64,000 nt of DNA from Sphingobium xanthum (GTDB taxonomy: Bacteria > Pseudomonadota > Alphaproteobacteria > Sphingomonadales > Sphingomonadaceae), in NCBI RefSeq assembly GCF_019737615.1, contig NZ_JAHKKS010000001.1:496001-560000 (forward strand), written 5' to 3'. This document shows positions 1 to 64,000 of the stretch, piece by piece. Within the stretch, counting starts at the first letter, position 1. Every line of letters begins with the position of its first letter. Made by a program: the position numbers and the translations under genes. A model generated the notes under the pieces. It did no database searches. It was not told the DNA's origin and worked only from the letters and a program-made list of their open reading frames with translations.

Positions 1-27
1 AAGCGTTGCGCCGAAAGGAGGCCCGAC

Positions 28-420
28 ATGAGCCAGATCAATCGTTTTGCCCTTGCCACGGCAATGGCGACGCTTGCCTTCGTCGCAAGCGGTGGCGTGC
101 GTGCCGCCGAGCAGGCCGTGCAGGCAGAGATTGCCGCCAAGCCGGCCGAAGCGTCGATCCCGTTCATCAATCATGGCGGCGTGCGCGACTGGCAGGTCGC
201 GGACGACAACAAGATCTACATCCAGGACAGCAAGGGCAAATGGTATCTGGCAACGCTCGCCATATCCTCGCCCGACTTGCCCTTTGCGACGGCGATCGGC
301 TTCGAAACCAAGGGCGTGGACAAGCTCGACAAGTTTGGCGCCGTGGTGGTCGCGGGAACGCGCTATCCGCTGAGTTCCTTGACCGAAAGCGGCCCGCCGC
401 CGCCGAAGAAAAAGGGCTGA
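28..420 (+). CDS. Secreted DUF6491-type protein
   Basis: This gene encodes a 130-residue protein of unknown function. The first 26 or so residues form a signal peptide (basic start, hydrophobic core, VRA then AEQ), so it is probably periplasmic. The mature part contains IPFINHGGVRDW, a tryptophan/tyrosine-rich IYIQDSKGKWYLA stretch and LPFATAIGFETKG, a pattern I associate with the DUF6491 family of short alphaproteobacterial exported proteins. The ATG is preceded by a strong AAAGGAGG at 14-21, which settles the start. It is convergent with the acetyltransferase gene that follows, only a few bases away. No catalytic residues are recognisable. Confidence 0.8.
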   Translation: MSQINRFALATAMATLAFVASGGVRAAEQAVQAEIAAKPAEASIPFINHGGVRDWQVADDNKIYIQDSKGKWYLATLAISSPDLPFATAIGFETKGVDKLDKFGAVVVAGTRYPLSSLTESGPPPPKKKG

Positions 421-427
421 TCCGGGA

Positions 428-994
428 TCAGGCGATCCGATCCCGGACGGCCGCCCAGTCGCTTTCCAGCAAGCCAAACAGTGCCGTGTCGCGGACATGG
501 CCGTTCCAGGTGATCCTTTCGGCGCGGAGCAGGCCTTCCTGTTGCGCACCGATCTTGCGCACCGCTGCCTGACTGCGGCTGTTGCGCGTATCGACGCGAA
601 ACTCGATCCGGCGGACGCCGCAGGCGAAGGCATGATCGATCATCAGCCGTTTCATCCGTCCGTTGAGGCCGGTGCCGCGCTGGGCCGGGACGATATAGCT
701 GTTGCCGATCTCCAGCGTCTGGGCGCCTTCATCGAGCCGCAAATAGGCCGACATGCCGACCAGCGCGTCATCGACGAACACAGCGAAGGGCAGGCGGGTT
801 GCGCTGCCGATGAGGGCGTCGAAGCTGGCATCGAACTGCGCGGGGGCGAAGCTGGTGGCATAGATGACCCAGATGTCGGCGTCGGCGGCGCAGGCTTCGC
901 GCAAGGCGTCGCGATGGGTTTCGTCCATCGGCATCAGCCAAAGGCCGGCGTCGTGGAGCGGTGTAAGCAGCCGGCTCGAAAGTCTCGTCGTCAT
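428..994 (-). CDS. GNAT-family N-acetyltransferase
   Basis: This is a 188-residue GNAT acetyltransferase of the RimJ/RimL-like type that would transfer an acetyl group from acetyl-CoA to an amine; the substrate cannot be told. The core includes PFAVFVDDALVGMSAYLRLD (strands 2-3), EIGNSYIVPAQRGTGLNGRMK (acetyl-CoA pyrophosphate loop, R-G-T-G-L-N variant) and IEFRVDTRNSRSQAAVRKIG, the conserved N-x-x-S-x-x-x-x-x-K segment. The frame stays open upstream to a TTG at 1030, but the ATG at 994 gives the usual family length and is preferred. It faces away from truB, with a short shared upstream region. Confidence 0.85.
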   Translation of the reverse strand: MTTRLSSRLLTPLHDAGLWLMPMDETHRDALREACAADADIWVIYATSFAPAQFDASFDALIGSATRLPFAVFVDDALVGMSAYLRLDEGAQTLEIGNSYIVPAQRGTGLNGRMKRLMIDHAFACGVRRIEFRVDTRNSRSQAAVRKIGAQQEGLLRAERITWNGHVRDTALFGLLESDWAAVRDRIA

Positions 995-1100
995 GCCTGC
1001 GCCAAGGCCGCAACTCGGCCGCTGCGTCAATATGCAATGACACGACAGGGCCGTAAGGCGGGGGCCTGACAGATCGTCGCGACGTGGCTATGGCGCCGGC

Positions 1101-2126
1101 ATGGCCGCATCCGATCCTTCGCTCCCGCCGCTGCATGGCTGGCTGATCCTCGACAAGCCGGTGGGGCTCGGCTCGACGCAGGCGGTCAGCGCCGTCAAGC
1201 GCGCGCTGCGCGAGGCGGGCTATGGCAAGGCCAAGGTCGGTCATGGCGGCACGCTCGATCCGCTTGCGCAGGGCGTGCTCCCGATCGCGATCGGCGAGGC
1301 GACCAAGCTGGCCGGGCGGATGCTCGACAGCGACAAGATTTACGACTTCACCATCCGCTTCGGCGCGCAGACCGATACGCTGGACCTGGAAGGGGCGGTG
1401 ATCGCGTCCTCCGATGTGCGGCCGACGCTTGCGGATATCGAGGCCGTTCTGCCGCGCTTCACCGGGCCGATCGAGCAGGCGCCACCGGCATACAGCGCGA
1501 TCCTGATCGACGGCGTGCGCGCCTATGACCGTGCGCGGGCGGGCGAGGACGTGGAGATGAAGTTGCGGGCGGTGACGATATATGCGCTCTCCCTTCAATC
1601 CTCCCCGGCACGGGGAGGGGGACCAGCGAAGCTGGTGGAGGGGTGGAGCGGAGCCGCTCCGTCGCCTACCCCCTCCACCACCGGCGATGCCGGCGGTCCC
1701 CCTCCCCGTACCGGGGAGGATCTGGAGGAGGTCACCCTGACCGCCCATGTCTCCAAGGGCACCTATATCCGCAGCCTCGCGCGCGACGTCGCGTTGGCGC
1801 TCGGGACGGTCGGTCATGTGTCCATGCTGCGCCGTGCGAAGGCCGGTCCGTTCACGCTGAAACAGGCGATTTCTCTGGACATTCTGAACGATGCTGCTAA
1901 GGCGCGCGCCATTGCGCAGCATATGCTGCCATTGACGGCGGGGCTGGACGACATCCCGGCTCTCCCCGTCACCTCCGAACAAGCCATGGCGCTGAAACAG
2001 GGCCGGACGCTTGCAGGGGATCCTCGCACGCAGGGTCTGATGCTGGCGACGCAGGGCGATGTGCCCGTCGCGCTGGTGGAGGCTTTGGGGCCGGACATCC
2101 GGGTCGTGCGGGGCTTCAATCTTTAG
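1101..2126 (+). CDS. truB: tRNA pseudouridine(55) synthase TruB
   Basis: TruB isomerises U55 of the tRNA T-loop to pseudouridine. The 341-residue protein shows [10 protein letters not shown] near the start, the catalytic-aspartate motif [12 protein letters not shown] (Asp53) and [12 protein letters not shown] in the second half. The C-terminal part (from about residue 285) resembles the TruB PUA-like tail. The protein is longer than usual because about 42 residues (roughly 166-207, rich in Pro, Gly and Ser) interrupt the fold between the strands ending IYALSL and starting [12 protein letters not shown]. That insert is exactly the translation of a palindromic repeat. It lies just upstream of rpsO, matching the common truB-rpsO-pnp order. 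Confidence 0.95.
1598..1721. repeat. Palindromic repeat, family B, inserted in truB
   Basis: This is an approximately 124-base imperfect inverted repeat lying inside the truB reading frame. The left arm begins atcctccccggcacggggag and the right arm ends with the complementary ccccgtaccggggaggat. Each arm carries its own small hairpin (ctccccg...cggggag) and a second motif of the type ggtggaggggt/accccctccacc. The same architecture recurs between genes at 59,367-59,500. The insert keeps the truB frame open on both sides and adds about 42 residues. Confidence 0.9.
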
Positions 2127-2142
2127 TTCGAAAGGAGTCACG

Positions 2143-2412
2143 ATGTCGATCACTGCGGAGCGCAAGCAAGCGCTTATCGAAGACAATGCCCAGAACCCGG
2201 GCGACACGGGCTCGCCGGAAGTTCAGGTCGCGATCCTCACGGAGCGCATCTCGAACCTCACCGAGCACTTCAAGGGACATCACAAGGACAATCACAGCCG
2301 TCGCGGCCTGTTGATGATGGTCAACAAGCGTCGCTCGCTGCTCGATTATCTGAAGAAGAAGGATGGGGCGCGCTACACGGCCCTCATCGCGAAGCTCGGC
2401 CTTCGCAAGTAA
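2143..2412 (+). CDS. rpsO: 30S ribosomal protein S15
   Basis: S15 is a primary 16S rRNA-binding protein of the small-subunit platform. The 89-residue length is the family standard, and the sequence contains the hallmarks [35 protein letters not shown] and [13 protein letters not shown]. The ATG at 2143 follows AAAGGAG at about 2131-2137; the open frame extends upstream but has no S15 similarity there. It sits 16 bases after truB and upstream of pnp, the usual bacterial arrangement, and is probably cotranscribed with truB. An intrinsic terminator-like hairpin follows directly. Confidence 0.98.
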
Positions 2413-2424
2413 GACAGGGAAGGG

Positions 2425-2446
2425 GCGCCCATCCGGGCGCTCTTTT
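2425..2446 (+). terminator. rpsO-pnp intergenic terminator or attenuator
   Basis: A six-base-pair GC stem (gcgccc, loop atcc, gggcgc) is followed by TCTTTT. It lies 12 bases after the rpsO stop codon. The stem is short, so it may act as a partial terminator that lets some transcription continue into pnp, as is known for the rpsO-pnp junction in enterobacteria. Confidence 0.6.
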
Positions 2447-2517
2447 CATATGGGGCGCCCGGAAGGACCAGTGGCGCCACCCATGCGGGACGCGGAGGCA
2501 ATCCGGCTTTCCGTCCG

Positions 2518-2561
2518 GGAGCAAAAGCTCCACACGCCGCCGCGGACCGGCCTTTGTCCGC
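2518..2561 (+). promoter_or_regulatory. Hairpins in the pnp leader
   Basis: Two hairpins precede pnp: ggagc-aaaa-gctcc (2518-2531) and gcggac-loop-gtccgc (2542-2561). In E. coli the pnp leader folds into a stem cut by RNase III, which lets PNPase control its own mRNA. The position here fits the same logic, but the sequences are not conserved with E. coli and the role is inferred. Confidence 0.35.
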
Positions 2562-2609
2562 ACGCAAGCCCCGCCGTGCAATAGGGCGCCGCGGGTGGAA
2601 GGATACCCA

Positions 2610-4958
<2,349 letters not shown>

Positions 4959-4992
4959 GGGTTAGAGCCTCGTTAGGTTCGATACGAATGAG

Positions 4993-5021
4993 AAAGCCCC
5001 GCAGAGATGCGGGGCTTTTTT
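4993..5021 (+). terminator. Rho-independent terminator after pnp
   Basis: A perfect ten-base stem (aaagccccgc / gcggggcttt) with loop agagat runs into a T tract. It lies 34 bases after the pnp stop and 22 bases before the end of the convergent fasciclin gene, which it may also serve from the other side. Confidence 0.92.
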
Positions 5022-5043
5022 GGTTGTCTTTCGGCGCGGTGCG

Positions 5044-5604
5044 TCAGGGCATCAGCACTTTGTCGACCACATGGATGACGCCGTTCGACTGGTTAACGTC
5101 TGCGATGGTGATGCGGGCCTTGCCGCCTTTCTCGTCGATCACCCACCAGCCGCCTTCGGGGCCCTTGGCGAGGGTGATCTCTTCGCCCTCGACCGTCTTG
5201 AACATGGCCTTGCCGCCGTGCTTGGCGGCCATCGAGGCGATCTCGGCCGCGCTGTGCTTGCCGGGGACGACATGGTAGGTGAGCACCTGCGTCAGCATCG
5301 TCTTGTTCTCGGGCTTGAGCAGGCTGTCGACCGTTCCTTTCGGAAGCGCGGCGAAGGCGGCATTGGTGGGCGCGAAGACGGTGAACGGTCCCTTCCCCGA
5401 GAGCGTATCGACGAGGCCGGCGGCCTTGACGGCGGCGACGAGCGTCGTGTGATCTTTCGAGTTCAGGGCGTTTTCGACGATCGTCTTGCTCGGATACATG
5501 GCCGCGCCGCCCACCATCGGATTGGCCTTGGCGAGTGTGATGCCGGCCGTGGAGACGAGCAGGAGAGCCGCGGCGATGCCGGGAGCCTTGCTGGAAATGC
5601 GCAT
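5044..5604 (-). CDS. Secreted fasciclin (FAS1) domain protein
   Basis: This 186-residue exported protein has a signal peptide (MRISSKAPGIAAALLLV...TLAKA) followed by a single FAS1 domain. Typical FAS1 landmarks are TIVENALNSKDHTTLVAAVKAAGL (first helix), GPFTVFAPTNAAFAALP (the H1 box) and YHVVPGK together with VIHVVDKVLMP (the H2 box at the end). FAS1 domains act in adhesion or surface binding. The start follows AAAGGA. It lies next to a SigK/RskA-type sigma/anti-sigma pair transcribed in the same direction, a neighbourhood that suggests it belongs to that regulon. Confidence 0.92.
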   Translation of the reverse strand: MRISSKAPGIAAALLLVSTAGITLAKANPMVGGAAMYPSKTIVENALNSKDHTTLVAAVKAAGLVDTLSGKGPFTVFAPTNAAFAALPKGTVDSLLKPENKTMLTQVLTYHVVPGKHSAAEIASMAAKHGGKAMFKTVEGEEITLAKGPEGGWWVIDEKGGKARITIADVNQSNGVIHVVDKVLMP

Positions 5605-5702
5605 GTCTGGTCCTTTTCTCTGACTGTGCGTCCCCTAGGGGCGGGGACGATACAGCTACGAGAGGGACGCATGCGCGGATGCAGCGCCTGCGGAATGGGG
5701 GA

Positions 5703-6446
5703 TCAGATTTTGTGGATCTGGCCGGCGGCGATCGGGGTTGAGCTCGGTGCCGCGTGCGGGGCGCCGTCGCGCGGCTCCATGGTGACGGCGAGGGTCACGC
5801 CGTCCTTGAGATGGGCGCGCTGGGCCGGGGTGAGCGTGACGCGCATCGATCCGCTGGCGGGGATCAGGCCGAGCGAGCGCGGCACATTGTCGGCCGGGAT
5901 AACCCAGAGCTCGGGCGCGAGATCACTCGGTGGGAGCTTGATCGTGCGGACGCGGAGCTCGCCGGTTGCGGCATCGTAATTGGCGGCGAACTGCGCGGGG
6001 CTCTCCGCCTCGCCAAGACGGGCGACGGAGGGCTCTGCCGATTGCGCGACCTGGACACGGGTCTGGGCAGGCGGCGCAGGTGGCGCGCGGAAAACGAGGA
6101 AGGCGGCGAGGGCAGCGGCGAGCGCGCCGGCCCCGAGCGCACCGAAGCGCCAGGCGCGGGCATGGCTCTCGATGCGGGTGACGACGCCGAGGCCGGCAAC
6201 GGCCGGATCGGCGGAGGGGAGGCGCAGCTCGATCGCCTGCCAGAGATCGGGCGCCTCGACTTCGCCATAACCATGCAGCAGCGGCTCAAAGCGCGTCTGC
6301 CATGCGGTGACGGCCTCGCGGAAGTCCGGATCGCCGATCTGCAGGCGCAGAGCGAGGGCCCGCAGTTCTCCCTCCAGCACGCCAAGCGCCAGCTCGGCAG
6401 CGAGCAGGTCGCGCTCCTCGGGCGTCAGGGGCGTGTCGTCAGCCAT
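5703..6446 (-). CDS. Anti-sigma factor, RskA-like
   Basis: This 247-residue protein has a cytoplasmic N-terminal part (LTPEERDLLAAELALGVLEG, then LRLQIGDPDFREAVTAWQTRFEPLL), one membrane span near residues 135-155 (FGALGAGALAAALAAFLVF) and a periplasmic RskA-type C-terminal domain containing LPPSDLAPELWVIPADNVPRSLGL. It should hold the adjacent ECF sigma factor at the membrane until a signal triggers release. It overlaps the sigma gene by eight bases (ATGA-type junction), showing translational coupling. No HxxxCxxC zinc motif is visible. Confidence 0.9.
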   Translation of the reverse strand: MADDTPLTPEERDLLAAELALGVLEGELRALALRLQIGDPDFREAVTAWQTRFEPLLHGYGEVEAPDLWQAIELRLPSADPAVAGLGVVTRIESHARAWRFGALGAGALAAALAAFLVFRAPPAPPAQTRVQVAQSAEPSVARLGEAESPAQFAANYDAATGELRVRTIKLPPSDLAPELWVIPADNVPRSLGLIPASGSMRVTLTPAQRAHLKDGVTLAVTMEPRDGAPHAAPSSTPIAAGQIHKI

Positions 6447-7014
6447 CGGCGAGACACTCCTTGAGCTGGGCGAGGCCGCGGCGGATCCAGCTCTTCATGG
6501 TGCCGAGCGGTACCTTCATGCGCTCGGCGAGCTGGGCATAAGTGAAGCCATTGAAGAAGGCGGCACGGATGGCCTCGGCCGGGCTGCCGCCAAGTGCGTC
6601 GAGGCAATGGACGATGCGGGCCTGGCTCTGCTCCTCTTCGATCCGCTCCGGGGCGCTTGCAGAGTCATCGACGACATTGTCGGCCGCCTCGATGCCGGTG
6701 GTGGCCGGACGATGCGTGCGGCGCCAGTCTATCGCGCCGTTGCGCGCGATCGCGCACAGCCATGTGATAGGGCTGGCCTTCGCGGGATCGAACCGGCCGG
6801 CGCGCTGCCACACTTTGAGATAGGTTTCCTGCACGATGTCCGCCGCAACCTCCCGGTCCTGGCAGATACGGAGGCAGACGCCGAATAGTTTCGCGGAGGT
6901 GAGGTCGTAAACGTCCCGCAGGGCGGCGCGATCGCCACGCGCAACGGCGTCGAGCGCGGCGGTCAGCCTTGCCCGTCGTTCGTCCGCTTGCGTGATGAGA
7001 TCGCCCGTCGTCAT
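6439..7014 (-). CDS. ECF RNA polymerase sigma factor, SigK-like
   Basis: This 191-residue sigma factor contains region 2 (YDLTSAKLFGVCLRICQDREVAADIVQETYLKVWQRAGRFD, then WLCAIARNGAIDWRR) and region 4 (LDALGGSPAEAIRAAFFNGFTYAQLAERMKVPLGTMKSWIRRGLAQLKECL). The match with an RskA-type anti-sigma downstream, and a fasciclin gene beyond that, fits the SigK group. It is the first gene of the operon; its promoter must lie in 7,015-7,200 on the minus strand, perhaps autoregulated. Confidence 0.93.
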   Translation of the reverse strand: MTTGDLITQADERRARLTAALDAVARGDRAALRDVYDLTSAKLFGVCLRICQDREVAADIVQETYLKVWQRAGRFDPAKASPITWLCAIARNGAIDWRRTHRPATTGIEAADNVVDDSASAPERIEEEQSQARIVHCLDALGGSPAEAIRAAFFNGFTYAQLAERMKVPLGTMKSWIRRGLAQLKECLADG

Positions 7015-7192
7015 CCCTCTCGCTTCCTGCCGGAAGAGTGCCCGTAATAGATCGCCCTGCCTAGGCCGAAACTGTCTCCCGCCAGCACCGATGCGACGAA
7101 CGCCCGACGATCAACCGGAACTGTAGATACGAGAGGAAAAGCCCGCCGGATGCATCGCGATAAAAAAATAAATATAATGCAATCAATATGTT

Positions 7193-7206
7193 AAGAATAT
7201 ATTCTT
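7193..7206. promoter_or_regulatory. Perfect 14-base AT-rich palindrome
   Basis: AAGAATATATTCTT is a perfect palindrome within the most AT-rich stretch of this region (about 7,155-7,206). It lies about 95 bases upstream of the PEP-CTERM gene and about 180 bases upstream of the oppositely oriented sigma gene. It could be a dimeric regulator site; the binding protein is unknown. Confidence 0.4.
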
Positions 7207-7298
7207 CGTAGGGAAAGGGCAAGATGACGATTTCCCGCGGCCCGCGACCGCACCATCTTGCCGGCGATCATCGTCCGTTTTCACTGTGGGAGAGTAGC

Positions 7299-8153
7299 AT
7301 GTACAAAGCGATTCTGACGGCTTGCGCATTGATCGGCACGGCCGGGGCCGGGATTGGCGCTGCGCAGGCGGCGACGATCTACGGCGTGGACGAGAACAAT
7401 AATCTCGTCACATTCGACAGCGCGAATCCGGGCACGATGCTGTCCACCGTGTCGATCACGGGCACGGATGCCGGCCTGGGTGCGATCGACTTCCGTCCGT
7501 TCGACCGGATGCTCTACGGTCTCGGCCTCGACCGCGTCGTCTACCGGATCGATATGAACACGGGCGCCGCGACGGCGGTCAGCGGCGTGCTTGCGCTGAA
7601 CGGCACGAGCTTCGCTTTCGACTTCAACCCGACGATCGACCGGCTTCGGATCGTGTCGAACCTGAATGACAATTATGTCGTCAATCCCAACAATGGGGTC
7701 CTGACGATCGCGACCTCGGTCTTCTATGCCGCCGGTGATCCGAATAATGGTACCGACCCGGATGTCACGGCCGGCGCTTATACGAGTTCGATCTTCGGTG
7801 CGCCGGGCTCCTCTACGCAGCTCTACAGCATCGACACCGCGCTCGACGTGCTCGCCAAGCAGGCGAATAGCGCCGGCATTCTGACGACCGTGGGCGCGCT
7901 CGGCATCGACGTCGGATCGCGCACGAGTTTCGACATCTTCGGAAGTGATGCCTTCGCCTTCAACGGCAGCAGGCTCTACCGGGTCAACCTCGCCACCGGT
8001 GCACTGACCAGCCTCGGCATGACCGATCGGGCGCTCTTCGGGATCGCAATCGCTCCGGTACCCGAGCCGGCAAGCTGGATGATGATGATTGGCGGCATGA
8101 CGCTGGTGGGCGGCGCAATGCGCAAGCGTCGCAAGACCATCCGCTTCGCCTGA
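7299..8153 (+). CDS. PEP-CTERM-sorted DUF4394 protein
   Basis: This 284-residue secreted protein has a signal peptide (MYKAILTACALIGTAGAGIGAAQA) and a repetitive beta-rich body beginning ATIYGVDENNNLVTFD and containing GLDRVVYRIDMNTGAATAV, the DUF4394 pattern. It ends with a sorting tail: VPEPASWMMMIGGMTLVG followed by RKRRK. That tail is the sphingomonad-style PEPxxW variant of PEP-CTERM, which directs exosortase cleavage and attachment to the envelope or exopolysaccharide. The ATG at 7299 follows GGGAGAG. No exosortase gene is in the window. Confidence 0.9.
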   Translation: MYKAILTACALIGTAGAGIGAAQAATIYGVDENNNLVTFDSANPGTMLSTVSITGTDAGLGAIDFRPFDRMLYGLGLDRVVYRIDMNTGAATAVSGVLALNGTSFAFDFNPTIDRLRIVSNLNDNYVVNPNNGVLTIATSVFYAAGDPNNGTDPDVTAGAYTSSIFGAPGSSTQLYSIDTALDVLAKQANSAGILTTVGALGIDVGSRTSFDIFGSDAFAFNGSRLYRVNLATGALTSLGMTDRALFGIAIAPVPEPASWMMMIGGMTLVGGAMRKRRKTIRFA

Positions 8154-8168
8154 CGGAAAGCCCCCGGC

Positions 8169-8198
8169 GGGGGCGGGTGCCTCGCAGTGCCCGCCCCC
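8169..8198 (+). terminator. GC-rich hairpin after the PEP-CTERM gene
   Basis: A nine-base-pair stem (gggggcggg / cccgccccc) with a 12-base loop begins 15 bases after the stop codon. It lacks a T tract, so termination is likely but may be incomplete. Confidence 0.5.
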
Positions 8199-8228
8199 AA
8201 CTTCGTCCTCTCAGTAAGGAGAGCTCTT

Positions 8229-8396
8229 ATGGAACGGATCACGGTGGGCGACGAGCTTCGGTGGCTGTTTCATGCACGCGAGACCGGGGCGGTGTCGACA
8301 CGCGAATTCGAAACGCGCAAGCATGAGCTGCTGGATTGGTCCAAGTGTCACCTGATGCGCACGCTGCCCAAAAGGATGCAGTGGCCGAGGCATTGA
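8229..8396 (+). CDS. Small hypothetical protein
   Basis: This 55-residue ORF follows a good ribosome binding site (AAGGAGAG) eight bases upstream. It begins MERITVGDELRWLFHARETG and is mostly charged with no membrane span. I do not recognise the family. The segment DELRWLFHARETGAVSTREFETRKHEL would form helices. It lies alone between the PEP-CTERM gene and the HTH-like gene. Confidence 0.5.
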   Translation: MERITVGDELRWLFHARETGAVSTREFETRKHELLDWSKCHLMRTLPKRMQWPRH

Positions 8397-8475
8397 TGAC
8401 AATTCCCCCTGTCCTACAGCCCTCAATCCATCATACCTAAGCTGCCTCCCTCAATCCGAACCCCGGAGGCACATC

Positions 8476-9363
8476 ATGACCGCCAAGTTCACCGCCGCGC
8501 GTCGCGAGGCATTTTTTCGTGCGCTGGCGCGCACGGGCAATCAGGCATTGGCGTGCGAGCATGCCAAGGTGTCGCGCAGCTGGGTGACGCTGCATCGCTC
8601 GGGCGATCCGGAGTTTCGGCGGCGGATGGACGAGGCGATCGCGGCGGCCAAGGCGCGGCTCGATGCGGCGACCGAGCGGCGGCCGGAGGACAAGGCGCTG
8701 CGCTGGCAGGATGGCGACGAGCTGGTCGTGCGCGGGAGCAGGGGGCGGCGCACGCAGATCGCCCGATCGCGCCTCAAGCAATGGTCGCCGCGCGTGGAGA
8801 CGCGGTTCCTCGCCAAGCTCGCCGCCAGTTGCAATGTGAAGGCGGCTTGCGCGGAAGTCGGCATGACGCCGGCATCGGCCTATGGGCATCGCAATCGCTG
8901 GCCGGCGTTTCAGCGGCGCTGGGACGAGGCGCTGGAGAATGGCTATATCCGGCTGGAGGGCACGCTGGTGGAGAATGCGGCCAATCTCTATTCGCGCGAG
9001 GACTATCCGCTCGATCATCCGCTGCCCGACATGACCACGGCGCAGGCGATCCACCTGCTCCATATGCACAAGCATGGCGTGCTAGGCATCGGCAAGCGGC
9101 CGGGGCGGCTGGCGGGGCCGCCGGACATGGACGAGGTGCGCAAGAGCATCCTGCGTAAGATCGAGGCGATTGCGAGGCTCGACGAGCGCGAGGCGGCGCG
9201 GAAGGCACAGCGGGAGATGAAGGCGGCAGCGAAAGCTGCGGCGGAGGGGGCTGCGGCGGAGGGCGAGGTGGCGGGCGACGAGAGCGCGGCGCAGGGCGAG
9301 CGTTGCGATCCGGCGGGCGTGCCGGTGCGGGGATTGAGGATTTGGGCGGGGACGGAGCAGTAG
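8476..9363 (+). CDS. HTH-containing protein, terminase small-subunit-like
   Basis: The 295-residue product contains two similar helical units: residues 5-60 (TGNQALACEHAKVSRSW, then DPEFRRRMDEAI) and residues 110-165 (SCNVKAACAEVGMTPASAY, then WPAFQRRWDEAL). Each looks like a helix-turn-helix followed by a helix, as in phage terminase small subunits and related DNA-binding proteins. The C-terminal third is low-complexity Ala/Glu/Lys-rich (about 230-285). No large terminase or capsid genes are nearby, so it is probably a domesticated or stand-alone relative. The ATG at 8476 follows CCGGAGG. Confidence 0.7.
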   Translation: MTAKFTAARREAFFRALARTGNQALACEHAKVSRSWVTLHRSGDPEFRRRMDEAIAAAKARLDAATERRPEDKALRWQDGDELVVRGSRGRRTQIARSRLKQWSPRVETRFLAKLAASCNVKAACAEVGMTPASAYGHRNRWPAFQRRWDEALENGYIRLEGTLVENAANLYSREDYPLDHPLPDMTTAQAIHLLHMHKHGVLGIGKRPGRLAGPPDMDEVRKSILRKIEAIARLDEREAARKAQREMKAAAKAAAEGAAAEGEVAGDESAAQGERCDPAGVPVRGLRIWAGTEQ

Positions 9364-9377
9364 TGAGCTTCTTATAG

Positions 9378-9486
9378 CCCCTCCTCTTTAGAGGAGGGGT
9401 TGGGGGTGGTGCTGTGACTTGCCGGATGATCGCTGCGCGAGCGATGCGGGCGCATCGCCACCACCCCAACCCCTCCTCTAAAGAGG
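9378..9486. repeat. Paired palindromic repeat, family A (left part)
   Basis: Two inverted copies of one motif face each other here. The left copy (9378-9412) is the hairpin cccctcctctttagaggagg followed by a g/t-rich ggttgggggtggtgc. The right copy (from 9458) is its reverse complement, ccaccaccccaacccctcct and on to 9486. They are separated by about 45 unrelated bases. The right hairpin is cut by the IS insertion and resumes at 11,362. The pair resembles a REPIN-like unit. Confidence 0.88.
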
Positions 9487-9533
9487 TAATTATATACTTG
9501 ACAAAGCAATCTCTCTGGCAGTAGTCAGAGGGC

Positions 9534-10499
9534 ATGACGAACCTGACCTCCCCTCATTTCACCGACGCTGACAAGGCCCGCGAGTATCTTGAGGCTCTGC
9601 GCTGGCCGCAGGGTCCGTTCTGCCCGCATTGTGGTTCATTCGGTGCGAAGCGGCTTCCGGCGCAGCGTGGCCGCCCGACGAAGGCTCATCCTGAGGGCGC
9701 GCTGCGCGCTGGCGTGATCCAGTGCAACGACTGCCGTAAGCAGTACAGTGTGACGGTCGGTACTGTGTTTGAGAGCAGCAAAATCCCGCTTAACAAGTGG
9801 CTGCTGGCCAACCACCTGTTGAATGCCAGCAAGAAGGGCATGAGCGCCCACCAGCTGCACCGCATGCTTGGCATCACCTACAAGTCGGCTTGGTTCATGT
9901 TCCACCGCATCCGCGAGGCGATGCGTCCGATTGGTTCACCTCCCATGGGCGGCAATGGCGGCACCGTGGAAGTGGACGAGACGTTCATCGGCCGCGAGCC
10001 GGGCGTCGATGCCGCCAAGGGCGGCTACAAGCACAAGATGAAGGTGCTTAGCCTTCTGGACCGCGACACCGGCGAGAAGCGCTCCATGGTCGTCAACAGC
10101 GTAACCATTGCCGAAATAACGCCGATTCTGCGTGCCAACATCGATCGCGAGACGAACCTTCTCACTGACGACGCAGGCCAATATCGCTTCATGGCTTCGC
10201 ACTTTGCCAGTCACAGAACGACGCCACATATGAAAGGCGTCTACGTCGATCCCGACGATCGCACCATCCACACGAACACGATCGAGGGCAGCTTTTCCAT
10301 CTTCAAGCGCGGCATGCGCGGCGTCTATCAGCACTGCGGAAAGCAGCATCTGCACCGCTATCTGGCTGAGTTCGATTTTCGTTACACCCATCGCGCCAAA
10401 ATGGGCGTTGAGGATGACCAGCGCGCCGTGATCGCTCTACAGGGCATCGCAGGCAAGCGCCTCACCTATCGGCGGACTGACGGCCTCGCCGCAGCCTAA
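9534..10499 (+). CDS. IS1595-family (ISXO2-like) transposase
   Basis: The 321-residue transposase starts with a zinc ribbon (CPHCGSF, then CNDCRKQY, residues 24-67) and continues with the ISXO2-like DDE/DDN domain. Candidate catalytic residues are the Asp in VEVDETFIGRE, the Asp in NLLTDDAGQY and the acidic or Asn residue in HTNTIEGSFSIFKRG; the conserved closing motif HLHRYLAEFDFRYTHR follows. The gene appears intact. A TTGACA -35 box at 9498-9503 lies inside the left terminal repeat, so the IS end itself may provide the promoter. Confidence 0.95.
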   Translation: MTNLTSPHFTDADKAREYLEALRWPQGPFCPHCGSFGAKRLPAQRGRPTKAHPEGALRAGVIQCNDCRKQYSVTVGTVFESSKIPLNKWLLANHLLNASKKGMSAHQLHRMLGITYKSAWFMFHRIREAMRPIGSPPMGGNGGTVEVDETFIGREPGVDAAKGGYKHKMKVLSLLDRDTGEKRSMVVNSVTIAEITPILRANIDRETNLLTDDAGQYRFMASHFASHRTTPHMKGVYVDPDDRTIHTNTIEGSFSIFKRGMRGVYQHCGKQHLHRYLAEFDFRYTHRAKMGVEDDQRAVIALQGIAGKRLTYRRTDGLAAA

Positions 10500-10513
10500 G
10501 GCCGGCAAGCCGC

Positions 10514-10657
10514 CTAGGAATCAGCGCTGGACGAAGAAGCGCTAGGCCGCTTCTTTTCTTTCGGACTCGACTCTTTCGCCGGTTTATGCGGCTTAGGTGG
10601 CGTGCTGAGCATCCGGCGCAGCACGTCATCCTCTTGCTGTTGATCGGTGTCTGACAT
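10514..10657 (-). CDS. Small cargo ORF with TPPKPHKP motif
   Basis: This 47-residue ORF reads MSDTDQQQEDDVLRRMLSTP and then PKPHKPAKE with a Lys/Ser-rich tail. The LRRMLxTPPKPHKP pattern is one I associate with small uncharacterised proteins in alphaproteobacterial accessory DNA, though I cannot name a family. Its start codon overlaps the start region of the HEPN-like gene on the other strand (minus ATG at 10,657, plus ATG at 10,656), so the two are divergent and head to head. It lies between transposase and cargo inside the IS. Confidence 0.5.
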   Translation of the reverse strand: MSDTDQQQEDDVLRRMLSTPPKPHKPAKESSPKEKKRPSASSSSADS

Positions 10658-11261
10658 GACCGGCGCTCCATCTGAAGACCAAGAATACAATCTCATTCGC
10701 GAATATGCTGAGGCACTCGGGCTGCTTGTCATCTATTGGGCTTCACTAGAAAACACCCTATCGTTCTGCCTCCAAAAACTCGCATCCGTAGATGAATGGA
10801 CCAGCGACTGCATTGCCACATCGATAGGCAAGGCAGAAGGCAGGGCTGGGCTAATTCAACGGTTTGCGCTTCGGCCAGGCCATTCGCCATCGGATGAATG
10901 GCGAGACTGTGTAATAGGCATGTGCATACAGATCACCAACCTTTCTGAAAAGCGCAATCGCTTGGTGCATGATGACTGGTTTGCTCAAGAAGACGTAATA
11001 ACTCGGCAGAATAACGCTATCAAAATTCGTAAGCTTGGAGCGGGCGAGACAAAATCTATTCTGAAGAGCGTTCCAGTTCCTTCTCATGTTGGCGAGATAG
11101 CAGACCTAACTCAGCGAACTGCACTTATCATGCTTCACATGCCATTCCTTTGCACTTCATACGAGCGCTGGAAGCATAAAGGGCGGCCCGTAACAGTTCC
11201 TCCGCAAGCAATTCAATTGAGTATGGGCATTCTTCCAGCCAGCACGCCGCTAGATGATTGA
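10656..11261 (+). CDS. HEPN-like protein, IS passenger gene
   Basis: The 201-residue product is predicted mostly helical. It contains LLVIYWASLENTLSFCLQKL and, at residues 98-107, EKRNRLVHDD, where R100-N-R-L-V-H105 fits the R-x4-6-H signature of HEPN RNases. HEPN proteins often act as toxins or abortive-infection effectors that cut RNA; that role is an inference here. A GTG at 10,647 is an alternative start, and no clear ribosome binding site decides. Codon use is more A/T-rich than in surrounding chromosomal genes, as expected for transferred cargo. Alternative: a non-catalytic HEPN relative. Confidence 0.6.
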   Translation: MTGAPSEDQEYNLIREYAEALGLLVIYWASLENTLSFCLQKLASVDEWTSDCIATSIGKAEGRAGLIQRFALRPGHSPSDEWRDCVIGMCIQITNLSEKRNRLVHDDWFAQEDVITRQNNAIKIRKLGAGETKSILKSVPVPSHVGEIADLTQRTALIMLHMPFLCTSYERWKHKGRPVTVPPQAIQLSMGILPASTPLDD

Positions 11262-11352
11262 GGCGAGCGCTAGCTGCCTCAATCATTTCCTGCGTAATTT
11301 CGAACACCGGCCTGTCGCCAGCATCCTTAACTGTTTCGTGATGCTTTGTCAT
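11128..11352 (-). CDS. Small cargo ORF starting in the IS terminal repeat
   Basis: This 74-residue ORF begins MTKHHETVKD; its ATG and next three codons (ATGACAAAGCAT) lie in the right terminal inverted repeat. The middle, FEITQEMIEAASARLNHL followed by SIELLAEELLRAAL, resembles a group of short alphaproteobacterial proteins with an I-T-x-E-M-I-x-A motif, of unknown function. It overlaps the 3' end of the HEPN-like gene on the opposite strand. The lack of a ribosome binding site inside the element is a weakness. Confidence 0.4.
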   Translation of the reverse strand: MTKHHETVKDAGDRPVFEITQEMIEAASARLNHLAACWLEECPYSIELLAEELLRAALYASSARMKCKGMACEA

Positions 11353-11361
11353 GTATATAAT

Positions 11362-11380
11362 CTCCTCTAAAGAGGAGGGG
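11362..11380. repeat. Family A repeat, remnant right of the IS
   Basis: The sequence ctcctctaaagaggagggg completes the right-hand hairpin that was interrupted by the IS. Its first 14 bases duplicate 9473-9486. Joining 9486 to 11,376 restores an intact palindrome matching the copies near 19,340 and 19,741. Confidence 0.85.
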
Positions 11381-11436
11381 CTTATGAGGCCCCAAAAGCC
11401 ATTGCGTCGGTTCCCGGATGCGCTAGCCTGCGGCCC

Positions 11437-11712
11437 ATGCTCTTCCGCATCCTCCTCGTCTTCGATCTGCTGGCGCTGGCCGTGCTGCTCTACTTCTTCA
11501 TGGACGGGCTGCGTTATGCCTCCAGCGGCTATTTCGAGGCATGGGCGCCGATCCTGCTGGTGGCGTTCGGCGTGCTGGGCGGGGCGTGGGCGCTGCACAG
11601 CGGTGGCAAGAGGCGGGAGGCCTCGGCCCTGCTCGGCGTGATCGCGATCCCGCCATTTGTCTATCTGCTGTTCGTCCTGCTGATCGTGATCACCCAGCCG
11701 AACTGGCAATAG
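11437..11712 (+). CDS. Small membrane protein, three predicted spans
   Basis: This 91-residue protein is almost entirely hydrophobic, with likely spans at residues 3-22 (LFRILLVFDLLALAVLLYFF), 36-56 (AWAPILLVAFGVLGGAWALH) and 65-87 (LLGVIAIPPFVYLLFVLLIVI). Its function is unknown. The start at 11,437 follows a weak Shine-Dalgarno region (GCCTGCGGCCC), so initiation is less certain than the frame. It sits just right of the IS and family A repeat and is probably the first undisturbed chromosomal gene there. Confidence 0.7.
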   Translation: MLFRILLVFDLLALAVLLYFFMDGLRYASSGYFEAWAPILLVAFGVLGGAWALHSGGKRREASALLGVIAIPPFVYLLFVLLIVITQPNWQ

Positions 11713-11825
11713 AGGCGGAGCCGCGGCGCGCGCGAACAGGCGCGTTTGACGGGAATGTTCTCGTTCAAACGTGCCTTGCGCCGGGTCAATATTTCCGGGC
11801 CTCCGGATCAATCATGGCCGCGGCA

Positions 11826-11854
11826 TTGACTTTTTGATCTCCGGGGTGCATATG
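11826..11854 (+). promoter_or_regulatory. Candidate sigma-70 promoter of cspA
   Basis: TTGACT (11,826) and CATATG (11,849) are separated by 17 bases. Transcription from here would give cspA a leader of about 120 bases, in line with the long, structured 5' leaders of cold-shock genes. Confidence 0.45.
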
Positions 11855-11979
11855 AAAAAGGCTAACGTCGCCTGCGACGGATTTTGACGCCCCCGGCGAA
11901 ATCTTCCTTTGTCACTCGGCCAGCTCTGCCGGACTATTGTTCGGCGGATGATATTTTATTTGAAAAAAGGAATGGTTTC

Positions 11980-12189
11980 ATGCCGATCGGCAAAGTCAAA
12001 TTCTTCAACAACGAAAAAGGTTTCGGTTTCATCGTCCCCGAAGAGGGCGGCCAGGACAGCTTCGTCCATATCAGCGCTGTCGAACGCGCCGGTTTCACGA
12101 CGTTGCGCGAAAATCAGCGCCTGAGCTACGAAGTCGAGAACGACAAGCGCGGCCGTCCTTCGGCGGTCAATCTCGAAGCCGCCGACTGA
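11980..12189 (+). CDS. cspA: Cold-shock domain protein (CspA family)
   Basis: This 69-residue cold-shock domain protein binds single-stranded RNA/DNA and melts mRNA structure at low temperature or under stress. Both RNA-binding motifs are present: KGFGFIVP (RNP1) and DSFVHISAV (RNP2), after the usual GKVKFFNNE start. The ATG at 11,980 is preceded by GAAAAAAGG. The frame continues upstream but without similarity. An infA-like gene follows four bases after the stop, suggesting a cold-stress translation operon. Confidence 0.95.
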
Positions 12190-12193
12190 TCCG

Positions 12194-12453
12194 TTGGCCA
12201 GAGAGGCCGACCTTGTCCTCGGCGGCCTGATCGACGAGATTTTTCCGGAAGGGCGTTTCGGCGTCCATCTCGAAAATGGTCACAGGATCATCGCCTGTAC
12301 GGCGGGACGGATGCGGCGTGGCCGCATTCGCACCGTCGTGGACGATAGCGTGCAGGGCGGGATGACGCCTTTTGGTCTGGAAAAGGCCGGATCACCTATC
12401 GAGATAACCCTTCAGATCCGGGCGTTCGACAGAACCGATGCCTGCGACGCTGA
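12194..12453 (+). pseudogene. Translation initiation factor IF-1 paralogue, frameshifted
   Basis: The TTG-initiated frame reads [20 protein letters not shown] and continues [24 protein letters not shown] and MTPFGLEK, a clear IF-1 (S1-like OB fold). The canonical ending GRITYR is found one frame over, from base 12,385: ggc cgg atc acc tat cga, ending at a stop at 12,451-12,453. One missing base near 12,381-12,386 (run aaaagg) explains it. In the original frame the ORF would run on to 12,640 with no similarity. It is either a pseudogene, a sequencing error or a recoding site. Even before the shift, VVDDSVQGG deviates from the usual VVGDRVTVE. Confidence 0.75.
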
Positions 12454-12507
12454 CCATGACAAGAATGAGGGCGCGGGCGTCCACGCCGGCAGCCCCAGAG
12501 TGAATTT

Positions 12508-12648
12508 ATGCAACGAGACAATATCATTCATGGCCGACGGGCTGCTCGCCGAAACCCGGCGCCGATCCGCTCCGCCATGCCCATCATCCCGTCCAGTGCG
12601 CTGTCGGCCACCGAGCTGCGCGAACTGGTCGCCCAGATGATCGACTGA
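12508..12648 (+). CDS. Small hypothetical protein (46 residues)
   Basis: The short ORF begins [19 protein letters not shown] and ends [17 protein letters not shown]. The C-terminal [14 protein letters not shown] segment is a plausible amphipathic helix. It lies between the infA-like gene and the next small gene. No clear ribosome binding site precedes the ATG, and a second in-frame ATG ([15 protein letters not shown]) might be used instead. Function unknown. Confidence 0.4.
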
Positions 12649-12680
12649 CGTCCGTCCGATCGATCCAGGAGATTTCCGCT

Positions 12681-12884
12681 ATGTCCGCCAATTATCTTTT
12701 CTGCCTGGACCAGGCCACGCAAAGCGCGAAATCAGCCGCCGAAGCCGAGCTGCCGAACGTGAAGGAGCGCTGTCTGCGTGCCGAAGCGGCGTGGCGGACG
12801 ATGGCGGCGCGGCATGAGCGCATGGACGAGACGCGGCGGCAGGCCGTTCGCGACAAGGAAGCCGCTACCCTGGTCGCGGAATGA
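12681..12884 (+). CDS. Small helical hypothetical protein
   Basis: This 67-residue protein is rich in Ala, Glu and Arg and predicted to be entirely helical. It begins MSANYLFCLDQATQSAKSAA and continues with ERCLRAEAAWRTMAARHERM. The ATG follows CCAGGAGA, a good binding site. I recall similar short proteins in other sphingomonads but no assigned function. It is part of a run of small genes behind cspA. Confidence 0.65.
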   Translation: MSANYLFCLDQATQSAKSAAEAELPNVKERCLRAEAAWRTMAARHERMDETRRQAVRDKEAATLVAE

Positions 12885-12900
12885 CAGGCACCGGTGCAGT

Positions 12901-13044
12901 TCAGAGGGGTGGCTGCTCCTCTCGCGCGGCGCTCCGGTGTCGCCGCGCATCGCGCCAGGCATAGAGCGCACGCTGACCGAAATAGATCACCAGGATACCG
13001 ATCGCCACGAGCAGGGCCTGAACGGTCAGCAGATCGAATTTCAT
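12901..13044 (-). CDS. Single-span small membrane protein
   Basis: The 47-residue ORF reads MKFDLLTVQALLVAIGILVI then YFGQRALYAWRDARRH. One transmembrane helix (about residues 5-24) is followed by a basic cytoplasmic tail, fitting an N-out/C-in small membrane protein. A GGTGGA precedes the start. Function unknown; it ends 16 bases from the convergent small gene. Confidence 0.5.
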   Translation of the reverse strand: MKFDLLTVQALLVAIGILVIYFGQRALYAWRDARRHRSAAREEQPPL

Positions 13045-13210
13045 GCAGTGGGCTCCACCTGACGCGGGAGCACATCTGTCTCTCTGTCGGATCATGCGGT
13101 TCGACGGCAATCCGATGCATCCTGCTAGCATGCGGCGCATGAGGGCGACAGGATAATCGGAAGACTTCGTTTCCAGTCGGCTCGTATCCGACTGACCGGA
13201 GGCGCCGCGC

Positions 13211-13459
13211 TCAGGCGCTGGCGCCTCCGGAGCCATTGGCTCCAGACGCACCCTGTCGCGACGGATTGATGTGCCACGCCCCCGACCGGGTGCGCCGCAC
13301 GCTTGCGAGACGCTTTTCCCCCTCCCAGATCGTCGCCAGCCGGCCGATGTCCTCGCGCTCCAGCAGCGGGAAGACATAGGCCGGATCCGGCCCGTCGAAC
13401 TCGATGCGCTTTTGATAACCGAATTCATCGGGATCGAAGATGAGCGTGAACGATCTCAT
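13211..13459 (-). CDS. Hypothetical protein, 82 residues
   Basis: The protein begins MRSFTLIFDPDEFGYQKRIE and continues FDGPDPAYVFPLLEREDIG and RLATIWEGEKRLASVRRTRSGAWHI, ending in a Gly/Ser/Ala tail. The start follows AAAGGTAG. The pattern looks like a small alpha/beta domain conserved among sphingomonads, but I cannot name a family or function. Confidence 0.6.
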   Translation of the reverse strand: MRSFTLIFDPDEFGYQKRIEFDGPDPAYVFPLLEREDIGRLATIWEGEKRLASVRRTRSGAWHINPSRQGASGANGSGGASA

Positions 13460-13564
13460 GGGGACTACCTTTGCGCCCGTTATTTTCTGGCAATCTCTTC
13501 CTGCGCCGACGGTGCGTCCAAGTAAATCCGCCGAGAACGCGCTTGCAGCCCAATAAGGCCAACG

Positions 13565-13589
13565 GGAACTTTAAGCCCTTTGTGCAGTT
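13565..13589 (+). promoter_or_regulatory. Candidate EcfG (general stress) promoter
   Basis: GGAAC at 13,565 and AGTT at 13,586 are separated by 16 bases, close to the alphaproteobacterial general stress sigma consensus GGAAC-N16/17-CGTT. It lies about 100 bases upstream of the ribbon-helix-helix-like gene. Confidence 0.4.
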
Positions 13590-13685
13590 ATAGAGAAGGC
13601 CGCAAAAGTGGCAGAATGAGTAAGTGATGCCTTCGCCCGATCCGCCGTTTTCCGGCGCGCGGGCTGTGGAGCAACGGAGGACGAC

Positions 13686-13925
13686 TTGGCTGGTTTGACG
13701 CGAGAACAGCGATTGCAGATCATGCTCACGGAAGAAGAGCTCTCGGCGATCGATGACTGGCGCTTCCAGCGCCGCATGCCGACGCGCGCGGCCGCCGTGC
13801 GCGAGCTTTTGCGGCGTGGGCTGAAAGCCGAAGGCATCATCGTGGCCAGGGCCGGTGATCGATCGCAGGATTTCGGCGTGCTGTCCGGTCAGCGACGTGG
13901 TGCATCGCTCGACGGCGAGGCGTGA
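13686..13925 (+). CDS. Ribbon-helix-helix-like small protein
   Basis: This 79-residue protein contains LQIMLTEEELSAIDDWRFQR followed by RMPTRAAAVRELLRRGL, a short strand plus two helices as in ribbon-helix-helix DNA-binding domains. It may therefore act as a small repressor or antitoxin-like regulator, though no toxin gene is adjacent. It starts at a TTG preceded by ACGGAGG, which fixes the start. The tail after residue 45 looks disordered. A candidate EcfG promoter lies upstream. Confidence 0.65.
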   Translation: MAGLTREQRLQIMLTEEELSAIDDWRFQRRMPTRAAAVRELLRRGLKAEGIIVARAGDRSQDFGVLSGQRRGASLDGEA

Positions 13926-14349
13926 CGCGGCCTGCGGCGTCTTGCGGCGGCGTGGCGGCTCTTCAAGGGGGGCGGTTTGCCAGTTTACGCTACGGAATAA
14001 GAATGTTTTCCGTTTATCGGCGGCAAGGCGCGGAAAATGCGTGGCCACTGATTCAATTCGGGACAGTCGTTTCGAAAACCGGACAATACGCACAAACCGG
14101 TACGGCCTTTGCTGTTGACTTCCCGCGTGCGGGACAGGCACAAGCCCCTCACCGGGCATGAGAAAAAATTGCTCCGAAGGACCGGAACGGCCTCGGAGCG
14201 CAAAACCAGGGGTCGCACCTATGTCGGTCATTTGCGGGACATGACGTTCACGTTAACGGAAGCTATTTGCCATCGCACCGGCTGACGCTGCCATGCGGCG
14301 AGACGCTGGACACGAGCAATTCGTCCCTCCTGTTTCCGGGAATTCCAAC
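13926..14349. other. Intergenic region without a recognisable gene
   Basis: This 424-base stretch between the ribbon-helix-helix-like gene and the first winged-helix gene has no convincing coding frame. It holds an AT-richer section (about 13,980-14,110), a short cccgc-gtgcggg inverted repeat near 14,123-14,134 and a minus-strand intrinsic terminator at 14,163-14,199. A small RNA transcribed on the minus strand from about 14,220-14,350 is possible. Confidence 0.5.
14163..14199 (-). terminator. Orphan intrinsic terminator on the minus strand
   Basis: Read on the minus strand, the stem gctccgagg...ccttcggagc (about nine pairs, arms at 14,171-14,180 and 14,190-14,199) is followed by AATTTTTTC. 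No minus-strand gene lies within the preceding bases, so it would end a non-coding or antisense transcript. Confidence 0.6.
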
Positions 14350-14751
14350 GTGACTTTTGGAGCAAATGATGGCGCGCGCGCTTTGCGCGTCGATGACGGG
14401 CCGCTGCATGGCGGCACCGGCGAGCGCAAGCTCGAAACCAAGGCTCAGCGCCTGCTCGACCAGGTCAAGCAGCGCGAGCGGTATTTCCGCCGGTCCGTCA
14501 TGGCGGACGGCACCATGGGCGTCATGCTCTCCCTGTTCCTCGCCGAGCTCAAGGCCGTGCCGCTGACGCAAGCGAATCTGGCACTCGTCGCCCTGCTTGA
14601 TGGCGAGGAGGAGCGCCGCGTGATCGATTCCCTCATCCATGCCGGGCTGGCGGTCGTCACCGGAGACAATCCGGACCGCCGCACAGTCGGGCTCACGCCC
14701 CTCGGGTCTGCAAGGATGCGAAGCTTCATCAGCGACTACCCGGACATCTGA
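14350..14751 (+). CDS. Winged-helix (MarR-like) protein, copy 1
   Basis: This protein of about 133 residues has a helical segment KLETKAQRLLDQVKQRERYFRRSVM and a helix-turn-helix core (LTQANLALVALLDGEEERRVIDSLIHAGLAVVTG). It closes with a wing, PDRRTVGLTPLGSARMRSF. The layout matches MarR-like winged-helix regulators. The start is uncertain: an ATG at 14,293 keeps the frame open, whereas GTG 14,350 (used here) has a more family-like length. The neighbouring gene at 15,042 is a close paralogue with a nearly identical C-terminal 35 residues. Confidence 0.7.
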   Translation: MTFGANDGARALRVDDGPLHGGTGERKLETKAQRLLDQVKQRERYFRRSVMADGTMGVMLSLFLAELKAVPLTQANLALVALLDGEEERRVIDSLIHAGLAVVTGDNPDRRTVGLTPLGSARMRSFISDYPDI

Positions 14752-15041
14752 TGAGCTTCGCGGGCCAGCGTGCCGCCCGTCGGTTGCCGTTTTCCTGAAC
14801 CCACGCGGAGAACGGATTTCTGACCGACACGGCGCGCTGGCCCACCCAAGGCGGTGATAATGACTTTCAACAGCGTGAAATTTCAGGATTTTGAGCGCGT
14901 TTGTCCTGTGGTTACGGGACATGCATCCCGCCCTCGATGCGGTTATTGGACCCTCAATACCAATAAATCGGACAGGGCGCGTGCGCGAGAGAAGCCTCTC
15001 GTGCGGGTGCCTCATTTGTTCGTAACAAGAGGTTCTTTGAC

Positions 15042-15455
15042 GTGTCGAACTCCGTGCCCCGCGGCACTCACCCGGCGTCCGGCCATCCGGATGCCCCGGA
15101 AGCGCCCGTGACAGCAACGCGCCCCGATGCCTCTCTCGAGGCGAAGGCGACGCGCCTGCACATGCTGGGCCGGCTGCGCGGCAAGCACTTCTTCACCCCC
15201 GTCATGGCGGACAGTGCCATGGACGTGATGTTGTCCCTTTTGGTCGGTGAGCTCCAGTCCAGCAAGGTGAGCGACACGGCTTTGGCCGTGGGCAATCTGC
15301 TCAGCAAGGAAGAGACGAGCGTGGTCATCGAAAAACTGGTCCAAAGCGGGCTGGCCGTCATAACCGGCGTTGAGCCGGATCGACGGACAGTTGGGCTGAC
15401 GCCCCTCGGGTCCGCTAGGATGCGGAGTTTTGTCAGCGACTACCCGGACGTTTGA
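15042..15455 (+). CDS. Winged-helix (MarR-like) protein, copy 2
   Basis: The 137-residue product parallels copy 1: MLGRLRGKHFFTPVMADSAMD is followed by VMLSLLVGELQS, a helix-turn-helix (LLSKEETSVVIEKLVQSGLAVITG) and the wing PDRRTVGLTPLGSARMRSF. It starts at a GTG preceded by AAGAGG. Such small MarR-like proteins may bind DNA as dimers; targets are unknown. Greater divergence in the N-terminal half than in the wing suggests a tandem duplication followed by specialisation. Confidence 0.75.
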   Translation: MSNSVPRGTHPASGHPDAPEAPVTATRPDASLEAKATRLHMLGRLRGKHFFTPVMADSAMDVMLSLLVGELQSSKVSDTALAVGNLLSKEETSVVIEKLVQSGLAVITGVEPDRRTVGLTPLGSARMRSFVSDYPDV

Positions 15456-15750
15456 CAGCTTCGCAGGTCGACGCATCGTCATGGTCTTTGTGACTGCCAC
15501 CCCCCACGCTGGCTCTCACATCCAGGATCTGGCGATGCGCCGGCCGAATTCCCCTTAACAGGGCGTCGTGCCGTCGCCTTATCCTCCCACTCCGGGCGGC
15601 GGCACGACAAATTGGGTAACAGCTCTCGTTCAGCCTCCATTCAAGCGCCGGACGCCGTTTTCGCATGATGAACCGGCTCAACGAACGGCGCGCGGCGTCC
15701 CCTGCATCAATCGCTTGGCGGCCCCGATGCGCCACGCTAAGAGGGCGCGC

Positions 15751-16536
15751 ATGAACGCTCCGAAGCTGCGCCGCGGCGCCATCCTGGCCGCCGGCCTCAT
15801 CCCCATGCTCCTGATCGCCGGCTGCGCGAAGAACAACAACCGTGCCGACACGCAATATGTCGCGCGCGATGTCAGCACGCTCTACATGGCGGGCAAGCAG
15901 CGCCTCGATCGCGGCCAGTTCGACGCGGCGGCGATCCTGTTCGACGAGGTGGAGCGCCAGCATCCCTATTCGCCCTGGGCGCGCCGCGCGCAGCTCATGA
16001 GCGCATTCAGCTATTATGCCTCGCGCGATTACACCAAGTCGATCCAGTCGGCGCAGCGCTTCCTCTCGATCCACCCGGGCAACCGCGACGCACCCTATGC
16101 TTATTATCTGATCGCGCTCTGCTATTATGAGCAGGTCAGCGACGTGACGCGCGACCAGAAGATCACGCTGCAGGCGCAGGAGTCGCTGAGCGAGCTGGTC
16201 CGCCGCTTCCCCGATTCGCGCTATGCCTCGGACGCGCGGCTCAAGCTCGACCTCGTTGCCGACCATCTTGCCGGCAAGGAAATGGAAGTCGGCCGTTTCT
16301 ACCAGCGCCGCCGCGAGTGGATCGCCGCCACGCTGCGCTTCCGCAAGGTGGTCGATACCTATCAGCGCACCAGCCATACGGCCGAGGCGCTGGAGCGGCT
16401 GGTCGAATGCTATCTGGCGCTCGGCATTCCCGAGGAAGCCAAGCGCGCTGCCGCCGTTCTGGGCAAGAATTATCCCGGATCGGAATGGTATGAGCGTGCC
16501 TACAAGCTGATGGGCGAGCACGCGCCGAGCGCCTGA
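15751..16536 (+). CDS. bamD: Outer membrane assembly lipoprotein BamD
   Basis: BamD is an essential lipoprotein of the BAM complex that inserts beta-barrel proteins into the outer membrane. The 261-residue precursor has a lipoprotein signal with lipobox LIAGC (Cys25). It then has TPR-like helical repeats including LYMAGKQRLDRGQFDAAA, DEVERQHPYSPWARRAQL, RFLSIHPGNRDAPYAYYL and SELVRRFPDSRYASDA. The ATG at 15,751 follows GAGGG; a second ATG 24 bases upstream is less well placed. recN follows about 120 bases later. Confidence 0.95.
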   Translation: MNAPKLRRGAILAAGLIPMLLIAGCAKNNNRADTQYVARDVSTLYMAGKQRLDRGQFDAAAILFDEVERQHPYSPWARRAQLMSAFSYYASRDYTKSIQSAQRFLSIHPGNRDAPYAYYLIALCYYEQVSDVTRDQKITLQAQESLSELVRRFPDSRYASDARLKLDLVADHLAGKEMEVGRFYQRRREWIAATLRFRKVVDTYQRTSHTAEALERLVECYLALGIPEEAKRAAAVLGKNYPGSEWYERAYKLMGEHAPSA

Positions 16537-16658
16537 ACGGGACGCGGGGCCGGGAGCGACGCTGCCGTCGGCCAAGCGCGCCGCAATCGGGATCGACGGG
16601 CAGGGGGCGCAATCCCGCGTGACACTCCCCGCTAGGCTGGGCTAGTTCAGGCGCAGAC

Positions 16659-18323
16659 ATGCTCACCGGCCTTGCCATCCGCAACATCGTGCTCATCGAA
16701 GCGCTCGATCTGGCGTTCGAGCCGGGGCTGACCGTGCTTACCGGCGAGACGGGGGCGGGGAAGTCGATTCTGCTCGACGCGCTGGGGCTGGCGCTCGGCA
16801 TGCGGGCGGACAGCGGGCTGGTGCGCGCGGGGACCGATCAGGCGAGCGTGACGGCGAGTTTCGATGCGCCGGCGGCCGGATCGGCGCTGGCGGCGCTGCT
16901 GGCGGAGAACGAGATCGAACAGGAGCCGGGCGAGCCGCTGCTGATCCGCCGGACGCTCAAGGCCGATGGCGGGAGCCGGGCCTTCCTCAACGATCAGCCC
17001 TGCTCGGCGGCGCTGCTGCGCGATGCGGGCGCGCATCTGGTCGAGATTCATGGCCAGCATGACGAACGCGGCCTGCTCAATCCGCGTGGGCATATGGACC
17101 TGCTCGATGCCTTTGGCGGGCTGGACAGCGGCGCGGTGAGCGGGGCGCATGCACGCTGGCAGGAGGCGCAGGCGCGGCTCTCGGCGGCGCGCGATGCGCT
17201 GGAGAATGCCGCGAAGGAGCGCGATTATCTGGCGCATGCCGTGGCGGAACTGAGCAAATTCGCGCCGGAACCGGGCGAGGAGGAAGCGCTCGCGACCGAG
17301 CGGGCGACGATGCAGAAAGGCGCGAAGCTCACCGAGGATATGGCGGCGCTCGATACGCTGCTCGGCGGATCGGACGGGGCGCTTTCCAAGCTGCGGCAGG
17401 CGGCGCGGCGGCTCGACAGGATCGGGCCGGAGCATGAGCTTCTGGCCGGTGCGCTGGCGGCGTTCGATCGCGCCGTGATCGAGGCGGCGGAAGCTGAGGA
17501 TCAGCTTGCCCGGGCGAGCGAGGCGCTGGCGGTCGATCCGGCGCGGCTGGACGCGATCGAGACGCGGCTGTTCGATCTGCGGGCGCTGGCGCGCAAGCAT
17601 CAGGTGGCGGCGGACGATCTCGCCGCGCTGACCGAGCAGATGAGCGCGCAGCTTGCCCGGATCGATGCCGGGGAAGAGGGGCTGCGCGATCTGGAGGCCG
17701 AGGTGGTGACGACGCGCGGCGCCTATGAGGCGGCGGCCATGGCGCTGAGCGAAAGCCGGCGCAAGGCGGCGGCGCGGCTGGACGCGGCGATGCTGGACGA
17801 GCTGGCGCCGCTCAAGCTGGATGCGGCGCGCTTCCGCACCGATGTCGAGCTGTTGCCCGAGGGCCAATGGCGCGCGGCGGGGCAGGACCGGGTCGAGTTC
17901 ATGATCTCGACCAATCCGGGCGCGCCCTTCGCGCCGCTCACCAAGATCGCGTCGGGCGGCGAGCTGTCGCGCTTCATCCTGGCGCTCAAGGTCGCGCTTG
18001 CGGCACAGGGCAGCGCGGGGACGATGATCTTCGACGAGATCGACCGGGGCGTGGGCGGCGCGGTGGCGGGCGCGATCGGCGACCGGCTGGCGCGACTGGC
18101 AGGCGATGCACAGGTGATCGTGGTGACGCACTCGCCGCAGGTCGCGGCGCGCGGGGCGGGGCATCTGCTCATCGCCAAAAGCTCGCAGGGGACGATCACG
18201 CGCACCGGCGTCCACCCGCTGGACGAGGCCGAGCGGCGTGAGGAAATCGCCCGCATGCTATCCGGCGCGGCGATCACCGACGAAGCGCGGGCGCAGGCCG
18301 ACCGGCTGCTGGAGGGGGTTTGA
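16659..18323 (+). CDS. recN: DNA repair protein RecN
   Basis: RecN is an SMC-like ATPase acting early in double-strand break repair. The 554-residue protein starts MLTGLAIRNIVLIEALDLAF, with Walker A GETGAGKS near residue 30. It contains HGQHDERGLLNP, a central coiled coil (about 150-370), the ABC signature TKIASGGELSRF and Walker B GTMIFDEIDRGVGG followed by the H-loop VVTHSPQVAA. The gene is intact and at its normal length. The stop overlaps the next start by one base, so two small membrane proteins downstream are probably in the same transcript. Confidence 0.97.
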   Translation: MLTGLAIRNIVLIEALDLAFEPGLTVLTGETGAGKSILLDALGLALGMRADSGLVRAGTDQASVTASFDAPAAGSALAALLAENEIEQEPGEPLLIRRTLKADGGSRAFLNDQPCSAALLRDAGAHLVEIHGQHDERGLLNPRGHMDLLDAFGGLDSGAVSGAHARWQEAQARLSAARDALENAAKERDYLAHAVAELSKFAPEPGEEEALATERATMQKGAKLTEDMAALDTLLGGSDGALSKLRQAARRLDRIGPEHELLAGALAAFDRAVIEAAEAEDQLARASEALAVDPARLDAIETRLFDLRALARKHQVAADDLAALTEQMSAQLARIDAGEEGLRDLEAEVVTTRGAYEAAAMALSESRRKAAARLDAAMLDELAPLKLDAARFRTDVELLPEGQWRAAGQDRVEFMISTNPGAPFAPLTKIASGGELSRFILALKVALAAQGSAGTMIFDEIDRGVGGAVAGAIGDRLARLAGDAQVIVVTHSPQVAARGAGHLLIAKSSQGTITRTGVHPLDEAERREEIARMLSGAAITDEARAQADRLLEGV

Positions 18324-18643
18324 TGGGAGCCACCACTCGGGCAATTGCAGAATTGGCGGAGCGGGCGTTGTGTTACCTCCTTCTTTGCGCGTTTTTCGTG
18401 CTTCTATTCCTGTGGCCGGCGGTCATCTTCGGCTACATGTTGCTGATGGCAATGGGCGGTGGTCAGGTGTCTGGTTGGCCGCTGGTGCTGCTCAGTCTGG
18501 CATGGCTGGCGATCTTCGCGGGCCTGGTGCTGGCTGCTCGGCAAACGAGCAATTTTGTGCCTGCCAGGCTCGCCAAAATGGCGGCGCTTTCCACCTTCAT
18601 CGCGTGTGCCTACCTTTCACAATTCGCAGCCGGAATATCCTGA
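18323..18643 (+). CDS. Small membrane protein behind recN
   Basis: This 106-residue hydrophobic protein has spans near residues 15-42 (LCYLLLCAFFVLLFLWPAVI), 50-72 (WPLVLLSLAWLAIFAGLVLA) and possibly 85-102. It begins MGATTRAIAELAERALCYLL. The ATG overlaps the recN stop codon and its own stop overlaps the following start (TGATG), so it is translationally coupled on both sides. Function unknown. Confidence 0.7.
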   Translation: MGATTRAIAELAERALCYLLLCAFFVLLFLWPAVIFGYMLLMAMGGGQVSGWPLVLLSLAWLAIFAGLVLAARQTSNFVPARLAKMAALSTFIACAYLSQFAAGIS

Positions 18644-18939
18644 TGCCACGCACGTTCCTGGCTCTGATGAGCGCGCTCTGGCTGGTTGTGGGGTCACTGG
18701 CGCTGTCGTTCATCGTCATGGTCGGGACATTGGCCTGGGGCGCGATCTGCGGTCAGATGGCGCTGGTCTGGCTGCTGGCGACGGTGCTGGTCTGCGCGCT
18801 GCTGGTGCTGGCGCTGTGGCTGGTCATCGCGGCGATACGGCGTCGGCTGACCGACGGACTGATGCGCATCACGATGATCGCCAATCTCACACTGCTGTTC
18901 GCCGGGGCGGGCTTCGCGATCCTGCTGGGGGCGGGATGA
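18643..18939 (+). CDS. Small membrane protein, second of pair
   Basis: The 98-residue protein begins MPRTFLALMSALWLVVGSLA and has about three transmembrane segments, including ALVWLLATVLVCALLVLALW and IANLTLLFAGAGFAILLG. It overlaps the upstream gene by one base and the downstream ABM gene by four (ATGA). Its function is unknown; the tight coupling argues that the frame is real. Confidence 0.65.
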   Translation: MPRTFLALMSALWLVVGSLALSFIVMVGTLAWGAICGQMALVWLLATVLVCALLVLALWLVIAAIRRRLTDGLMRITMIANLTLLFAGAGFAILLGAG

Positions 18940-19328
18940 GCGCGGCGCGCCGGGATGTCGTTGCGGGCGGTTTTGCTGCCGCCTTGCTGGCGCTGGCAGG
19001 ACCGGCGGCCGCTGCAATCACGAGGAAGACGGGCATGGAAGACGAGAAGCCGCATTATGGCCTGATCGGCCAGATCAAGGCTGTGCCGGGCAAGCGCGAC
19101 GATCTGATGGCGATCCTGCTCGAGGGCAGCGCCGAGATGCCGGGCAATGTCGCCTATATCGTGGGCGCGGATGCGGCGGATGCGGACAGCATCTGGATCA
19201 CCGAGCTGTGGATGACCAGGGAAGATCACGCCGCCTCGCTCAAGCTGCCGATCGTGCAGCAGGCGATCAAATATGGCCGGCCGATGATGGCGGGCTTCGG
19301 CGTGCGCGCGGAGTTCGTGCCGGGGTGA
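18936..19328 (+). CDS. Antibiotic biosynthesis monooxygenase (ABM) domain protein
   Basis: The 130-residue precursor has a twin-arginine-like signal (ARRDVVAGGFAAALLALAGP) followed by an ABM ferredoxin-like domain: HYGLIGQIKAVPGKRDDLMA, then LEGSAEMPGNVAYIVG and SIWITELWMTREDHAASLKL. Relatives include quinol monooxygenase YgiN and other small cofactor-less oxygenases. Tat export would be unusual for this family and is inferred from the RR motif only. A family A palindromic repeat begins 11 bases after the stop. Confidence 0.85.
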   Translation: MSAARRDVVAGGFAAALLALAGPAAAAITRKTGMEDEKPHYGLIGQIKAVPGKRDDLMAILLEGSAEMPGNVAYIVGADAADADSIWITELWMTREDHAASLKLPIVQQAIKYGRPMMAGFGVRAEFVPG

Positions 19329-19339
19329 GGCGAATAGCT

Positions 19340-19374
19340 CCCCTCCTCTTTAGAGGAGGGGTTGGGGGTGGTGC
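19340..19374. repeat. Family A palindromic repeat, left of DUF559 gene
   Basis: The hairpin cccctcctctttagaggagg is followed by ggttgggggtggtgct, identical in form to the left arm at 9378-9412. It ends four bases before the ATG of the DUF559 gene, so the repeat occupies the position of its ribosome binding site and promoter. Confidence 0.9.
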
Positions 19375-19377
19375 TGG

Positions 19378-21914
<2,537 letters not shown>

Positions 21915-21957
21915 GGGCTGTGCAACATCGCTTGCTCAGCAATCGAGCGAACCGTCC

Positions 21958-21992
21958 AGCACCACCCCAACCCCTCCTCTGAAGAGGAGGGG
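21958..21992. repeat. Family A palindromic repeat, single arm
   Basis: agcaccaccccaacccctcc continues tctgaagaggaggggc. It has the same layout as the right-hand copies near 9,458 and 19,741 but stands alone, between the ligA stop and the end of the convergent hydrolase gene, where it may serve as a transcription stop. Confidence 0.85.
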
Positions 21993-22003
21993 CTTAGAAG
22001 GCT

Positions 22004-22855
22004 TTAAACCAACGCTTCCTTGTACATCTTGCTGAGCGCGGCCCAGGCGCGTTCGGCTTCGGCCTCGTTGTAGACCTGGCTGCCGGGCACGCACCAGCCA
22101 TGGTCGCCTGCATAGACCTCGACGACTGCCGGCTTCCCGGCGGCAGCGAAGGCGGCCTTGAGGATGTCCTTACTGTTCGGTTCCTTGGCATCGTCGTTCT
22201 TCGCGACGGCGACGAGATAATGCGCATTGGTCTTCGGGATCAGCAAATGCGGGCTGTTCGGCTGATCGGTGGTGAGGCCGCCGCCGTGGAAGCTGCCGAC
22301 TGCGCCGATCCGGCCCGCGACGGCCGCCGCCGTGCGGAAGGAGAGCGGGCCGCCCATGCAATAGCCCTGCACGCCGACCTTCTTCTTCCTGTCCGTCTCG
22401 GGCTGTGCGTCGAGGAAGGCGACATAGGCCGCAGAATCATTGTCCACGCCGGCGTCACTCATCGCGCCGCGATAGCCGAACAGCTTCTGGCGGTCGGCGG
22501 GATTGCTGAAATCGGCGCTGATCGCATTCGCCTTGGCGCTGCGATAGAAGGGATTGACCACCAGCACGGTGTAGCCCTGCGCGGAGAGGCGGCGGCCCAT
22601 TTCGCGGAAGACCGGGCGCAGGCCCATGATATCCGGCCAGATCAGCACGGCGGGCCAAGGGCCCTTGCCCGGCGGGTGGAAGAGCACGGAGTCGGACTCG
22701 CCGTCCGGCGTTTTCACCGTGACCTCCTTCTCGACGACCTTCTCGGCGGCGCAGGCCGCGCTGGCAAAGCCTGTCGCGGCGGTCAGCGCCACGAAGGCGC
22801 GGCGGGTGAGGCTCCAGTCCTCGATCAGGCCCTGATTGATATCATTGTCGCACAT
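22004..22855 (-). CDS. Secreted dienelactone hydrolase-family protein
   Basis: The 283-residue alpha/beta hydrolase carries a twin-arginine signal (TRRAFVALTAATGFASAACA, residues 17-36). The catalytic domain shows VLIWPDIMGLRPVFREMGRR, the nucleophile elbow GYCMGG (a cysteine, as in dienelactone hydrolase) and the catalytic histidine in AGDHGWCVPG; the acid is probably in VAVAKNDDAKEP. Dienelactone hydrolases open lactone rings in chloroaromatic degradation, but the real substrate cannot be told. No other aromatic catabolic genes adjoin it. The start follows GGGAGAGA. Confidence 0.88.
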   Translation of the reverse strand: MCDNDINQGLIEDWSLTRRAFVALTAATGFASAACAAEKVVEKEVTVKTPDGESDSVLFHPPGKGPWPAVLIWPDIMGLRPVFREMGRRLSAQGYTVLVVNPFYRSAKANAISADFSNPADRQKLFGYRGAMSDAGVDNDSAAYVAFLDAQPETDRKKKVGVQGYCMGGPLSFRTAAAVAGRIGAVGSFHGGGLTTDQPNSPHLLIPKTNAHYLVAVAKNDDAKEPNSKDILKAAFAAAGKPAVVEVYAGDHGWCVPGSQVYNEAEAERAWAALSKMYKEALV

Positions 22856-23000
22856 GCCGACTCTCTCCCGGGTTGATTTGGTCCACGATGGTCCGCCGGG
22901 GAGCGGATGGTGTCAAGGGGCGGCCGGGTCCAGTCGATTGATGACGTTGGGGAAAGTCTGAAATTTTCCCTCGCGCGAGCGCGGTGCTACAGTCGCGGCC

Positions 23001-23840
23001 ATGGAGAGTCTGCACATCCACGAGACGCCGCCCGAGGGCGCCGCGGCCGACTGGACCGTCCCGCAGGACTGGGCGCATTATGGCGCGGAGGATCATCGCA
23101 CCTGGGACCGACTGTTCGCCCGTCAGTCCGCACAGCTTCCCGGCCGGGCGTGCGAGGCCTATCTGCGCGGGCTCGACGTGCTGCGGCTCTCCCGGCCGGG
23201 CATACCGGACTTCGCGGAACTGTCCGAGCGGCTTGGCGCGCTGACCGGCTGGAGCGTGGTGGCGGTGCCGGGGCTGGTGCCGGACGAGGTCTTCTTCGAT
23301 CATCTCGCCAATCGCCGCTTCGTCGCGGGCAATTTCATCCGCCGGCCGGATCAGCTCGATTATCTGCAGGAGCCGGATGTCTTCCACGACGTGTTCGGCC
23401 ATGTGCCGATGCTCGCCGACCCGGTCTATGCCGATTATATGCAGGCCTATGGCAAGGGCGGCCTGCGCAGCCTCCAGTTCGGGGCGCTGCACAAGCTGGC
23501 GCGGCTCTACTGGTACACGGTCGAGTTCGGGCTGATCGAGGAGACGGGCGGGCTGCGGCTGTTCGGCGCGGGCATCGTCTCCAGTCATGGCGAGAGCCTG
23601 TTCGCGCTGGATGATCCGAGCCCGAACCGCATTGCCTTCGACCTGCTGCGCGTGATGCGGACGGACTATCGGATCGATGATTATCAGCAGAGCTATTTTG
23701 TCATTCCGAGCTTCGAGGCGCTGCTGAAGGCGACGGTGGAGACCGATTTCGCGCCGGTCTACGCAGCGCTGGAGACGCTGGAGGATCTCGCGCCGGACGC
23801 CGTGCTGGCGGAGGACCGGTTGTTTACGCGCGGTACGTAG
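23001..23840 (+). CDS. phhA: Phenylalanine 4-monooxygenase
   Basis: PhhA hydroxylates phenylalanine to tyrosine using tetrahydropterin, O2 and iron. The 279-residue bacterial-size enzyme contains the iron-binding motif FHDVFGH (His129 and His134), VEFGLIEE with the third ligand Glu, and GAGIVSSHGESLFAL. It has the conserved substrate region RFVAGNFIRRPDQLDYLQEPD. There is no regulatory ACT domain, as expected in bacteria. It is monocistronic, facing a short hairpin at its 3' end. A pterin recycling gene (phhB) is not in the window. Confidence 0.95.
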   Translation: MESLHIHETPPEGAAADWTVPQDWAHYGAEDHRTWDRLFARQSAQLPGRACEAYLRGLDVLRLSRPGIPDFAELSERLGALTGWSVVAVPGLVPDEVFFDHLANRRFVAGNFIRRPDQLDYLQEPDVFHDVFGHVPMLADPVYADYMQAYGKGGLRSLQFGALHKLARLYWYTVEFGLIEETGGLRLFGAGIVSSHGESLFALDDPSPNRIAFDLLRVMRTDYRIDDYQQSYFVIPSFEALLKATVETDFAPVYAALETLEDLAPDAVLAEDRLFTRGT

Positions 23841-23866
23841 GCTTATGCGCGGGGGAAGAATTAGGC

Positions 23867-23890
23867 TCCCCTCCCTTGAAAGGGAGGGGA
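23867..23890. terminator. Hairpin between convergent phhA and sigma gene
   Basis: tcccctccctt-gaaagggagggga forms a near-perfect stem of about ten pairs. It lies 26 bases after the phhA stop and directly beside the sigma-factor stop, so it can terminate both. Its sequence resembles the hairpin head of the family A repeats but lacks the ggttgggggtggtg tail. Confidence 0.6.
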
Positions 23891-23892
23891 AC

Positions 23893-25155
23893 TCACGACC
23901 CGCAACGCCCAGCCCGCTCCAGCAGAAACGCGCGCTCGGTCTCGTTGCGAGTGAGGCTGGCTGCTGCCTCGAATTGCGCCCTGGCTTCCCCGAGGCGGCC
24001 GGCGCGGAAGAGGAAGTCTCCGCGCGCGGCGGGGAGCGGCGCGTAGTTGCGGAGCGCCGCTGCGTCGGCGAGTTCGTCTACCAGCGCGAGACCGGCTTCG
24101 GGGCCATAGGTCATGCTGTGCGCGACGGCGCGGTTCAGGTCCACGACCGGTGAGGGCATGATCTCGCGCAGGCGATCATAGAGCGCGGCGATGCGGCGCC
24201 AGTCGGTCTCGTCGGCCGTGCGGGCGCGGGCGTGGCAGGCGGCGAGCGCGGCTTGTAGGGCATAGGGGCCATCGGCGCCACCGAGGGCTTCGGCGCGCAG
24301 CAGGGCTTCGAGGCCGCGCCGGATCAGCAGCCGGTCCCAGCGGGCGCGGTGCTGCTCGGGCAGGGGCACGAAGCGGCCATCCGGGCCGGTACGGGCGGCG
24401 AGGCGGGATGCCTGGATTTCCATGAGCGCGAGCAGGCCCAGCACTTCGCTTTCCTGCGGCATCAGCCCGGCGAGGATGCGGCCTACGCGCTGTGCTTCGG
24501 CGCAGAGGGCGGGGCGGATCAGGTCCTCGCCGGCAGTGGCGGCATAGCCCTCGTTGAAGATGAGGTAGATGACTTCCAGCACCGAGGGGAGGCGGACGGC
24601 CAGTTCGGCGCCGCGCGGCACCTCGAAGGCGAGCCCGGCATTGCCGATCATCTTCTTCGCGCGGACGATGCGCTGGGCGATCGTCGGCTCGGCCGAGAGG
24701 AAAGCGCGGGCGATCTCGTCCGTGGTGAGGCCGCCGACGAGGCGCAGGGTGAGCGCGGCGCGCGCATCGGCCGAGAGGACCGGATGGCAGGCCGTGAAGA
24801 TGAGGCCAAGCAGCTCGTCGCCCAGATCGTCGTCCATGGCCGCCTCGATCTCCTCGATCGTGCTGTCCGTCTCACCGTCGATCTCGCGCGCGATCTCCTC
24901 ATGCTTGCGCGCGCGCATCGTCTCGCGGCGCATGCCGTCGATCGCGCGGCGCTTGGCGGCGGCCATCAGCCAGGCGCCCGGATTGTTCGGGACGCCGGAC
25001 CTCGGCCATTCCGACAGCGCGATGAGCAGGGCTTCCTGCGCCAGCTCCTCGGCGCGGTCGACATCGCGGACCATGCGGGCAAGCCCGGCAATCAGCCGCG
25101 CGCGCTCCATCCGGTAGACCGCCTCAATCGCCTGATGAGTCTCGCTCTCCGCCAT
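23893..25155 (-). CDS. ECF42-like RNA polymerase sigma factor
   Basis: This 420-residue sigma factor is much longer than a classical ECF factor. It has region 2 (VYRMERARLIAGLARMVRD, DRAEELAQEALLIAL and NNPGAWLMAAAKRRAID) and region 4 (LTLRLVGGLTTDEIARAFLS followed by AEPTIAQRIVRAKKMI). A long C-terminal helical domain contains EVIYLIFNEGYAATAGEDLIRPAL and, later, AVAHSMTYGPEAGLALVDEL. This DUF6596/TPR-like extension is typical of the ECF41/42 groups that lack an anti-sigma protein. The adjacent upstream DGPF gene is the known ECF42 partner. The ATG at 25,155 is preferred over an upstream in-frame start at 25,194. Confidence 0.92.
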   Translation of the reverse strand: MAESETHQAIEAVYRMERARLIAGLARMVRDVDRAEELAQEALLIALSEWPRSGVPNNPGAWLMAAAKRRAIDGMRRETMRARKHEEIAREIDGETDSTIEEIEAAMDDDLGDELLGLIFTACHPVLSADARAALTLRLVGGLTTDEIARAFLSAEPTIAQRIVRAKKMIGNAGLAFEVPRGAELAVRLPSVLEVIYLIFNEGYAATAGEDLIRPALCAEAQRVGRILAGLMPQESEVLGLLALMEIQASRLAARTGPDGRFVPLPEQHRARWDRLLIRRGLEALLRAEALGGADGPYALQAALAACHARARTADETDWRRIAALYDRLREIMPSPVVDLNRAVAHSMTYGPEAGLALVDELADAAALRNYAPLPAARGDFLFRAGRLGEARAQFEAAASLTRNETERAFLLERAGRCGS

Positions 25156-25217
25156 GCCGGCATACTCGGTCAAGGGGACCAAGGAGGCAAGCATGGGGCT
25201 TTCGAGCGGTCAGGCAA

Positions 25218-25649
25218 TCAGTTGTCCGACAGTTTCGCGGCAAGACCCTCGTGGATCTGCTCCGCCTCGGGCGTCATGTGCTCGGCGAAGTCGGCAAGCT
25301 CATAGAAAGGCCGGATCTCGATCTCGCTAGGGCCATACATCGGGTTCGGGCAGCGCTTCACCCAGGCGACGGCCTCGTCCATATCCTTGACTTCCCAGAG
25401 CCAGTAGCCGGCGACCAGCTCGCGCGTTTCGGCGAACGGGCCGTCAATCACGGTGCGGTCCGGCCCGTCGAACGCGACGCGCTTGCCGAAGGAAGAGGGC
25501 TTGAGGCCATCGCCCGCGAGCATGATGCCGGCGGCGACCAGTTCCTCATTATACTTGCCCATCTTGACCAGCATTTCGCTCATCCATTCGGGGTGCATGA
25601 TGCCAGCCTCGCTGTCTTCCGTCGCTTTCACGAAAACCATTACACGCAT
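25218..25649 (-). CDS. YCII-related (DGPF) domain protein
   Basis: This 143-residue protein begins MRVMVFVKATEDSEAGIMHP and contains LKPSSFGKRVAFDGPDRTVI followed by DGPFAETRELVAGYWLWEV; the D-G-P-F motif defines the DGPF/YCII group. These ferredoxin-like proteins are almost always encoded beside ECF41/42 sigma factors, and may be regulators or targets of them; their biochemical role is unsettled. It lies upstream of the sigma gene in the same direction, 62 bases apart, probably as one operon. The ATG at 25,649 fits the family; an upstream start has no support. Confidence 0.9.
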   Translation of the reverse strand: MRVMVFVKATEDSEAGIMHPEWMSEMLVKMGKYNEELVAAGIMLAGDGLKPSSFGKRVAFDGPDRTVIDGPFAETRELVAGYWLWEVKDMDEAVAWVKRCPNPMYGPSEIEIRPFYELADFAEHMTPEAEQIHEGLAAKLSDN

Positions 25650-25763
25650 CGTCTGTCTCCTGATCTGAGGAAGGCCGTCATCGGCCCTCGATACCACGAC
25701 GAACGAGGCAGACGGGAATCGACAGGCCTTAGAAATTTTTTCGTGTAGCCTGACGCAAGGCCT

Positions 25764-26768
25764 TCACCAGCTCCCGTAGCCCGGCGCATCGCCCACCTTC
25801 TCGGCATGCCAGCGATTGGGGCGGCGCCAGCCGAAGCGGCGCCGTTTGCGAAGGTGGAGCGTCGGCCAGTCGCCATTGTCGATGCGGCCCATCGGCAGCA
25901 GGCCCTGGGCGCGATAGGCAGCGGTCACCCGGTCTGCCTGCGTGTCGAGCAGCCCGGCGAGGATGAGCGAACCGCCTTCCTCGAGCTGCGCCGCGAGGCT
26001 GGGGGCCAGTTCGATCAGCGGGCCGGCGAGAATATTGGCGATGATGAGGTCATAGGGCGCGAGGCCCTGGATCAGCGCATCACCGACTCCCGGCGCCGCG
26101 ACGAGCTGGATCTGGCCCTGACCGCCACCGAGCGGCACGCCGTTGAGCGCGGCATTCTCGGCCGAGACGTCGATCGAGACAGGGTCGATGTCCGACGCGA
26201 GGAAATGCGCAAGCGGCCAGAGCGTGCGAGCGGCGAAGGCGAGCAGGCCGGTGCCGGTGCCGATGTCGGCGACATTGCCGAAGCGATGGCCGCGCTCATG
26301 CAGCCGCGCGAGCGTCAGCAGGCAACCATGGGTCGTCTTGTGCTGCCCGGTGCCGAATGCGCGGCTGGCGGGAATGAGGAAATTTGTGAGATGGGGGTGC
26401 AGCGGGTCGCGCGGATCGTTGCGCACATGGAAGGGGCCGGCCGTGATCGGGTCCAGCCCGGCCTGGCTCTGCGTGACCCAGTCGGTTTCGGGCACCGGCT
26501 CCAGTCTGAATTTGGGCGCCCTGCCGGGGAACAGGGCGACGATCGCGTTGATCGCGCCCTGGTCCGGCTTCTCCTCGAAGATGATGTCGATCTGCCACTC
26601 GTCGGGCCGCGTTTCGTCCGGCTCGCTGGCGATGATCGCGGGCGGTGTCGGCCAGGCGGCGAACAGACTGTCGGCATCTTCCTGCACCTTCTCGCCCGTG
26701 GCGCGCGTGCAGGGAAGGGTCATCTGCCACGCCTGCGGCGCGGCGGGAGGGGAGGAACGTTTGGCCAT
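25764..26768 (-). CDS. prmA: Ribosomal protein L11 methyltransferase
   Basis: PrmA trimethylates ribosomal protein L11 using S-adenosylmethionine. The 334-residue protein has the N-terminal L11-recognition domain and a class I methyltransferase core: ASRAFGTGQHKTTHGCLL, the SAM-binding ADIGTGTGLLAFAA, ASDIDPVSIDVSAENAALNG and the substrate loop LIIANILAGPLIELAP (NxxxxPL type). The C-terminus has a short basic extension (LRKRRRFGWRRPNRW). The start MAKRSSPP at 26,768 gives the usual length. Confidence 0.92.
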   Translation of the reverse strand: MAKRSSPPAAPQAWQMTLPCTRATGEKVQEDADSLFAAWPTPPAIIASEPDETRPDEWQIDIIFEEKPDQGAINAIVALFPGRAPKFRLEPVPETDWVTQSQAGLDPITAGPFHVRNDPRDPLHPHLTNFLIPASRAFGTGQHKTTHGCLLTLARLHERGHRFGNVADIGTGTGLLAFAARTLWPLAHFLASDIDPVSIDVSAENAALNGVPLGGGQGQIQLVAAPGVGDALIQGLAPYDLIIANILAGPLIELAPSLAAQLEEGGSLILAGLLDTQADRVTAAYRAQGLLPMGRIDNGDWPTLHLRKRRRFGWRRPNRWHAEKVGDAPGYGSW

Positions 26769-26852
26769 AGCCGCCGCTCTAGAGCATCTGGCCGATTTTG
26801 GGAGAGGCAATCCGCTCGTTCGGTGCCGCTTGTCAGGCCCGCGTGCGTGCGA

Positions 26853-28202
26853 TCAGCCGGCGAGTCGCTGATCGGGGCCGACGCTCTGCACGAAATTGAG
26901 CGAGCGGGCGCGCAAGCCGCCGAGATGATTGCGCACCTCGGTGAAGCCGCTCTCCAGATCGTCGATCTCGGAAGCGACGATCTCGGTGTCCTGACGGATC
27001 GCCGAGATGTTCGAGGACATGGAATCGGCGGCGAGGGCGGTCTCATCGACCGCGGCGGTGATCATCGTGACGGTCTGCGACTGCGCGTCCATCGCGGTGC
27101 GGATGCGCATGCCCATGGTCTGGACATCCTGGACGGTTGCGCGAATGCGCTCGTTGGTCTCGACCGACTGGCGCGTGGCGTTCTGGATGGCGGCGATCTT
27201 CTGGGCGATGTCGTCGGTCGCGCGCGCCGTCTGGCTGGCGAGCGACTTCACTTCCTGCGCGACGACCGCGAAACCCCGGCCAGCGTCACCGGCCCGGGCA
27301 GCTTCGATGGTCGCGTTGAGCGCGAGCAGATTGGTCTGGCCCGCAATGTCGCGGATGAGGCCGAGGATCGACTCGATCGACTGGGCATGATCGGAAAGCG
27401 TGGCGGACATGGTCACCGCCTCGCCGGCCTGCTGCGAGGCGCGCGAGGCGACCTCGGCGGAGAGATCGACTTCGGTGCGGGCTTCCTCGATCGCGCGGAT
27501 GAGGCCGGAGCTGGTGTGCGCGGCTTCGCGCATCGCGATGGCGGACTGCTCGGCAGCCGCCGCGACTTCGCTGGCCTTGTCGAGCATCCCGCGCGTCGCG
27601 CTGGAGGCCTCGCGAGCCTGATCGCGCAAACGGTCGCCGAGGTCGGCGGCACGGTCGATCTGCGTGGTCAGCAGGTCGGAGAATTCCGCACGCTGGCGAT
27701 CGCGCTCGACGCGATCCTGGCTGCGGATGAAGTCGGCATAAGCGGCGCAGCAGACCTCGACCTGGATCAGCGAAATATAGCGCATGTGCCCCATGAGCTG
27801 AGCTCGCTCCGCGAGATCCTCGATAACGTTGCTCAAGATGTCGCGCGTCTTGTCGACCACGCTGTTGATCGTGAAGATCTGCTTACGGATCGACAGGCCG
27901 CGATTAGCCGCGCCGAGCAGGAACTCGCGCGCCAGCTCGCCCCAGCGCTCTCCGGTGATGTCCCCGAACAGATGCCGATGGAACATGCGTGCGTTCTGAC
28001 GAATCTGATCGAGTTCAGCAGGGCTGTGGGAAACGCCGGCGGCGTTGGCTATATAGGCATCGAACGCGATATCGCCCAGTTCATCGATGCGATCACCAAG
28101 CGCTTCCATGATTCGTGCCGCGGCCGCCGGGAGCCGACCTTGCGGATCGAATTCCCGAAGACGGTCGGCCATGGAAATGGTGTCGCTGATAATCGCGGTC
28201 AT
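26853..28202 (-). CDS. Soluble methyl-accepting chemotaxis protein, globin-like sensor
   Basis: This 449-residue chemoreceptor has no transmembrane span. Residues 1-175 are an all-helical sensor ([20 protein letters not shown], then [18 protein letters not shown] and [18 protein letters not shown]) that resembles globin-coupled sensors, though a heme ligand cannot be assigned with certainty. Residues 230-430 form the MCP signalling hairpin, with the tip [20 protein letters not shown] and [15 protein letters not shown]. It should control a CheA kinase in response to a cytoplasmic signal such as oxygen. No che genes adjoin it. The ATG at 28,202 follows AGAGGAT. Confidence 0.88.
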
Positions 28203-28397
28203 GATCGAACAGATCCTCTGCCAGGGCGGCGTGTGCACGGTGCTTCGGGAAGCGTGATAGTCTTTCTTCGTTAATCGCCGGTTATTGCTGATGCGCAACG
28301 GCCGGAGGAAGTGCGGCAAGATGCCCCAGAACGTTTGCAGTGCGGCGGCTTTGCGCTAAAGGGGCCGCGAACTTCACACGATCAGGGCCGCTGACAC

Positions 28398-28829
28398 ATG
28401 GCGCAATCCCGGCAAAGGCCGCTTTCTCCGCATCTTTCCATCTGGCGATGGGGTCCGCACATGCTGATCTCCATCCTCCACCGCGCGACAGGAGACGGGC
28501 TGGCGATCCTGGGCGGCCTCGGCCTCACCTGGTGGCTCTATGCAGCGGCGAGCGGCCCGGTATCCTATGCCAATTTCCAATATTATGTGTGGGAGGCCGA
28601 TGCAGCCGACATCACCGGCCTGATCGCCAATGTCATCTGCCGGATCGTGCTGATTGGCCTCAGCTGGGCCTTCTTCCAGCATTTCTTCTCCGGCCTGCGC
28701 CACCTCGTGATGGATATGGGCGCGGGATATGAATTGCAGACCAACAAGCGCTGGTCCTTCGTCGTGATCGTCGCGGCGGTGATCGCGACAATCGCCTTCT
28801 GGGCCTGGCTGCTGGTGGGGAAGCACTGA
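28398..28829 (+). CDS. sdhC: Succinate dehydrogenase cytochrome b556 subunit
   Basis: SdhC is a membrane anchor of complex II that binds heme b and ubiquinone. The 143-residue protein begins with the family motif RPLSPHLSIWRWGPHMLISI, followed by LHRATGDGLA with a likely heme-ligand histidine. It has three spans, about 30-52, 75-98 and 117-138. It overlaps sdhD by one base (TGATG). First gene of an sdhCDA operon; upstream lies 195 bases shared with the divergent chemoreceptor gene. Confidence 0.93.
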   Translation: MAQSRQRPLSPHLSIWRWGPHMLISILHRATGDGLAILGGLGLTWWLYAAASGPVSYANFQYYVWEADAADITGLIANVICRIVLIGLSWAFFQHFFSGLRHLVMDMGAGYELQTNKRWSFVVIVAAVIATIAFWAWLLVGKH

Positions 28830-29218
28830 TGGGCAACGGAACCGGAGTCGGCCGCGTTCGCGGTCTCGGATCGGCCAGGAACGGTACGCATCACTGGATT
28901 GTCCAGCGTGTCACGGCTGTGGGCAATGCTCTGCTGGTGACATGGTTCCTGATCGGCCTGGCGTTGCTGCCGGCGCACGATCATGCGGCCGTCACGGGCT
29001 GGATCAGCCAGCCGATCGTCGCGGTGCCGCTGATGCTGATGATCGTCAACCTCTTCTGGCACATCCGGCTCGGCTTGCAGGTGCTCATCGAGGACTATGT
29101 GCATGATGATGGCCTGAAGTTCGCCGTGCTGATCGTCCTCAACTTCTTCGTGATCGGCTGCGCTGCCGTCGGTCTCTTCTCGGTCGCCAGGATCGCTTTT
29201 GCCGGAGGCGCGCTCTAA
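28829..29218 (+). CDS. sdhD: Succinate dehydrogenase membrane anchor subunit
   Basis: The 129-residue second anchor subunit of complex II begins with a Gly-rich stretch (MGNGTGVGRVRGLGSARNGT). It continues HHWIVQRVTAVGNALLVTWF and contains NLFWHIRLGLQVLIEDYVHD with the conserved histidine and tyrosine near the quinone site. Three spans are visible. It follows sdhC by overlap and abuts sdhA directly (TAA then ATG), so all three are translationally coupled. Confidence 0.92.
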   Translation: MGNGTGVGRVRGLGSARNGTHHWIVQRVTAVGNALLVTWFLIGLALLPAHDHAAVTGWISQPIVAVPLMLMIVNLFWHIRLGLQVLIEDYVHDDGLKFAVLIVLNFFVIGCAAVGLFSVARIAFAGGAL

Positions 29219-31021
29219 ATGTCGGACGCCTACAAGATCGTCGATCACGTCTATGATGCCGTCGTTGTCGGCGCGGGCGGCTCCGGCCTGCGCGCGACGA
29301 TGGGGATCGCCGAGAGCGGCCTCAAGACCGCCTGCATCACCAAGGTCTTCCCGACGCGCTCGCACACCGTGGCGGCGCAGGGCGGCATCGCCGCCTCGCT
29401 CGGCAATATGGGGCCGGACCACTGGACCTGGCATATGTACGATACCGTCAAGGGCTCCGACTGGCTCGGCGACCAGGACGCGATCGAATATATGGTCCGC
29501 GAGGCGCCCGCTGCCGTCTATGAGCTGGAGCATGCCGGCGTGCCGTTCAGCCGCACGACAGAAGGCAAGATCTACCAGCGCCCGTTCGGCGGCATGATGC
29601 AGAATATGGGCGCCGGCCCGCCGGCCCAGCGCACCTGCGCCGCCGCTGACCGCACCGGCCACGCCATGCTTCACGCGCTCTACCAGCAGAGCCTGAAGTA
29701 TGACGCCGACTTCTACATCGAGTATTTCGCGCTCGACCTCATCATGGAGGATGGCGAGTGCCGCGGCGTCATCGCGCTGTGCATGGAAGATGGTTCGATC
29801 CATCGCTTCCGCAGCCATGCCGTCGTGCTGGCGACGGGCGGCTATGGACGCTGCTATTTCTCGGCCACGAGCGCCCATACCTGCACCGGCGACGGCGGCG
29901 GCATGGTGTTGCGCGCGGGCCTGCCGCTGCAGGATCTGGAGTTCGTCCAGTTCCACCCGACCGGCATCTACGGCGCGGGCGTGCTCATCACCGAGGGCGC
30001 GCGCGGCGAGGGCGGCTATCTGACCAACTCGGAAGGCGAGCGCTTCATGGAGCGCTATGCCCCGTCCGCCAAGGACCTGGCCTCGCGCGATGTCGTGTCG
30101 CGCTCCATGGCCATGGAAATCCGCGAGGGCCGCGGCGTCGGCGCCAACAAGGACCATATCTACCTGCACCTCGATCATATCGATTCCAAGGTGCTGGCCG
30201 AGCGGCTGCCAGGCATCACGGAATCGGGCAAGGTGTTTGCCGGCGTGGACCTGACGCGCCAGCCGCTGCCGGTGGTGCCGACCGTGCATTATAATATGGG
30301 CGGCATCCCCTGTAATTATCATGGGGAGGTCGTGACGCTGAAGGACGGCAATCCGGACACGGTCGTGCCGGGCCTGTTCGCGGTGGGCGAGGCGGCCTGC
30401 GTCTCGGTCCATGGCGCCAATCGCCTCGGCTCGAACAGCCTGATCGACCTCGTGGTCTTCGGCCGCGCGACCGGCAAGCGCATTGCGGAGATCGTAAAGC
30501 CGAACGTGGCGCACAAGCCGCTGCCGGCGGACTCGGCCGATCTCGCGCTCTCGCGCGTCGATCATTTCCGCAATGCCAAGGGCGGCACGCCCACGGCGAA
30601 GATCCGCCTCGAGATGCAGCACACGATGCAGAAGCACGCTGCCGTGTTCCGCACCGACGAGCTGATGGCGGAGGGCATCGGAAAGCTCGAGAAGATCTAC
30701 GAGGGTATGACCGACATCGCGATCAGCGATCGCTCGATGATCTGGAACACGGACCTTGTCGAAACGCTGGAGCTGGACAATCTGATCAGCCAGGCCAGCT
30801 GCACCATCAAGGGCGCGCATGCCCGCAAGGAAAGCCGCGGCGCGCACATGCACGAGGATTATCCCGATCGCGACGACGCGAACTGGATGAAGCACACGAT
30901 CAGCTGGTTCGAAGGCTGGGGCGGCAAGGGCGGCACGGTGACGCTCGATAGCCGACCGGTGCATGACTATACGCTGACCGACGACATCGAGTATATCGCG
31001 CCCAAGAAGCGCGTTTACTGA
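29219..31021 (+). CDS. sdhA: Succinate dehydrogenase flavoprotein subunit
   Basis: SdhA oxidises succinate to fumarate through covalently bound FAD. The 600-residue protein shows the dinucleotide fold [19 protein letters not shown], the flavin-attachment region [20 protein letters not shown], the dicarboxylate-binding [20 protein letters not shown] and [15 protein letters not shown]. It ends with [15 protein letters not shown] and [18 protein letters not shown]. Length and ends are normal. The iron-sulphur gene sdhB, usually next, is not present; a methyltransferase follows instead. Confidence 0.97.
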
Positions 31022-31048
31022 GGCGGCTGTCCGCCTGCGCGGCAAACA

Positions 31049-31816
31049 ATGATGGCGTGGACGGACAGCGACCGGGCCTGGCAGCGCTGGGGCGAGACGG
31101 AACCCTATTTCGGTGTGCTGGCGGCTGACCGGTTCCGAAAGGCGTCGTTCGCGGAGAACAGAGAGGAATTCTGGCATCTCGGAGACGCCCAGGTCGCCGA
31201 GCGGCTCGCGGCGGCGGAGCGCGAATTCGGACCGGTCCCGCGGGATCGGGCGCTGGATTTCGGATGCGGCGTGGGACGGCTCAGCCTGCCGCTCGCGCGA
31301 CGCTTCGGCCAGGTCGTCGCCCTGGATATCGCGCCGGCCATGCTGGACGAGGCACGGCGCAATGCCGACGCTGCCGGCCTCGCCAACCTGTGTTTCGCGC
31401 GGTCGGACGACGCGCTCGGCGAAGCAGGTGGTCGCTTCGACTTCGTGATGTCGTTCATCGTGTTCCAGCACATTCCGGTGCGGCGCGGGATGCGCGTGCT
31501 GGGGGCAATGCTCGACAAGGTCGATCGTGGCGGTGTCGCAGCGCTGGACCTTTGCATCGATCGACGGGACACGCCTGCGCAGGCGTTGCGCTATTGGGCG
31601 CAGCGGCATGTGCCTGGGTTGCACGCGCTGTTCAACCGTGCGCGCGGGCGCCCCGTCGGAGAGCCGTTCATGCAGATGAACGCATATCGGCTCGATGCTG
31701 TCGAGACGCTCGCTACGTCGCTGGGTTTTGGCCCGGCTGTCGTCGCGACGGTGACGCACGGGCGCTTCATGACCGCTCAGTTGATCATGCGGCGTGACGA
31801 AATTCCGGTCAGCTAA
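31049..31816 (+). CDS. Class I SAM-dependent methyltransferase
   Basis: This 255-residue methyltransferase shows motif I ALDFGCGVGRLSLPLARRFG near residue 72, motif II VVALDIAPAMLDEARRNADA and FDFVMSFIVFQHIPVRRGMR (motif IV region, with the helix after). The substrate is not evident; similar stand-alone proteins modify small molecules or lipids. It begins 27 bases after sdhA and may be cotranscribed with it, which is odd for a complex II operon. Two adjacent ATGs (31,049 and 31,052) are possible starts. It ends six bases before the convergent TetR gene. Confidence 0.88.
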   Translation: MMAWTDSDRAWQRWGETEPYFGVLAADRFRKASFAENREEFWHLGDAQVAERLAAAEREFGPVPRDRALDFGCGVGRLSLPLARRFGQVVALDIAPAMLDEARRNADAAGLANLCFARSDDALGEAGGRFDFVMSFIVFQHIPVRRGMRVLGAMLDKVDRGGVAALDLCIDRRDTPAQALRYWAQRHVPGLHALFNRARGRPVGEPFMQMNAYRLDAVETLATSLGFGPAVVATVTHGRFMTAQLIMRRDEIPVS

Positions 31817-31821
31817 GCGGT

Positions 31822-32517
31822 TCAGTTGCTCGGCTGCGGAACTTGTGGCTCGGCCTGGACATCATGCGTCGGGGATGACCCGGCGGCGCGCCATTCCACG
31901 CCGTAACTCGCTTTTACCATATCCCGGAACAGGCGGAGCTGGCGGCCGATGAGATGCGGGTCGTCGAGGGCCTTGGCCAGCACGATCGACCCTTCGACCA
32001 CGGCGCTGAAACCGTCGGCGAGCGCGGCGCGATCGACTGCCATGACGGTACGGTATTGCGTGTCGATCATGTCGAACCAGCCGATGAAACGCTCCCGCCA
32101 GCGAATGGCGGCCTCGCGCGTCAGTCGCCGGACTTCGCGGTCGAACGCCTGCTCCTGATAGACGATCGCTGCGACGAGGCAGCCGGGATGAAGCTCCCGC
32201 ATCTCGTCCATCATCTCGCAATAGAGGTCGATGAAATGGACGAACCGCTCCAGTGGGTCATCCACCGTCTCCTGCACGCGGATCGTCATGGCGTCCATGA
32301 CTGCGTCGTCCTCCGCGAGGAAGCGGATGAGGAGCTGCCGCGCCAGATCTCCCTTGTCCTTGAAATGATAGAAGAAGCCGCTCTTGGTGATGCCGGAGAT
32401 TTCGACCAGCTCATCGATCGACGTGCCGGCAAATCCCTTCTGGATGATCGCAATGTAAGCAGCGTCGAGAATGCGCTCGCGCGTCCGTTCGCCTTTACCG
32501 AGTGCCTGGCCGTTCAT
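31822..32517 (-). CDS. TetR-family transcriptional regulator
   Basis: The 231-residue repressor has an N-terminal TetR helix-turn-helix (TRERILDAAYIAIIQKGFAG, then TSIDELVEISGITKSGFFYHFKDKGDLA). Its ligand-binding domain contains HFIDLYCEMMDEMRELHPGC. The ATG at 32,517 follows GGGGAAG; an earlier in-frame ATG at 32,553 is less likely. It faces the sterol-desaturase-like gene across a 137-base gap, so it probably regulates that gene and itself in response to a lipid-like ligand. Confidence 0.9.
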   Translation of the reverse strand: MNGQALGKGERTRERILDAAYIAIIQKGFAGTSIDELVEISGITKSGFFYHFKDKGDLARQLLIRFLAEDDAVMDAMTIRVQETVDDPLERFVHFIDLYCEMMDEMRELHPGCLVAAIVYQEQAFDREVRRLTREAAIRWRERFIGWFDMIDTQYRTVMAVDRAALADGFSAVVEGSIVLAKALDDPHLIGRQLRLFRDMVKASYGVEWRAAGSSPTHDVQAEPQVPQPSN

Positions 32518-32654
32518 CGGTCGCTTCCCCCGCGATGATCGGGGAAAATCCATAGCGCATGACGGGCCGGAGGAAAACCGACCGCGAGTATGCTATACGG
32601 CGCCAGCGCACGCATGCGACAGGGCCGCCATAACCATTTTCAGGGAGATGTTGG

Positions 32655-33377
32655 ATGGTCGGTGTCTATCACCTGATCGCTTTGTCGATGTTCGTTGCCT
32701 TTGCCTTGCTCGATTTCGTCATCCGGGCGCGCAGCTTTCCGGATGTGCCGATGTGGAGAGCCAAGGGCGTTGCCTTCACCCTGACCTATTTCGCGGTGGC
32801 GACTTATGCGCCGCTGCTGTGGGACGGCCTGCTGGGACAATATCAGCTGATCGACGGGTCCGCCTGGCCATTCTGGGTGCAACTCGCCGTCGGCTTCTTC
32901 TTTTACGAGTTCCTGATCTATGCTTGGCATCGCACGATGCACAATGTGCAGCCGATCTGGCGCTGGTTCCACCAGATGCATCACAGTGCCGAGCGCGTGG
33001 ACATCTGGGGAGCGTTCTACTTCCATCCGTTCGACATGATCGGCTGGGCGCTGCTCGGCAGCTTCGCGCTGGTGCTGGGCATCGGCCTCACGGCGGAGGC
33101 GGCGCTGATCATCGCGGTGGCGGCAACCTTCTGCTCGATGTTCCAGCATCTGAATATGCGCACGCCGCGCTGGATCGGCTATTTCGTGACGCGGCCGGAG
33201 AGCCATTCGGTGCATCACGAGCGCGGGCTCCACGCCTATAATTACGGGGATATCCCGGTCTTCGACATGCTGTTCGGAACCTTTCGCAACCCGAGGGAAT
33301 GGTCGGGCGAGGCCGGCTTCTTCGACGGCTCCTCGCGCAAGGTCGGGCCGATGCTGATCGGACGCGAGATCGCCTGA
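32655..33377 (+). CDS. Fatty acid hydroxylase / sterol desaturase family membrane protein
   Basis: This 240-residue integral membrane di-iron enzyme has the three histidine boxes of the family: HRTMH (about residue 97), HQMHHS (about 113) and HSVHHERG (about 182). About five hydrophobic segments surround them. Family members hydroxylate or desaturate fatty acids, sterols or carotenoids at the membrane; the substrate here is unknown. It is likely controlled by the divergent TetR regulator. The ATG follows GGGAGA. Confidence 0.92.
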   Translation: MVGVYHLIALSMFVAFALLDFVIRARSFPDVPMWRAKGVAFTLTYFAVATYAPLLWDGLLGQYQLIDGSAWPFWVQLAVGFFFYEFLIYAWHRTMHNVQPIWRWFHQMHHSAERVDIWGAFYFHPFDMIGWALLGSFALVLGIGLTAEAALIIAVAATFCSMFQHLNMRTPRWIGYFVTRPESHSVHHERGLHAYNYGDIPVFDMLFGTFRNPREWSGEAGFFDGSSRKVGPMLIGREIA

Positions 33378-33617
33378 AAGAACAAGATAACTCCTGCGGG
33401 CGCGCGCCTTGCCGGAAGGCGCCTCCCGCACGAGCACCCGAAGGACTCCGGCCGCGCTCATGAAAGTGCCGCGGACGGTTCCGACCTGGACTGGACGACA
33501 CATCGCATTTTCCCGCAAAGCGGGCGGGCTGCGCTCATCGGCGCCGGTCAATCTCTCTCAGTGGAGTTTTCGGGCATGCTGCGCGGATCGGCGCTCACAT
33601 GCCCGGACAACGCTTTG

Positions 33618-33779
33618 TCAGGCGCTTGACTGCGCGAGTTCCTGCTTGATCTGAAGCTTTTGCTTCTTGAGCGTCGCGACGAGAATGTCGTCGGGCGCTG
33701 GACGCGCTATCTCGTCCCGGATCCGGGCTTCGAGCCCGGCATGTTTGGCGTGAAGTGCGGAAACATGGCCTGTGTCCAT
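33618..33779 (-). CDS. YdcH (DUF465) family protein, copy 1
   Basis: This 53-residue protein begins MDTGHVSALHAKHAGLEARI and continues RDEIARPAPDDILVATLKKQKLQIKQEL, the DUF465 hallmark with its RPxPD turn and LKxxKLxxK helix. The ATG at 33,779 has an excellent AAGGAGG five bases upstream; an in-frame ATG at 33,797 is weaker. It forms a divergent pair with a second DUF465 gene at 34,056. Function unknown. Confidence 0.85.
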   Translation of the reverse strand: MDTGHVSALHAKHAGLEARIRDEIARPAPDDILVATLKKQKLQIKQELAQSSA

Positions 33780-34055
33780 ACTGTCCTCCTTAGCCATTGC
33801 GACAATGGAGGGAGAGTAGATCACTTTTCGGAATCGCTGTCTGCGCCTATTTTCGGTTCGTGCGACGAAGCGGGGCATGATGCGCGGTATCTTGTTCGAT
33901 CGTTAAACAATCTTGCCCTGCGACATGCCGGAGATTTCCGGTTTCCGGAAGAAAAGTTATTCACCACGAATTTTTGTTACCCGCTTGCCCGTTGCGGCTC
34001 CCGTGCCGCGATGCGATGATACGCGCGCAACCATGCCATTGGAGGACTCGAGTCG

Positions 34056-34256
34056 GTGTTGTCGGTCGAAGAAATCGAGCAGCGACTGGAGCTTCTTCGT
34101 CTCGAGCATCGTGACCTGGATTGCGCGATCACCGCGCTCAGCCAGTTGTCCCAGCCAGACCAGCTCCAGCTTGCCCGCATGAAGAAACGTAAACTGCGCC
34201 TGCGCGATGAGATTCAAATGCTGGAAAACAGCCTGATTCCGGACATTATCGCCTGA
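34056..34256 (+). CDS. YdcH (DUF465) family protein, copy 2
   Basis: The 66-residue product reads MLSVEEIEQRLELLRLEHRD and later LQLARMKKRKLRLRDEIQML, with the typical ending SLIPDIIA. It starts at GTG 34,056 (the next codon TTG is the alternative) after GGAGGA at 34,041-34,046. Together with copy 1 it makes the common alphaproteobacterial pair of DUF465 genes. An RcdA-type gene follows 129 bases later. Confidence 0.88.
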   Translation: MLSVEEIEQRLELLRLEHRDLDCAITALSQLSQPDQLQLARMKKRKLRLRDEIQMLENSLIPDIIA

Positions 34257-34385
34257 GTCGAGCGGCGCTTGCGGGTCTCCCTTTTCTGATCCATTTTGAT
34301 ACGGGGCTACGGGCGGGCTGCCCGACATGGTTTAATCGAAGTTAATCGGCGCGACTCATGTGCGGCTCTGTGGCAGCACAATGGG

Positions 34386-34865
34386 ATGAGCGACTCGACA
34401 ACCCTGCTGAACCAATTCGACCGGAAGCTGATCGACAGCCTTTATGTCGAGGCCATGGTGCTTGCCGACGAAGCGCGGTCGTTCTTCGATCATCGCGCCG
34501 AGGAGCATCGTGCGCTGCTTGCGCAGATCGATCGGGTCGAATTCGCCTGCGAATCGCTCAAGGTGACGACGCGCCTGATGCACGTCATCGCCTGGCTGCT
34601 GACGCAACGCGCCATCCTGAACGGCGAGCTCCCGGAGTCGGTGCGCGGCGAGGAGCGCCATCGGCTGGGCGACGCGGCGGTCACGGCGCCGGGTATCGGC
34701 GATCGCTTCTCGTTCGACATGAAGACGCTGATTGAGGCGAGTGAGGATCTGTATGATCGTGTCGCGCGCCTCGAGTCCCAGCTGCTCGGACGGTCGCGCG
34801 GAACGAGGCTCGTGCCGCTCAACCCCGCGCGCGACCTGCTGACTCGGCTCGAACGCGCCTTCTGA
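34386..34865 (+). CDS. RcdA-like DUF1465 protein
   Basis: The 159-residue helical protein begins MSDSTTLLNQFDRKLIDSLY and contains VEAMVLADEARSFFDHRAEE, TTRLMHVIAWLLTQRAILNG and SEDLYDRVARLESQL, the DUF1465 pattern. In Caulobacter this family is RcdA, an adaptor for ClpXP degradation of the cell-cycle regulator CtrA. The same function here is an inference from family membership. The ATG at 34,386 matches the family N-terminus; the upstream extension does not. Confidence 0.88.
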   Translation: MSDSTTLLNQFDRKLIDSLYVEAMVLADEARSFFDHRAEEHRALLAQIDRVEFACESLKVTTRLMHVIAWLLTQRAILNGELPESVRGEERHRLGDAAVTAPGIGDRFSFDMKTLIEASEDLYDRVARLESQLLGRSRGTRLVPLNPARDLLTRLERAF

Positions 34866-34985
34866 CGCTCCGGCAAGGGCGCGATCCACGCCAGTCGCCG
34901 CAAATGCCTGCATTGCGGCCCTAAAAACCGGCTCAACTGTCGGAATGCGGCTTGCAGTCGGGCGGCGAACCCATAGACAGAAGTC

Positions 34986-37088
34986 ATGTTGCGACGGTTG
35001 CGCTCTTGCTGCTCTCCCTCTCATGGCCGGAGAGTGCTGTGGAGTGCTGTGATCGCGCTGCTCCCGCTGCCGCTATCGTCACCTTACGCACAGACACTGG
35101 CCAGCCCGCCGTCAGCCGAACAGGCCGATCCGCTCGACGTCGGCGATATGCCCGATATCGGTCTCGACTGGCCCGATCTCGATGCGCCGGCAACGCCCTT
35201 GCCCTCCGCCGCCGAGGAAGCCGCCGCCACCGGAGAGGATGCGGGAGAGGCCGACCCGACGCTGCCGCCGCTTTTGCTCGAAGAGGAGCAGCTTGCCGAG
35301 GATCGCTCGCCTTCGGACAGTGACGCGCTTGTCTCGCTCGATCCGAGCGCCCCGCTGCGCTATCGCACGACGCTGGACGGCCTGGGCGACGCGGCCGATA
35401 CGACCTTCCATACCCGGTTCGATGCGCTCTCCATCCTCAAGCAGGGCGAAGGCGAGCGCGCCAATATCGCGCAGATCCGCCGCCGCGGGCAGAGCGACGT
35501 TGATCTGGTCGATGAGCTGCTGCGCTCGCGCGGCTATTATGACAGCAACACGCGACTGCGCTTCGGCGTCGATCCGGGCACGGATCCAAGTGTGAACGCC
35601 ATTCTCGGCGCCAATCCCGGCCCGCGTTATGCGTTGCGGCTGGTCGATGTGCATGGTCTCGACGGAAGCAGTCCGCTGGGGCAGGACCTGCGCGCGCTGT
35701 TCGAGGTGAAGGCGGGCGATCCGGCCGATACGGATGCGATCCTTGCCGCGACGGACAAGCTGCGCCTCGGCCTGGGCGAAGGCGGCTATCCCTTTGCCGA
35801 CGTGCGCGAGCCGGTGCTCACGGTCGATCATCAGCAGCGCGACGCGGTGCTCAATCTCGGCGTTGAGACCGGCGGGTTCCGGCGGTTCGGCGAGATCAAG
35901 GTCAATACCGAAGCGCCGTTCGATGCGCGCCACGTCGGCGTCATCAGCCGTTTCCGGTCGGGCGAGCCCTATAACCAGAGCGACATCACCGATCTCAACC
36001 GTGCGCTGATCGCGACCGGGCTCGTCTCGCAAGTCACGATCACGCCCGAAGAAGGCAAGAACAGCGAGACGGTCGATCTCGCCGTCAGCATGGCGCCCGC
36101 GCCGCCGCGCACCATCTCGGGTGAGATCGGCTACGGCACGGGCGAGGGCGCGCGCGTGGAGGCGAGCTGGCAGCATCGCAATTTCTTCCCTCCTGAAGGT
36201 GGCATCACTCTGCGCGGCGTTATCGGCACGCAGGAGCAGAGCCTGACCGCGACCTTCCGTCGCAACAATCTTGGCCGGCGCGACCGCGTGCTCAACGTCG
36301 AGCTGAGCGCCGCCAATGTCGATCAGCCGGCCTATCAGGCGGTCACGGCGGGCCTTGCCGGCAGCTTCGAGCGGCAGACCAACATCATCTTCCAGAAGGA
36401 CTGGACCTGGTCGCTCGGCGCGGAGCTGCGCGTCAGCGACGAGCGGGATTATTATGGCAGCCCGCCGGTCGCGCGGCGCCGCACCTATGTGATCGCGGCG
36501 CTGCCGACCGGCATCACCTATGACGCAAGCGACGATCTGCTCGATCCCCGCAAGGGCTTCCGGCTGGGCGGCCGTATCTCGCCCGAGCTTTCCCTGCAGT
36601 CAGGCGTATTCAGCTATATACGCGCTCAGGTCGATGGCAGCTATTACCTCCCGATGGGCGACCGGCTGACCCTAGCGGGCCGCGTGCGGCTCGGCACGAT
36701 CGTCGGCGCATCGGCCGACCGCATCGCGCCCACGCGGCGCTTCTATGCGGGCGGTGGCGGTTCGGTGCGCGGCTATGGTTATCAGGCGATCGGGCCTCGC
36801 GACCTCAACAACACGCCTGAGGGCGGCCGCAGTCTGGGCGAACTCGCACTCGAGGCGCGCTTCCGTTTCGGCAGCCTCAACCAGTTCGGCGTCGTGCCGT
36901 TCATCGACGCCGGCACCATTTCCCCCGATCCCTGGCCGAGCCTGAGCGAGTTGCGGGTCGGGGCCGGGCTGGGCCTGCGCTATTACAGCAATTTCGGGCC
37001 GATCCGCATCGACGTCGGCACGCCGCTTAACCCACAGCCGGGGGATTCGCGGATCGGCGTCTATGTGTCGCTGGGGCAGGCCTTCTGA
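34986..37088 (+). CDS. tamA: Translocation and assembly module protein TamA
   Basis: TamA is an Omp85-family outer membrane protein that with TamB helps insert autotransporters or move lipids. The 700-residue precursor has a basic signal sequence (to about residue 36), an acidic Pro/Ala/Glu-rich stretch (about 40-110), POTRA domains (for example LVDELLRSRGYYDSNTRLRF and FRRFGEIKVNTEAPFDARHV) and a C-terminal 16-strand barrel ending in phenylalanine. The barrel contains the Omp85 loop motif VRGYGYQ. It overlaps tamB by one base. The acidic N-terminal stretch is longer than in enteric TamA. Confidence 0.93.
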   Translation: MLRRLRSCCSPSHGRRVLWSAVIALLPLPLSSPYAQTLASPPSAEQADPLDVGDMPDIGLDWPDLDAPATPLPSAAEEAAATGEDAGEADPTLPPLLLEEEQLAEDRSPSDSDALVSLDPSAPLRYRTTLDGLGDAADTTFHTRFDALSILKQGEGERANIAQIRRRGQSDVDLVDELLRSRGYYDSNTRLRFGVDPGTDPSVNAILGANPGPRYALRLVDVHGLDGSSPLGQDLRALFEVKAGDPADTDAILAATDKLRLGLGEGGYPFADVREPVLTVDHQQRDAVLNLGVETGGFRRFGEIKVNTEAPFDARHVGVISRFRSGEPYNQSDITDLNRALIATGLVSQVTITPEEGKNSETVDLAVSMAPAPPRTISGEIGYGTGEGARVEASWQHRNFFPPEGGITLRGVIGTQEQSLTATFRRNNLGRRDRVLNVELSAANVDQPAYQAVTAGLAGSFERQTNIIFQKDWTWSLGAELRVSDERDYYGSPPVARRRTYVIAALPTGITYDASDDLLDPRKGFRLGGRISPELSLQSGVFSYIRAQVDGSYYLPMGDRLTLAGRVRLGTIVGASADRIAPTRRFYAGGGGSVRGYGYQAIGPRDLNNTPEGGRSLGELALEARFRFGSLNQFGVVPFIDAGTISPDPWPSLSELRVGAGLGLRYYSNFGPIRIDVGTPLNPQPGDSRIGVYVSLGQAF

Positions 37089-40000
37089 TGGCGGACGAGC
37101 CCATGCCAGCGTCCGCCCCAACGGCTCCCGCGCCACGCAAGCGGCGCCGATCGTGGCTCGGCCTCTCGCTGCTGGCGCTGGTTGTCGTGCTATTGCTGGC
37201 GATCTGGGGCGGCGCGCGCTGGATCGACAGCCAGGCGGGGCATCGCTTCCTGATCCGTCAGATCGCGCAATGGGAGCCGGTGACGGGCCTGCGCGTCACG
37301 GTCGGGTCGATCGAGGGGCGGGTCTTCAAGTCGATGACCTTGCGCGACGTGAGGTTTTCCGATCCGCGAGGGCAATTCGCACGGATCGCCCGCGCCGATC
37401 TGAATTGGTATCCCTTTGGCTGGCTTTCCAACCGCCTCGATATCGACCGGCTGCACATCCATTCCGCCGATCTCACGCGCTTGCCGCAATTCCGCCCGAC
37501 CGAAGCGAAGGAGTCGATCCTGCCCGGCTTCGACATTCGGCTCGCGGAGTTGAAGATCGACCGGCTCGGGCTCGGCGCCGGGATCGCGGGCGGGCGACGG
37601 ACGGTTCGCGCGGTCGGCAAGGCCGACATCCGCTCCGGCCGCGCCGTCGTCGATCTGCTGGCCTGGTCTGCCGACACCGCCGATGTCGTCCGCATCGCGC
37701 TCGACAGCCGGCCGGATGACCGCCGCTTCGACATCGACGCCGTCATTGCTGGGCCGAGGGGAGGTATCCTCTCGAGCATGGCCAGGACGGGACGGCCGGT
37801 GGGTCTCACTGTCCGGGGCAATGGCGACTGGCACCGCTGGCGCGGCCGCTTCATCGCACTCGATGGCCGCGACGTCGCCGCCAATCTTGCGCTGACGGTC
37901 GAGGAAGGGCGCTATCGGGCGCGCGGACCGCTGGCCTTGCTCGGGCCGCTCACTATCCTCGGCAACGGCAGCGGCCTGCTCGAGGCCGATTTGCGCTTCG
38001 AGAGCCGGGTGGTGCAGGGCACGGCCTCGCTTGGGCTTTCCGCGCTGCGGCTCAAGGCGACTGGCGGCATCGATCTCGCACGCAACCGGCTCGACGAGAT
38101 GCGGCTCGATGCGCTGATCGCTCAGCCCGGTCGCCTTGCGCCGGGACTGACCGGCAGGCCAGTATTGCTTCGCGCGCGGCTTGCCGGGCCGTTCGACAAT
38201 CTCGAGATCGGCTATCTGCTCACCACACCCGATCTTCGGCAAGGCAGCATCGCGCTGCGCGATCTGCGGCTGGCGGGAGAGGGGCGGCTGGCTGGTGAGA
38301 GGGGCAGCTTCCCCATCCGGCTCACGGCGCGCTCGCTGGCGATCGGCAACGCGCAGATCGACGAGCGACTGCGCAACCTTTCGGTCAACGGGCGGATCGA
38401 GCGCGACGGCAACCGGTTGCGCTTCGCGCCGACGGCGATCCGCTCCAGCGGTTTCACCGGCCAGCTCGACGGGCAGGCGGACATGGCAGGCAACTTCGCC
38501 GCCAATCTGAAGGGCGGCTTCACTGGCCTCGAATTTCGCGGCCTTGGCCAGCTCGATCTGACGGCGGTGATGCGGTTCGCCAAGGCGCCGCAGCGCGACG
38601 TCAGCGTGAGCGGCTCCGGCCGCGCGACGATGCGGCGGCTCGATAACGGCTTCCTGCGCAGCCTTGGCGAAGGCCTGCCGATCATCAACAGCGACTTCGC
38701 CATGGCCGGGCAAGGCCGCATCGCGCTGCGCAATCTGCGGCTGGCCTCGCCGGGCCTGACGCTTGCGGGGAGCGGCGTCGTCGATACAAAGGGCACGCTC
38801 CGGATCGAAGGGGCGGGGCGGCATCGCGCCTACGGGCAACTGCGCGTCATGCTGACGGGCAGTCCAAATCGCCCGATGGTCGATCTCGTGCTGAACAGTC
38901 CGCTGCCGGCATTGCGTCTCTCAAATGTGCATGCGCGTCTCACCCCGGATGCGCAGGGCTACGCCGTGACGGTCGATGGCGGATCGATGCTCGGCCCGTT
39001 CAAGGGCAATGGCGCGATCCTGCTGCCTCCCGGTGGGCAGCCGACCATCGCCATCACGGGCCTGGGCGTCAGCGACGTGGTCGTGGCGGGCAATCTGGTG
39101 CCCATGGCCGGCGGACTGGAGGGTGTGCTCACCCTGTCCGGGCCTGCGGAGGGGCAGATCGCGCTTTCCGTAGTGGAGGGCGTGCAGAAGCTCGGGCTTA
39201 ATGTCGATCTGGGCGGCGCCAACTTTACAGGCTCGCCGTCGATCACGGTCAATCGCGGCACGATCCGCGGCGACATCCTGCTGCGGCCGGGCGCGGTCTC
39301 CATCGTCGGCAGCGCGCAGGGACGGGGCATGCGCGTCGGCTCGTTGCGGATCGGGCGGTTCGCCGCGGCGCTCAATCTGATGAATGGCGAGGGGTCGGCG
39401 ACCGTCTCGATGAATGGGCGCAATGGGCGGCTGTTCGATCTCCAGTCGCGCGCGGCGATCACGCAGAACCGTATCCGCATCGATTTGCAGGGATCGGTCG
39501 ACCAGCGCGCCCTGCGGCTCGATCGATCGGCCGTGCTGACGCGCGAGGACGACGGCTGGCGGCTGGCACCGGTGACCATGCGCATGCAGGGCGGCGGCGT
39601 GCGGCTCGCCGGCCTGTTCGGCGCGACCGCGACGCATTTGGAGGCACAGATGCAGGGCCTGCCACTGGCGTTGTTCGATCTCGCCAACGGCGATCTCGGC
39701 CTTGGTGGCACGGCGGACGGGACGCTCGCGTTCGACTGGCCGCGCGGCGGTGTGCCGAGCGGCAAGATGAACCTGCGGGTCAAGGGACTGACACGATCCG
39801 GCCTGGCGCTCAGTTCTGCGCCGATCGACATCGGTCTCAATGCCGTGCTCGATAGCCAGCGCCTTGCCGCTCGCGCGGTCTTCGCCAAGGGCGGTACGGT
39901 GATCGGCCGCGCGCAGGCGCTCGTCGCGCCGCTCGGCTCCGGATCGCTCAGCGAGCGGCTGTTCCGCGCGCCGCTCCGCGCGCAATTGCGATATGCAGGC

Positions 40001-41254
40001 GATGCCGAAACCCTGTGGCGCCTCACCAATGTCGAGATCGTTACGCTCGGCGGGCAGGTGCAGGTGAACGCGAATGCCGGCGGCACGCTGTCCGATCCGC
40101 AAATTGAGGGTACGGTAGCGGCGGAGAATGCGCGTATCGCGAGTTCGGTGACCGGCATGTCGCTGACCGGCGTCAGGGCCCATGGCACCTTCAGCGGCGC
40201 GCGGCTGACGATCAACGATCTTCAGGGGCGGACAGCGGGCAATGGCTCGGTCGCGGGGACGGCGACCTTCGATATTTCCGCCGAACGCGGCATTGGCATG
40301 GATATCAATCTGCGGGCCGAGCGCGCCGTTCTGCTCGATCGTGACGATGTCGGCGCGACCGTGACCGGGCCGCTGCAGATCCGCTCCTCGGGCAGTGGCG
40401 GTGTGATTTCCGGCGATCTCGATGTCGAAGAGAGCCGTTTCGTGCTTGGCCGCGCTGCCGCATCGACGCAGATACCGCAGCTCCGCCTTGTCGAGATCAA
40501 TCGCTCCGGTGAAGAAGTGGAGCGCCGCACGGCCTTCGCCCCCTGGCGGCTGGATGTGCGCGCAAGGGTACCGGACGATCTGATGGTCGAGGGTCTCGGC
40601 ATGCAGAGCGAGTGGTCGGCCAATGTGACGATCGGCGGACTGGTCACGGCGCCGTCCTTCCGGGGCACGGCGACGCTCATTCGCGGCACTTATGACTTTG
40701 CCGGCAAGCGCTTCGATCTGCGCGAGGGCCGCCTGACCTTCACCGGCTCCAGCCCTGTCAATCCGTTGCTCGATATCCGCGCGGTCGCGGACGTGCAGGA
40801 TCTGAGTGCGACGATCACCGTCACGGGCAACAGCCAGCGCCCGATCATTGCCTTCTCCAGCATCCCGGCAATGCCGCAGGATGAACTGCTCGCGCGGCTG
40901 CTTTTCGGCACGTCGATCGCCAATCTCTCCGCTCCCGAAGCGCTCCAGCTCGCCTCGGCGGTAGCGGCGTTCCAGGGTGGGGGTGGCGGACTCGATCCGA
41001 TCAATGCCGTGCGCCGCGCCACCGGCCTCTCGCGCCTGCGTATCATCGCCGCCGATCCGACGACAGGCGCCAAGACAGCTGTCGCGGCCGGCAAGAATAT
41101 CGGCAACGATCTCTATGTGGAGCTGATCACCGACGGGCAGGGCTATAGCGCGACCCGCGTCGAATATCAGATCACGCGCTGGCTTTCGCTGCTCTCCAGC
41201 GTCTCGACAGTCGGGCGGCAAAGTGTGGCGGCGCGGGTGTCGAAGGATTATTGA
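37088..41254 (+). CDS. tamB: Translocation and assembly module protein TamB
   Basis: TamB is a large AsmA-like protein anchored in the inner membrane that spans the periplasm to TamA. The 1,388-residue product has one N-terminal membrane helix (SWLGLSLLALVVVLLLAIWG, residues 20-40) and over a thousand residues of repetitive beta strands (the bridge-like groove). It has the conserved TamB/DUF490 C-terminal domain: IRGTYDFAGKRFDLREGRLT, ITVTGNSQRPIIAFSSIPAM followed by PQDELLARLLFG, and the end WLSLLSSVSTVGRQSVAARV. The start codon overlaps the tamA stop, so both are one operon. Confidence 0.94.
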   Translation: MADEPMPASAPTAPAPRKRRRSWLGLSLLALVVVLLLAIWGGARWIDSQAGHRFLIRQIAQWEPVTGLRVTVGSIEGRVFKSMTLRDVRFSDPRGQFARIARADLNWYPFGWLSNRLDIDRLHIHSADLTRLPQFRPTEAKESILPGFDIRLAELKIDRLGLGAGIAGGRRTVRAVGKADIRSGRAVVDLLAWSADTADVVRIALDSRPDDRRFDIDAVIAGPRGGILSSMARTGRPVGLTVRGNGDWHRWRGRFIALDGRDVAANLALTVEEGRYRARGPLALLGPLTILGNGSGLLEADLRFESRVVQGTASLGLSALRLKATGGIDLARNRLDEMRLDALIAQPGRLAPGLTGRPVLLRARLAGPFDNLEIGYLLTTPDLRQGSIALRDLRLAGEGRLAGERGSFPIRLTARSLAIGNAQIDERLRNLSVNGRIERDGNRLRFAPTAIRSSGFTGQLDGQADMAGNFAANLKGGFTGLEFRGLGQLDLTAVMRFAKAPQRDVSVSGSGRATMRRLDNGFLRSLGEGLPIINSDFAMAGQGRIALRNLRLASPGLTLAGSGVVDTKGTLRIEGAGRHRAYGQLRVMLTGSPNRPMVDLVLNSPLPALRLSNVHARLTPDAQGYAVTVDGGSMLGPFKGNGAILLPPGGQPTIAITGLGVSDVVVAGNLVPMAGGLEGVLTLSGPAEGQIALSVVEGVQKLGLNVDLGGANFTGSPSITVNRGTIRGDILLRPGAVSIVGSAQGRGMRVGSLRIGRFAAALNLMNGEGSATVSMNGRNGRLFDLQSRAAITQNRIRIDLQGSVDQRALRLDRSAVLTREDDGWRLAPVTMRMQGGGVRLAGLFGATATHLEAQMQGLPLALFDLANGDLGLGGTADGTLAFDWPRGGVPSGKMNLRVKGLTRSGLALSSAPIDIGLNAVLDSQRLAARAVFAKGGTVIGRAQALVAPLGSGSLSERLFRAPLRAQLRYAGDAETLWRLTNVEIVTLGGQVQVNANAGGTLSDPQIEGTVAAENARIASSVTGMSLTGVRAHGTFSGARLTINDLQGRTAGNGSVAGTATFDISAERGIGMDINLRAERAVLLDRDDVGATVTGPLQIRSSGSGGVISGDLDVEESRFVLGRAAASTQIPQLRLVEINRSGEEVERRTAFAPWRLDVRARVPDDLMVEGLGMQSEWSANVTIGGLVTAPSFRGTATLIRGTYDFAGKRFDLREGRLTFTGSSPVNPLLDIRAVADVQDLSATITVTGNSQRPIIAFSSIPAMPQDELLARLLFGTSIANLSAPEALQLASAVAAFQGGGGGLDPINAVRRATGLSRLRIIAADPTTGAKTAVAAGKNIGNDLYVELITDGQGYSATRVEYQITRWLSLLSSVSTVGRQSVAARVSKDY

Positions 41255-41282
41255 GCGAGGCGTGCGTGTACTCGGGGGGATG

Positions 41283-42116
41283 ATGACGAGAGGATTTCTG
41301 GTTCGGCTTCTCATGGGTCTGACGCTTGTCGGCCTAACGCCCCACGCAGGTCATGCTGCAGGTGGCGAGGGCGACTGGCAAAGCCATAACTCCGCAGAGC
41401 GATGCGCGGTGTCGGGCATGGCTACCGGTGAAGTCGCACGCTTCCTCATGCTCGAAGGCGAACCGGGCGGGGGACTCCGGCTGGTCATCGCGGCGAAGGA
41501 AATGCCGCGCTGGCCGAAAGGACTGGGCGGAAGCCAGGCTTTTCCGGCGGAAATCGTGTCTGAAGCAAAAACGGCGGTGGCGGTGACGGGATTTCCGCGT
41601 CGACTTTCAGGTGAGCTACCGAATGCAGTCACCCTGAGCAGTCTCACGCTGGGAGATGCGATTGCCTTGGCGGAGGCGCCGGCGTTCAGCGTGCGGTTCA
41701 AGAGTGGGAGCATCGGCCCGCTGGCATCTGGCGGAATGCACGCGGGGGTCCAGGCAATCCATGCTTGCATTGCCGAGCAGTTGATTGCCCTCGGCGCCGA
41801 TCCTGCGCAGTTCGAGCCGGGCGGTATGCCTGCAGTCCCGCTCTCGGACCCCGAGCGATGGCTGAGCAACTCGCAAGTCTATGAGATCGCGCGCGCCGCG
41901 GGCGGGGTCAACGTCAATCTACGCTTCAAGGTGGCCATTGACCTGCAGGGCAAGGTTGGCAGCTGCGCTCTGCTGAGCGAGAGCAACGCTGCCAAACTGG
42001 AAGCTCTTGGTTGCAAGCCATTGTTTGGGCGCGTTCTGGCAAAGCCGGCGACGGATAAGCAGGGGCGCCCGGTCGTTGGCGTGTTAACCTTTCCGGTGAT
42101 GGTGTTCCGGAATTGA
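41283..42116 (+). CDS. Secreted protein with TonB-like C-terminal domain
   Basis: This 277-residue exported protein has a signal peptide (MTRGFLVRLLMGLTLVGLTP, cleaved near HAA) and an undefined N-terminal half. Its C-terminal half, VNVNLRFKVAIDLQGKVGSC and then LGCKPLFGRV with KQGRPVVGVLTFPVMV, resembles a TonB energy-transducer C-terminal domain; that relation is by pattern only. Two adjacent ATGs (41,280 and 41,283) follow GGGGGG. It begins 28 bases after tamB and could be cotranscribed with it. Confidence 0.7.
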   Translation: MTRGFLVRLLMGLTLVGLTPHAGHAAGGEGDWQSHNSAERCAVSGMATGEVARFLMLEGEPGGGLRLVIAAKEMPRWPKGLGGSQAFPAEIVSEAKTAVAVTGFPRRLSGELPNAVTLSSLTLGDAIALAEAPAFSVRFKSGSIGPLASGGMHAGVQAIHACIAEQLIALGADPAQFEPGGMPAVPLSDPERWLSNSQVYEIARAAGGVNVNLRFKVAIDLQGKVGSCALLSESNAAKLEALGCKPLFGRVLAKPATDKQGRPVVGVLTFPVMVFRN

Positions 42117-42125
42117 TACCCGAAG

Positions 42126-42154
42126 AAAAAGGCGCCCGGATCGCTCCGGACGCC
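42126..42154 (-). terminator. Terminator downstream of glnA
   Basis: On the minus strand a ten-pair GC stem (ggcgtccgga / tccgggcgcc, one G-T pair) with a GCGA loop is followed by TTTTT. It lies 30 bases after the glnA stop. On the plus strand CTTTCT follows, so it may also terminate the convergent TonB-like gene. Confidence 0.85.
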
Positions 42155-42183
42155 CTTTCTGTCTCTCGACTGATCGCTGAGGA

Positions 42184-43596
<1,413 letters not shown>

Positions 43597-43643
43597 GTCG
43601 AGCGTACCTTCTCTTGTCTATGAGTGTTGCGACTGCGGGAAAA

Positions 43644-44090
<447 letters not shown>

Positions 44091-44111
44091 CTAAACGCTA
44101 CAGCGCCGGCT

Positions 44112-44128
44112 CGCGAATCACCAGCCAA
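44112..44128 (-). promoter_or_regulatory. Candidate sigma-54 promoter of glnBA
   Basis: On the minus strand TTGGCTGGTGATTCGCG keeps the GG-N10-GC core of the -24/-12 consensus TGGCACG-N4-TTGCW. It lies about 130 bases upstream of the glnB start and 65-90 bases from the palindrome at 44,192-44,208. Confidence 0.45.
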
Positions 44129-44191
44129 GCATTGGCGGCTTTGCGGAGGATTGTCGATATTGCCCGGATTTCAGGCATTTTGAGGTGAATT

Positions 44192-44208
44192 TGCCTAAAA
44201 TTTAGGCA
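44192..44208. promoter_or_regulatory. Perfect palindrome, NtrC-like enhancer site
   Basis: TGCCTAAAATTTAGGCA is a perfect 17-base palindrome with TGC-N11-GCA spacing, the outline of NtrC binding sites (TGCACC-N5-GGTGCA). It lies upstream of glnB and just beyond the 3' end of map, in the right position for an enhancer of the glnBA promoter. Confidence 0.5.
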
Positions 44209-44230
44209 GAACTTATCACCTAGTGGCGCC

Positions 44231-45055
44231 TCAATAAGGCGGTCGATGCAGCCCCTTCGGGCTCAGCGTGAAAATTTCGCAGCCGGTCTCGGTGATGCCG
44301 ATCGAATGCTCGAATTGCGCGGAGAGCGCGCGGTCGCGCGTGACCGCCGTCCAGCCGTCTTCCAGCATCTTCACGCCGGGCTTGCCGCCGTTGATCATCG
44401 GTTCGATCGTGAAGATCATGCCGGGGCGCAACTCCGGGCCGGTACCGGGGCGGCCGACATGGACGACCTCCGGCGCGTCATGGAAGACGCGGCCGAGGCC
44501 ATGGCCGCAGAAATCGCGCACCACGCCATAGCGATGCCGCTCGGCATGAGTCTGGATCGCATAACCGACATCGCCGAGCGTGTTGCCTGGCTTGGCCTGT
44601 TCGATACCCAGCATCAGGCATTCATAGGTCACATCGACGAGACGCCGCGCCTTGATGGGCACGTCGCCGACCAGATACATGCGGCTCGTGTCGCCATGCC
44701 AGCCATCGACCAGCGGCGTCACATCGACATTGAGGATGTCGCCCTCGCGCAGCGCCTTGTCGCCCGGCATGCCGTGGCAGATGACGTTGTTGAGGCTGAT
44801 GCAGCAGCTATACTGATAACCATGATAGCCGAGCGTCGCGGGGACCGCGCCTGCGTCCAGCATCATCTGGCGCACGAAATCGTCGATCTGCGATGTCGGG
44901 ATGCCCGGACGCACAATTTCGGCGACCGCATCCAGGATCGACGCGGCGAGCGCGCCGGCCTTGCGCATGCCCGCAAAGCCCTCCGGCCCGTGAAGCTTGA
45001 TCGCGGACGTGCGGACGGTGGCGGTTTCCGCCGTCGGTGTCATATAGGTCGTCAT
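44231..45055 (-). CDS. map: Methionine aminopeptidase, type I
   Basis: MAP removes the initiator methionine from nascent proteins. The 274-residue protein starts MTTYMTPTAETATVRTSAIK and carries the pita-bread fold with all metal ligands: SLNNVICHGMPGDKALREGD, ILNVDVTPLVDGWHGDTSRM, CGHGLGRVFHDAPEVVHVGR, GMIFTIEPMINGG and TAVTRDRALSAQFEHSIGI. The ATG at 45,055 is preferred; an in-frame ATG four codons later is the alternative. The long open frame upstream is antisense to the next gene and rejected. Confidence 0.97.
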   Translation of the reverse strand: MTTYMTPTAETATVRTSAIKLHGPEGFAGMRKAGALAASILDAVAEIVRPGIPTSQIDDFVRQMMLDAGAVPATLGYHGYQYSCCISLNNVICHGMPGDKALREGDILNVDVTPLVDGWHGDTSRMYLVGDVPIKARRLVDVTYECLMLGIEQAKPGNTLGDVGYAIQTHAERHRYGVVRDFCGHGLGRVFHDAPEVVHVGRPGTGPELRPGMIFTIEPMINGGKPGVKMLEDGWTAVTRDRALSAQFEHSIGITETGCEIFTLSPKGLHRPPY

Positions 45056-45121
45056 AGGGGCGATATAGGCGTTTCGCGGCCCGATGGCGAGGGGGTTGCG
45101 GCTGAACTGGGGGACAGGACG

Positions 45122-45619
45122 ATGAGTGACGTGGTGGACATGACGGGTGGCTGCGGCTGTGGCGCGGTGCGCTATCGCATCGATGCACCCCCTATCTTCG
45201 TGAACAATTGCCATTGCACGCTGTATCAGCGGCAGACGGGATCGACGTCCGTCGTCAATGCTTTCCTCGAAAGCGAGGCGCTGACCTTGCTCGAAGGCGT
45301 ACTCGGCGAGCATGTCGTCAAGGCCGGCAGCGGGGGCGATCATGTCATCTGTCGCTGCACTGTCTGCGGCACGGCGATGTGGAGCTTCTATCCGCGCCTT
45401 GGCCGGCTGGGGCTGGGCCTTCGCGTCGGCACGCTCGACGATCCGGGGCAACTCCGGCCCGATGCCGTCATCTTCGTGGCACACAAAATGCCCTGGACGG
45501 CACTGCCCGCCGACATTCCGCATTTCGAAACCACCTACAATCCCGCCGAACTTCTTCCGCCCGAACGCTTTTCCCGGCTCAAGGTCCTGATCGAGCGGCG
45601 AGCGGCGGGGGAGGGCTGA
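45122..45619 (+). CDS. GFA-fold (DUF636) protein with one zinc ligand changed
   Basis: The 165-residue protein belongs to the glutathione-dependent formaldehyde-activating (GFA/Mss4-like) fold, where cysteines bind two zinc ions. It has TGGCGCGAVRYRIDAPP, NNCHCTLYQRQTGSTSVVNA, CRCTVCGTAMWSFYPRLG and a C-terminal PHFETTYNPAELLPPERF. The usual second motif is CHCxxCQR; here the last cysteine is tyrosine (codon TAT, one base from TGT). One zinc site may be weakened or lost. Substrate unknown. It is divergent from map, sharing a 66-base gap. Confidence 0.88.
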   Translation: MSDVVDMTGGCGCGAVRYRIDAPPIFVNNCHCTLYQRQTGSTSVVNAFLESEALTLLEGVLGEHVVKAGSGGDHVICRCTVCGTAMWSFYPRLGRLGLGLRVGTLDDPGQLRPDAVIFVAHKMPWTALPADIPHFETTYNPAELLPPERFSRLKVLIERRAAGEG

Positions 45620-45743
45620 GTTCGTTTCACGCAAGAAGCCGTGCCGGTTGCGCGATGGTTCGCGCTTTGGCGCAGCCCGGCTTGGCGCGCCGCGCGATGA
45701 CGGCTAGGCAGGGAGGGTGGGTGCGCATGGAGAGACAAGGTTC

Positions 45744-46499
45744 ATGACCGAGCGGGTTTGGACGGCAGGTATCATTGTCATCGGCGACGAGATCCTCTCG
45801 GGCCGAACCCAGGACAAGAATGTCGCGCAGATCGGCACCTGGCTGAACGTGCAGGGCATCCGCCTGACGGAAGTTCGCATCATCGGCGACGATACGGACG
45901 CGATCGTGGCAGCGGTCGATGCATTGCGCGCGCGCTACGACTATGTGTTCACCACCGGCGGGATCGGCCCGACGCATGACGACATCACGGTCGATGCGAT
46001 CGCGCAGGCGCTCGGCGTGGAAGTAGTGATCCACCCCGATGCGCGGGCGATCCTCGATGCTTATTACGCGCCGCGCGGCGGTCTCAACGAGGCGCGGCTG
46101 CGCATGGCGCGCGTGCCCGCGGGCGCCGATCTGATCCCGAACAGCTATTCGGGCGCGCCGGGCATCCGCATGGGCAATCTCTACATCATGGCCGGCGTGC
46201 CGCACATCACGGCCGGCATGCTGGACGCGCTGACCGGCTCGCTGGAAGGCGGCGATCCCTTGGTGTCGCGCACGATCGGCTCCTGGGCGGCGGAGAGCGA
46301 GATCGCGGACCTGCTGCGCGCGCAGGAGAAATCCCATGAGGGCTGCCAGATTGGCAGCTATCCCTTCTTCCGAGAGGGCAAGACCGGCGCCAATTTCGTG
46401 ATCCGCTCGACCGACCAGAGCCGGCTCGATGCCTGCGCGGCCGATCTGGCGGCGGCGCTTGAGGCTGCGGGCTTCGCGACGGTCGAGGGCGGGATTTAG
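45744..46499 (+). CDS. CinA/MoaB-like competence and molybdopterin-binding domain protein
   Basis: The 251-residue protein carries the MoCF-biosynthesis/CinA N-terminal domain: WTAGIIVIGDEILSGRTQDK, TEVRIIGDDTDAIVAAVDAL and YDYVFTTGGIGPTHDDITVD, the G-G-x-G-P-T-x-D motif. It has GAPGIRMGNLYIMAGVPHIT later. It lacks the nicotinamide deamidase half of full-length CinA, so it belongs to the short stand-alone group (YfaY-like), possibly a nucleotide-sugar or ADP-ribose pyrophosphatase. The ATG at 45,744 follows GACAAGG. Confidence 0.9.
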   Translation: MTERVWTAGIIVIGDEILSGRTQDKNVAQIGTWLNVQGIRLTEVRIIGDDTDAIVAAVDALRARYDYVFTTGGIGPTHDDITVDAIAQALGVEVVIHPDARAILDAYYAPRGGLNEARLRMARVPAGADLIPNSYSGAPGIRMGNLYIMAGVPHITAGMLDALTGSLEGGDPLVSRTIGSWAAESEIADLLRAQEKSHEGCQIGSYPFFREGKTGANFVIRSTDQSRLDACAADLAAALEAAGFATVEGGI

Positions 46500-46517
46500 C
46501 GGGCTTGCACTTACAGC

Positions 46518-46670
46518 CGTTCCCCGGCCCTTCGACTGCCTGCCAAGGCAGGCGCTTAGGATAAACTCGGCTACGCCGAGGCCGGGGTCCAGACTCGGCG
46601 CGAAGCGACGAATGCGCGCTACCGCACGCGTATCGTATAGGCATGGACCCCGGCCTTCGCCGGGGAACGG
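46518..46670. repeat. Palindromic repeat, family C
   Basis: This intergenic element begins ccgttccccggcc and ends with the complementary ggccttcgccggggaacgg. Inside lie a second complementary pair, gccggggtcca (about 46,581-46,591) and tggaccccggc, and two small hairpins (tgcctgccaaggcaggcg and ctcggctacgccgag). It occupies most of the gap after the CinA-like gene. Its sequence differs from families A and B. Confidence 0.8.
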
Positions 46671-46699
46671 ACAGGAAGCGATTGCTCCACAAATGCCAA

Positions 46700-46728
46700 G
46701 GCCCGGCATCGTCTTGCGATGCCGGGCC
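46700..46728 (-). terminator. Perfect 12-pair hairpin after PRC-barrel gene
   Basis: ggcccggcatcg-loop-cgatgccgggcc forms a perfect stem 30 bases beyond the end of the minus-strand gene at 46,759. The minus strand continues TTGGCATTTG, a weak T tract. Confidence 0.6.
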
Positions 46729-46758
46729 GCCAAGGCGAGCTGTGGGAGTGGGAGGGTG

Positions 46759-47661
46759 TCAGCTCGCCGGCTGTTCGTCGGCTTGGCTCTTGCTGGCCTG
46801 CTTGATCTCGCCTTTGCTCATGCCGGTGAACAGCACTTCGCCATTGCCGGAGAAATTGCCGGCCGGAATGCGGGCGAGGCGGTCATCGGCTTCGACGACC
46901 AGCGCCTGGACGCGGCCGCGCGAGTCCGTGACGACATCGTGGACCGTGCCGATCGTGCGGCCCTTGGCGGACTGGACGAGCATGCCCGGCTCGACCGCGA
47001 CGGCGCCGGTCGCACTGGCGGCGGCACTGCCCGCGATGGCGAGTTGGTTGCTGGTGGCCGAGACGGCATTGGCGGTCGAAGCCTCGGCCGCGCCGCGCGC
47101 CATGGCGACGCCGTTCACGGCTGTGCTGCGGGCACCATCGACGGTGCCGCGTGCGGTTGTGCCCGCATAGTCAGCGGTCGAGCGGACCGTGGAACGGGCG
47201 CTGCCTGCCGTCTCGCGAACGGTCGAGCGGGTGCTGCCGACCGTGTCGCGCACGGCATCCGTGCCGACAAGCTGCGCGGAGCCGCCGGCACCGGCGCTGC
47301 CCGATGCATTGCCCGAGCCGCTGGCCTCCACCGAGCGACGGGGCCTGTCGATGGTCTGGCTGACGGCGCCATCGAGCGAACCTGCGACCGAGCGATCGGC
47401 CGAGACAGTGCCGCTCTTGCGATCAACGCGCTGGCTGCCGCTGGTTTCGCCGCGACCGCGCAGCGTGCCTTCGGTCATACCACCGAGGCGTGAGCCGGTG
47501 TCACCGATCGAGCCCGCGCCGCCAAGCGAACCGGCGCCACCCAGCGTGCCCCCGATGGTGCCGCCGAGCGAGCCGCCCAGGCCGCCGCCGCCCAACAGCT
47601 GCGCCGAAGCCGGAGAAACGGCGAGTGCGATCGCGGCCGCCGTGGTCAGAAGTGCCTTCAT
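46759..47661 (-). CDS. Secreted low-complexity protein with PRC-barrel-like end
   Basis: The 300-residue exported protein has a signal peptide (MKALLTTAAAIALAVSPASA) and a Gly/Leu-rich segment (QLLGGGGLGGSLGGTIGGTL). A Ser/Thr/Arg/Ala-rich region follows, with roughly 11-residue periodicity around GSTRSTVRETAGSARSTVRS. The C-terminal domain of about 75 residues reads PGMLVQSAKGRTIGTVHDVV then TDSRGRVQALVVEADDRLAR, a PRC-barrel-like pattern. The ATG at 47,661 gives the signal peptide; the frame extends upstream. Function unknown; the periodicity recalls LEA-type desiccation proteins. Confidence 0.8.
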   Translation of the reverse strand: MKALLTTAAAIALAVSPASAQLLGGGGLGGSLGGTIGGTLGGAGSLGGAGSIGDTGSRLGGMTEGTLRGRGETSGSQRVDRKSGTVSADRSVAGSLDGAVSQTIDRPRRSVEASGSGNASGSAGAGGSAQLVGTDAVRDTVGSTRSTVRETAGSARSTVRSTADYAGTTARGTVDGARSTAVNGVAMARGAAEASTANAVSATSNQLAIAGSAAASATGAVAVEPGMLVQSAKGRTIGTVHDVVTDSRGRVQALVVEADDRLARIPAGNFSGNGEVLFTGMSKGEIKQASKSQADEQPAS

Positions 47662-47762
47662 GATGAATTCCTTTCGTCTGTCCTCGGAACGCCGTTTCGG
47701 CGCTCTCATGAACACAAACGATGGGGCTTTTCGCTTTCATCCATGGTTCGACGATTTTTTCG

Positions 47763-49001
47763 TCAGCGGCCGCAATTTCCGCAGAGAAGGCCGCGCCCAA
47801 ACTGGTTGTCAGGCCCTTTTCTGCCCAGATCGCGCGCCTCGGCATCGAGCGTCGCGCGCACCGGCCTTCCGGCATCGATAGCGGCAGCGGCGCGGGCGGC
47901 GGCCATCGGAACGGCGAACGACGTGCCGCGCACCGATCGCGCTGCGCCCTTGGCATTCAGCGCTCTGATGTCCGCGCCCGGCGCGGCATAGTCGAGATGC
48001 AGCGCGCGCCCGGCCTCGATCAGCGCGCGATTGCGGCCATCGACACCGGTGATGGCAAGCACGGCCGGATAGGAGGCGGGATAAGCGGGTGGGGCAGAGG
48101 GGCCGTCATTGCCGACGGCTGCGAGAATGACGGTGCCGCGCCCCGAGAGCGTTGCAAGCGCGCGCTCAAGCAGAGGATTGCGCGGCCCGACCAGGCTCAT
48201 CGAGACGACGCGCACCTTCTTGCCTGCCAGCCAGTTGAGCGCACGGGCAATGGCGAGGGCGCCGCCGCCCGCAGGATCGCGACCATAGACATCAGCCGCA
48301 TAGAGGGAGCGGACCCCGGCGTCCCGCAGCAGCCCGGCGACGGCGGTGCCGTGATCGCTCGGGGAGGGCGCGCCGGTCGCGAAGCCCGTTTGCTCGATCA
48401 CCGAGACGGCGGGACCAACGCCGCCGTCTATGATGCCGACGGCAGTGCCGATGGGGCGACCGATCACCTTCGCGCCACCGGATGAGGCACGCGCTGCCGA
48501 TGCGCCTTCGAAATGCAGCACATCGGCGCTCAGCGTCTTGCCGGGCAAGGCGCCGCGCAATTGCTGGAGCGCGCGAGAGAGAGGCATGCCGGACGGCGCT
48601 GTCAGTTCCACCGCGCCGATGCCCAATTCGTCCAGCCCATCGACCGTCCGTGCCGTGAAGCCGAGCTTGCGCGCGGCATCGAGCGAAGCGGCATCCGTAT
48701 CGAGCAGCAGCACGATGCCACGTCGCGCCGGTTCGCCCTGATCATCCAGCTCGATCCGCTCGGGATTGGCGCGCACGAGCCGCTGGATGCGCTGCACCCG
48801 ATCGCGCGCGAGCTGCGCGACCGATCGGACTGGAGCTGTCAGATCGAGGTCGCGCGTGCGCGCCAAAGTCCGGTCGACGGTGCCGCCGATCGTCTCCACC
48901 ACGCCGCCGCCGACGACCGGGCCGGTCTGCGGAAGTCCGATCTGCGCGAGCGCGCTGGTGCCGAGGCCGATCAGAAACAGGGGAGCCAGATAGCGGCGCA
49001 T
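47763..49001 (-). CDS. Secreted subtilisin-like serine protease (S8)
   Basis: This 412-residue exported protease has a signal peptide (MRRYLAPLFLIGLGTSALAQ) and a propeptide-like region (to about 175). The subtilase domain has catalytic Asp in AVGIIDGGVGP, His in SDHGTAVAGLLRD, oxyanion Asn in ILAAVGNDGPSAPP and Ser in VRGTSFAVPMAAARAA. All four key residues are present, so it should be active. It is divergent from an ECF sigma/anti-sigma pair across 116 bases, suggesting envelope-stress control. The ATG at 49,001 gives a clean signal peptide; an upstream start at 49,031 adds charged residues. Confidence 0.9.
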   Translation of the reverse strand: MRRYLAPLFLIGLGTSALAQIGLPQTGPVVGGGVVETIGGTVDRTLARTRDLDLTAPVRSVAQLARDRVQRIQRLVRANPERIELDDQGEPARRGIVLLLDTDAASLDAARKLGFTARTVDGLDELGIGAVELTAPSGMPLSRALQQLRGALPGKTLSADVLHFEGASAARASSGGAKVIGRPIGTAVGIIDGGVGPAVSVIEQTGFATGAPSPSDHGTAVAGLLRDAGVRSLYAADVYGRDPAGGGALAIARALNWLAGKKVRVVSMSLVGPRNPLLERALATLSGRGTVILAAVGNDGPSAPPAYPASYPAVLAITGVDGRNRALIEAGRALHLDYAAPGADIRALNAKGAARSVRGTSFAVPMAAARAAAAIDAGRPVRATLDAEARDLGRKGPDNQFGRGLLCGNCGR

Positions 49002-49117
49002 CGTGCGAATGCCTTTTTGCAACTTCGACAACTATGTATGGATGAAACGCGCGAGGCCACTCGTTTCATCCACGAGAAAGGGCAAAGGCTCTGAGTTCGG
49101 CATTTGAGGACGGCATC

Positions 49118-49579
49118 GTGGCTCTGCTGCCCCGGCTGCGCCGGTTTGCGGCGGGGCTGGCGCGTGACGTCGCCGCCGGTGACGACCTTTGCCAGATGAC
49201 CATCGAGCGCGCGCTCAAGTCCCGCGACCAGTGGGCGGAAGGCACGCGGCTCGACAGCTGGATGTACAGGATCATGCGCAATATCTGGATCGACGAGACG
49301 CGCGCCGGCAGCCGCCGGGCCAGGACCTTCGCCCATGAGGAGGAAGGTCTGGACGTCGGCATGGCCGGCGAGCAGGAGGCACGTGTCGAGCTCTCCATGG
49401 TCGACCGCGCGCTTTCCACCCTGCCGGACGAGCAGCGCGAGGCAATCCTGCTCGTCATGGTCGAGGGCTATGGCTATCGCGAGGCGGCGGATATCGTCGG
49501 CTGCCCGATCGGCACGCTCACCTCGCGGCTGATCCGCGGGCGGGACGCGCTGCAGCAGATATTGGGAGAAGCGGCATGA
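49118..49579 (+). CDS. ECF RNA polymerase sigma factor
   Basis: The 153-residue ECF factor has region 2 (LLPRLRRFAAGLARDVAAGD, DLCQMTIERALKSRDQW and DSWMYRIMRNIWIDETR) and region 4 (ALSTLPDEQREAILLVMVEG followed by YGYREAADIVGCPIGTLTSR). It starts at GTG 49,118; no ATG fits. The stop overlaps the anti-sigma start (ATGA), so the two are coupled. Probable targets include the divergent protease gene and the small secreted gene at 50,416. Confidence 0.9.
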   Translation: MALLPRLRRFAAGLARDVAAGDDLCQMTIERALKSRDQWAEGTRLDSWMYRIMRNIWIDETRAGSRRARTFAHEEEGLDVGMAGEQEARVELSMVDRALSTLPDEQREAILLVMVEGYGYREAADIVGCPIGTLTSRLIRGRDALQQILGEAA

Positions 49580-50322
49580 CGATCGATCCCGAAAAGATCG
49601 CGGCTTATGCGGATGGGGAGCTGGGTCCGGAGGAGGCCGCGCAGGTCGAGGCAGCGATGGAAACCGATCCTTCGATCGTCGAGCAGATCGAGGCGCACCG
49701 GGCATTGCGCGATCAGCTGCGTGCCCATTTCGCGCCGATGCTGGATGCGCCGGTGCCGAAGCAGCTCACTGCGTTGCTCGGCACGCGCGATGATGAAAAC
49801 AAGGTCGTCGATCTCGCTGCCGTCCGGCGCGCGCGCGAAGCTGCGAAGCCGGCTATGGCGCCGCAGCGGCGCTGGATGACGGGTGGCGCGCTGGCGGTAT
49901 CGCTGGCGCTGGGCCTGGTGCTCGGCACGCAGATACCACGCGGCGAGAACGGCGGGACGATCGCCGAGGAAGACGGTCAGCTCATTGCGAGTGGCGCGCT
50001 CGATACGGCGCTGACCACTCAGCTCGCCTCCGATCAGCAAGGCAAGGATGTGCGCATCCTGCTCAGCTTCGAGGATCGCGCCGGGCGCTACTGCCGCAGC
50101 TTCGAGGAAACCGCGGCCGCCGGCATTGCGTGCCATAATGGTACAGGATGGGCGATCGAGCGCCTGCAATCCCGTCGCGGCGCAGGCACGGTCCAGGGAC
50201 AATATCGTCAAGCCGGTTCCGCCGGTCGTGATATCATGGAAGCCAGTCAAAACATGGCCTTGAATGGCGCTCTTGATGATGTGGATGAGCAAAAAGCTCG
50301 CGATTCAGGCTGGCGCCGCTGA
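49576..50322 (+). CDS. Anti-sigma factor
   Basis: This 248-residue protein begins MTIDPEKIAAYADGELGPEE with helices AQVEAAMETDPSIVEQIEAH, the usual cytoplasmic anti-sigma domain but without a zinc motif. It has one membrane span near residues 97-117 (RRWMTGGALAVSLALGLVLG). The periplasmic part contains RILLSFEDRAGRYCRSFEET. It overlaps the sigma gene by four bases. It should tether the ECF factor at the inner membrane until a periplasmic signal is sensed. Confidence 0.88.
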   Translation: MTIDPEKIAAYADGELGPEEAAQVEAAMETDPSIVEQIEAHRALRDQLRAHFAPMLDAPVPKQLTALLGTRDDENKVVDLAAVRRAREAAKPAMAPQRRWMTGGALAVSLALGLVLGTQIPRGENGGTIAEEDGQLIASGALDTALTTQLASDQQGKDVRILLSFEDRAGRYCRSFEETAAAGIACHNGTGWAIERLQSRRGAGTVQGQYRQAGSAGRDIMEASQNMALNGALDDVDEQKARDSGWRR

Positions 50323-50415
50323 GAAAAAATCGACTTTTTTGGGATGTAAACCGCGGCGCCGTTCGTTGTCAGACCGAGCGAGGATCATGTCACCTCGCCT
50401 GGAAGGAGACAACAA

Positions 50416-50766
50416 ATGTTCAAGGCAATCATCTTTTCCGCGCTGACCCTGAGCGCCGCCACCGGTGCCGTCAGCGCCATCAACAGCCGTATCGTGACTG
50501 ACGAGGAGCGCATGGCGCGCCAAGAAGAGCGGCAGATCATCGTCAGCCCGATCGGCGGTGTCGAGAACCGCTTCTGGTTCAATTATCGCGCCAATGTGAA
50601 CGAGGCGCGCAAGGAACTGGCCAGCGATCTGCGCGGCGCCAGCGATACCGAGGATGTCCGCGAGGTGTGGGATGAATTTCGCCACGAACTTTCGCATGAA
50701 CGCACCCACTATGTCCGTGAGATGGCCGAGCGCGGCTATCGTTATGGCACTGTGACGGTGGGATAA
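50416..50766 (+). CDS. Small secreted hypothetical protein
   Basis: The 116-residue protein has a signal peptide (MFKAIIFSALTLSAATGAVS) and a charged, mostly helical mature part (NYRANVNEARKELASDLRGA, then DVREVWDEFRHELSHERTHY). The ATG follows GGAAGGAGA. It lies downstream of the anti-sigma gene and may be in its regulon. I do not recognise the family. Confidence 0.7.
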   Translation: MFKAIIFSALTLSAATGAVSAINSRIVTDEERMARQEERQIIVSPIGGVENRFWFNYRANVNEARKELASDLRGASDTEDVREVWDEFRHELSHERTHYVREMAERGYRYGTVTVG

Positions 50767-50767
50767 G

Positions 50768-50819
50768 CGCGGTGCCGGGGCCTGCGGAGGCCCTCCCGCA
50801 TCCGCAGGCCCGAACCGCG
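50768..50819. terminator. Long hairpin between convergent genes
   Basis: An 11-base-pair perfect stem (gggcctgcgga / tccgcaggccc) is flanked by a second complementary pair (cgcggt / accgcg). It sits just after the small secreted gene and just before the end of the convergent transporter gene, without a T tract on either side. Confidence 0.5.
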
Positions 50820-50821
50820 AT

Positions 50822-52078
50822 CTAGTGAATGAGCGGCGCCGGCTCCAGCTTGCTGGCATTCACCGTACTGCGTGGCAGGCTCATGAACCGGCCGAACGCG
50901 ACCAGCGCGAACATCACGGCGACGATGAAGCCGGCTCCGGCAAACTGGAACGGCGCGACGGGCGACGTGAAATAGGACATGGCCGGCGTGATCAGCAGCG
51001 GCGCGACGATGCCGCCAATGCCTTGCGCCATGGCCGCCATGCCCTGCACTTCGCCCTGACGATCCGCGCTTGCCCGGCTGGATACGATCGCCATCAGCGC
51101 CGGGCCGACCAGCGATTGCGGAATGAAACCGATCAGGAAGACGAACGCGACCCAGCTCTGCGTGGCAAAGGCATAGCCAAGATGCGTCAGGATGCCGCCC
51201 GCCATTCCGATGATCACTGCCTTGCGCTCGCCATAGCGGCGCACGAAGCGGCCAGTGACGAAGGCCTGGCTGATCGCCGTCACGAAGCCGACGATAGCGA
51301 GGGACAGCCCGATCATGCCGTTCGACCAGTTGAACCGCGCAATGCCGTAATAAGCCCAGGTCAGCGGATAGACCGCGCCCGCGATGTTCCAGAGCATGAT
51401 GACGAGGATGGCCGGCCCCATGCCCGGCATGGAACGCATCGATTGCCAGGCGCCGAGCGGATTGGCCCGCCGCCAGTTGAATGCGCGGCGATCCTCCGGG
51501 CGGAGTGTGTCCGGGAACTTGAAATAGCCGAAGGCGAAGCTGATGAAGGTGAGGATGGCCGCCGCGATGAACGGCATGCGCTGACCGAATTCGCCGAGCA
51601 GGCCGCCGAGCGCCGGGCCGACGATGAAGCCGAGTCCGAAGGCCGCGCCGATCAGGCCGAAATTATGCGCGCGGTCCTCCTTGGCGGTGAGGTCGGCGAT
51701 GGCCGCCTGGCAGGTGCCGATCGTGCCGCCGAAGATGCCCGCGAGCATCTGCCCCACAAAGAGCAGGGCAATACTGTCCGCCATGGCCATCAGCACATAG
51801 TTGCCGGCAAGACCCGCGAGCGCGACGAGCAGGATCGGCCGCCGTCCGTATCGGTCGGAAAGATTGCCGAGCAGCGGCCCCATGAAGAATTGCAGGCTGG
51901 CGAGCGTCACCGTCATCGCGCCCGTGATTGCGATGGCCTGGCTGACATCGACCTTGCCGATGTCCATGATCAGGCGCGGTAGCACCGGATTGGCGAGGCC
52001 GAAGCTCATCGCATCGATGAAGATCGTGACGAGCACGAAATAGAGCGCACTTCGCTTGCCCCCGGCGATCCTCATCAT
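50822..52078 (-). CDS. TetA-type major facilitator efflux transporter
   Basis: This 418-residue MFS protein has twelve predicted spans and the TCR/Tet family signatures MSFGLANPVLPRLIMDIG, the motif A loop GNLSDRYGRRPILLVALAG, and AHNFGLIGAAFGLGFIVGPA (motif C). It should export a drug or metabolite by proton antiport. Its true substrate is not evident and tetracycline resistance should not be assumed. It is monocistronic; the start ATG-ATG follows GAAGGAAC. A tRNA gene lies upstream on the same strand. Confidence 0.92.
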   Translation of the reverse strand: MMRIAGGKRSALYFVLVTIFIDAMSFGLANPVLPRLIMDIGKVDVSQAIAITGAMTVTLASLQFFMGPLLGNLSDRYGRRPILLVALAGLAGNYVLMAMADSIALLFVGQMLAGIFGGTIGTCQAAIADLTAKEDRAHNFGLIGAAFGLGFIVGPALGGLLGEFGQRMPFIAAAILTFISFAFGYFKFPDTLRPEDRRAFNWRRANPLGAWQSMRSMPGMGPAILVIMLWNIAGAVYPLTWAYYGIARFNWSNGMIGLSLAIVGFVTAISQAFVTGRFVRRYGERKAVIIGMAGGILTHLGYAFATQSWVAFVFLIGFIPQSLVGPALMAIVSSRASADRQGEVQGMAAMAQGIGGIVAPLLITPAMSYFTSPVAPFQFAGAGFIVAVMFALVAFGRFMSLPRSTVNASKLEPAPLIH

Positions 52079-52213
52079 CGTTCCTTCGATCTCTCAGCCT
52101 GGGGTCCCGTCCGGCTTTGGCGTCCGCATTGGACAAAGTCAACGATAGCAGGATCGCTCCTCGACGCGGATCCGGCGAGTCCTCCTGGATTGTCGGTGAT
52201 GGTGGCGCGGGGA

Positions 52214-52287
52214 TGGAGCGGGTGAAGGGAATCGAACCCTCGTCGTAAGCTTGGGAAGCTTCTGCTCTACCATTGAGCTACACCCGC
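52214..52287 (-). tRNA. tRNA-Gly (CCC anticodon)
   Basis: On the minus strand the cloverleaf starts GCGGGTGTAGCTCAATGGTA, has a D-arm with GGTAGAGC and an anticodon loop TTCCCAA (anticodon CCC). It has a T-arm GGGTTCGATTCCC, and ends CACCCGCTCCA, with CCA encoded. The 7-base acceptor stem GCGGGTG/CACCCGC pairs perfectly. Length is 74 bases. Confidence 0.95.
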
Positions 52288-52492
52288 GCATGTCCGCGTT
52301 TCCGGCGCTTGCCACAGGCGCGCGCGCCCGGTCAAACTATTTGCTTGTCCTGTGATTGCGTTGCTTGCCCGGTCGCGCCGAAAGTTTCATGGTCGTCTGA
52401 CGGATTGCGCGACATAAGCGCGGACGTGACAGGCAAGTCTGGCGGCGTGTGGGAGGTGCCGCATCGCACGACAGATGTACGAGGGGCACGAT

Positions 52493-53368
52493 ATGCAGGC
52501 ACGGACTCGCAAGCTTCTGAAATCATTGGGCTGCGAGCTGTCATATGGACTGATCGAGCGCACGCAGAGGCATTTCGTTGCCGCATATAACGCGCCCGGC
52601 GACGAGCCCGAGATCGTGCGCGATCTGGCTTATGGTCCCCATCCGCGTCATTGCCTCGATATCTTCCGCCGGCCCGATGCCGAGAACGAGCCGGTGCTCG
52701 TCTTCGTCCATGGCGGCGGTTATGTGATGGGCGACAAGAGCCTGCCCAAGCTTCCTTTCTACGAGAATGTCGGACTGTTCGCGGCCAATCAGGGCTGGAT
52801 CGGCGTGACGATCAACTATCGCCTCGCGCCCGATCATATGTGGCCCGCCGGCGGCGAGGATGTCGGGGCGGCGATTGCGTGGCTGCGCGAGAATATCGCG
52901 GACTATGGCGGCGATCCCGGGCGGATCATCGTCATGGGCCAATCGGCCGGCGCGGCGCATATCGCAACCTATCTGGCCTTGCCGCAGCTTCACCCGGCTA
53001 ACGGCGTCGGCGTGGCCGGCGCGATCCTGGTCTCGGGCACCTACGAGCTCTCGACCGCGTCACCGAATGCCTATCATCTGGCTTATTACGGCACGGATAC
53101 GACGCGCTATCCGGATTGCTCGACGATCCAGGGTCTGGTCGTCACCAATGTGCCGCTCTGCTTCGCCGTTTCCGAACTCGATGGCATCGATTTCCGGCGA
53201 CAGGCCGCGCTGCTTGTCGGTGCGTTCGGCAAGGCGCGCGGCGATATTCCGCGCATCCACTGGCTGCCGGGCCATAATCATGTGTCGCCAGTGATGGCGA
53301 TCGGTACGGCGGACGATACGCTCGGCCCGCTGGTCAGCGACTTCGTGATGGCCGTCACGCACGACTGA
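52493..53368 (+). CDS. Alpha/beta hydrolase (esterase or formamidase-like)
   Basis: This 291-residue hydrolase has the oxyanion-hole motif VHGGGYVMG, the nucleophile elbow MGQSAGAAH (Ser), an acid near AVSELDGIDFRR and the catalytic histidine in LPGHNHVSPV. The HGGG pattern places it near carboxylesterase, HSL and kynurenine-formamidase-like enzymes. The ATG at 52,493 follows GAGGGG; an ATG 18 bases upstream is less well placed. The MFS gene downstream may act with it on an ester or amide substrate, but that is inference. Confidence 0.88.
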   Translation: MQARTRKLLKSLGCELSYGLIERTQRHFVAAYNAPGDEPEIVRDLAYGPHPRHCLDIFRRPDAENEPVLVFVHGGGYVMGDKSLPKLPFYENVGLFAANQGWIGVTINYRLAPDHMWPAGGEDVGAAIAWLRENIADYGGDPGRIIVMGQSAGAAHIATYLALPQLHPANGVGVAGAILVSGTYELSTASPNAYHLAYYGTDTTRYPDCSTIQGLVVTNVPLCFAVSELDGIDFRRQAALLVGAFGKARGDIPRIHWLPGHNHVSPVMAIGTADDTLGPLVSDFVMAVTHD

Positions 53369-53562
53369 CGGCCTCGCGCTGCCTCTCATGGCGTGTTCCA
53401 TGGTCCCCGCGCATCCGAAAGGCAGCGCCAGCGGTCGTCGAAACCCGCAACAACTTCTCGTGCCGGTTTGAGCAAGCGGGCGGCGGGCGGCCGGGCGCAG
53501 GGTCGCCGCGCTTTCCGGCTGAAGAAAAGCCTGCCGGAAAGAGACTGGGAGGGTCGCACGTC

Positions 53563-54864
53563 ATGACGCAGTGGTACAGGGAAGCGGACAAGAAGACGCG
53601 GCGCGTCTTCTGGACATGCTTTGCCGGCTGGACGATGGATTCGGTCGATTCCGTGGTCTACTCCTTCCTGATCCCGCTGCTGATGGTCGGCCTCGGCCTC
53701 ACGCTGACGCAAGCCACCAGCATCGCCAGCGCCAACTTCTTCGCCGCGGCGATCGGCGGCTGGCTCGGTGGCTGGCTGTGTGACCGCTATGGCCGCGCGC
53801 GTATCCTGCAGATCACCATCGCCTGGTTCTCGTTCTTCGCCTTCGCGTCCGGTTTCGCGCAGAATTATGAGCAGCTCCTCATCCTGCGCGTGCTGCAGGG
53901 CATCGGCTTCGGCGCGGAATGGGCCGTGGGTGCCGTCCTGCTCGGCGAGATGATCAACCCGAAGCATCGCGGCAAGGCGCTCGGCACCGTGCAGAGCGGC
54001 GCGGCAGTGGGCGCGGGCATCGCGGCGCTGCTAGCCGGGCCGTTCGCGGCCATGTTCGATCCCGAGCTCGGCTGGCGGATCGTCTTCTGGGTAGGCATCG
54101 CGCCGGCCGTCCTGATCTTCTTCGTGCGTCGGGATTCGGACGACAGCGAGGTCTTCAAGGCGGCCGCGAAGCGTAACCGCGAGCTTGGCCGACACACGCG
54201 CCTCTCGGACATCTTCAAGCCCAATATCCTGCGCACCACCATCTTCGCAGCCCTGCTGGCGCTGGGCGTTCAGGGGGCGGGCTTTTCCATCGCCAATTTC
54301 CTGACCTCGTTCCTGACGACCGAGCGTGGCCTGTCGATGGCGACGGCAGGCTTCTGCGTTCTGTTCAACAGCGCCGGCGGCTTCTTCGGTTTTCTCACAA
54401 ATGCCTATGTCAGCGACCGGATCGGCCGCCGCATGGTGTTCCGCCTGTTCGGGGTCGGCTTCATCCTGACCTGTTCCTTCTATCTGTTCGCGCCGCTCGG
54501 CTCGAGCGTACCGGCGCTGATGGCGGCGGGTTTCGTCTATGGCTTCTTCCAGTTCGGCTCCTATGCCTCCTTCGGGCCTTACTTCACCGAACTTTTCCCG
54601 ACGGAGATGCGCGGCACGGGCCAGGCCTTCGCCTATAATTTCGGCCGGGCGGGGAGCGCGGTCTTCTTCACCGCCGTCGCGATGGTTGCGGCGACCGGCG
54701 TCGCGCTGAGCGCGTCCATGGCGATGTTCGCGATCGGGGCGACCTGCTGCTCGATCCTCGCGACCTTCCTGCTGCCCGAGACGGCCGGCCGCGCGCTGGT
54801 CGGCGTGGACGATCTGGAGGGCGCGGAAGCCCCCGGCGTCAAGCCGGCCATCGCCGAGAGCTGA
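53563..54864 (+). CDS. MFS transporter, aromatic-acid/sialate symporter type
   Basis: This 433-residue transporter has twelve spans and the AAHS/SHS-type signatures WTMDSVDSVVYSFLIPLLMV (the early DxxD span), GGWLCDRYGRARIL (motif A), ILRVLQGIGFGAEWAVGAVL and GEMINPKHRGKALG, with a second motif A AYVSDRIGRRMVFRL. It probably imports an organic acid with protons. It follows the esterase gene in the same direction, 194 bases apart. The ATG follows GGGAGGG. Confidence 0.9.
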   Translation: MTQWYREADKKTRRVFWTCFAGWTMDSVDSVVYSFLIPLLMVGLGLTLTQATSIASANFFAAAIGGWLGGWLCDRYGRARILQITIAWFSFFAFASGFAQNYEQLLILRVLQGIGFGAEWAVGAVLLGEMINPKHRGKALGTVQSGAAVGAGIAALLAGPFAAMFDPELGWRIVFWVGIAPAVLIFFVRRDSDDSEVFKAAAKRNRELGRHTRLSDIFKPNILRTTIFAALLALGVQGAGFSIANFLTSFLTTERGLSMATAGFCVLFNSAGGFFGFLTNAYVSDRIGRRMVFRLFGVGFILTCSFYLFAPLGSSVPALMAAGFVYGFFQFGSYASFGPYFTELFPTEMRGTGQAFAYNFGRAGSAVFFTAVAMVAATGVALSASMAMFAIGATCCSILATFLLPETAGRALVGVDDLEGAEAPGVKPAIAES

Positions 54865-54894
54865 CTCCGGATCACTCGGGCTTCACGGATCCCG

Positions 54895-55386
54895 TCAGCG
54901 GATCGCCAGCAGCTCAATCTTGAAGAACATCGTCGCATTGCCCGGGATCTCGTCCTTGCCGCGCGGGCCATAGCCGAGGTCGGCCGGGACGGCGATCTCG
55001 ATCGTGTCGCCCACGCCCATCTGCGGCACGGCCATCTGCCAGGCCTTGATCAGCCGGCCGAGCGGAAAAGTCGCCGGCTCGCCGCGCGCATAGCTGCTGT
55101 CGAACACTGTGCCGTCGACCAGCCTGCCTTCATAATGAAGCGTGACGACGTCGCTCACGGTCGGATGCCGGCCGGAGCCGTCGCCGCTGATCGGCCGCCA
55201 GCGCAGCCCGCCGGGCAGCACGCGCCAGCCGTCCTGCCAGCGCAGCTTGGCGAGCGCGAGCATCTGCTGGTTCTGCCATTGCGGGTCCTGCGACAGGTCC
55301 GGACCGCCGGTCTCGTTCTGCGCGATCGCCGTGAAGGACAGGGCGACCGCCGAGACGACGGCAAGGCCTAGCCAGACTTTGGACAC
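54895..55386 (-). CDS. FKBP-type peptidyl-prolyl isomerase, exported
   Basis: This 163-residue protein has a signal peptide (MSKVWLGLAVVSAVALSFTA) and an FKBP domain with VVTLHYEGRLVDGTVFDSSY, FPLGRLIKAWQMAVPQMGVG and VPADLGYGPRGKDEIPGNAT followed by MFFKIELL. It should fold proline-containing periplasmic proteins. It starts at a GTG preceded by GAGGAGC. The residues lining the FK506 pocket (Y, F, D, W) are mostly kept. Confidence 0.9.
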   Translation of the reverse strand: MSKVWLGLAVVSAVALSFTAIAQNETGGPDLSQDPQWQNQQMLALAKLRWQDGWRVLPGGLRWRPISGDGSGRHPTVSDVVTLHYEGRLVDGTVFDSSYARGEPATFPLGRLIKAWQMAVPQMGVGDTIEIAVPADLGYGPRGKDEIPGNATMFFKIELLAIR

Positions 55387-55592
55387 GGGTCGTCGCTCCT
55401 CGGTTGCGTGATTGCCTCCCTCCTTGCCGCTAAAGGGCGCGCGGTCAATGCGTTGCCGCTCCTGGTCCGGCGCTCCCAGTATGGCGCGAGGTCAATCTGC
55501 TATGCCGACTTGGTCAAGCTCCCCGGGCTGGTTTGCCGATAGATCGGACGGCATAGTGCGACCAGTTTCGATCAACGTCCGGAGTCAGCCCG

Positions 55593-56525
55593 ATGTCCAC
55601 CGCCAACACCATGTACACCTCCGACGATCCGCGCTCGGCGCTCGCGAGCGGCAGCGCCGTGGCTGGCGGTACCGCCGCGCTCAAGGGCTTCGGCCGGTCG
55701 AGCTATGCGCTGTTCGGCGAGACCGCGCCGCAGATCGACGACGAGACCGGCAAGACCTGGCTGGCGCGCGGGCAGAACTTCATCATCGCCTACACGTTGG
55801 CCAAGCCCGGCGCGACTTTCGAGCGCAAGGGGCAGGTGGACGAATATATCCTGCTGGTCGAGGAGCAGGACGTGCCCGCCACACTCTCGGCCAATGGCCA
55901 GAATGAGAGCATCCCCGGCTACAGCTTCGTCATCATGCCGCCGGGCGACAGCAGCATCACCCTGCCCAGGGGCGGCGAGATCGTCCGCATGTTCTCGCGC
56001 GACAATGAGGATCTGGCGGCGCTCTGCTCCAACGCGGCAATGTATGCCGAGCAGCACCCGAATATTCCGCCGTTCGTGAAGTGGCCCGAGCCGCCGGCCG
56101 GCTACAAGATCCGCGTCTACAGCCTGGACGTGCCCGAGGTGAAAGGCCGGTTCGGCCGCATGTGGCGCTGCACGACCTTCATGGTCAATGTCTTCTATCC
56201 CGTCGGTCCGCGCGATCCCGAGGCGCTCTCGCCGCATCATCATGATGATTTCGAGCAATGCTCGCTCGCGCTTGGCGGCTCCTATACGCACCATTTGCGC
56301 TGGCCCTGGACGTCCAAGCAGTCCGAATGGATCGACGACGAGCATGTCGTGTGCCCGGCGCCCTCGGTCGGCGTCATTCCCGCTCGGTCGATCCACACAT
56401 CGGCCTGCACCGCGCCAGAGGATAATCGCCTGGTCGATATCTTCGCGCCGCCGCGCCACGACTTCTCGAAGATGGACGGCTGGGTGCTCAATGCCGACGA
56501 ATATCCGGTGCCGCCGGAGGCTTAG
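55593..56525 (+). CDS. Cupin-fold protein
   Basis: The 310-residue protein has a first beta-rich half (TWLARGQNFIIAYTLAKPGA, then GYSFVIMPPGDSSITLPRGG) and a second with histidine-rich PEALSPHHHDDFEQCSLALG and GSYTHHLRWPWTS, the metal-binding pattern of a cupin. It may be a bicupin isomerase or dioxygenase. There is no signal peptide. Its last four bases overlap the end of the convergent WYL gene. The closest functional clue is its position near a catabolic cluster. Function unknown. Confidence 0.72.
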   Translation: MSTANTMYTSDDPRSALASGSAVAGGTAALKGFGRSSYALFGETAPQIDDETGKTWLARGQNFIIAYTLAKPGATFERKGQVDEYILLVEEQDVPATLSANGQNESIPGYSFVIMPPGDSSITLPRGGEIVRMFSRDNEDLAALCSNAAMYAEQHPNIPPFVKWPEPPAGYKIRVYSLDVPEVKGRFGRMWRCTTFMVNVFYPVGPRDPEALSPHHHDDFEQCSLALGGSYTHHLRWPWTSKQSEWIDDEHVVCPAPSVGVIPARSIHTSACTAPEDNRLVDIFAPPRHDFSKMDGWVLNADEYPVPPEA

Positions 56526-57208
56526 TCGCAGATCTCCAGCGACTTGAGATACTGCGCCCGCAGCAGAGCCGGTCGCTGCGGGATCGGCGCGTCCAGAAAC
56601 TCGGCCTGCAGGATACGGTCGAGCCGGAAAGTGCGATAGCCCGTGCGCAGCTCGCACCAGCCGACCAGCAGTCGCGTGGCATCGCGATAGCCGATCAGCA
56701 GCGGCCAGATCGTCCTCTGCGTCTCGCGCTCGGTCTCGTCGCGATAGGCGATGGCGAGCTTGCGCCCGGTGCGGATCCAGACGCGCAGTTGTGCGACGTC
56801 CAGCCCGTCCGGCACCTTGTTCCAGGCCCGGCCCGCACGCGCCGGACTGTCCATCAGGAGAGGCCGCAGGTCCTCGGGCAATACCGCCGCGACCTTGGCG
56901 AGCACATCCTTCGCGGCGCGGCCCAGCGCCGGATCGCCATGTTCCGCCACCCAATGCGCGCCGAGCGCCACCGCGTCGATCTCGTCCGCAGTGAGCATCA
57001 GCGGCGGCAGATCGAAGCCGCCTTCCAGCACATAGCCGATACCCGCTTCGCCGCGGATCGGCACGCGCTGGCCCATCAAAGCGGCAATGTCGCGATAGAT
57101 GGATCGTTTGGAGGTCTCCAGTTCCTCGGCAATCGCGTCGGCCGTAACCGGTTGCCCGGTGCGGCGGAGGATCTGAACGATCTGGAACAGGCGGTCGGCT
57201 TTGCGCAT
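56522..57208 (-). CDS. WYL-domain (YafY-type) transcriptional regulator
   Basis: This 228-residue regulator has an N-terminal DeoR-like HTH (MRKADRLFQIVQILRRTGQP, then ADAIAEELETSKRSIYRDIA) and a WYL ligand-sensing domain from about residue 130 (RKLAIAYRDETERETQRTIW, with GYRDATRLLVGWCELRTGYR). It may bind nucleotide or DNA ligands. The ATG at 57,208 is chosen because the alternative ATG at 57,229 lies inside a palindrome that looks like its operator. It faces a GFA gene on the other side of that operator. Confidence 0.9.
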   Translation of the reverse strand: MRKADRLFQIVQILRRTGQPVTADAIAEELETSKRSIYRDIAALMGQRVPIRGEAGIGYVLEGGFDLPPLMLTADEIDAVALGAHWVAEHGDPALGRAAKDVLAKVAAVLPEDLRPLLMDSPARAGRAWNKVPDGLDVAQLRVWIRTGRKLAIAYRDETERETQRTIWPLLIGYRDATRLLVGWCELRTGYRTFRLDRILQAEFLDAPIPQRPALLRAQYLKSLEICD

Positions 57209-57220
57209 CGGTCGATCTTC

Positions 57221-57264
57221 TACTGCCATGCTGCTGACATCATGCTGTCAGCAGCATGGCAGTA
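57221..57264. promoter_or_regulatory. Perfect inverted repeat, probable WYL operator
   Basis: Two perfect 19-base arms (tactgccatgctgctgaca / tgtcagcagcatggcagta) are separated by six bases. It lies between the divergent WYL regulator and GFA genes, 13 bases from the regulator start and 36 from the GFA start, so one repressor could control both. Confidence 0.85.
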
Positions 57265-57299
57265 GGACGGCGGCAGCACAAGGACAGGGAGATTCGACG

Positions 57300-57704
57300 A
57301 TGCTCAAGACCTACTTCGGAAGCTGCCATTGCGGCGATGTCACCTTCGCGGCGGAGATCGATCTCACCGCCGGCTCGGGCCGCTGCAACTGCTCGATCTG
57401 CACCAAGCGCCGCGCCTGGAGCGTGATCGTCCGGCCGCACGACTTCCGCCTGCTGCGCGGCGAGGACAAGCTCAGCGACTATCAGTTCGGCACGAACAGC
57501 ATGCATCATCGTTTCTGCGCGCGCTGCGGTTGTGCCCCGTTCGGCGAGGGCGACATACCCGAGATCGGCGGTGCCTTCATCGCGATCGCGGTCAATTGCC
57601 TCGACGAGCTGACGCCGGAGGAACTGGCGGCCGTCCCGGTCAGCTATTCCGATGGCCGCAATGACGCCTGGCGGGATCAGCCCAGGGAGGTCGCCTATCT
57701 CTAG
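57300..57704 (+). CDS. GFA-family protein, intact zinc sites
   Basis: This 134-residue GFA (Mss4-like) protein has all expected cysteines: YFGSCHCGDVTFAAEI, SGRCNCSICTKRRAWSVIV and HHRFCARCGCAPFGEGD. It should bind two zinc ions; the family name comes from glutathione-dependent formaldehyde activation but most members are uncharacterised. It is divergent from the WYL regulator. The ATG at 57,300 follows AGGGAGA. Confidence 0.9.
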   Translation: MLKTYFGSCHCGDVTFAAEIDLTAGSGRCNCSICTKRRAWSVIVRPHDFRLLRGEDKLSDYQFGTNSMHHRFCARCGCAPFGEGDIPEIGGAFIAIAVNCLDELTPEELAAVPVSYSDGRNDAWRDQPREVAYL

Positions 57705-57898
57705 CCCGGCCGGGCTTTCAGTATAACCCGATGCTATCTCGGTGGACGCGGCACTGGCTTGCCGCACCGCGCAACCTTGGCTACCGCCGTGGACAAGTCG
57801 CCCGGCGGCGCCTGCCGCTAGAACCGCCGCATTGCCGGACCCCCGGCATTTCCGCGCTGCCCGTTCTGTGGCGGCCGAGACAGACATCGGAGCCATTT

Positions 57899-59362
57899 GT
57901 GGACCAGAGCCAGCGCAACGCATCCGTTACCTACAAGCCGCTGCTGCGGTCTTCGGCCTATATTGACGGCAAATGGCTGGACTCGACGGACGGCAAGACG
58001 GTTGATGTGACCGATCCGTTCACCGGCGGCGTCATCAGCACCATCCCCGCGCTCGAAGCCGCGCAGATCCAGCAGGCGATCGACGCCGCGCAGCGCGCCT
58101 TCCCGGCCTGGTCGCGCACCCCGGCGCGCGAGCGCGGCAAGATCCTGCGCAAGCTGCTCGAGCTCATCAACCAGCATCGCGACGATCTCGCTCGCCTGAT
58201 CACCTTGGAAAACGGCAAGCCGCTCAAGGAAGCCTATGGCGAGGTCGATTATGGCGCCGGCTTTGTCGAGGTCTATGCCGAGGAAGGCCAGCGCGCGCTC
58301 GGCGAGATCATCCCCGCGCCGGTGCCGGGCCGCAAGCTCTATGCCGAGAAGGAGCCGCTCGGCGTCTCGGTCGCCATCACGCCGTGGAATTTCCCGCTGG
58401 CGATGCTGACCCGCAAGTTCGCGCCCGCGCTCGCCGCCGGCTGCACGATGATCGCCAAGCCCGCCAGCCAGACGCCGCTTGCCGCGCTGGCGCTGGCGCA
58501 GCTCGCCGAGGAAGCGGGCGTCCCGGCGGGCGTGTTCAGCGTCGTCACCGGCCGCGCCAGCCTCATCGGCGATCTGTTCACGAAATCGCCCATCGTCCGC
58601 AAGCTGAGCTTCACCGGCTCGACCGAGATCGGCGTGCAACTCATGGCAGCTTGCGCGCCGACCGTGAAGCGGCTTTCCATGGAGCTGGGCGGCAATGCGC
58701 CGATGCTGATCTTCGACGATGCTGATCTCGGCACGGCGGTCGACGCGGCAATGATCGCCAAGTTCCGCAATTGCGGACAAAGCTGCATCGCGGCCAACCG
58801 CATCTACGTCCAGAAAGACATCTACGACGCCTTCACCAAGACCTTTGCGCAGCGCGTCGCGGCGATGAAGCTCGGCGACGGTTTGGAGATGGATACGGAC
58901 ATCGGCCCGCTGATCGACGAGGCCGCGGTCGAGAAGGTCAACGAGCATCTGGACGAGGCACTGGCCGGTGGCGGCAGTATCCTCGCTGGCGGCCGGGGCG
59001 AGGGCCGTCTGGCGCCGCCCACGCTCGTCACCAACGTGAAGAGCGATGCGCTGCTGACCCGCGAGGAGACCTTCGGACCGCTCGCCGGCATCGTCGCCTT
59101 CGAGACCTATGACGATGCGATCCGCCTCGCCAACGACACGCCGTTCGGCCTCGCTTCCTATGTTTGCGCGACGAGTGGGGAGACGATCCACAAGGCCAGC
59201 CGCGACATCGAGAGCGGCATGGTCGGCATCAACACCGGCCTGATCTCGACCCCTTATGCGCCGTTCGGCGGCGTCAAGCTGTCGGGCATCGGCAAGGAAG
59301 GCTCGGCCCATGGCTTGGACGAGTATCTGAACCTCAAATATGTTTGCCATGCGGGGCTTTGA
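57899..59362 (+). CDS. NAD(P)-dependent succinate-semialdehyde dehydrogenase-like
   Basis: This 487-residue aldehyde dehydrogenase shows VAITPWNFPLAMLTRKFAPA, LAAGCTMIAKPASQTPL, the NAD region LSFTGSTEIGVQLMAACAPT, the general-base glutamate in SMELGGNAPMLIFDDADLG and the catalytic cysteine in RNCGQSCIAANRIYVQ. The sequence is closest to GabD-type enzymes, oxidising succinate semialdehyde or a similar aldehyde acid. It starts at GTG 57,899 after TCGGAG; a longer frame upstream lacks similarity. A family B repeat separates it from the BKACE gene. Confidence 0.92.
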   Translation: MDQSQRNASVTYKPLLRSSAYIDGKWLDSTDGKTVDVTDPFTGGVISTIPALEAAQIQQAIDAAQRAFPAWSRTPARERGKILRKLLELINQHRDDLARLITLENGKPLKEAYGEVDYGAGFVEVYAEEGQRALGEIIPAPVPGRKLYAEKEPLGVSVAITPWNFPLAMLTRKFAPALAAGCTMIAKPASQTPLAALALAQLAEEAGVPAGVFSVVTGRASLIGDLFTKSPIVRKLSFTGSTEIGVQLMAACAPTVKRLSMELGGNAPMLIFDDADLGTAVDAAMIAKFRNCGQSCIAANRIYVQKDIYDAFTKTFAQRVAAMKLGDGLEMDTDIGPLIDEAAVEKVNEHLDEALAGGGSILAGGRGEGRLAPPTLVTNVKSDALLTREETFGPLAGIVAFETYDDAIRLANDTPFGLASYVCATSGETIHKASRDIESGMVGINTGLISTPYAPFGGVKLSGIGKEGSAHGLDEYLNLKYVCHAGL

Positions 59363-59366
59363 TTAA

Positions 59367-59500
59367 AATCCTCCCCAAGCTCGTCTTGGGGAGGGGGACC
59401 GTCGAAGGCGGTGGAGGGGAAATGGCGCAACGCTGGATTTTCCCCTCCACCACCGGCTTCGCCGGAGGTCCCCCTCCCCGAGCAATCTCGGGGAGGAATT
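59367..59500. repeat. Palindromic repeat, family B (intergenic copy)
   Basis: This roughly 134-base imperfect palindrome has arms starting aatcctccccaagctcgtct and ending ggggaggaatt. Each arm contains its own hairpin, and the inner motif ggtggagggg / cccctccacc matches the copy inside truB. It fills the gap between two cotranscribed genes, so it may also modulate mRNA decay. Confidence 0.9.
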
Positions 59501-59521
59501 TGCACGAAAGGAGAGGCCAAA

Positions 59522-60457
59522 ATGCGCCGTTCGAAGAAAGTCATTCTGACCTGCGCGCCGACGGGGTCGATCCACACCCCGTCCATGTCGCCCTATCTGC
59601 CGATCACGGCGGAGCAGATCGCGCAATCGGCCATCGAAGCGGCGGAAGCCGGCGCGACCGTGCTGCATCTCCATGCCCGCAACGAGGCGGACGGCAGCCC
59701 CAGCCCCAAGGCGGCGGACTTCGAGCGCTTCCTGCCGCGCATCAAGCAGTCGACCGACGCGGTGATCAACATCTCGACCGGCGGGAGCGCGATGATGTCG
59801 CTGGACGACCGGCTCGAAGGCGCCAAGACCTTCAAGCCCGAGGTCTGCTCGCTCAACATGGGACCGCTGATCTTCGACTTCAGCGCCGCCGGCAAGCGCG
59901 TCGAGAACTGGCAGCACCCCTGGGAGAAGGAGTATGTCGAGGGCTCGCGCGGCCGCATCATGTACAATGACAATGTATATATCGAACGGATCATGACCGA
60001 GGTCGGTCAGGCCTTCGGCACCCGGTTCGAGTTCGAATGCTATGACATCGGCCATCTCTACAATCTCGCCCATTTCGCCGACAAAGGCCTCGTGAAGGCG
60101 CCGTTCTTCATTCAGGGCGTGTTCGGCGTGCAGGGCGGCCTCGGCGCCGATCCGGGCAATCTCGCCTATATGGTCTCGGTCGCGGACAAGCTGTTTGGCG
60201 AGGATTACATGTTCTCGGCCTTCGCCGCCGGGCGCATGCAGATGCCGTTTGGTACATTGAGCGTCATCAACGGGGGCCATGCGCGTGTGGGCCTTGAGGA
60301 CAGCCTCTTCATCGGCCGTGGCGAGCTGGCCAAGTCCAATGCGGAGCAGGTCCGCAAGCTGCGCGTCGTGATCGAGAATCTCGGTTACGAGGTCGCCACC
60401 CCGGCCGAAGCGCGTGAGATGCTCGGCCTCAAGGGCGGCGACAATGTCGGCTTCTGA
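59522..60457 (+). CDS. Beta-keto acid cleavage enzyme (BKACE / Kce, DUF849)
   Basis: BKACE enzymes transfer an acyl group from a beta-keto acid to acetyl-CoA, giving acetoacetate and a new CoA ester. The 311-residue protein begins MRRSKKVILTCAPTGSIHTP and contains AGATVLHLHARNEADGSPS (zinc His-x-His), INISTGGSAMMSLDDRL, VCSLNMGPLIFDFS and PFGTLSVINGGHARVGLEDS with ligands HxH...E of the TIM barrel. The ATG follows AAAGGAGAGG. Upstream lies an aldehyde dehydrogenase, downstream SnoaL-like genes, so a catabolic pathway is likely; the beta-keto acid is unknown. Confidence 0.92.
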   Translation: MRRSKKVILTCAPTGSIHTPSMSPYLPITAEQIAQSAIEAAEAGATVLHLHARNEADGSPSPKAADFERFLPRIKQSTDAVINISTGGSAMMSLDDRLEGAKTFKPEVCSLNMGPLIFDFSAAGKRVENWQHPWEKEYVEGSRGRIMYNDNVYIERIMTEVGQAFGTRFEFECYDIGHLYNLAHFADKGLVKAPFFIQGVFGVQGGLGADPGNLAYMVSVADKLFGEDYMFSAFAAGRMQMPFGTLSVINGGHARVGLEDSLFIGRGELAKSNAEQVRKLRVVIENLGYEVATPAEAREMLGLKGGDNVGF

Positions 60458-60709
60458 GCCGGCCCAAGCCACACCCAATGGGTTTATTTTGCAGAAGGTT
60501 GCGCCCGGTCGTGCGCACGCAGCAGCACCCTGATTGATCCAGCCGGACGCGCGTGTCGGCTCATGTGGAAATCGTTGCCTTCATCCACTCCCGTCACGTG
60601 ACAAGCACTGTGCGCTGGCTCATGGTTTGCCTCGCGACTCTGCCAAGCCCGACCGCGATGCGGAACCGGGCATGCGAGGCTGGCGCGGACATGAGGGAGG
60701 GGAAACCTG

Positions 60710-61729
60710 GTGCGAAACAAGCTTCATCGCTGGCGTGGCCGGCTGCTGGCCGTCGCGAGCGCGGCGGTTCTGGGGGCGATGCCGGCGGGTGCGCAGGCGC
60801 CGGGCGAGAAAAGCGCCGTCAACATCCCTACCTGCGACCGCGCCTGCCTCATCGGCCATGCCCGCGACTATATGGACGCGCTGGGCAGGAAGGACCCCAA
60901 ACGCGCCAAATTCGCGGACGATGTGCAGTTCACCGAGAACAATGTGATCGTGCCGATCGGCAAGGGTCTTTGGAATTCCATCAGCAAGGTCGCGCCGACC
61001 GGCATGGAAGCGGCCGATCCGCTGACCGGTCAGGCTGCCTGGTTCGGCGTCGTCTGGGAACATGGCGAGGCAGCGATCTATGCGATGCGCATCCATGTCG
61101 AGGACGGCGAGATTGACGAGGTCGAGACCGTCGTGCATCGCAAGACTGGCCTGCCGGCGCCCTTTGGCGATCCGGACAAGGTGCAGCATCACCCCGCGTT
61201 CAACGAGGTTCTTCCGCCCGAGCGGCGGGTCTCGCGCGCGCGGCTGATCGCGGTCGCGCAGAGCTATTTCAACACGGTCGAGCGCAATGACGGCACGGTG
61301 TTCGCACCCTTTGCGGACGATTGCGGGCGCCTCGAAAACGGCATCAGCACCACCGCCGCGCCGCAGAGCGGGGGCGGGGCAGGCAATGCCACGGCGATCG
61401 CGCTCGGCTGCGTCCCGCAGTTCAAGCTGGGCATCTACCGCATCAACAAGCGCATCCGCGAGCGGCGCTTTCCGCTGGTCGATGAGGAGCGCGGCGTCGT
61501 CGTCGCTTCCGGCTTCTTCGATCATGACAACGAGGTCATCACCTACAAGCTGACCGACGGGCGCGAGATGAAGACGGCGCTCAAATGGCCCAACAGCATT
61601 TCCCTGCTGGAAGCGTTCCGCGTGCGCGACGGGCAGATTCAGGAGATCGAGGCGGTTTTCACCTACGTCCCCTATTTCCAGCATAATCCCTGGGCCACAG
61701 GCCGCGAGCATGGGGAGGCAGGCGAATGA
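60710..61729 (+). CDS. Secreted SnoaL/NTF2-like double-domain protein
   Basis: This 339-residue exported protein has a signal peptide (MRNKLHRWRGRLLAVASAAV, cut near GAQA) and then CDRACLIGHARDYMDALGRK, an NTF2/SnoaL-like entry with a conserved Cys-x-x-x-Cys. A second related segment starts at about residue 187 (SRARLIAVAQSYFNTVERND). Its pair in the next gene has the same order. NTF2-like domains form cone-shaped pockets used for isomerases, cyclases or ligand binding. It starts at GTG after GGGAGGGGAA. Function unknown; first of an overlapping three-gene set. Confidence 0.78.
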   Translation: MRNKLHRWRGRLLAVASAAVLGAMPAGAQAPGEKSAVNIPTCDRACLIGHARDYMDALGRKDPKRAKFADDVQFTENNVIVPIGKGLWNSISKVAPTGMEAADPLTGQAAWFGVVWEHGEAAIYAMRIHVEDGEIDEVETVVHRKTGLPAPFGDPDKVQHHPAFNEVLPPERRVSRARLIAVAQSYFNTVERNDGTVFAPFADDCGRLENGISTTAAPQSGGGAGNATAIALGCVPQFKLGIYRINKRIRERRFPLVDEERGVVVASGFFDHDNEVITYKLTDGREMKTALKWPNSISLLEAFRVRDGQIQEIEAVFTYVPYFQHNPWATGREHGEAGE

Positions 61730-63516
61730 GCCGGTCGATGATCCGCTTCACGCTGGCAGCGGCCAGCCTTGCCCTCATGCCCACCACCGTACAGGCGCAA
61801 AACTGTGACGTGGCCTGCATGACTGATCTCGCCAATCGCTTCATGGACGCGATGATCAAGAGCGATCCGCGCGGCCTGCCGTGGGGCGATGCCGTCGGCT
61901 ATGCCGAGAACAGCACCAAGGTGCGCATCGGCGAGAGCAGCTGGGTGACGATCAAGGGCCGCGCCAAAGCGCCGCTCATCGTCGCCGATCCGCAGACCAG
62001 CCGCGTCGTCTGGCTCGGCTCGATCGACGATCATGGCCAGCCCGGCTTCTATGCGATGGACATGCAGGTGAAGGGCGGCAAGATCACGCAGGTCCAGTCC
62101 GTGATCCGCCGCAAGGAAGGGCGCCAGCCCTTCGGCGATCCCGTGACCTATGCGCCGGACAAGAAATATGCCGCCAACGTCCCCGCCAAGGCCCGCCTGC
62201 CGCGCGGACAGATGACGGCAATCGTCGATGCCTATTTCGCGGCTATGAAGTCCAACGGCGCGACCATCGGCGTCGCGTTCGATCCCGCTTGCGCAGTCAT
62301 CGAGAATGCCGTGCGCATGACCGGCAATCTTCCTGCAACCGCCGGCGCGCAAGCCAGCTGCGAAGCCTCGCTGCGGCGCGGCCTCTACGGTGAGCTCGAG
62401 GATCTGCGCCATCAGGTGCTGGCGATCGACGAGGCGCGGGGTCTCGTCGCCGCCATCGGTTATCGCGACATGCCCGCCGCCAAGATCAGCTTCACCGCGC
62501 AGGATGGCTCCACCTATCCGGCCGAAGCCAAATATCCGCGCACCATGGGCTTCGTGAGCGTGTTCAAGATCGAGGGCGGCAAGATCGCCCGGATCGAGTC
62601 CGTCACCAACGAAGTCCAGTATCTGACGCCCGCGCCCTTCGCCCGCAAACCGGCCAGGGACGTGGTGCTCGACGATACCGGCGCCTTCCCCGAGAGCGCC
62701 TCGGCGGACGCTGCGGGCAATCTCTATGCCGGCAGCTTCAAGGGCACGATCTACCGGGCGCTTCCCGGCGCCGACAAGGCGATCGCCTGGATCCGCCCGG
62801 ATGAGACCAACAAGCTGAACGCCGTACTCGGCGTCCTCGCCGACGAGAAGGCGAATACGCTCTGGGCCTGCTCGATCCCGATGGGCAAGGCTGGCGCGGT
62901 GTCCGCGCTGGTCGCGTTCGATCTCAAGACCGGCGCCTTCAAGCAGCGTTACGAGCTGCCGCAGCCGGCCAGTGCCTGCAACGACATCACCATCGCCGAG
63001 GACGGTACCGCTTTCATCGCCGAGACCAGCAACGGCCGCATCTTCACCTTGAAGCCGGGCGCGAGCGAAGTCGCGCTGCTGGTCGAGGACAAGGCGCAAC
63101 TCGTGGGCGTGGACGGCATCGCCTTCAGCGAGGACGGCACGCTCTACGTCAACAATGTGCGTCAGAACACCATGCTGCGCGTCAACCGCAAGGCGGACGG
63201 CAGCTTCGCCAGCCTCACCAAACTCACCGTCTCGCAGCCGCTCAGCGGCCCGGACGGGCTTCGGTCGATCGGAGGCAATCGCTTCCTGCAGGCGGAAGGG
63301 CCGGCGGGGCGGATCAGCCTGCTGACCATCGAGGGCGACATCGTCACGATGAAGGTGCTGAAGGACGGCATGGACGGCGTCCCCGGCGTCACCAGCATCG
63401 GCAATGTCGCCTACGCGGTCGAGAGCAAGGGGCGCTTCCTGTTCGATCCCGCGCTCAAGGGGCAGGATCCCGGCGCCTTCACCTTGCGCGCCGTGCAGAT
63501 CGGAGGGCTGAAATGA
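61726..63516 (+). CDS. Fusion: SnoaL/NTF2-like domains plus SMP-30-like beta-propeller
   Basis: The 596-residue exported protein has a signal peptide (MSRSMIRFTLAAASLALMPT) and two NTF2-like segments like those of the upstream gene: NCDVACMTDLANRFMDAMIK, then RGQMTAIVDAYFAAMKSNGA. From about residue 315 it has a six-bladed propeller of the SMP-30/gluconolactonase type (ESASADAAGNLYAGSFKGTI, SACNDITIAEDGTAFIAETS and GVDGIAFSEDGTLYVNNVRQ). Propellers of this type are lactonases or sugar-binding. It overlaps both neighbours by four bases (ATGA). The domain pairing is unusual. Confidence 0.82.
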   Translation: MSRSMIRFTLAAASLALMPTTVQAQNCDVACMTDLANRFMDAMIKSDPRGLPWGDAVGYAENSTKVRIGESSWVTIKGRAKAPLIVADPQTSRVVWLGSIDDHGQPGFYAMDMQVKGGKITQVQSVIRRKEGRQPFGDPVTYAPDKKYAANVPAKARLPRGQMTAIVDAYFAAMKSNGATIGVAFDPACAVIENAVRMTGNLPATAGAQASCEASLRRGLYGELEDLRHQVLAIDEARGLVAAIGYRDMPAAKISFTAQDGSTYPAEAKYPRTMGFVSVFKIEGGKIARIESVTNEVQYLTPAPFARKPARDVVLDDTGAFPESASADAAGNLYAGSFKGTIYRALPGADKAIAWIRPDETNKLNAVLGVLADEKANTLWACSIPMGKAGAVSALVAFDLKTGAFKQRYELPQPASACNDITIAEDGTAFIAETSNGRIFTLKPGASEVALLVEDKAQLVGVDGIAFSEDGTLYVNNVRQNTMLRVNRKADGSFASLTKLTVSQPLSGPDGLRSIGGNRFLQAEGPAGRISLLTIEGDIVTMKVLKDGMDGVPGVTSIGNVAYAVESKGRFLFDPALKGQDPGAFTLRAVQIGGLK

Positions 63517-64000
63517 GAGCTGTCATCGCAGCGATGATCGGGGCGGGCCTGCTGGCTACGACCCCGGTCTGCGCGCAGGGCAATGTCGACGCGGAGATCG
63601 CCGCGCTCACCCTGCGCGTCCAGAAGCTGGAGGGCGCCCGCGCCGTCAAGAAGCTCCAGCGCGCCTTCGGCTTCTATGTCGATCGCGGCCTGTGGGACGA
63701 CGCGGCCGATCTCTTCACGGACAACGGCACGGTCGAGATCGGCGTCGATGGCGTCTATGTCGGCAAGGCCCGCATCCGGGATTATTTGAAGCGCCTCCAC
63801 GGCAATCAGGACGGCCTCATCTACGGCCAGCTCAACGAGTGGGTGACGCTCCAGCCGGTCGTCGACATCGCCGCCGACGGGCGCAGCGCCAAGGCGCGCT
63901 GGCGCGATCTCGGCATGCTCGGCCAGCACAAGAAGCATGCCGAGTGGCGCGACGGCATCTACGAGAACGACTATGTGAAGGAGGACGGGATCTGGAAGAT
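63513..64000 (+). CDS. SnoaL/NTF2-like secreted protein, cut by window edge
   Basis: The visible 162 or so codons encode a signal peptide (MRAVIAAMIGAGLLATTPVC followed by AQG). The mature part starts with a helical stretch and continues as an NTF2-like domain (KLQRAFGFYVDRGLWDDAAD, then LFTDNGTVEIGVDGVYVGKA). This is the form seen in bile-acid dehydratase-like and scytalone-dehydratase-like proteins. The start overlaps the previous gene (ATGA). The 3' end lies beyond the window, so length and C-terminal domains are unknown. Confidence 0.8.
   Translation, partial: MRAVIAAMIGAGLLATTPVCAQGNVDAEIAALTLRVQKLEGARAVKKLQRAFGFYVDRGLWDDAADLFTDNGTVEIGVDGVYVGKARIRDYLKRLHGNQDGLIYGQLNEWVTLQPVVDIAADGRSAKARWRDLGMLGQHKKHAEWRDGIYENDYVKEDGIWK

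Follow-up and report, generated by a model that had tools for sequence, protein, structure and literature searches.

How a tRNA-modifying enzyme comes to carry a palindromic repeat within its reading frame is the question raised by truB in the 64,000-nucleotide stretch analyzed here (the window; C1:496001-560000 of the 4.06-Mb genome G000). The gene encodes a protein of 341 aa, and the initial annotation described an imperfect palindrome that interrupts it while keeping the frame. This was confirmed: the element has closely matching inverted arms (Table 1), its predicted RNA fold of -111.6 kcal/mol (z = -8.96) was equaled by none of 200 shuffles, and the frame is open throughout. Asp53, which we take to be the catalytic residue of TruB, was correctly described as intact. 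The element starts with ATCCTCCCC at its 5' end; it carries no CGTC tag and, by inspection, no GTAG tag at its ends.

Table 1. Positions of truB, its palindromic element and further family-A copies (window numbering unless a locus or contig is named).
Feature	Position	Strand	Basis
truB, tRNA pseudouridine-55 synthase with in-frame insert	1101..2126	+	TIGR00431 221 bits vs cut-off 151; Pfam TruB_N, TruB_C_2
Asp53 codon in GGTLDP, intact	1257..1259	+	invariant in TruB alignment (13 sequences)
Variable TruB loop segment, 54 aa	1581..1742	+	loop census; uninserted relatives mostly 16-31 aa
Palindromic repeat, CCTCCCC-GGGGGACC family (family A, frame 1), branched fold	1598..1721	+	inverted arms, RNA fold, dispersed copies
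Left arm of truB element	1598..1624	+	27 nt, 96% complementary to right arm
Right arm of truB element	1695..1721	+	27 nt, 96% complementary to left arm
Intergenic sister copy, family A	59369..59497		sequence, arms, BLAST match at C1:555388-555480
Family-A palindrome in frame in glycyl-tRNA synthetase beta	L050:1056-1211 = G000:C22:63955-64110		translated frame, protein identified by reading
Family-A palindrome in frame in valyl-tRNA synthetase	L048:1064-1172 = G000:C3:143363-143471	-	translated frame, protein identified by reading

By sequence, the insert site lies between residues 158 and 166 of E. coli TruB, whose structure (1k8w) was the top solved-structure match to an AlphaFold model of the window's protein. 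In this model (mean pLDDT 83.6), the insert is flanked by two predicted strands at residues 156-165 and 210-217; residues 169-204 score below 50 and the remainder is well predicted. The gain in length is smaller than the approximately 42 residues first proposed: compared with the three nearest relatives, the loop has about 26-30 extra residues (54 vs 24-28 aa), since some native loop codons are absent at the position of the element. The suggestion that the element was selected for a frame-neutral length is not supported. It measures 124 bp, which is not a multiple of three, and the matched spans at 20 other family-A places in G000 range from 22 to 156 nt (17 of the 20 within 91-156). These varying spans, together with the use of two truB reading frames by family A, led us to reject frame-neutral length as a selected trait, and the pattern fits selection that acts on the gene, not on how long the element is.

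Family A is dispersed through G000, with 41 BLAST matches on the two strands together, where 40 of the 60 first-look candidates were scored. Among the matches scored, the nearest other copy is 84% identical to the truB insert. The sister copy that had been reported near 59,367 is intergenic and was placed at nearly the same position (Table 1); another copy lies upstream of the window at G000:C1:490112-490263, immediately 5' of the ylxR start. Dispersal was established by genome search for two families, namely family A (in G000, G092, and G093) and a CGTC repeat from the truB gene of G079, for which 54 matches were counted in G079 on the two strands together.

We then asked how relatives fill the same loop. 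TruB was found in all 94 genomes of the window's genus (mostly Sphingobium), and loci were taken from these, from 80 named GTDB genomes, and from 90 of the 109 genomes of a family-wide sample, with duplicates removed. Among the resulting 221 distinct loops, 114 hold a palindromic insert, 84 hold none, and 23 share a conserved non-palindromic loop (GRPDPYDP). The named GTDB genomes were ranked by how similar they are to a query that carries an insert, which biases their insertion rate upward; in the genus, 42 of 89 classified genomes were inserted and 47 were not, and in the family-wide sample 27 of 84 were inserted. Across the class, 114 genomes were sampled, one per family apart from the window's. 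A TruB match was obtained in 110 of them, and none of the 108 outside the window's family was split at the site, with aligned spans extending at most 13 residues beyond the query. The only two split genomes, G000 and G103, both belong to the window's family. Of 29 class loci fetched, 20 were parsed, giving 19 loops of 16-22 aa and the 52-aa loop of G103.

These counts depend on how loops were located and labeled. Loops were found by searching open frames, such that broken frames could be missed, and the final family labels were assigned by hand since a pattern scan proved too permissive for families A and B. Five genus genomes were left out (94 reduced to 89): one contig ends within the insert (G023), one frame is broken (G040), two short loops were missed by the pattern (G061, G050), and one gene is partial (G068). 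In the family-wide sample (109 genomes, 108 with a match), L296, L316, L351, L354, and L358 were unparsed, G027 was a duplicate, and 17 unsplit genomes were not fetched; L316 holds a CGTC insert by eye and the L354 insert is cut by a contig end, both outside the counts, as is L216 of the named set. Draft contigs break or hold N within the truB insert in G023 (L102), G220 (L354), and G071 (L017, L066), so occupancy may be undercounted in draft assemblies. Thirteen of the 47 genus loops labeled as empty match a family signature at a relaxed threshold, a figure that carries no chance estimate. Self-complementarity of 100 of the 114 inserts exceeded the best of 342 shuffles (median 49 vs 14); the other 14 did not exceed this maximum and a few are weak, e.g., L228 and L306. 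The frame of one genus locus, G040 (L104), is broken inside the insert, which may be an error in this draft of 200 contigs with 7% contamination; the open-frame-based search of the 94 genus genomes revealed no other broken frames within inserts.

The inserts are of many kinds. By hand labels, the 114 comprise family A in frame 1 (32) and frame 2 (21), B (17), H (7), C, E, and F (6 each), D (5), D2 and I (3 each), G (1), and seven others. Family A thus occurs in two reading frames at this site, of the SSPARGGGP type in 32 loops and of the ILPGTGRGT type in 21. About ten DNA signatures occur in the loop; three have CGTC (families C, D, and D2 start with it) and two have a common core, so at least seven kinds were counted as unrelated. 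In one 100-aa loop (L349), two repeat families apparently lie side by side. The non-palindromic loop, GRPDPYDPxAPLELAD, is conserved at 23 loci (L312-L352) of an Erythrobacter-like group, as we name it by inference, and further palindromes occur at its start (e.g., L320, L324, L329, L343, L350).

Since the same loop is filled repeatedly, in frame, by different families, truB appears to be a place where parasitic-looking DNA lands recurrently, and not a gene with one odd insertion. The initial annotation understated the case, in that other palindromes fill the same place in many relatives. The nearest relatives lack the window's form of the insert. The annotation had named a shared insert with a conserved peptide in close relatives as the mark of an ancient functional loop; this outcome was not found genus-wide, where relatives have mostly other palindromes or none at this position, although small clades do share a single insert (e.g., L186, L191, L199, L202, L204, L208). 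It is very improbable that the insert is an old functional loop palindromic by chance, or a sequencing artifact: the Erythrobacter-like group does show that a conserved loop can occupy this place, but inserts of two families match dispersed repeats, inserts differ between sister genomes, and they are present in genomes with few contigs.

On these grounds we favor, with somewhat better than even confidence, the reading that, in the Sphingomonadaceae, the tip of one TruB beta-hairpin serves as a coding landing pad that non-autonomous palindromic repeats reach time and again. The repeats dispersed in sphingomonad genomes would keep arriving at the TruB loop; copies that leave truB open would be retained as a probably disordered loop, and the remaining copies would be purged because truB is needed. 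Inserts may later shrink by in-frame deletion between arms or internal repeats, or another palindrome may replace them. The loop would thus be exposed and tolerant, and it is probably preferred. The data show that different palindromes reached this loop repeatedly and were later shortened or exchanged; we infer the mechanism of movement and the source of each copy, and take the insert to be presumably translated and neutral for the enzyme; the repeats themselves would be non-autonomous mobile DNA.

To gauge whether the loop is special, we compared it with its surroundings. An inverted-repeat scan of 142 loci (2.71 Mb) detected a strong palindrome in the truB of 56 and 161 intervals elsewhere, genes and spacers unsorted. 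The same scan found no palindromes in 976 kb of neighboring genes, i.e., infB (315 kb), pnp (304 kb, complete in 36 of the 142 loci), nusA (193 kb, complete in 49), ylxR (75 kb), rbfA (51 kb), and rpsO (38 kb). With a single detector, density in the genus was 3.58 per kb of the 63-nt truB loop vs 0.21 per kb of operon spacer (approximately 17-fold), and across the 142 loci 6.26 vs 0.29 per kb (approximately 22-fold); this detector sees inserts in 21 of 93 genus loci vs 42 of 89 by hand classification. A cruder comparison gave 10.1 vs 0.33-0.42 per kb while mixing hand labels with detectors, and the single-detector figures are preferred. A library BLAST placed 87 of 166 intervals in truB, none in the six neighbor genes, and 79 elsewhere; since its library consisted of truB inserts, this search is biased, and the inverted-repeat scan therefore serves as the main control. 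A coding-homology test on neighborhood repeats was dropped as a control when 75 non-truB intervals passed it; the ones inspected were explained by shadow frames of conserved genes or by intergenic copies close by. Further in-frame palindromes may exist in other genes near truB.

These densities bear on the simplest alternative, in which repeats land at random and the TruB and GlyS segments (the latter described below) survive since they accept any length, with in-frame-only losses prolonging residence. We regard tolerance alone as rather unlikely, though it deserves serious consideration. The loop segments vary from 15 to 100 aa across loci, the insert is predicted by AlphaFold to be disordered, and genomes with a truB insert have somewhat more repeats nearby (0.89 vs 0.59 per 10 kb in those without, p = 0.038), all of which speaks for it. 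Against it, the loop is many-fold denser than spacers in both the genus and the 142-locus comparison, even though spacers need no frame, and infB holds no palindrome in all the sequence scanned. Loss rates or retention may differ between loop and spacer, so density is evidence for preference and no proof of targeting; the pad is probably one that repeats favor, beyond simply tolerating them.

A second pad came to light in GlyS. Among 20 fetched family-A places elsewhere in G000, at least two are in frame in genes, those for ValS and the GlyS beta subunit (Table 1); ten candidate frames were translated, and the two proteins were identified by reading rather than by family search. Using queries of the flanks joined without the insert, GlyS proved to be split in 32 of the 61 genus genomes (across contigs in two cases) and ValS in 4 of 61. 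The GlyS segment measures 16-55 aa in 20 fetched split loci vs 7 aa in 23 of 28 parsed unsplit loci, and 15 of the 20 split segments have self-complementarity of at least 30, with several repeat families distinguishable by eye. Occupancy of TruB and GlyS is weakly associated (both 17, TruB only 8, GlyS only 13, neither 19; p = 0.061, n = 57). In G092, in which truB is empty, none of 22 distinct family-A places was judged to lie within a gene (18 had no open frame of 60 + 80 aa on the two sides and four were judged by eye). We tentatively extend the landing-pad reading, at less than even confidence, to coding safe harbors: in essential tRNA enzymes (TruB and GlyS, ValS less frequently), specific short segments may be actively targeted by, or selected for occupation by, several unrelated repeat families, such that selfish repeats would continually rewrite, shrink, and swap protein segments.

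The state of the loop changes often. On a species tree of 85 genus genomes built from infB, rbfA, ylxR, and rpsO, insert state requires at least 33 changes (least possible 10; shuffled mean 38.1), with 22 changes when only inserted rows are considered and 23 for presence vs absence. One insertion that is young by the tree, that of family A in G093, has empty sisters (G092, G075) with flanks 96-100% identical. Measured against the closest other copies within G093, its identity is 74% for the whole insert and up to 91% for the arms; the 74% value and the 84% of the window's insert count against recent copying from within the genome. Approximately twelve native codons are missing at the G093 insert, which weakens the case for simple insertion, and no target-site duplication was seen by eye in the empty and filled truB pairs, where native codons are missing. 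L069 has a full family-B insert, and L091 and L109 resemble derivatives of it that were shortened by nested internal deletions preserving the frame; such forms point to insert turnover.

Some of the scatter may have another origin. L067 and L068 share an insert that is 90.9% identical, while closer relatives of L068 carry B, a pattern that suggests some exchange of truB segments between species and means that some tree changes are other than new insertions. The middle of truB in L149 and L150 is divergent near the loop, apparently foreign, and without an insert, suggesting that recombination replaced the loop region. It is improbable, however, that interspecies exchange of truB alleles by recombination accounts for most of the scatter following few original insertions. 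The insert common to L067 and L068 across B-bearing relatives and the foreign-looking segments of L149 and L150 are what exchange would leave, but several separate arrivals are required to account for at least seven unrelated families and for A in two frames, and the G093 flanks match the empty sisters on both sides.

We also considered whether the palindromes are kept for a function, acting either in the RNA, as a hairpin of the rbfA-truB-rpsO-pnp region, or in the protein, as a loop altering TruB or GlyS. Differing sequences with strong folding in common occupy one place, the window's predicted fold is very stable, and both main pads are in enzymes acting on tRNA. In four groups of 4-7 sequences each, dN/dS was 0.39-0.59 for the insert vs 0.02-0.19 upstream and 0.26-0.28 downstream; as judged from these ratios, the insert evolves under relaxed constraint. 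The downstream value is not very low, which we count against the landing-pad reading. Covariation among seven B inserts gave little signal, with both sides changed in 2 of 55 pairs. The relaxed dN/dS, the scant covariation, the persistence of deletion forms, and the 47 of 89 genus genomes without an insert all argue against a retained function, which we consider doubtful.

The TruB hairpin offers a replicated natural experiment, in which one protein loop holds many in-frame sequences and related species present empty, filled, and shrunken forms. The system permits direct tests of short-repeat movement, of loops as safe harbors for selfish DNA, and of the gain and loss of protein segments. It also calls for caution in annotation and gene trees in this family, since TruB and GlyS lengths vary through inserts.

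Several known systems resemble this one in part. REPIN/RAYT systems are palindromic dispersed repeats, as is family A; unlike them, G000 has no Y1-type transposase flanked by family A. A search with the sole mover profile used, Y1_Tnp (PF01797), gave a single hit in G000 with no family A within 2.8 kb by eye, and with no link between the two, RAYT or IS200 was rejected as the mover. A closer parallel is the CGTC REP superfamily described in 2013, in a paper of which Di Nocera is presumably an author. The loop families C, D, and D2 begin with CGTC as do these REPs, whereas the window's family A lacks the tag. That paper places REPs in tRNA synthetases and, for E. litoralis, S. alaskensis, and S. 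maltophilia, in tRNA pseudouridine synthase B, calling the effect unclear, and its passages on the truB REPs report no common site or recurrence (PMC3733652). Multi-family recurrent filling of one loop, a turnover series, and a GlyS pad were not found in our searches of open PMC papers, consulted mostly as listings.

Elements that enter genes in frame, including RPE and the MITEs Correia/NEMIS, ERIC, and RU elements, are covered in a review (PMC2229807). Like bacterial MITEs, which are short, have inverted ends, and sometimes lie in frame within genes, the window's element has terminal inverted repeats; no target duplication was seen by eye, and the PF01797 search gave no parent transposase. 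The RPE of Rickettsia are palindromic repeats of 105-146 bp found in frame in conserved proteins (Ogata et al., 2000, 2002, as cited in PMC2229807 and PMC3733652), and PMC3733652 also cites an RPE-1 in the truB of R. conorii. Palindromes within genes, TruB among them, are thus already known as RPE and REP from the passages cited. The comparison with RPE made in the initial annotation is apt for the way of working, in that a palindromic repeat lies in frame in a conserved ORF with TruB homology on both sides; the likeness is one of description. The lineage is another one, and in the present case roughly half of the classified genus genomes have the one loop filled, with many families converging on it.
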